This document shows positions 1 through 20,879 of a stretch of DNA of 20,879 nt, in pieces. Position 1 is the first letter of the stretch; every line of letters begins with the position of its first letter. The position numbers were made by a program, and so were the translations under genes. The notes beneath the pieces are model-generated. The model had not been told where the DNA came from. It made no database searches and saw nothing but the letters and a program-made list of their open reading frames with translations. The stretch spans positions 1 through 20,879 of the IMG/VR virus record IMGVR_UViG_3300037196_000405; one strand, written 5' to 3'. The DNA comes from a virus.

Positions 1-2294
1 GCCGCAATCTGCATTTGAGCCGTTAGGGCCGGATCGGTCGTTTCAGCGCGCAGGGCAGTCACATTTGCCGAGGCCCCCGCAATAGCGGCTTTTCGCGGAC
101 TAATGCCTGGCCCAATTGCCTGTTCTTCAGCATTTAGCCGCGCTTCGGCTGCCTGCTCTCTCAACAGAGCCAGATGTTCTTGCGCTGCTTCTTTGGCGGA
201 CTTAACCCCCGCCTTATCGGCTTTTTCGCTGGCCGAAAGCTCTTGCATCCGAAGGGCTCTTTTGGCCGCAACCAGTTTAGTCTCAACCCCCTCCCGATCC
301 TCCGCTGAAAGCTTACCTCCGGCCAATTCCTGCTGATAGACCCCAATAGCCGCTCTGGTAGAATCCATAACAGCTTGTTGATGGGTCTTCGCCTTGTCCG
401 CCGCTGCCTGTTCAGCCTTAGAGACTTCGTTCAAAATATCCTTCATTGAAAGCAAAGGCTTAGCCGGCCCGAAGTCCTCAGTCCCAATCGAAGGCACGGC
501 TTTCTTGGGGGCATTTTCCTTCCCAGGCCCATAGCCTTCTTTTTCCATAGAACCGGGGGGCCGATATTCATAACCAAGCGCCTCTGTCAGGTGTTTTGCT
601 ACGAAATTTCCACCCATATATTTTCCGGCAAAATCCGCCATCAAGGAATCAGCTTGACCTGCGGCAGTACCCATTGCAGTAATAAGTTGGCCTATATATC
701 CAACAGCATTTAAAGCTGCCGAGGCAAGTACGTTGACCCCAATAACCACTATCTCAATCTCTTTCCCCCAAGCCTCCATTGCTTTTTTGGCTGCACCAAC
801 TCTTTCTCGGGCAAAGTAATCTATAACTTCTCCCGTATGTTCGACCGCCCCGACCGTCTGGTCATTTAGTGTATTGCCAGTATGCTCAGCCTCGCTTTTA
901 AGCTCTGCAAACTTTTCCGGGCTCTTATCCAACAGGGGCATTAATTGCTCAAAAGATTCTTTTAAAATGGCCTGGGCAGCCGCAACCTTAGTCGGTCCCT
1001 CTTCAGTCCCGGCCCAAGCTTGATTCAGCCGTGTCACCAAAGCCGAAACATCATTCCCAACTTTGTTCAAATCATCCGAGCTAATGCCCAAAGCAGCAAA
1101 ACCCATGGCTTCTTTGGACTGGCTGTCTTCGCGAGCTTTGGCCAGGGATTCGGCTAAGCGCTTAAGCGCCCTATCAGCAGATTCGCCCTTCTGCCCAAGC
1201 ATTTCCAGTGCCCCGGAGATTTTAGTATATTCATTAACCGACATTCCGGCCGAATTAGCCATGGTTTGGGCATGTTCAGCCCATTTGCCCATTTCTTCCG
1301 CATTATGCATAATAGCCACGCCAGCCATGACAGCAACGAAAGCTCCCATAGATGTGGCTAAACTAGCGGCACTCATACCAGCGTCGCGCATACCAGCGCC
1401 AATCGAGGCCATTACTTGACCTTTTTGACCTCGAGCCAGTTCATCAATAACAGCTATGCCGTGGCCAACTTCGTGGCCCATATTCATTCCGGCCTTACCT
1501 ACCCGCCCCAAACTGGCAGCATAAGCCTCGGAGATTTCCTTTTCTTCTAGGGTCGCCGCTCTTTCCATAGCCAAACGATTAGCTGTTGCCATACGGGTAT
1601 TGGCTTCCTCATCGGCTAATTCGGCTTTGATTAGGGCCAATTTCTCCTTAGCAATCAAAGCCTCTTGCACAGCAGCTTCTTTACGCGCCGCAAGTTCATC
1701 TGCAATGGCCATTTTGACATTAGCAGCTTCCTCGGCCATTGCGGACTTTACTGAAGCTATTTTCTCTGCTTGCAGGGCTTTTTGTTCGGCTACGGCCATT
1801 TTTATATTGGCGTTTTCTTCGGCTATTTCAGATTTTGCCAAAGAAATCTTCTCAGCCAAAGCAGCCTTCACATCTGCCACAGCCATTCTAGTGTCAGCCG
1901 CTTCCTCCGCTAATTTGGATTTATTTAAGGCTTTAATTTCGGCTACGGCCATAGCTGTATTGGCTGCTTCGTCTTTTATGGCGGAAATAGCAGCGGCTGT
2001 TTGGGCTTTAATAGCAGCGGCTGTTTGGACTGAGGCGCTTGTTGTAGCAGCAGCGGCATCAGTGGCAGCCCTTCCTTGTCCAGTAAGGGCCATAGCCGCT
2101 TGAAACAACGCGCCAGTAATACCTTGCGATGCCCCAACAGCCTGCTGCATAACTGCATTAAGTTGCATAAATCCAGTTTTAGCAGATCCAGCACCCAGAG
2201 AAATTTGCTTCAACGTAGCCAGAGCCGACGCAGCCGCGGCCTGTGACACGTCTTTGGCTGAGATTTTAATCCCGAGTTCCCGTTCCTCAGCCAT
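1..2294 (-). CDS. Tail tape measure protein, N-terminal 764 residues (runs off the left edge)
   Basis: The minus frame is open from an ATG at 2294 to base 1 with no stop, giving at least 764 residues. It follows the chaperone genes, where tape measure genes lie, and is by far the longest frame. It sets tail length and is ejected with DNA. It begins AEERELGIKISAKDVSQAAASALATL, then an alanine-rich coiled coil with repeats (115-235), a globular helical part, hydrophobic segments near 315-330 (GAFVAVMAGVAIM) and 510-530, and further coiled coil (660-745). AGAGGA lies very near the ATG and the gene overlaps the T stop, implying coupled translation. The ending is outside the window, so full length is unknown. 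Confidence 0.92.
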   Translation of the reverse strand, partial: MAEERELGIKISAKDVSQAAAASALATLKQISLGAGSAKTGFMQLNAVMQQAVGASQGITGALFQAAMALTGQGRAATDAAAATTSASVQTAAAIKAQTAAAISAIKDEAANTAMAVAEIKALNKSKLAEEAADTRMAVADVKAALAEKISLAKSEIAEENANIKMAVAEQKALQAEKIASVKSAMAEEAANVKMAIADELAARKEAAVQEALIAKEKLALIKAELADEEANTRMATANRLAMERAATLEEKEISEAYAASLGRVGKAGMNMGHEVGHGIAVIDELARGQKGQVMASIGAGMRDAGMSAASLATSMGAFVAVMAGVAIMHNAEEMGKWAEHAQTMANSAGMSVNEYTKISGALEMLGQKGESADRALKRLAESLAKAREDSQSKEAMGFAALGISSDDLNKVGNDVSALVTRLNQAWAGTEEGPTKVAAAQAILKESFEQLMPLLDKSPEKFAELKSEAEHTGNTLNDQTVGAVEHTGEVIDYFARERVGAAKKAMEAWGKEIEIVVIGVNVLASAALNAVGYIGQLITAMGTAAGQADSLMADFAGKYMGGNFVAKHLTEALGYEYRPPGSMEKEGYGPGKENAPKKAVPSIGTEDFGPAKPLLSMKDILNEVSKAEQAAADKAKTHQQAVMDSTRAAIGVYQQELAGGKLSAEDREGVETKLVAAKRALRMQELSASEKADKAGVKSAKEAAQEHLALLREQAAEARLNAEEQAIGPGISPRKAAIAGASANVTALRAETTDPALTAQMQIA
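1590..1952 (-). repeat. Degenerate coiled-coil repeat in the tape measure protein
   Basis: Copies beginning MAVAEIKAL, MAVADVKAA, MAVAEQKAL and MAIADELAA start at residues 115, 137, 166 and 195, with a last MATANRLA at 235. Unit lengths are 22, 29, 29 and 40 residues, differing by 7 and 11, as in heptad and hendecad coiled coils. Each unit ends AEEAANxK/R. The DNA ATGGCCGTAGCCGAA is identical in two copies. Confidence 0.75.
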
Positions 2295-2757
2295 TTCCTC
2301 TAGCTTTCATTCGTTGTTGGGCCGAAAGGTTTTTAGCCTTCAGACTATCTTCATCAAATACAGGCTTAAATCGCCCCAAAGCCGGATCTTTGCCCCGCAT
2401 CACAGGCAAGGCCGGTCCGGCTTTGGAGGCCAATTCCTGAAGGGCCGAATCCACGTCCTGGGGAGTTTGCACGGCCGAAACAGGGGGCTCTGCCCGGCCC
2501 TGGCCTTTACCCCCAAATCCCTCAATGATCGCCTTAAGCAAAAGGTTTGTGGGTGGAGCATCGCCCCACCCCTCAAACAATTCATTTACTTCCAGCAAAG
2601 TATGCTGGTCAATTTCCAGGTAGGTCCATCCATAGGCGGCACAAAGTCGGCGATAAATGGGCCTTAAGTCCCAGGAGTCACCGGAACCGGAACCGGAATC
2701 TGTGCCGCCGAGACTTCCCCCGACGTGAAACCACTCAAGCCAAGAACTGTCTGCCAA
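2287..2757 (-). CDS. Tail assembly chaperone, T part made by -1 frameshift (gpGT-like)
   Basis: The frame -1 to the G-like gene stays open from about 2760 to 2287. It codes GGTDSGSGSGDSWDLRPIYRRLCAAYGWTYLEIDQHTLLEVNEL, then a proline/glycine-rich, charged tail. PIYRRLCAAYGWTYLEID is like the T part of chaperones whose helices bind the tape measure. There is no convincing start (only a TTG at 2757 with no ribosome site), so expression as a fusion with the G part (2287-3005, 239 residues if slippage is at 2715-2721) is expected. Its stop overlaps the tape measure start. Confidence 0.72.
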   Translation of the reverse strand: MADSSWLEWFHVGGSLGGTDSGSGSGDSWDLRPIYRRLCAAYGWTYLEIDQHTLLEVNELFEGWGDAPPTNLLLKAIIEGFGGKGQGRAEPPVSAVQTPQDVDSALQELASKAGPALPVMRGKDPALGRFKPVFDEDSLKAKNLSAQQRMKARGNG

Positions 2758-3005
2758 ACCTCACCCGTATTCGCCATATCTAGCAACCCAAAAACATCCT
2801 CTTCCGTCAGGTCCGGGTAATTGCGCTGAAGGGCAAGGTGAATCAACTTCCCACGCAGTTCCATGGCATCAAAGCCCTGGCCTTTGGCTGAGGTCTCATC
2901 ATGCTGGCGAAGCAATTCAACCCCGCCATTACGAAGCTGGCCCAAAGAGAGAGCAGGAACCACAAATTCCCGCTCCCCCAAAGTCATCTTTTTCCCCTTG
3001 AACAT
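2664..3005 (-). CDS. Tail assembly chaperone, short form (gpG-like)
   Basis: A 113-residue protein after the tail tube gene and before the tape measure gene, the place of lambda G. It starts MFKGKKMTLGEREFVVPALSLGQLRN, with FVVPALSLGQ and a helix typical of tail assembly chaperones, then LTEEDVFGLLDMANT. The ATG at 3005 is preferred as AGAAAGG lies 8 bases upstream; the ATG at 3023, overlapping the tube stop, has a poor site. It ends in a PVPVPV tail. Its last part overlaps a second reading frame joined by frameshift. Confidence 0.78.
   Translation of the reverse strand: MFKGKKMTLGEREFVVPALSLGQLRNGGVELLRQHDETSAKGQGFDAMELRGKLIHLALQRNYPDLTEEDVFGLLDMANTGEVWQTVLGLSGFTSGEVSAAQIPVPVPVTPGT
2681..2698 (-). 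repeat. Short tandem CCGGTT repeat in the chaperone overlap
   Basis: Three copies of CCGGTT/CCGGTG. In the short frame they code PVPVPV, in the shifted frame SGSGSG, a flexible linker. So one repeat serves as C-terminal tail of G and linker of GT. Confidence 0.6.
2715..2721 (-). other. Candidate -1 frameshift site GGGGGAA
   Basis: Within the overlap of the two chaperone frames, G-frame codons TCG GGG GAA contain five G. The tRNA on GGG can slip back one base and pair perfectly with GGG, giving the T frame. The A-site GAA would pair poorly with GGA, so it is not a perfect X-XXY-YYZ heptamer, but it is the best slip in the overlap. Confidence 0.45.
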
Positions 3006-3019
3006 TTTCAAGACCTTTC

Positions 3020-3769
3020 TCATTCCGTGGTTGACAAAGTGCCGATATTTCCCGAGGCCGGGCTGAAGGCCATATAATCAAAGTCCGGGATATTGTAGTC
3101 GTCGCTCTTCGAGGGGAAGCTCAGTTTCGAGCTTACACACTCATTCAACAGCAACGTAAGCTGGCCGCTTGATCCTTGGGTGGCCTTTTGGGAATAAAAG
3201 GTTCCCGACCAAGTGGGCGTATAGCCCATGAAATTATTCGTGATGACGATTTCCTTGCCGGTCGATCCGACATTGGCATAGGAATAAGAGATGTTCACAT
3301 TCGCCCCGACATCCCCGGAGAAGAATGTGTAAATCCCCGCTGCCACACTGTATTGGCCCACAGCACTTGGCGCCCCGGTTACACTGGAGAACCGCAAATT
3401 CCCAGGAGTATTGTAGTAAATCCCCAAATCGCTCAAGAACCCCGAATTGGAGACCGTGATCGTGGTCGAAACCACATGGGCCTCATTTTCACTCACAGTT
3501 GGTACGCTGGAGGTCGTGTAAGTGGACCCAAAGAAGAGATCCGCATACAAAGCCCCAAAGATTCGGGCAATTTTGGCCTTGCCGGTGATTTTGCCTTTAC
3601 CTCGGGCAATATCAATCGGGAACGAAAGCTGGCTATAAAGCTCCTTCAGTTCAAAAGAGAAATCAATGGAGTTCTCTTGGAGAACCCCGAACTGGTCAGG
3701 GCCAACGCCGGTGATATCCGAACGCTGGCCCCATAAGGCGCCGATACCGAACAAAAGTTGGATGATAAC
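3020..3769 (-). CDS. Major tail tube protein, likely ATC start
   Basis: About 247-249 residues that form the tail tube. LLFGIGALWGQRSDITG, QENSIDFSFELKELYSQLSFPI, and ARGKGKITGKAKIARIFGAL are characteristic of this phage tail tube family; the middle (about 125-160) holds GQYSVAAGIYTFFSGD and NISYSY. The only standard start in the open frame is TTG at 3754, 14 bases from a perfect AGGAGG at 3769-3774. Two in-frame ATC codons (3766-3764 and 3763-3761) sit 2 and 5 bases from it, and starting there restores an N-terminus ending QLLFG, typical of relatives. The frame has a TAG overlapping the ribosome site, so nothing further upstream is possible. I set the end at 3769 loosely; the coding start lies at 3766, 3763 or 3754. 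Confidence 0.8.
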   Translation of the reverse strand, partial: VIIQLLFGIGALWGQRSDITGVGPDQFGVLQENSIDFSFELKELYSQLSFPIDIARGKGKITGKAKIARIFGALYADLFFGSTYTTSSVPTVSENEAHVVSTTITVSNSGFLSDLGIYYNTPGNLRFSSVTGAPSAVGQYSVAAGIYTFFSGDVGANVNISYSYANVGSTGKEIVITNNFMGYTPTWSGTFYSQKATQGSSGQLTLLLNECVSSKLSFPSKSDDYNIPDFDYMAFSPASGNIGTLSTTE

Positions 3770-3801
3770 CTCCTATTTAAGGGAAAAACAAACAAACAAA
3801 C
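3769..3801 (-). promoter_or_regulatory. Consensus AGGAGG and U-rich TTTG-repeat leader of the tail tube gene
   Basis: On the minus strand a T-rich stretch of four TTTG-like units (3784-3801) is followed by AGGAGG (3774-3769), the best ribosome site in the window. U-rich leaders bind ribosomal protein S1 and raise translation; tail tube protein is needed in hundreds of copies. Function of the repeat is inferred. Confidence 0.6.
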
Positions 3802-3803
3802 AC

Positions 3804-4271
3804 CTAGGGCCACTCAACACTCAATGGAACAATCAAAAGAGTTTGCCCATCGATATCGCCGGGGTCTTTGAAAACCTTGCCTTCAATGCGGCACCAGTAA
3901 ACCAACCCCCCGAGGGTAAGTTGATTTGTTGAATAGTCATCCACCGCATCGGCCCCGAATTGTTCCTCAAATCCAGCCATCATTGAATCAAGATCAGTCT
4001 GGCCGATGGAATTGTCGCTCCGGGAATAACACCAAATCCCCAGGTCCAGCCGGCGGCGCAACAGTCCAAGACCCCGGTACTCATCAAGCTCACGGTGGGT
4101 TACGAGAAAAGCCGCCGGCTGTTGATCAGCCGCAACATCGGCCCACAGGCGCAGCTTTAGGGAAGGAGCCGAGGCCCAAGTCGTCAATCCCCCAATTGGG
4201 CTTTGGAACGTAACTGCCGCAATTCGGGCCAAAATAGCATACATAATCTGAGCGCGGGTCACTGGCGGCAT
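3804..4271 (-). CDS. Putative tail terminator / tail completion protein
   Basis: A 155-residue protein between the neck and tail tube genes, where tail terminator proteins lie. It begins with a helix (VTRAQIMYAILARIAAV), followed by alternating strands: LRLWADVAADQQPAAFLVTHRELD, then RRRLDLGIWCYS, and ends LLIVPLSVEWP. This mixed fold and length suit gpU or gp17-like terminators, which cap the tail tube and bind the head. GGAGGA lies 8 bases before the ATG. No single decisive motif is visible. Confidence 0.65.
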   Translation of the reverse strand: MPPVTRAQIMYAILARIAAVTFQSPIGGLTTWASAPSLKLRLWADVAADQQPAAFLVTHRELDEYRGLGLLRRRLDLGIWCYSRSDNSIGQTDLDSMMAGFEEQFGADAVDDYSTNQLTLGGLVYWCRIEGKVFKDPGDIDGQTLLIVPLSVEWP

Positions 4272-4273
4272 TT

Positions 4274-4774
4274 TTAAATCCTCCCCAAAACTTCTTCTAC
4301 TACAGCCGCAAGTCCATCCTCAACCGCGCCCCGCATTTCTGCAAGAGCCGAGCGAAGGTATCTATATTCTTTAGAAGGGGGATGATGAAGAACATAGTAA
4401 CGAAAATACTCTACGCCAAATTTGGTAATGTAATGCAGCATTTTAGCATTGACGGGATCAATGCGATAAAAACCTCTCCCGCCGTATTCTAGGGCCAGGG
4501 CCTTGAGGCGTTGATTCGAATCGGTAGGTTCAACAAAAACCTCACCCACCATTCCGTCCCCATTTTGGCTAAATGTGCTTTTGATCTGTTCTGCCAACTT
4601 ACCTGGGCCGGCCTGAAGGATTTTTCCTGAAACATTTTCTACAACTTTGGCCCGCAAAGCCTCCGTCAAAACCCTTAGCTTCTGTGCTACGGCTTCCCGA
4701 AGCTCTTCAGGAAATTTGGCAAAAGTTGCCCTAAGCTCCTGGTCCCCCACAAGTTCAATATCAAACTCAATCAC
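4274..4774 (-). CDS. Neck/head-closure protein (HK97 gp10-like)
   Basis: A 166-residue protein starting VIEFDIELVGDQELRATFAKFPEELREAVAQKL, a pattern common in the HK97 gp10-like family: a short strand, then a helix that packs on the connector. Internal AKVVENVSGKILQAGPGKLAEQI and a C-terminal helix (RSALAEMRGAVEDGLAAVVEEVL) fit the family length. A GTG start at 4774 is chosen: GTGA overlaps the previous stop and GGAG lies 7 bases upstream. An ATG at 4819 would add 15 unrelated residues (ALCVCAAPDDW) that sit in the connector gene. Confidence 0.75.
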   Translation of the reverse strand: MIEFDIELVGDQELRATFAKFPEELREAVAQKLRVLTEALRAKVVENVSGKILQAGPGKLAEQIKSTFSQNGDGMVGEVFVEPTDSNQRLKALALEYGGRGFYRIDPVNAKMLHYITKFGVEYFRYYVLHHPPSKEYRYLRSALAEMRGAVEDGLAAVVEEVLGRI

Positions 4775-5679
4775 AGCGGTGCTCCAATCGTCGGGGGCAG
4801 CACAGACACATAAGGCCAAACCAGCATAGCCACTTCGGGGGGAAGCCCGGCCAAGGCGGAATTTCCCTGCCCCCCGCGCAAGAACCGGATAGTTTCCTGG
4901 CCCCCCAAGCTCTTGGAGATTTCCCCAATCCGTGAGCGGTAGCTATACCGTTCCGCCACCATTTGGATGCAAGCCTCTTCTAGATCCGCTGGGACAAAAG
5001 AATAACTAATTTGGAGGTTTTGGCCCGCGTCGGCAGAGGAAAAAGTATAAAGCCCTGGGCTGGCATCAATGGGGACATTGTATTGGCCTAGGCCCGGAGT
5101 TCCGGTCACGGCCACAAGGGCTTGCCCGCTGGCCGCATAAATCACGCCTCCGTCTCGGGACCAAATACCCTGAAGCTGATTAACAGTCACCACATATGGC
5201 CCCGGACTAACTGGTACGGTTTGGTTTTCCCCCGTAACCAAATATCCAGCCGTGTATGTGACCTGGATATTTTGTACCCCGACCCACCAATTGCCATTGA
5301 CAAATTCCAAAACCAAAGCGGAGCCAGGCAAATTCCCATCCCAGGGCACAAGACGCCACCCGTAACCAAAAGTATTCTGTGGAATAATTCCTGGGGTGGG
5401 CGAGGGCAGCGAATAGGGCTTAATCAAGGCCGCCCCCATTTGCACAGAACCCACAGAGGTAACGGGATAATCCGGCAAAACAAGCTGATAGTTTCCCACA
5501 CCATCAAAGGTTCGAGTAATGGTCTGACTATAAAGCCGCCCTCGGTTCAGCTTACTATAGATCAAAGCCGTCATGCTGGTGATTAGCTGGCTCAAAATTG
5601 GACTGGGCAAAGCCGGTGGATTAGCAAGCCAGACCGCTACCCTCTGTGGGGTTGTCAAATCACCAGCATAAAGGCTCAT
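4771..5679 (-). CDS. Head-tail connector (gp6-like adaptor) with inserted beta domain
   Basis: A 302-residue protein with a split helical adaptor: N-terminal LTTPQRVAVWLAN and ILSQLITSMTALIYSKLNRG (about 8-47), and C-terminal PADLEEACIQMVAERYSYRSRIG (about 230-252), the helices typical of phage head-tail adaptors that bind the portal ring. Between them a long beta-rich section includes VTGTPGLGQYNVPIDASPGLYTF and NLQISYSF (about 191-228), a motif also present in the tail tube protein here. Its ATG follows the preceding stop by 3 bases. Its TGA overlaps the GTG of the next gene. Confidence 0.72.
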   Translation of the reverse strand: MSLYAGDLTTPQRVAVWLANPPALPSPILSQLITSMTALIYSKLNRGRLYSQTITRTFDGVGNYQLVLPDYPVTSVGSVQMGAALIKPYSLPSPTPGIIPQNTFGYGWRLVPWDGNLPGSALVLEFVNGNWWVGVQNIQVTYTAGYLVTGENQTVPVSPGPYVVTVNQLQGIWSRDGGVIYAASGQALVAVTGTPGLGQYNVPIDASPGLYTFSSADAGQNLQISYSFVPADLEEACIQMVAERYSYRSRIGEISKSLGGQETIRFLRGGQGNSALAGLPPEVAMLVWPYVSVLPPTIGAPL

Positions 5680-5682
5680 AGC

Positions 5683-6093
5683 TTAGGCTTTCTTTGACGG
5701 AAGAAGGGTCTTGACTTGGGGGGCCTCGTCCAGTTCTTCTTCAAGCTTTTCAATCTCAGCCTGGGCCTTCAACAATAGGTCTTGCAGGCCCTTCAATTCG
5801 TTCTGCGCCGCATCCCGTTCGGCCCGCGCAACTGCCAAATCACTCCGAAGGCTTTCAACCTCTTTGGAAAGCTTGGCTAGGGCTTGATCTTTGAGGGGAT
5901 TTTCGGGGGGCAGATCGTCCGGCGACCCGCTGGGAGGCTCCGATGCAGAAAAACCCTTGAGATTGAGGATTTCCGAGGCGAAATGATTCGGGGCACGAAA
6001 ATAACCATTGCCTTCGGGATCAGTTGCCTCGCTGATAAAATTCTGCAACTGAATGGAAACGGCCGCTGTGTCGGCCGGGAATTTAAACCACAT
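5683..6093 (-). CDS. Hypothetical protein with C-terminal coiled coil
   Basis: A 136-residue protein. The first 50 residues contain aromatic and acidic stretches (MWFKFPADTAAVSIQLQNFIS). A proline-rich hinge (PPSGSPDDLPPENP) precedes a long heptad-like helix at about 70-125 (LSKEVESLRSDLAVARAERDAAQNELKGLQ) and a basic end. AGGAG lies 9 bases upstream of the ATG. A small acidic protein with a coiled coil next to connector genes could be a head fibre or head-tail joining accessory; no family is recognised. Confidence 0.7.
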   Translation of the reverse strand: MWFKFPADTAAVSIQLQNFISEATDPEGNGYFRAPNHFASEILNLKGFSASEPPSGSPDDLPPENPLKDQALAKLSKEVESLRSDLAVARAERDAAQNELKGLQDLLLKAQAEIEKLEEELDEAPQVKTLLPSKKA

Positions 6094-6117
6094 CGCAAGT
6101 TCTCCTAAAGCAAAAGT

Positions 6118-6579
6118 CTAAAGCAAAAGATCCGCAAATTCCTGCTCAGTCCCGATCACAGCCATATCACCCCGAAGGGCAATCCGGCGGTTAGTCAAAA
6201 CGATCGCCACCTTAGCCCCCCGTGAAAGAATAAGCTGAAGATAGTCTTTGACTGGGGATTTTTGCCAGACGTCTTGATGGGTAGCGTAGGGATAGACAAA
6301 CATTGTCTCTCTGTCCATTCCCCACGGCCAGCCCAAAACGCATTTGCTTCGATCCGGCCGCAGGGTCTCCGGCATGCGTTCTACTTCCGGCCGGCGTTGT
6401 GAATCCAGCCAAAGGCAAATATAATGCCGGCAAGCCTCTGGCCGTTCCGCATAGATCCTGCACCCATGGCCGGCCTCTGTTTTTCCGAGATGTTTGCATG
6501 GTTCCCCGAAAGACTTTCCAATCTCCCGGATTTCCATAGTCCTACAGCAACCATCGCAATCTTGACAAAGACCGGCCAT
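6118..6579 (-). CDS. YkgJ-like CxxCxxCC metal/Fe-S cluster protein
   Basis: A 153-residue protein beginning with C5-x2-C8-x2-C11-C12 (CQDCDGCC) followed by C28, C40 (GHGCRIYAERPEACRHYIC), C50 and C55, the cysteine pattern of the YkgJ/zinc-iron chelator family. These proteins bind a metal or iron-sulfur cluster; what they do is poorly known. The rest contains VWQKSPVKDYLQLILSRGAKVAIVLTNRR. The ATG follows the capsid gene stop by 12 bases, its GAGG ribosome site overlapping that stop. A metal-cluster protein between the capsid and connector genes is unexpected; it may modify or help fold a virion protein, or protect the host cell from stress. Confidence 0.8.
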   Translation of the reverse strand: MAGLCQDCDGCCRTMEIREIGKSFGEPCKHLGKTEAGHGCRIYAERPEACRHYICLWLDSQRRPEVERMPETLRPDRSKCVLGWPWGMDRETMFVYPYATHQDVWQKSPVKDYLQLILSRGAKVAIVLTNRRIALRGDMAVIGTEQEFADLLL

Positions 6580-6591
6580 TTGGGGGCATCC

Positions 6592-8232
6592 TCAGAAAGT
6601 GAAAGACCCGGTAGTGGGGTTAACGTTAGTGATAACCCCGAAAGCAGGGGTGAAGTAGCAACTAAACACTTCGTCGCAATAGACCCCGTATTCATAGCGC
6701 CGACTCCGCCACGGCCACTGGATCTGGTAATAATCCTGCCGAACATGGGCCTCCAGCAGGTTCGCCACCCCACTCAATTCATAGGGGCTGCGATCCGACC
6801 AAAAGATAATCGTGCCCGGCGGGACAAAGGGATGAACCTCAACATCCAGGGTATTGTTGAAGAACTTGTTGAGATAGCTGGTCACACGACGGCCGGCGAT
6901 GATGCGGCCGGTTTCCTTTTCCGCGTCGAACATCAACCGGAAGCCGTTGGCCGCGCTTCCCGCACCCAACATGGCCCCGAAAGTATTCAACACATCTTGG
7001 GTAGAGATCAAAATGCGGTCAAAACCGATTTTGTACTGGTCGTAAGCCGCCCGCAACACATTGTCGATTTCGACGAAATTCGATCCCTGCAACGTAAGAC
7101 CCGTATTGCCGGCCGGCATGGTGTAGAGAATTGAACCACCGGCCGAAAGGCTGACACCCGTGGGCAACAACGAACTGGTAGCCATCTGGCGCCCCGGATC
7201 AGGCCCCAAAATAGCCCCGAAGATCTGGGTCAAAATGCCATCTGGCACCAGTCCATCCGTGGAATTGTCTGCGTAAACAGCCCCGACTTTGAGATTGCCA
7301 ATCGGCTGGTTGGTGGTGGCCGGATATTTGGTGAAGATAGCCTGATTGGAAGGGGTCAGCCCGGCCAAATATTCCGCGCCACTGGCGGAGCCCACAAACC
7401 AAGCATAGGCTACGGCTCCCACAACCGGAGTAACGGTCGCAGTCACAACCTGGGTACCAGAAGTCCCAATAGAGGTCTCGGTAGAAGGCTTGGCCGAACC
7501 GCCGCCATACGTATCCGTGCTGCCGTCCGCATTGGTCTTGGTGATCTGGCCTGGAACACCACCCAAATTTGTGATGCTGTTGTAAGGGCTGTAGCCCAAG
7601 AAACCCATGCCGGTCAGAGCCACGCACACAACGTAAACCGTGCCGCTGGCAAACGAACCAGTCAGCCCGGCCACCGTGCCGGGGACAAGACTCGGAATCG
7701 GAGTCTGCCCCAGCGGCAGACTGGCGTCACCATTGATGAGGATCTTTTCTTCATCAATCATGAGGCTGCGCAAGGCGCTCTGAACCGAGATCCCCAAAGC
7801 CTCGGGGGAAAGATTACGAGCACCAAGCCGGGCTTCGAACGTGACGCTGGACTCAAAGCCCATGGTCTTGTACGCGGCGGTCATGTCCTGTTCGGAAACC
7901 GCAATTCGGGCGCCGCGATTTCCCTCACTCACACCGCTGGAGGCACCATTGACATTGACAGCGGTAATCCGCTTCCAATGATAGGCATTGCCGCCATTGG
8001 CACTCACACGGGGCAGACGGGAAATCCGGGGGATCAATTCCCGATACGGATAAAGCATCTGCACGATCGGCCGGAGATCATACCAAAGCAGATTGGTGCC
8101 CTGGCTGATCGTGTCCGCCTTATTCAAAGGCCCGATACGCTTTTCAAGGGTCCGAACAAAATTCTCGTTGTTCAACAGGGCATTGACAAATTCATTGCCG
8201 ACGCCGGCCGGGCCGGAAAAAGGATCACTCAT
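6592..8232 (-). CDS. Major capsid protein (HK97 fold with inserted Ig/FN3-like domain)
   Basis: A 546-residue protein directly after protease and scaffold, the usual place for the major capsid protein. The N-terminal arm and core (residues about 45-175: LLWYDLRPIVQMLYPYRELIPRI, DEEKILINGDAS) and the C-terminal part (about 385-546: RAAYDQYKIGFDRILIS, GTIIFWSD, DYYQIQWPWRSRRYEYGVY) fit HK97-type shell proteins. Between them, about 180-310, lies a serine/threonine/glycine-rich insertion with a beta-sandwich look (TVTPVVGAVAYAWFVGSASGAEYLA), probably a surface-exposed Ig or FN3-like domain. The ATG has AAAGGAA about 9 bases upstream. Several hundred copies would form the head. Confidence 0.85.
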   Translation of the reverse strand: MSDPFSGPAGVGNEFVNALLNNENFVRTLEKRIGPLNKADTISQGTNLLWYDLRPIVQMLYPYRELIPRISRLPRVSANGGNAYHWKRITAVNVNGASSGVSEGNRGARIAVSEQDMTAAYKTMGFESSVTFEARLGARNLSPEALGISVQSALRSLMIDEEKILINGDASLPLGQTPIPSLVPGTVAGLTGSFASGTVYVVCVALTGMGFLGYSPYNSITNLGGVPGQITKTNADGSTDTYGGGSAKPSTETSIGTSGTQVVTATVTPVVGAVAYAWFVGSASGAEYLAGLTPSNQAIFTKYPATTNQPIGNLKVGAVYADNSTDGLVPDGILTQIFGAILGPDPGRQMATSSLLPTGVSLSAGGSILYTMPAGNTGLTLQGSNFVEIDNVLRAAYDQYKIGFDRILISTQDVLNTFGAMLGAGSAANGFRLMFDAEKETGRIIAGRRVTSYLNKFFNNTLDVEVHPFVPPGTIIFWSDRSPYELSGVANLLEAHVRQDYYQIQWPWRSRRYEYGVYCDEVFSCYFTPAFGVITNVNPTTGSFTF

Positions 8233-8256
8233 TTCAACAAATTCCTTTCGTTTCGC

Positions 8257-9108
8257 TTATTCGCCGTTGCCGCCAGCCGTGCCATGGAAATTCGGGTCAG
8301 TCATGGACTTCCCAAACTTGCCGGAGAGCAAAAGATTTCCGATGACCTTGCCGACTTCCTCATTGTGGATGTTGGGATCATCCGAAGCCCAAGCAGAGGG
8401 GTTTACACCCTTGAAGAGTTCGGCGGATTTGTCTTGGCCCCCCATGGAACCAGAGACCTTGTTCAGGTCAAAAGCATAGGGCTTGCGACCGCCGACATTG
8501 GCCGGCAGGCTTTCCAGGGCCTGAATCTTGCCCTGAAGCCGGGCGTTTTCCAGGGCCATGGTCAGGGCGCTTTCGCTTTTGGCAAGATCCCCAAGGCTCA
8601 TAGCCTTGCCGGCATAGACGCTTCCGTCACCGGGGTATTCCGGGGGAGCCGAACCGTTTTCCGGGCCGCCAGGAGAAGTCCGGGACATTTCCCCGTTGCT
8701 CAAGCTGCGAATGCCGGGTGGGACTTCATAGAATTTCCCATCCGCATCCCCCGGCCGCTGGCCCACTTCGCCCACAATGCTCTCGGCTTTCGCCATGTGT
8801 TCCCCGGCCGCCTTCATCAAGCCACCCATTTTCTGGATTTCGCCGTAGGCTTTGGCAAGCTTTTCCATCACGCCCGAGGGGCTGAAACCCTCGTCTTCCT
8901 CATCCTTCTTGCCCTTGGCCGCTTTGCTCAGATAAGCCGCCTTGCAAAGCTTGTGGACTTCTTCGATTTCCGACTTGGCCATTTTGCGGGCCTTGCGGGC
9001 TTCAGCCAAATTCTCCTTGGCCTTACCCATGCAGCCCTTGAAATCCGGCTTCAGGGCCTTCTGAAGAACACCCAAAATGGCCTTCCCCAAATCATCCTGT
9101 TCACTCAT
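8257..9108 (-). CDS. Scaffold protein from an internal in-frame start
   Basis: Inside the protease-scaffold gene an ATG (residue 351, MSEQDDLGKA) is preceded by GGAAAGGA, 7 bases away, a better ribosome site than that of many genes here. Translation from it would give a 283-residue protein made only of the helical scaffold region, in the same frame and with the same stop. Lambda gpC/Nu3 and several other phages make protease and scaffold this way. The site is seen directly; its use is inferred. Confidence 0.7.
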   Translation of the reverse strand: MSEQDDLGKAILGVLQKALKPDFKGCMGKAKENLAEARKARKMAKSEIEEVHKLCKAAYLSKAAKGKKDEEDEGFSPSGVMEKLAKAYGEIQKMGGLMKAAGEHMAKAESIVGEVGQRPGDADGKFYEVPPGIRSLSNGEMSRTSPGGPENGSAPPEYPGDGSVYAGKAMSLGDLAKSESALTMALENARLQGKIQALESLPANVGGRKPYAFDLNKVSGSMGGQDKSAELFKGVNPSAWASDDPNIHNEEVGKVIGNLLLSGKFGKSMTDPNFHGTAGGNGE

Positions 9109-10158
9109 CGTAGAATCCTTTCCTAAAAGTTGGCTGACCCACAGATCGTCCGCGTCAGTCATTGTTTTGGCTTCTTGGCCTTCGTGTTCGGCCTTTTTAC
9201 TGATCATTTCGGCCAACTTCGTGGCCAATTGCCCAAGTTCATTCGCCATAGCCAAATCGGCTTTGTCTTTACCTTCGGCTTTGGCTTCCAAGGCCCAAGA
9301 ACGCTGGGAAGAGCGGATTTGGTCAAAGGCCGTGCTCAAGTCAGGGATTGTCCGCATGGATTTGGCTAAAGGCTGGCCCTGGGCCTGGGCCTTAGCCAGT
9401 TTTTTTGTGGCCTTTTTGCCTTTGCCTTTGGGCTTTTTGCCTTTGGTTTTTGGTGGTTCCGGGGCCTCTGGCAGATCCTCCGCTTTTCGGGTAATGTTCT
9501 CCTCGGGCCGGGAATCCCTTTGGCTCATAACCCCGTCTGGAGATTCTTGGGGAATCTTCGGGAAAGGTTCTGGGGATTTCTCTTGTGGTGCCGGGAGTGA
9601 AAACCCATCCCGGCAGGCTGGCGGGCCACCGGCCTTAGCCAATTCAGCCGCCGCTTTAGCCAATTCAGTTGCGGCTTTCAAAACCGGGGAAGTCTTGGGC
9701 TTGAGCCGCAGAAGCTTCGCTCCCTCTGCCACAGGCTTAGCCGACTTGACCAATTCAATCTTACAGTCCGGGTTGGCCGGGCGGTCAACGATTGAAATCT
9801 CGGTCATTTCCAGCTTGGTAATGGTGTCTCCCTCTTTAGCGAGCTTGCTACCACCGATGGAGAAACCCTTATAAACGCCCTCAACACACTTTTTCCACGC
9901 CCGATCATCTACAATTCGGGCCGTTAGGAAAAGACCCTTATGGTCCATGTTGGCGTCTTGAGCCACACCAACCGCACTCAACCCATGCATTTCCCTGATA
10001 TTGCCCCAGGCCATATAGTCTGGCAACGCGGCCTTAACCGCATCCAGGCTAATAACCTCCCCATCGCTATCTTTTGTGGGGGTGGAAGCATATCCACTTA
10101 CTGTTCGTCTTTCTTTGTCGATCTTCGAGATCGGCAAGAACATTTGAACTTGGGACAT
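8257..10158 (-). CDS. Prohead protease (XkdF/S78-like) fused to scaffold
   Basis: A 633-residue protein. Residues about 1-140 are a capsid maturation serine protease: RRTVSGYASTPTKDSDGEV, MHG with H58, GVYKGFSIGG with S100, and the typical EISIVDRPANPDCKIELVK. About 140-350 is a lysine/proline/alanine-rich linker with KGKKPKGKGKKATKK. About 351-633 is helical and charged, a scaffold: LAEARKARKMAKSEIEEVHKL, AKAYGEIQKMGGLMKAAGEHMAKAE, SESALTMALENARLQGKIQALE. The protease trims capsid and scaffold proteins inside the procapsid. The start at 10158 has TGAGGA ahead of it; the frame is open to 10263 but that part overlaps the previous gene. A second in-frame start yields scaffold alone. Confidence 0.88.
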   Translation of the reverse strand: MSQVQMFLPISKIDKERRTVSGYASTPTKDSDGEVISLDAVKAALPDYMAWGNIREMHGLSAVGVAQDANMDHKGLFLTARIVDDRAWKKCVEGVYKGFSIGGSKLAKEGDTITKLEMTEISIVDRPANPDCKIELVKSAKPVAEGAKLLRLKPKTSPVLKAATELAKAAAELAKAGGPPACRDGFSLPAPQEKSPEPFPKIPQESPDGVMSQRDSRPEENITRKAEDLPEAPEPPKTKGKKPKGKGKKATKKLAKAQAQGQPLAKSMRTIPDLSTAFDQIRSSQRSWALEAKAEGKDKADLAMANELGQLATKLAEMISKKAEHEGQEAKTMTDADDLWVSQLLGKDSTMSEQDDLGKAILGVLQKALKPDFKGCMGKAKENLAEARKARKMAKSEIEEVHKLCKAAYLSKAAKGKKDEEDEGFSPSGVMEKLAKAYGEIQKMGGLMKAAGEHMAKAESIVGEVGQRPGDADGKFYEVPPGIRSLSNGEMSRTSPGGPENGSAPPEYPGDGSVYAGKAMSLGDLAKSESALTMALENARLQGKIQALESLPANVGGRKPYAFDLNKVSGSMGGQDKSAELFKGVNPSAWASDDPNIHNEEVGKVIGNLLLSGKFGKSMTDPNFHGTAGGNGE

Positions 10159-10168
10159 AGCCGAATCC

Positions 10169-10399
10169 TCAGTTAGAGAATGAGGCCGCTGTGCCGGGAA
10201 TAGCCTTGGGGCGCAAGCCGGTGTCGAGCATCTGAAGAAGGGTCTGCAAAAGGGCCTGCCCATCCGGCATCAACCCGGAAGAGGTAAAGGCCACCGTTCC
10301 TGGCGCTGGTGCCGCCGTTACCGTGGCCGTGTTTCCCTGATTGTCCGTGATGGTGTATACGATCGACGTGCCACTAGCCACACTAACCACTGAAGCCAT
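10169..10399 (-). CDS. Small hypothetical protein
   Basis: A 76-residue protein with AAAGGA upstream of its ATG, 3 bases after the DUF5672 stop. The first half is beta-rich (SVVSVASGTSIVYTITDNQGNTATVT); the second has a predicted helix (ALLQTLLQMLDTGL). It lies just before the protease-scaffold gene. No family recognised; size and composition would suit a small decoration or head-stabilising protein, without direct proof. Confidence 0.65.
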   Translation of the reverse strand: MASVVSVASGTSIVYTITDNQGNTATVTAAPAPGTVAFTSSGLMPDGQALLQTLLQMLDTGLRPKAIPGTAASFSN

Positions 10400-10402
10400 G
10401 AT

Positions 10403-11113
10403 TCATTTCCTTTGCGAAAGATATCCAATAACATTTAACATTTCGGCCCAATCACTTTTTTGGGCCACATAGGTATTGGCCTGAGATATGCGATTGACCA
10501 AATCTTCTCTGGGGAGAAAGAGAGGAAGATTATAGGCCCCGTGAAAACCAAAGGATTTTTCTGGGCCAAGGGTACCGCGCTCAAAAGCGAACTTTTTAGC
10601 GATTTCCTTAGGTGCCCACTTGAAACCAGCGGCCTCCAACCGAGGGCGGTACTGGCGGCACAGCACATCATCCTCAACCAAAACCAAAGGAAATTCCTCT
10701 TGGTGTTCGGTTAGATACTGATTCAGGGCCACACTACGCAAAGAAAACCCACCACATCCAACATTCTCTTTCCCATGCCGCCAAGGCCACGGGGCGCCAA
10801 TATAGTCAAAAGAAAGAAAATCATCCGACCACAAACCAGGATCAATGATGCCGCTATCCCATTGAGCAATCAAAAAATGGCTGGTCTTGACGGACTTGTG
10901 AATTTCATGCCACACCATACGGGTGCATTCCGTCATGTCCCCAGAAGGATCTGCCGGGAACCACTGGACGCATCGCAAACTGGGATTAATGTCAGAATAA
11001 ACATGAATTTCGGCGAATTGAACTTTTTCTATGATCTGCCTCAAAGCCAAAGGCAGCATATCATGTGCCTTGACTTCATAGAAAATCAAAGTCACATCGG
11101 GAAGCTCAAGCAT
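10403..11113 (-). CDS. DUF5672 glycosyltransferase-like protein
   Basis: A 236-residue protein carrying the hallmarks of the DUF5672 family: HFLIAQWDSGIIDPGLW (about 79-95), FDYIGAPWPW (about 102-111) and VGCGGFSLRS (about 118-127), followed by an acidic EDD (147-149) and GFHGAYN near the C-terminus. DUF5672 proteins are found in glycan-related clusters and are thought to be glycosyltransferases. The ATG at 11113 is preferred over one at 11131 since AAGG lies 9 bases upstream of it; it overlaps the TPR-GT gene by 8 bases, so the two enzymes are probably made together and act in one modification. Substrate unknown; candidates are virion proteins encoded alongside. Confidence 0.82.
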   Translation of the reverse strand: MLELPDVTLIFYEVKAHDMLPLALRQIIEKVQFAEIHVYSDINPSLRCVQWFPADPSGDMTECTRMVWHEIHKSVKTSHFLIAQWDSGIIDPGLWSDDFLSFDYIGAPWPWRHGKENVGCGGFSLRSVALNQYLTEHQEEFPLVLVEDDVLCRQYRPRLEAAGFKWAPKEIAKKFAFERGTLGPEKSFGFHGAYNLPLFLPREDLVNRISQANTYVAQKSDWAEMLNVIGYLSQRK

Positions 11114-12497
11114 GGTTGCGGGCCTTTTCACAAAGCTCTTTTGTACGGAAAATCACATCCGCTACGGGACGATCCCAGGAACCGTTTGATTCTTGGGCAT
11201 AGATTTCAAAATTCTCATACCATGGCAAGCCACTATCAATACCCCACCAGCGCCAACAACGGGGGCTAGGACCAAGCATTAGGACTTTCTTGCCCATGGC
11301 TCCGGCCAAATGGGCTACAGCGGAATCTACTGAAATCACCAGATCCAAAGTCGATATAAGGTCCGCTGTGTCCGCAAAATCTGTGACTCGACTGGTGCCA
11401 TTCTGCATCAAGCCCAACAAACCCAAATCCTCTATATCATTTTCTCCTGCACCCTTCTGTAAAGACACAAGAGAAATTTCTGGCATAATAGCCAAAGGCA
11501 AAAAAGCCTCAAGAGAAACTACCCTACGTCGGGCGGACAGAGCGGCACTGTGGTTCCCAGAGGCCCAACATAGGCCAATGCGATAGGGGCCACTGACCTC
11601 GGGGCGCGGTTGACCCTGGACCTCTAGATACGGCTTACTTGAAATATTTTTAGGACTTTCAATCCCCAGCCACCGGACAACAGACAAAAGGGGGCTATGA
11701 TAGTCAAACCCTTCCGAGTTGATATCAGAGGCCCAATCAACAACATGACAAAACTCGAAGTTTAGCTCAAAGAGCCGTATCAATTCCGCCGGAACAGCCA
11801 GAGTGATATTGGCACCTCGCCAATGGAGGTTTTGGGCAAACCTAACCAGCATAAGACCATCCCCAAAACCTTGCTCATGGTGGACCAATAGGTTCTTCCC
11901 ACGCAAGTCCTGGCCTTGCCATTCGGATAGCCCCAAATCCCAAATTCGGCTCTTGAAGAGATTTGCCCAACGGATTTCATAAGCCTCTAGGCCCTTTTGG
12001 ATCTGGCCCAAGGCCAACAGAGCCAAGGCCCGATCACTTTCGATTTGGGCTGTACTGGGGCCAAAAGCCAGGGCCTTATCAAAGTCCTTGACTGCCCCAC
12101 CAAAGTCCTCAACCATATACTTTGCGAGGCCGAGATTATGCCAAATCGGGGCCATTTCTGGGTATTTCTGCAAGATCAGTTGAAAAAGCTTTTGGGCCTC
12201 AGCAAAGCGTCTTTGGCCGAGAATAGCCACCCCGCGATTGGACTGGATATGTACATTGCCGGGCTCACTGGCAAGCGCTCTGGCTGCTGTCGCTTCGGCC
12301 GCAACAAACTTATTCATGCCCAAAAGAACAGCCGATAGGTTTTGCAGAGCCGATATATGATTAGGATCAAGGGTGAGAGCGGCAAGATAATGCAAATATG
12401 CCGCCCCCACATTACCTTGACCATGCAGTTGCGCACCTTGAGCACTCAGGAGATCGGCCTTACTTAGAACCGTGGCTGTGGAAACGGCTGTAAGCAT
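11106..12497 (-). CDS. TPR-repeat glycosyltransferase-like protein (GT-B fold)
   Basis: A 463-residue protein. Residues about 14-180 are tetratricopeptide repeats: helix pairs such as NVGAAYLHYLAALTLDPNH, FVAAEATAARALASEPGN, RFAEAQKLFQLILQKYPEM, DFGGAVKDFDKALAFGP. Residues about 195-455 resemble the catalytic half of TPR-GT proteins and GT9/heptosyltransferases: DLRGKNLLVHHEQGFGDGL (200-215), YRIGLCWASG (305-314), and DSAVAHLAGAMGKKVLML (391-408), the donor-sugar binding region. It would transfer a sugar from a nucleotide donor to a protein or glycan in the cytoplasm. AAGGA lies 8 bases before the ATG. It overlaps the DUF5672 gene by 8 bases. Such genes are unusual within a phage head operon. 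Confidence 0.85.
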   Translation of the reverse strand: MLTAVSTATVLSKADLLSAQGAQLHGQGNVGAAYLHYLAALTLDPNHISALQNLSAVLLGMNKFVAAEATAARALASEPGNVHIQSNRGVAILGQRRFAEAQKLFQLILQKYPEMAPIWHNLGLAKYMVEDFGGAVKDFDKALAFGPSTAQIESDRALALLALGQIQKGLEAYEIRWANLFKSRIWDLGLSEWQGQDLRGKNLLVHHEQGFGDGLMLVRFAQNLHWRGANITLAVPAELIRLFELNFEFCHVVDWASDINSEGFDYHSPLLSVVRWLGIESPKNISSKPYLEVQGQPRPEVSGPYRIGLCWASGNHSAALSARRRVVSLEAFLPLAIMPEISLVSLQKGAGENDIEDLGLLGLMQNGTSRVTDFADTADLISTLDLVISVDSAVAHLAGAMGKKVLMLGPSPRCWRWWGIDSGLPWYENFEIYAQESNGSWDRPVADVIFRTKELCEKARNHA

Positions 12498-12508
12498 TTG
12501 GGATGTCC

Positions 12509-13192
12509 TTATTGAGCGGGAGAGATAAAGGTAAAAGCAAACCCATAAGTGTGGGTGCCATTGGGGGCAGTGGACGGGGTAATGGAACCCAAGGGGGAAA
12601 TCAAAGCCCCAACGGTCTCATTGCCGGTTTCGATGTTCTCCTTGGTTACGGCAAAATCCTGGGCGCCGGGATCGACTGGAACACTCAGGTCCGGGGTGCT
12701 ACTGATATAGACATACGGAGATGTGCCGCCGACAATGGTCGAAACTGTGGCAGAGGTAATATGCGCCACGCCTCTGGACAGATAGGTGGTGGTCGGGGTG
12801 CTGGCAGCGGTTACGGCCGAAATCACATCCGTCCCGGCCTGCCCGTCATTCCCCAAATACGTCACAGAAACCGAACCAGACGAAATCGCCGTGGTGCCAG
12901 GGCCAATAATGACCTGGGCCGGCCGCAGCACGTCCGGTTGATTGGCAATGGAAAGCGTACCGACTGAAAGCCCAACCGAGGCCACAAAACGACCAACACT
13001 GGCCGCCGCCGGAGCGGCAAGGGTATTGTAGCTTGCGCTGCCCCGGCGAATATAGCTCATTCCCAACGTAAGCATCGCCAATGCATCACGGCTATCAACC
13101 GTAAATGTTCCATCACTGGCGGCCTGATAAGTGCCCCAGGTACCCTGGACCACCCCACCGACAGTATTGCCGGCAAGCTGAATTGTTGACAT
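12509..13192 (-). CDS. Hypothetical beta-rich protein, likely virion surface or decoration protein
   Basis: A 227-residue protein, rich in serine, threonine, glycine and valine, with almost no long helices and no cysteine. The N-terminus (STIQLAGNTVGGVVQGTWGTY) and repeated short strands (SGSVSVTYLGNDGQAGTDVISAVTAA) are typical of beta-sandwich or fibre-like phage proteins. The ATG has GGAG 9 bases upstream. It is followed immediately by the TPR-glycosyltransferase gene, whose ribosome site overlaps its stop codon. The many serines and threonines make it a possible target for the two neighbouring glycosyltransferase-like enzymes, but this is inference. No family recognised. Confidence 0.7.
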   Translation of the reverse strand: MSTIQLAGNTVGGVVQGTWGTYQAASDGTFTVDSRDALAMLTLGMSYIRRGSASYNTLAAPAAASVGRFVASVGLSVGTLSIANQPDVLRPAQVIIGPGTTAISSGSVSVTYLGNDGQAGTDVISAVTAASTPTTTYLSRGVAHITSATVSTIVGGTSPYVYISSTPDLSVPVDPGAQDFAVTKENIETGNETVGALISPLGSITPSTAPNGTHTYGFAFTFISPAQ

Positions 13193-13283
13193 TATTTTTT
13201 ACTCCATGTTTTGGGGATTTATTATGAGTTACGGTGAGATTCCGGTGGCGAGGCCAGAAGGGTGAAGTTTTTGTTAACTTGCG
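13193..13283 (-). other. 91-base intergenic gap with a small palindromic hairpin at its upstream edge
   Basis: At 13273-13288 GTTAAC occurs twice around TTGC, giving on the minus strand a 6-bp stem with a GCAA (GNRA-type) loop that includes the stop codon of the upstream gene. The stem is AT-rich and no T run follows, so it is not a convincing terminator. A CATAAT box lies nearer the next gene without a matching -35. The next gene has GGAG 9 bases before its ATG. Confidence 0.3.
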
Positions 13284-13781
13284 TTAACTCGGAAGTGTCC
13301 AAACGACTGCTTGGACGGCGGTTATGGTGGTTGCGGCTGAGATCTGCGCCGCAAGAACGGAATTTTGAACGACAAGCGCCTCTTTAGCCGCGATGCCATC
13401 CTGTAGAACCTTCAAGATTTGCGGGGCCGTGTGTGCGACATAGCCCCAATTTCCAGAAGCATCGGCGCACCAGAACTTGCCGCCAATACCGCCAGCCACC
13501 AGACCCACCAGATTGGCTTGGTCGGTTTGTCCTGACGGATAGGTATAGACCGCCCCAAGCGCGGAAGACTGAAAGCCCCCAATAATGGCCGACGCACATC
13601 CAGCAGATACGGCGTAAATTTGAGTGGCTTGCGCCTGCGCCAGGACGGCGGCGGCATAACCCGGGCCGGCTCCGACAACCATCCACTTTAGGAATTTGCG
13701 CGAGGCATCTGCAATCACCAACGAAGTTGATGTGGCTGAAACAGCAACCTCATACTGGGTTACGGTCATTGTATTGGACAT
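13284..13781 (-). CDS. Small phage structural protein (DUF4376-like tail)
   Basis: A 165-residue protein. The N-terminal half is alanine/valine-rich beta sequence. The C-terminal half has a pattern seen in many short phage virion-associated proteins: YPSGQTDQANLVGLV, then FWCADASGNWGYVAHTA, then DG and a helix, ending ISAATTITAVQAVVW. This pattern is sometimes labelled DUF4376 and found in tail or fibre accessory proteins. The ATG at 13781 has AAGGG 9 bases upstream and lies inside the portal C-terminus. Being between portal and protease genes, it may be a head decoration or fibre accessory; its function is not established. Confidence 0.55.
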   Translation of the reverse strand: MSNTMTVTQYEVAVSATSTSLVIADASRKFLKWMVVGAGPGYAAAVLAQAQATQIYAVSAGCASAIIGGFQSSALGAVYTYPSGQTDQANLVGLVAGGIGGKFWCADASGNWGYVAHTAPQILKVLQDGIAAKEALVVQNSVLAAQISAATTITAVQAVVWTLPS

Positions 13782-16303
13782 GGCACCAGCCCTTTCGCGC
13801 GGCTTTTCTTTTTGGGTTTTACTTTAACTGGACCGGAGCCTGGACCGGAGCCCTCTTGGGCATACCATGTTAGGCCGGTGGCAGAAGAGATGGTGTCAGA
13901 TTTGCCTAGAAATTCCGCATTTCCGCGCCGGGCTACCAAATGCCCGACCTTTTGTTCAGCAATCGGCTTATGCATATCTCCTTCGGCAAGCCACTTTTTA
14001 AAATCGCTCATCGTAAGAGCCACAACAGCTCGGATACGATCAAGGCCAGTATCATCAAAATGACTATCCGCATGATCCTGAATGGCCTTTTGGGCGCTAT
14101 TATAACCAATCATGCATTTGTGCTCATCAAAGCCCAAAATCTTTCCGTCCGGGTCCACTTCGTCTTGGTCGATCACAAAGACAATTGGGCTTTCAGGATG
14201 CTTGCCGATGTAACAATCCATATGCATGCCATCGGCCGCCGTGGTTTCGCGGATATAGCCATATGGGGCGGGCATCTTGACTTTCCACTTACGGCCATAT
14301 TTGTCCTTTTCACGGCGCTTAGAGCCTTTGGCATTTTCAATAGTTACATCTAAGCCCTGGATGCGAATGTGGCCTTTGCGGAAATTCCCTTCATGCCTTT
14401 GGGCTTTGGTGGGGGAGCGATCGGCCACATGAGAGGCTGCTTTGACCTCTGCGTGAGAGACTTTACTTACGACTGGGGAATGAACGGTGGTCGGGGGCAA
14501 GGCTGAAGAGCCATTCGGGCGGCTAGGCCCACGCATAGGAGCGGCGCCTGGACTATCCGATGACTTGGCCGGAGGCTTGGCCTGCGGTTTGGGGGCCTGC
14601 GGCGCTGCGCCGGGAAGATTAGCCAAACCACTAACCACATCCTCAAGCCTCAATGCGCCAGCCCCGGTATAGATCAAAAGCGAGTTCCCCATATCCACAG
14701 GCTCTTGGCCCAATTCTTCCCGGACCTCATTAATAGTCCGCATGCCTTCCCGCAACTGAACTTGATGGATTTGGGCCTGTTTGAGCAAATCCACTTCTTG
14801 TCTGGGCAGAAAGACAAACTCAATATCCTCATACCCAAACTGTTCCTGGATTATGTTATCCATAATGTCGTCTTTAAACCACGACATCAAAGGATAAAGA
14901 CCCTCTTCTTGGGCGCTTTGGGTTGAACTGGCGGCGGTCCCACGATTGGTCTGTTTAACAAACGGGGTGGGACTTACGGAAAAGGCATAACAGGCCAAGC
15001 GAACCAAAAGCTCATCCCGCTCCGACCAAAGGCTTTGGCCAGAGGCATTTTTGATATCAAAAGGTTTCATGCCTCCCGGCAAAAACCTTACCTTGGATTT
15101 AAGCGAAAGCTGTCCACTCAACAGAGCATCGAAATGGCCCTGAAACATGGCAATTTGCTTGGGGTTCCAATTGTCCGGGACGGTGACAATGAGTTCCGGC
15201 ATGGAACCATCGCGCCAAAATTCCAATTGATAAAACGTTTTACGAATGGCCTCGGTGGTCTCAGAAAGAGTTTGCTCGATGGGGCTATAACCAAACATCG
15301 GAAGTTCAGGTCTGGGATGCATCATCGCGTAGATGATTTCATCCTCAGACAGATTAATCATCGGCAAACCTTTGATGATTTGCTGAAACGCCGGCTGGCG
15401 ATGTTCGTAATAGATTCCGTCCGATTCAAGTTCATAGGTGGTGTCGGGGCGACGGCCGGCGTCGTCTATCAAGGGGAAAATCGTGGCCCCATCCAGAACC
15501 TCAACATTCCGGAGCTTTCCCCCAAGATTGCGATTGATGTAAAGACTGGGGGCATCAATCACAAACAAATCATCAAGAAGCTTGCGGGTCCATTGGCTGA
15601 AAGTAAGCTTTCCGTCTGGGCGCCGGAAGAACTTCTTCATTTCGTCAACAGAGGCAGAACTGGCCCGTGGCTTGTCCTTGCGCTGGATGGTCCAGGGCAG
15701 CCGCAAAAGTTGATCCTTGCGGGTTTCAATAATGGTCCCTAAAATGCCCCAACCTTGGCGCATTCCCCGCAACAGAGCATAAAGCTCAAGCCGCTTTGGG
15801 ATAAAGTTAAGGTTATAGCCGACTGGATAATCCCATTCGCGAGGACGGTTATAGAACGGCGGGCCAAAGGGCCAGACCGGCTCCATGGGGCTATACCATT
15901 GGCTGGCCATGTCCACATCGTCAATCCAACTTGGGGGCTGGTTCGGCCGATCGGAAAGATATTTGGATTTCTGGGGGCTTTCTTGGCCGGGCTCAATTCC
16001 GAAAAGGGGATTTGTTCCGGGGCGCCCGTTCGATCCATTCCAGCCTACGGCTTGTTCCCCGGAGGGACGGTTGCGCGGGCCGGTTGGGGCATAGGAATTA
16101 GTCCCTCCGGGCGGCCCCATTCGGCCAAATCCAGAAGAAAAATTACCCAAACCTGCCTTAGCCTTAGCCAAGGCTAAATGGTCCCGCTCCAGGCCGCCAT
16201 TGCTGCGCCATTCCCCAAAAGGCATAGGTTCGAGGGATTGGTTAAGACTCTCGAACTCCCGCAAAGCCGCCAGGACTTCATCATTCGAGAGTTCACCGGA
16301 CAT
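13766..16303 (-). CDS. Portal protein fused to a C-terminal InPase (inorganic pyrophosphatase-like) domain
   Basis: An 845-residue protein. Residues about 1-150 are a glycine/proline-rich, low-complexity lead. About 160-560 match a phage portal: GWGILGTIIETRKDQLLRLP, a conserved FGYSPIEQTLSETTEAI block, LACYAFSVSPTPFVKQTNRGT, and INEVREELGQEPV. The portal forms the ring at the capsid vertex through which DNA enters. A proline/alanine linker (about 560-630) leads to residues about 635-775, which look like the phage polyvalent-protein InPase domain: GNFRKGHIRIQGLDVTIEN, MPAPYGYIRETTAADG, DCYIGKHPES, FVIDQDEVDPDGK, GFDEHKCMIGY. The tail ends in a lysine-rich PVKVKPKKKSRAK. The ATG has GAGGAAG 8 bases upstream. 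Its end overlaps the next gene by 16 bases. Whether the InPase part is active is unknown. Confidence 0.9.
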   Translation of the reverse strand: MSGELSNDEVLAALREFESLNQSLEPMPFGEWRSNGGLERDHLALAKAKAGLGNFSSGFGRMGPPGGTNSYAPTGPRNRPSGEQAVGWNGSNGRPGTNPLFGIEPGQESPQKSKYLSDRPNQPPSWIDDVDMASQWYSPMEPVWPFGPPFYNRPREWDYPVGYNLNFIPKRLELYALLRGMRQGWGILGTIIETRKDQLLRLPWTIQRKDKPRASSASVDEMKKFFRRPDGKLTFSQWTRKLLDDLFVIDAPSLYINRNLGGKLRNVEVLDGATIFPLIDDAGRRPDTTYELESDGIYYEHRQPAFQQIIKGLPMINLSEDEIIYAMMHPRPELPMFGYSPIEQTLSETTEAIRKTFYQLEFWRDGSMPELIVTVPDNWNPKQIAMFQGHFDALLSGQLSLKSKVRFLPGGMKPFDIKNASGQSLWSERDELLVRLACYAFSVSPTPFVKQTNRGTAASSTQSAQEEGLYPLMSWFKDDIMDNIIQEQFGYEDIEFVFLPRQEVDLLKQAQIHQVQLREGMRTINEVREELGQEPVDMGNSLLIYTGAGALRLEDVVSGLANLPGAAPQAPKPQAKPPAKSSDSPGAAPMRGPSRPNGSSALPPTTVHSPVVSKVSHAEVKAASHVADRSPTKAQRHEGNFRKGHIRIQGLDVTIENAKGSKRREKDKYGRKWKVKMPAPYGYIRETTAADGMHMDCYIGKHPESPIVFVIDQDEVDPDGKILGFDEHKCMIGYNSAQKAIQDHADSHFDDTGLDRIRAVVALTMSDFKKWLAEGDMHKPIAEQKVGHLVARRGNAEFLGKSDTISSATGLTWYAQEGSGPGSGPVKVKPKKKSRAKGLVPCPIQ

Positions 16304-16506
16304 TATTCAACTTCCTCATCGATAAAATCGATTTTCTCTTTGGACTTCTTCAGCCCCTTGGGCAGCTTGACCAATTCAAGCTGATCCAGCGACACGGCTC
16401 GGAACTCATCCCCCAGCACCACAATGGCTTGAGGGCCACATGGACCGGGAGCATAACCCACCACAGCCCCATCCAGGCCATTCACTCTAACCAACAGCAT
16501 TTTCAT
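16303..16506 (-). CDS. Small hypothetical protein between large terminase and portal
   Basis: A 67-residue protein whose ATG has AAGGGG 8 bases upstream and overlaps the end of the terminase gene by 20 bases. Its TAA shares one base with the portal ATG, so the three genes are translationally linked. The N-terminal 45 residues look like a small beta-rich fold (LLVRVNGLDGAVVGY, then AIVVLGDEFRAVSLDQL); the last 20 are highly charged (KKSKEKIDFIDEEVE). Position and size recall lambda gpW, which sits between terminase and portal, but the sequence does not resemble it and no function should be assumed. Confidence 0.75.
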   Translation of the reverse strand: MKMLLVRVNGLDGAVVGYAPGPCGPQAIVVLGDEFRAVSLDQLELVKLPKGLKKSKEKIDFIDEEVE

Positions 16507-17995
16507 TTGGTATTCCCCTTAGATTTAAAGTTTGGCTAAGGCCAGTGCATTCCGGGTGCCACACAAATTCACCATCGCTGGCACGGCTGCCGCCTAAAAC
16601 AGGCTTACCGCAGTGATAGCAAAGCTTCGGGCCATAAGCCGCATCAAAGGCTTTTTGGGCTGTGGCATTGTAGAGTTCAGTAAGTTCATTTTCCAGAATA
16701 TCTTCTGATTCGGGATAATTCCGCCAAGGCCGGGGATTGTCCACTTCGGCTGGCTGGGTGGACTGGGCTTCTTTTTGCTTTGCGGAAGCCAAGGCGTAGA
16801 ATTTTATCAAATTTTCCCCTGGCCCACGCTCCACCCAACACTGGCGAGCTAAGGCCAGAGCGCACACACAATCGTCATGGCAACCTTCGGGGGCGGAATA
16901 TCGAACTCCTGTGCGGGTATATTCATATTCAAAACTCTCCAGTTCAGCAGAAATGATCCCCTTGGGAAAAGAGATCTCATTTTTCTGGATGGCAACAGCC
17001 AAACCTTCCATAAGCTTTTGCTTGGAACTTGACGAGAAGTTGAAGCCCTGAAAATTCCCGTGTTCTACTTGAAGTTCTTCCAGAACCGGATCACCCAGAC
17101 CAGTCGAATCCACAAGAGCCGAGGTATCTTCACCCACCAAAGCCCATGCTTTCTGGATAGAGACCCGCCAGGGAACCCCCTGCCACCGCTCAAACTTGCA
17201 GACTTCCCCAAGTTCATTCAAACCAATGCAAACAAACCAATCGGTTGATTTAGCTAGATCAATACCCCAGCTTTTGACCGGACCTTGGCCTAGACCATCT
17301 TCGTTTAAACAGCTTTGAATATACTTAATGCCAAACGGATTGCCCGAATCATCTCCAGGTTCAGCATAATAGAGTTCTTTGAAAATATTATCAGGGAGAA
17401 CATCTCGCGCTTCTTCAACTTCCTCGGCTTTTGTCACGCCAGCCGACACCGCATCCATTGCGGTGATCTTGGCATAATGCATGTACGGGGAACCGGCCTC
17501 AGCTTTACGGGCGAGATTGTAAAACCAATTCTTCCGCCCTTTGACGTTCCCAATGATCCTAACCGGGCCGTTGGTGGCCGTGAGGGTGGACCGGATGGCG
17601 AACCAGCAATCTTCCTTAACCCGGCTGGCCTCATCAATGACCGCCCCGAAAACATCCTCACCATAAAGGTTATCTGCATTATCGCCGGACTTGAACCAAA
17701 TCACCGCCCCATTGATGAGAGTGATTTTCGGGTTAGGGCTTTCGGTGGCCGTGAAGGCCCCCCGCGTCAGCCCTTGCTTGATGCGGCGAAATGCAATCTC
17801 ACTCTGATTGTAGCCTGGAGCTACCCACCAAAAATTCTGCCCAGGCAGACCTAAAAGGGCCTTTTCAACAATCCACACCATACAAGCATGTGTTTTGCCG
17901 CTCTTTGTGGATGCCTCACAACATAAAATTCGCTTTTCGGTAAAGATCGCTTCTTTTTGTTTTGGATACAAAAATGGGCGAGTATATTCAACCAC
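16487..17995 (-). CDS. terL: Terminase large subunit (ATPase/nuclease) with C-terminal zinc-binding module
   Basis: A 502-residue packaging motor. The ATPase domain has Walker A CEASTKSGKT at residues 26-35 and Walker B FGAVIDEAS with D121 and E122. The RNase H-like nuclease shows its acidic residues in WGIDLAKSTD (D246), ALVDSTGLGD (D296) and HDDCVCALA (D374/D375). It cuts concatemeric DNA and pumps it through the portal. A C-terminal tail adds C459-x2-C462-x17-H480-x2-C483, a half-LIM-like zinc site not part of the core enzyme. A GTG start at 17995 is chosen: AAGG lies 9 bases before it and homologous-looking sequence begins there (VVEYTRPFLYPKQKEA). The frame remains open to an ATG at 18172, but that extension would translate through the terminator hairpin and is basic, low-complexity sequence. 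Confidence 0.93.
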   Translation of the reverse strand: MVEYTRPFLYPKQKEAIFTEKRILCCEASTKSGKTHACMVWIVEKALLGLPGQNFWWVAPGYNQSEIAFRRIKQGLTRGAFTATESPNPKITLINGAVIWFKSGDNADNLYGEDVFGAVIDEASRVKEDCWFAIRSTLTATNGPVRIIGNVKGRKNWFYNLARKAEAGSPYMHYAKITAMDAVSAGVTKAEEVEEARDVLPDNIFKELYYAEPGDDSGNPFGIKYIQSCLNEDGLGQGPVKSWGIDLAKSTDWFVCIGLNELGEVCKFERWQGVPWRVSIQKAWALVGEDTSALVDSTGLGDPVLEELQVEHGNFQGFNFSSSSKQKLMEGLAVAIQKNEISFPKGIISAELESFEYEYTRTGVRYSAPEGCHDDCVCALALARQCWVERGPGENLIKFYALASAKQKEAQSTQPAEVDNPRPWRNYPESEDILENELTELYNATAQKAFDAAYGPKLCYHCGKPVLGGSRASDGEFVWHPECTGLSQTLNLRGIPNENAVG

Positions 17996-18042
17996 CGAAA
18001 AGAACCTTACAAAGAGGCCAGAGGAAGCCGAAAGGCGGGCAT

Positions 18043-18084
18043 AAAAAATCCCCCGAGAGGTCCACAGCCTACCTCTCGGGGGAT
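18043..18084 (-). terminator. Rho-independent terminator, perfect 14-bp stem
   Basis: Perfect inverted repeat: ATCCCCCGAGAGGT at 18048-18061 and its exact complement at 18071-18084, with a 9-base loop. Reading leftward the stem is followed by a run of six T (18048-18043). There is no T run on the other side, so it is directional and stops leftward transcripts. It lies between the HTH gene and the large terminase start about 48 bases on. Confidence 0.9.
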
Positions 18085-18217
18085 CGTGTAATAATGTCGT
18101 GGCAACTGGTAGAAGGGGAACTGCCAGGGGCCAGAGCCGAGGCCGAAGCCTTTCGGGGTGGCGCCGCAACACTATGTATAGAATATGCGCGGAACAGGGC
18201 AGGGAGACAACAGAAAT
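18085..18217 (-). other. Non-coding leader region ahead of the terminator, with a small hairpin
   Basis: No gene is supported between the stop of the HTH gene and the terminator stem. On the minus strand the region holds a compact hairpin (CCGAA-AGGC-TTCGG, 18143-18156) and GC-rich flanking blocks. A weak promoter-like pair (TTGTCT, then CATATT 17 bases later) lies near its start, but the match is poor. It may be the 3' untranslated region of the HTH gene, or a short structured RNA ending at the terminator. Confidence 0.3.
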
Positions 18218-18703
18218 CTAGGAAAAGAAGAAAATCCTTATGGGATTGAACTCTTTGGGTGAGATGGCTGTGGCGATTTCATCTAATGCTTGCATATGCC
18301 ATCTCCGACAATCGCGCGAGTTGATTCGGAGGAGCTTCGCAATTTTGACATAAGAATAAAGGTTCCGCTCATTCACAGGATGCACCAAAGCCCGCGCATT
18401 AACAATGCGTTTGCGGAGGGGATTGGAGCAATGCTCTGGTAGAGAAAGAATTTTGTCCATCATTGTGATTTCGGCCGGGGTTGGGACTGAAGCCCGCAAG
18501 GCGGCCGGGCTATAACCATAGGCTTCAGCGGGATCAAGGGCATAATCTGGCCAGCAGGAGCCGGGGGCCTTGGGCTTGATTTTCTCCATAGGAAGGGCCA
18601 AGAGCTTTTGCCCGGCCCAAGTAAGCCAACCTAGAATTTCTTCGCGGGTAGGCCGGCCGCTGGGGGGTTCTCTGGGGATTAGGTTTTGGTCCATGGGGGT
18701 CAT
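18218..18703 (-). CDS. DUF6362-like helix-turn-helix protein
   Basis: A 161-residue protein whose second half matches the general shape of the DUF6362 family: a helix with an arginine/lysine cluster (PLRKRIVNARALVHP, about 95-110), then KIAKLLRINSRDCRRWHMQALDEIA (about 120-144), a recognisable helix-turn-helix with conserved RRW before the last helix. The first 75 residues are proline rich and contain a short helix (REEILGWLTWAGQKLL). The ATG has an AGGAG site 9 bases upstream. Such proteins are common in phages and prophages close to terminase genes; a DNA-binding role is likely, either as a regulator or as the true small terminase. It is the last gene before a strong terminator. Confidence 0.6.
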   Translation of the reverse strand: MTPMDQNLIPREPPSGRPTREEILGWLTWAGQKLLALPMEKIKPKAPGSCWPDYALDPAEAYGYSPAALRASVPTPAEITMMDKILSLPEHCSNPLRKRIVNARALVHPVNERNLYSYVKIAKLLRINSRDCRRWHMQALDEIATAISPKEFNPIRIFFFS

Positions 18704-18730
18704 GACGCGGCTCCTGGGTGGGGGTTGGGC

Positions 18731-19204
18731 CTAGAGGACAATGTGACCCTGACCGAGCCACAAAAGCAAAGGCTCGGGCAAAAGCAAAGCTTTGGTCAAG
18801 TAGAAAGAAGACTGGGGTGCTGCGGGTTTGGTAGAGCGCACTAGGACCAAAGGCTTTAGGGTCTGTAGGTCACAGCCAAGTGCATGGCTTAGGACAGGAA
18901 TATAAAGGCCCTTGAGTTTGGGCAAAGCCTCTGGTACCCAGGAAAGCTTAACTTCCAAGACCACTATTTGCCCGTCTGGGAGGGTCAAAATAGCATCCGG
19001 GCAACAATGTCCGGGGCCGTGGGAATCCACATAAGCAAACCAGGAATTATACTCCACCATAAGACCTGGAATAAGCCGCAGTTCACGGATTACCTTTCGC
19101 TCGAAGGCGATACCTTTTTGGGCGACTGGGTTTGAGGCTTTAGGCAAAGGTCTCGGGGGACAACGGTAAGAAGATTTTAGCTCATGAGCCATACGGAAAG
19201 TCAT
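18731..19204 (-). CDS. PD-(D/E)XK superfamily nuclease-like protein
   Basis: A 157-residue protein with the arrangement expected of a PD-(D/E)XK nuclease: a glutamate in an early helix (GIAFERKVIREL, E35), a PD pair (CCPDAILTLPDGQ, D70), and E-x-K in the following strand (VVLEVKLSW, E84 and K86). These would bind the metal and cut DNA. The ATG at 19204 was chosen because TAGGTG lies in front of it and it follows the previous stop by 7 bases; an ATG at 19228 would overlap the PP-loop gene. Placed in the terminase region, it may help resolve branched DNA before packaging, as phage resolvases do, or serve as an anti-host nuclease. The catalytic assignment is from motif spacing, not from a recognised subfamily. 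Confidence 0.65.
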   Translation of the reverse strand: MTFRMAHELKSSYRCPPRPLPKASNPVAQKGIAFERKVIRELRLIPGLMVEYNSWFAYVDSHGPGHCCPDAILTLPDGQIVVLEVKLSWVPEALPKLKGLYIPVLSHALGCDLQTLKPLVLVRSTKPAAPQSSFYLTKALLLPEPLLLWLGQGHIVL

Positions 19205-19211
19205 GATACAC

Positions 19212-20054
19212 CTACAAAATACATTCACAAGGATAGATAAATTCTTCTTCTTCTTGACTTAGATCTAGGATTTCTATTTCTGTATTATTATTCAAAATTT
19301 CTCTGGCCTTGGCCCAAAACTCACCAGATTTGATGTGTTCTGTGGGCTCTAATCCATTTTCTTTTAAGATTTTAAATTTAAGCTCCATCTCATAAAGCCA
19401 TTCATCTTTGTTAATGGAATAACCGATAGCATATTCGGCTTCACGTGCCTTAACAAAGATATCAAATTCCAGACAATAAATAACATACCAGTGCTGCTTG
19501 CCCGCTTTGATGCAGCCTTTACAATTGCCATGCTTGTACACACTGTAAGTTAATGGGGGAATTATATCAAGGTCACGGATATAATTGATTCTTTCTTGCC
19601 AATACGCCAATGGATAAGCTGTCCTATAGCCCTGTGCAGCCATAATTGAGCTTCGTCGCTGAATACGAACAGTTTCATTGGCATCAAATCCATAGTAAAT
19701 AACGCAATCTTTGTCTGGTATATTGTCCTTCAGCCATTTTATAAAGGGCTGTGTTTTTGATCTGTTGGTGCAAATTTCTCTTCCACCTAGACCAGGCCCT
19801 TTAAATGCTTTGGCTTTCAGGCATATATCAAATTGATCCATTGTTTTCCAACCTGGCATGTTTGCGTATGTGATAGGCATTTGGAGATATGCAGCCACCT
19901 CTGTTTTAAATCGTTTGATATCCTTATCTTCTACTCTAGGGGAAATATCATGATTAAGTAAAACAGTATGTTCTTTTCCGTATTTGCGTGCAACTAGTAC
20001 AGCAACTTTTGCACTAGATTCTCCCCCAGAAAAGCAAACAATATGTTTAGTCAT
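19212..20054 (-). CDS. PAPS reductase/PP-loop (adenine nucleotide alpha-hydrolase) family protein
   Basis: A 280-residue protein with a PP-loop signature SGGESSA at residues 9-15, directly after the first beta strand (KHIVCF). This loop binds the phosphates of ATP or PAPS in PAPS reductases and related sulfur-transfer or nucleotidyl enzymes. R-E-I-C-T at about 92-96, followed by a lysine and proline, resembles the substrate motif of sulfonucleotide reductase-like proteins. A C-x2-C pair at about 178 and 181 (GNCKGC) may bind metal or a cluster. The start at 20054 has AAAGGA in front and follows the small-terminase stop by 4 bases; a start at 20081 would overlap that gene and lacks as good a site. 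The gene is visibly more AT-rich than its neighbours, suggesting separate acquisition. The true substrate is unknown. Confidence 0.75.
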   Translation of the reverse strand: MTKHIVCFSGGESSAKVAVLVARKYGKEHTVLLNHDISPRVEDKDIKRFKTEVAAYLQMPITYANMPGWKTMDQFDICLKAKAFKGPGLGGREICTNRSKTQPFIKWLKDNIPDKDCVIYYGFDANETVRIQRRSSIMAAQGYRTAYPLAYWQERINYIRDLDIIPPLTYSVYKHGNCKGCIKAGKQHWYVIYCLEFDIFVKAREAEYAIGYSINKDEWLYEMELKFKILKENGLEPTEHIKSGEFWAKAREILNNNTEIEILDLSQEEEEFIYPCECIL

Positions 20055-20058
20055 TTCC

Positions 20059-20661
20059 TTATTCCTTTGGGGTAATGTCAATGGTCGGAGACTCGATGCC
20101 AGCGGAATGATGACTTAAGTCTATGGGCGAGGCACCGAAATTCAATGTAATAGCCGAAGGTACAGTGGGGGCATTTTGGGTTGCCTTGGGTGGGGCTACA
20201 GTGCGATCCAGGCCCATAATAGCGGCTTGGCGAAGTTCCCCCATAGGCATGGCTTTGCGCTGGCTGTTATCCTCAAGTCGATCCCGCATTTCGTCCAGAG
20301 CCAGTTCGGCCACATCCACAAGCTTATCCCGCAAGCGAGCCGTGTCTTCTAGGTCCGAGGAAATAATTTGATCCTGGTAATAGGCCATAAGGTCCATGAA
20401 GCCAGGGTCAACCAGCAACTGCTGCAAACGGGTGGGGGTGGTGCCTACGATGGCAGAGACCTCGGTTATTTTTCTCCCAGAAGCCAAAAGCTGCGCTTGC
20501 CTGTGGTGAATGGCCCGAAGCTTCTGGATTGGCGGGGGGCCTACAGTTTTGGCTGTGCTTAGGGTCTCCATGTCCTGAGGGGTCAGTTCACGCACTATCT
20601 CAATGATAAGGGGCTTTGCCTGCCTACCGGGAGTGGGAAAGATGTCCGAGACTTTAGCCAT
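20059..20661 (-). CDS. Putative terminase small subunit (helix-turn-helix)
   Basis: This 200-residue protein most likely recognises phage DNA and hands it to the large terminase subunit. Residues about 45-90 look like a helix-turn-helix of the small-terminase type: a basic helix (QKLRAIHHRQAQLLASG), then KITEVSAIVGTTPTRLQQLL followed by DPGFMDLM, the pattern of an HTH recognition helix plus the 'DPxF' turn frequent in phage small terminases. Residues about 100-135 are strongly charged and helical, suited to oligomerisation. The C-terminal 45 residues are proline/threonine rich and probably flexible. It is separated from the large terminase by three genes, which is unusual. The DUF6362-like HTH gene at 18218-18703 is a competing candidate for this role. 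Family assignment is by pattern only. Confidence 0.55.
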   Translation of the reverse strand: MAKVSDIFPTPGRQAKPLIIEIVRELTPQDMETLSTAKTVGPPPIQKLRAIHHRQAQLLASGRKITEVSAIVGTTPTRLQQLLVDPGFMDLMAYYQDQIISSDLEDTARLRDKLVDVAELALDEMRDRLEDNSQRKAMPMGELRQAAIMGLDRTVAPPKATQNAPTVPSAITLNFGASPIDLSHHSAGIESPTIDITPKE

Positions 20662-20665
20662 GACT

Positions 20666-20845
20666 TTAGCCCTCTCCTTGATAGGGGGTTTTAGGCCGGG
20701 GCCACAGATTAAGGTCCAGAGCCAGTTCCATTAGGCCGATGACGGCGGAATTTTCGGATTGAGAATCAAAAAAGATCCCCTTCAGGTCCGGGGAAATAGC
20801 CCGCCACAGATGAGGGCCGATGTTTTGGGTCTGGTAGGTTTGCAT
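20666..20845 (-). CDS. Small hypothetical protein upstream of the small terminase
   Basis: A 59-residue reading frame starts at an ATG preceded by an AAGAAAGG-type ribosome site about 10 bases upstream. It stops 4 bases before the ATG of the putative small terminase, a spacing typical of translational coupling. The protein begins MQTYQTQNIG and contains a short aromatic N-terminal half and an amphipathic stretch around residues 34-46 (VIGLMELALDLNL). I recognise no domain. Its place just before the terminase genes suggests a small accessory or packaging-region protein, but its function is unknown. It could be missed by annotation with a longer length cut-off. Confidence 0.6.
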   Translation of the reverse strand: MQTYQTQNIGPHLWRAISPDLKGIFFDSQSENSAVIGLMELALDLNLWPRPKTPYQGEG

Positions 20846-20879
20846 TTTCGAGAGCCTTTCTTTGGGTTTGGGCCTAGGG

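Follow-up and report, generated by a model that had tools for sequence, protein, structure and literature searches.

Fusions of phage portal proteins to an inorganic pyrophosphatase-like (InPase) domain are not new in kind. In Iyer et al. 2017 (PMC5512222), such fusions (e.g. BcepF1.124) are described and counted in the InPase class, four metal-coordinating acids are assigned to the domain, and the phage InPase group is reported to be without a β-hairpin relative to class I pyrophosphatases (PPases). The same paper proposes injection, with nucleotide-like compounds or pyrophosphate as the substrates. The gp19 portals of the Pbunavirus phages E217 and Pa193 (PDB 9b41) are 765 aa long and were resolved by cryo-EM to residue 528 (PMC10329688, PMC11042391), the first 93 residues of the Pa193 portal being likewise unresolved (PMC11042391); the tail beyond residue 528 includes the InPase domain. 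In E217, the C-terminal barrel of the portal points into the head, is folded only while the head is filled with DNA, and unfolds after ejection (PMC10329688).

We analyzed a viral contig of 20,879 bases (its whole length is called “the window” here) that encodes a protein of the same domain family (PF18823) and the same portal-plus-InPase architecture as the BcepF1.124/polyvalent InPase proteins. The gene lies on the minus strand, a point that the first-pass annotation of this DNA had left unstated, and its 845-aa frame (16303 to 13766) is free of internal stops. Pfam matched Phage_portal (PF04860) to residues 201–532 (66.1 bits vs. a cut-off of 39.1) and InPase to residues 634–772 (134 bits vs. 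a cut-off of 26.8; E = 3.9e-39); these scores place both matches far beyond chance. PHROGs was concordant, returning the portal family phrog_2662 (2e-60) and several InPase-bearing families. PF00719, the canonical class I soluble PPase family, had no match in the protein at E-values up to 0.1. The first-pass annotation had called an InPase domain at about residues 635–775, behind a Pro/Ala linker and in one frame with the portal, and these calls agree with the profile matches and with the composition of the linker. The family name and the coordinates that it gave were also correct, and the four motifs that it quoted were all located: GNFRKGHIRIQG at 639–650, MPAPYGYIRETTAADG at 677–692, DCYIG at 696–700, and GFDEHK at 724–729. 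The protein is a genuine portal that carries a divergent class I PPase-related domain on a flexible Pro/Ala linker.

Table 1. Features of the portal-InPase gene and of its head-module neighbors (positions in the window).
Feature	Positions	Strand	Remarks
Whole gene, portal-InPase fusion, 845 aa	13766–16303	minus	ATG start; stop 13766–13768; full-length homologues L003, L004, L006
Terminase large subunit (TerL), directly upstream of the portal gene	16487–18172	minus	Pfam, PHROGs
Prohead-protease-like protein, candidate for maturation cleavage	8257–10263	minus	Genomic context
N-terminal region, residues 1–118, Gly/Pro-rich	15950–16303	minus	Without family match
Portal region kept across the lineage, residues 119–559 (PF04860 match 201–532)	14627–15949	minus	
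Pro/Ala/Ser-rich linker, residues 560–633	14405–14626	minus	Linkers of close relatives alike in length and make-up
InPase domain PF18823, residues 634–772	13988–14404	minus	Pfam; AF2 model of residues 625–790
E656	14336–14338	minus	Invariant; aligns with the first class I PPase active-site Glu (E. coli E20)
Motif D691-G-M693-H-M-D696	14216–14233	minus	Matches D65-G-D67-P-V-D70 of E. coli PPase
M693 codon, ATG	14225–14227	minus	In place of D67
D726-E-H-K729	14117–14128	minus	Near-invariant family signature
C-terminal tail, residues 773–845, basic end VKVKPKKKSRAK	13769–13987	minus	Without family match

The gene belongs to a head module (Table 1). The TerL gene that adjoins it upstream is the expected context for a portal, and the genes downstream include the prohead-protease-like one and those for connectors. 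By its Pfam matches, the protein is a structural protein of the head module to which one effector-type domain is attached; polyvalent proteins in the sense of Iyer et al. 2017 combine several such domains in a single chain encoded close to virion genes. Several further minus-strand genes were observed in the vicinity. A DUF4376/tail-fibre-like gene (13284–13781) shares 16 bases with the 3′ end of the portal gene; one gene with TPR and Glyco_transf_9 matches (11106–12497) and a DUF5672 gene (10403–11131) lie between the portal and the prohead protease; and a PAPS-reductase-like gene (19212–20081; phrog_424, 6.4e-26) lies upstream of the terminase genes.

The fusion is conserved. Three independent contigs (L003, L004, and L006) encode the two-domain protein at near full length with 55–60% identity, which is incompatible with a missed stop or an assembly chimera. 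A portal-only profile brought in about 120 more loci, drawn from viral contigs and from bacterial genomes. Among these, every complete portal that is at least 60% identical to the window protein ends in an InPase domain, answering the call for a comparison with portal homologues; the nearest relatives that lack the domain are about 55% identical.

What follows the portal in this lineage is variable. Of 62 C-terminal tails, Pfam identified MuF in 27, InPase in 24, PBECR3 in 3, and NUDIX in 1; other members of the lineage have an unassigned tail or none. The architectures comprised 57 portals alone, 32 portal-MuF, 24 portal-InPase, and a single portal-InPase-MuF protein (L227). In L162, the portal is short and InPase is encoded separately downstream, in one protein with a MuF-like part; in L005, the portal is again short and is followed by two frames, one with MuF and another with InPase. 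The portal-MuF proteins of Brevundimonas phage Polewnik (L031) and the Arthrobacter phages Sonali and Mufasa8 have a related portal (27–36% identity) and an extension at the same place, but theirs is MuF or NUDIX plus MuF, not InPase. We read the position after the portal as one exchangeable cargo slot that holds InPase, MuF, the PBECR3 nuclease, NUDIX, or nothing. We infer from these architectures that in some members InPase entered between the portal and MuF parts and that MuF was lost in the clade of the window, in that order. Separately, an intein splicing domain (PF14890, 2.5e-5) was matched by one of the 62 tails. An internal start that would yield free InPase was also sought in the linkers of all 24 InPase-bearing portals; they share no conserved start with a ribosome site, and this candidate was rejected.

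InPase has joined portals several times, across three Pfam portal families. It is found on PF04860 portals (the window, L003, L004, L006, L034, and L066), on PF06381 portals (L011, L012, L014, L021, L023, L025, and L053), and on PF06074 portals (L008, L060, L077, and L108). When 98 InPase domains are placed on a tree, the PF04860 carriers related to the window form one clade (support 98/93), and at least six changes between portal and non-portal carriers are required, a count taken from one tree in which many deep branches are weak. The PF04860-lineage carriers of InPase fall into two groups in the portal tree, whereas their InPase domains form one; this difference suggests that the domain moved between portals. 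Most non-portal carriers are polyvalent-type proteins of 1200–3600 aa, which bears out the link to polyvalent proteins drawn in the first-pass annotation. An InPase match is present in 456 phage records, including 292 from Pseudomonas phages.

Three of the carriers have additional domains. A 1057-aa ORF (L053:3509–6679) continues from a PF06381 portal and InPase into a eukaryotic-type topoisomerase I core (PF01028, 2.5e-15). A 2743-aa ORF (L077:1885–10113) begins with Portal_Mu and goes on to InPase and a methyltransferase domain; this portal is itself a polyvalent-type protein. In a 947-aa ORF (L017:5407–8247), a 2H/Acb1-like (anti-CBASS) domain stands immediately N-terminal to InPase, a hint of nucleotide-type substrates.

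The structure of the domain was modeled with AF2 from 69 sequences, at a mean pLDDT of 94.5. In Foldseek, the top PDB matches of the model were all class I PPases, with probabilities near 1 and TM-scores of about 0.4. The relationship to class I PPases is clear in this predicted structure; the TM-scores indicate that the fold match is partial and that the overall shape has diverged. Matches among viral models were InPase-bearing phage proteins, including the portal of Serratia phage MTx. The model of the full-length fusion (9 sequences; mean pLDDT 39.8) supports no claim.

The closest structurally studied portals differ from the window protein in several ways. In both, a C-terminal InPase domain follows a linker, and phmmer aligns residues 645–781 of the window protein with Pbunavirus gp19 at 2.7e-19. 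However, the portal parts belong to different groups: that of the window is PF04860, and the Pbunavirus type is assigned to PF06381 from the matches of IMG/VR fusion loci that resemble it in length and layout. The E217 portal stops right after InPase, whereas the window protein continues for another 73 residues, and E217 retains DGDEVD where the window protein has DGMHMD. What this locus adds is a portal of another family than that of the Pbunavirus fusions and an altered motif. By homology to E217, the tail of the window protein would lie on the side of the portal ring that faces the capsid interior, a placement taken from the published work on these homologues.

The modified motif falls in the putative active site. 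Profile comparison aligned YGYI and DGMHMD with Y55GYI and D65-G-D67-P-V-D70 of E. coli PPase, and in a profile search of the PDB, E656 fell opposite the first Glu of the M. tuberculosis PPase active site. Relative to the E. coli enzyme and M. tuberculosis Rv3628, the counterparts of E20, Y55, D65, and D70 are kept, but that of D67 is Met, leaving the D65/D67/D70 triad of canonical class I soluble PPases incomplete. The general base of the E. coli enzyme is considered to be Asp67, and a loss there is expected to impair catalysis. The comparison with polyvalent InPase proteins is similar: IEN..G..R, YGYI, DGxxxD, and FDEHK are held in common, but the central Asp of DGDxxD is Met in the window protein. 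The first-pass annotation had named loss of the acidic metal-binding residues as grounds for refutation; of the acidic residues in the putative active site, E656, D691, D696, D726, and E727 are in place, and one, the Asp expected at 693, is lost. We found no earlier report of a loss at the Asp67 position in the literature searched, which was covered in part.

How widespread is the loss? Ten positions are invariant in the 98 domains (E656, R663, Y681, G682, D691, D696, Q713, D726, E727, and K729), and position 693 is Asp in 94. The four exceptions, all portals, are the window and L003 (Met) and L004 and L011 (Glu). Of the 24 InPase-bearing portals of the PF04860 lineage, 11 have Met at position 693, 9 have Asp, 2 have Glu, and 2 have Gln or Ser; the residue is therefore non-acidic in 13 of the 24, with at least five switches between acid and non-acid on the portal tree. 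Two patterns were used in the wider family, one allowing D or M at position 693 and the other (FDEHKC) ignoring it. With both, non-Asp residues were confined to portal carriers, although, outside portals, the first pattern could overlook any residue except D and M. Chance or sequencing error as the origin of M693 was considered and rejected: ATG is three changes away from GAC or GAT, and Met recurs in 11 of 24 members on many different contigs.

The domain nonetheless appears to be under purifying selection in the clade of the window. The non-acid members retain the rest of the motif, with one departure in 156 alignment cells, and the median rate of InPase relative to portal is 1.25 in non-acid members vs. 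1.56 in acid members. For L117/L118, the sole close Met-Met pair usable for this purpose because dS is saturated elsewhere, dN/dS is 0.045 in the InPase part and 0.033 in the portal part. Taken together, the kept motif, the unaccelerated rate, and the low dN/dS suggest an active site that is altered or weakened but still maintained by selection, rather than one in decay. It is conceivable, and we advance this tentatively from the sequence comparisons, that the domain is no longer a pyrophosphatase in this clade and has a related site with changed chemistry or substrate, held inside the capsid at one copy per ring subunit.

The explanation that we rank first, with moderate confidence, is that the InPase domain travels in the virion as cargo and acts early in infection on a phosphate substrate of the nucleotide type. 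The tails, which would number up to twelve in a ring that is the usual dodecamer, would point into the capsid, as homology to E217 and Pa193 implies. As infection begins, the domain, whether freed from the portal or at the vertex of the emptied capsid, would act on a nucleotide-type substrate with a phosphoanhydride or phosphoester bond. This reading takes first place because MuF, NUDIX, and PBECR3 occupy the same slot in relatives, because other carriers are polyvalent-type proteins, and because one carrier has a 2H/Acb1-like neighbor. The suggestion in the first-pass annotation that the domain may ride into the host is also the proposal of Iyer et al. 2017 for this fusion. Several points count against it. 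Portals remain in the virion, so delivery would require cleavage, and we found no report of portal-tail cleavage in the literature searched; nor did that literature hold a demonstrated activity, substrate, or ejection for any InPase member. The lost Asp67 equivalent, the lack of a conserved internal start, and the partial fold match also weigh against cargo.

The loss of the Asp makes a dead or weakened binding module the main rival, although we consider it rather unlikely. Such a module would not hydrolyze anything; it would bind metal and phosphate (the DNA backbone or a nucleotide) and serve as a contact or sensor on the crown side. The replacement of the Asp67 equivalent in over half of the clade, the repeated changes at that position, and the near-complete retention of the other motif residues accord with this idea, as does the dependence of the E217 barrel’s folding on a DNA-filled head. 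However, the Asp- and Glu-bearing members make nearly half of the clade look catalytically competent, judged by sequence, and a pure DNA contact leaves the presence of InPase on polyvalent proteins unexplained.

The first-pass annotation had suggested that the domain might remove pyrophosphate at the vertex where DNA enters, and this suggestion fared poorly. Here, a housekeeping pyrophosphatase would clear pyrophosphate during packaging or during the first transcription or replication of the incoming genome. Packaging terminases split ATP into ADP and phosphate, not pyrophosphate, and we know of no pyrophosphate source at the packaging vertex. The family name and the conserved metal-site motif speak for this function, and pyrophosphate clearing in the infected cell is one alternative offered by Iyer et al. 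2017 (PMC5512222). On the other hand, the window protein lacks the Asp67 equivalent, and the domain moves freely among portals, MuF-like proteins, and polyvalent proteins, which would not be expected of a packaging-vertex role. We thus view pyrophosphate clearing as improbable and as the least likely of the functional readings. More improbable still is a decaying hitchhiker, i.e. a domain acquired once whose function is being lost: the Asp67 equivalent and the residue after DEHK do vary, but the InPase part of L117/L118 is nearly as constrained as the portal part, and the non-acid members evolve no faster relative to their portals. Finally, nothing was found in favor of two genes having been joined by a sequencing or assembly error, and more than 20 independent contigs that encode the same fusion refute it, ruling out a missed stop, a gene boundary, or an assembly chimera.

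These findings bear on portals that have already been studied at high resolution. In two studies of therapeutic Pseudomonas phages, about 237 C-terminal portal residues were left unmodeled, and that region includes InPase. Members that naturally carry Asp, Glu, or Met at the same site allow a direct test of whether selection keeps pyrophosphatase chemistry, and the swaps of InPase, MuF, NUDIX, and PBECR3 at one site constitute a natural series for testing portal-borne cargo. If the tail is a packaged enzyme, then a structural ring of the virion would double as a delivery platform.
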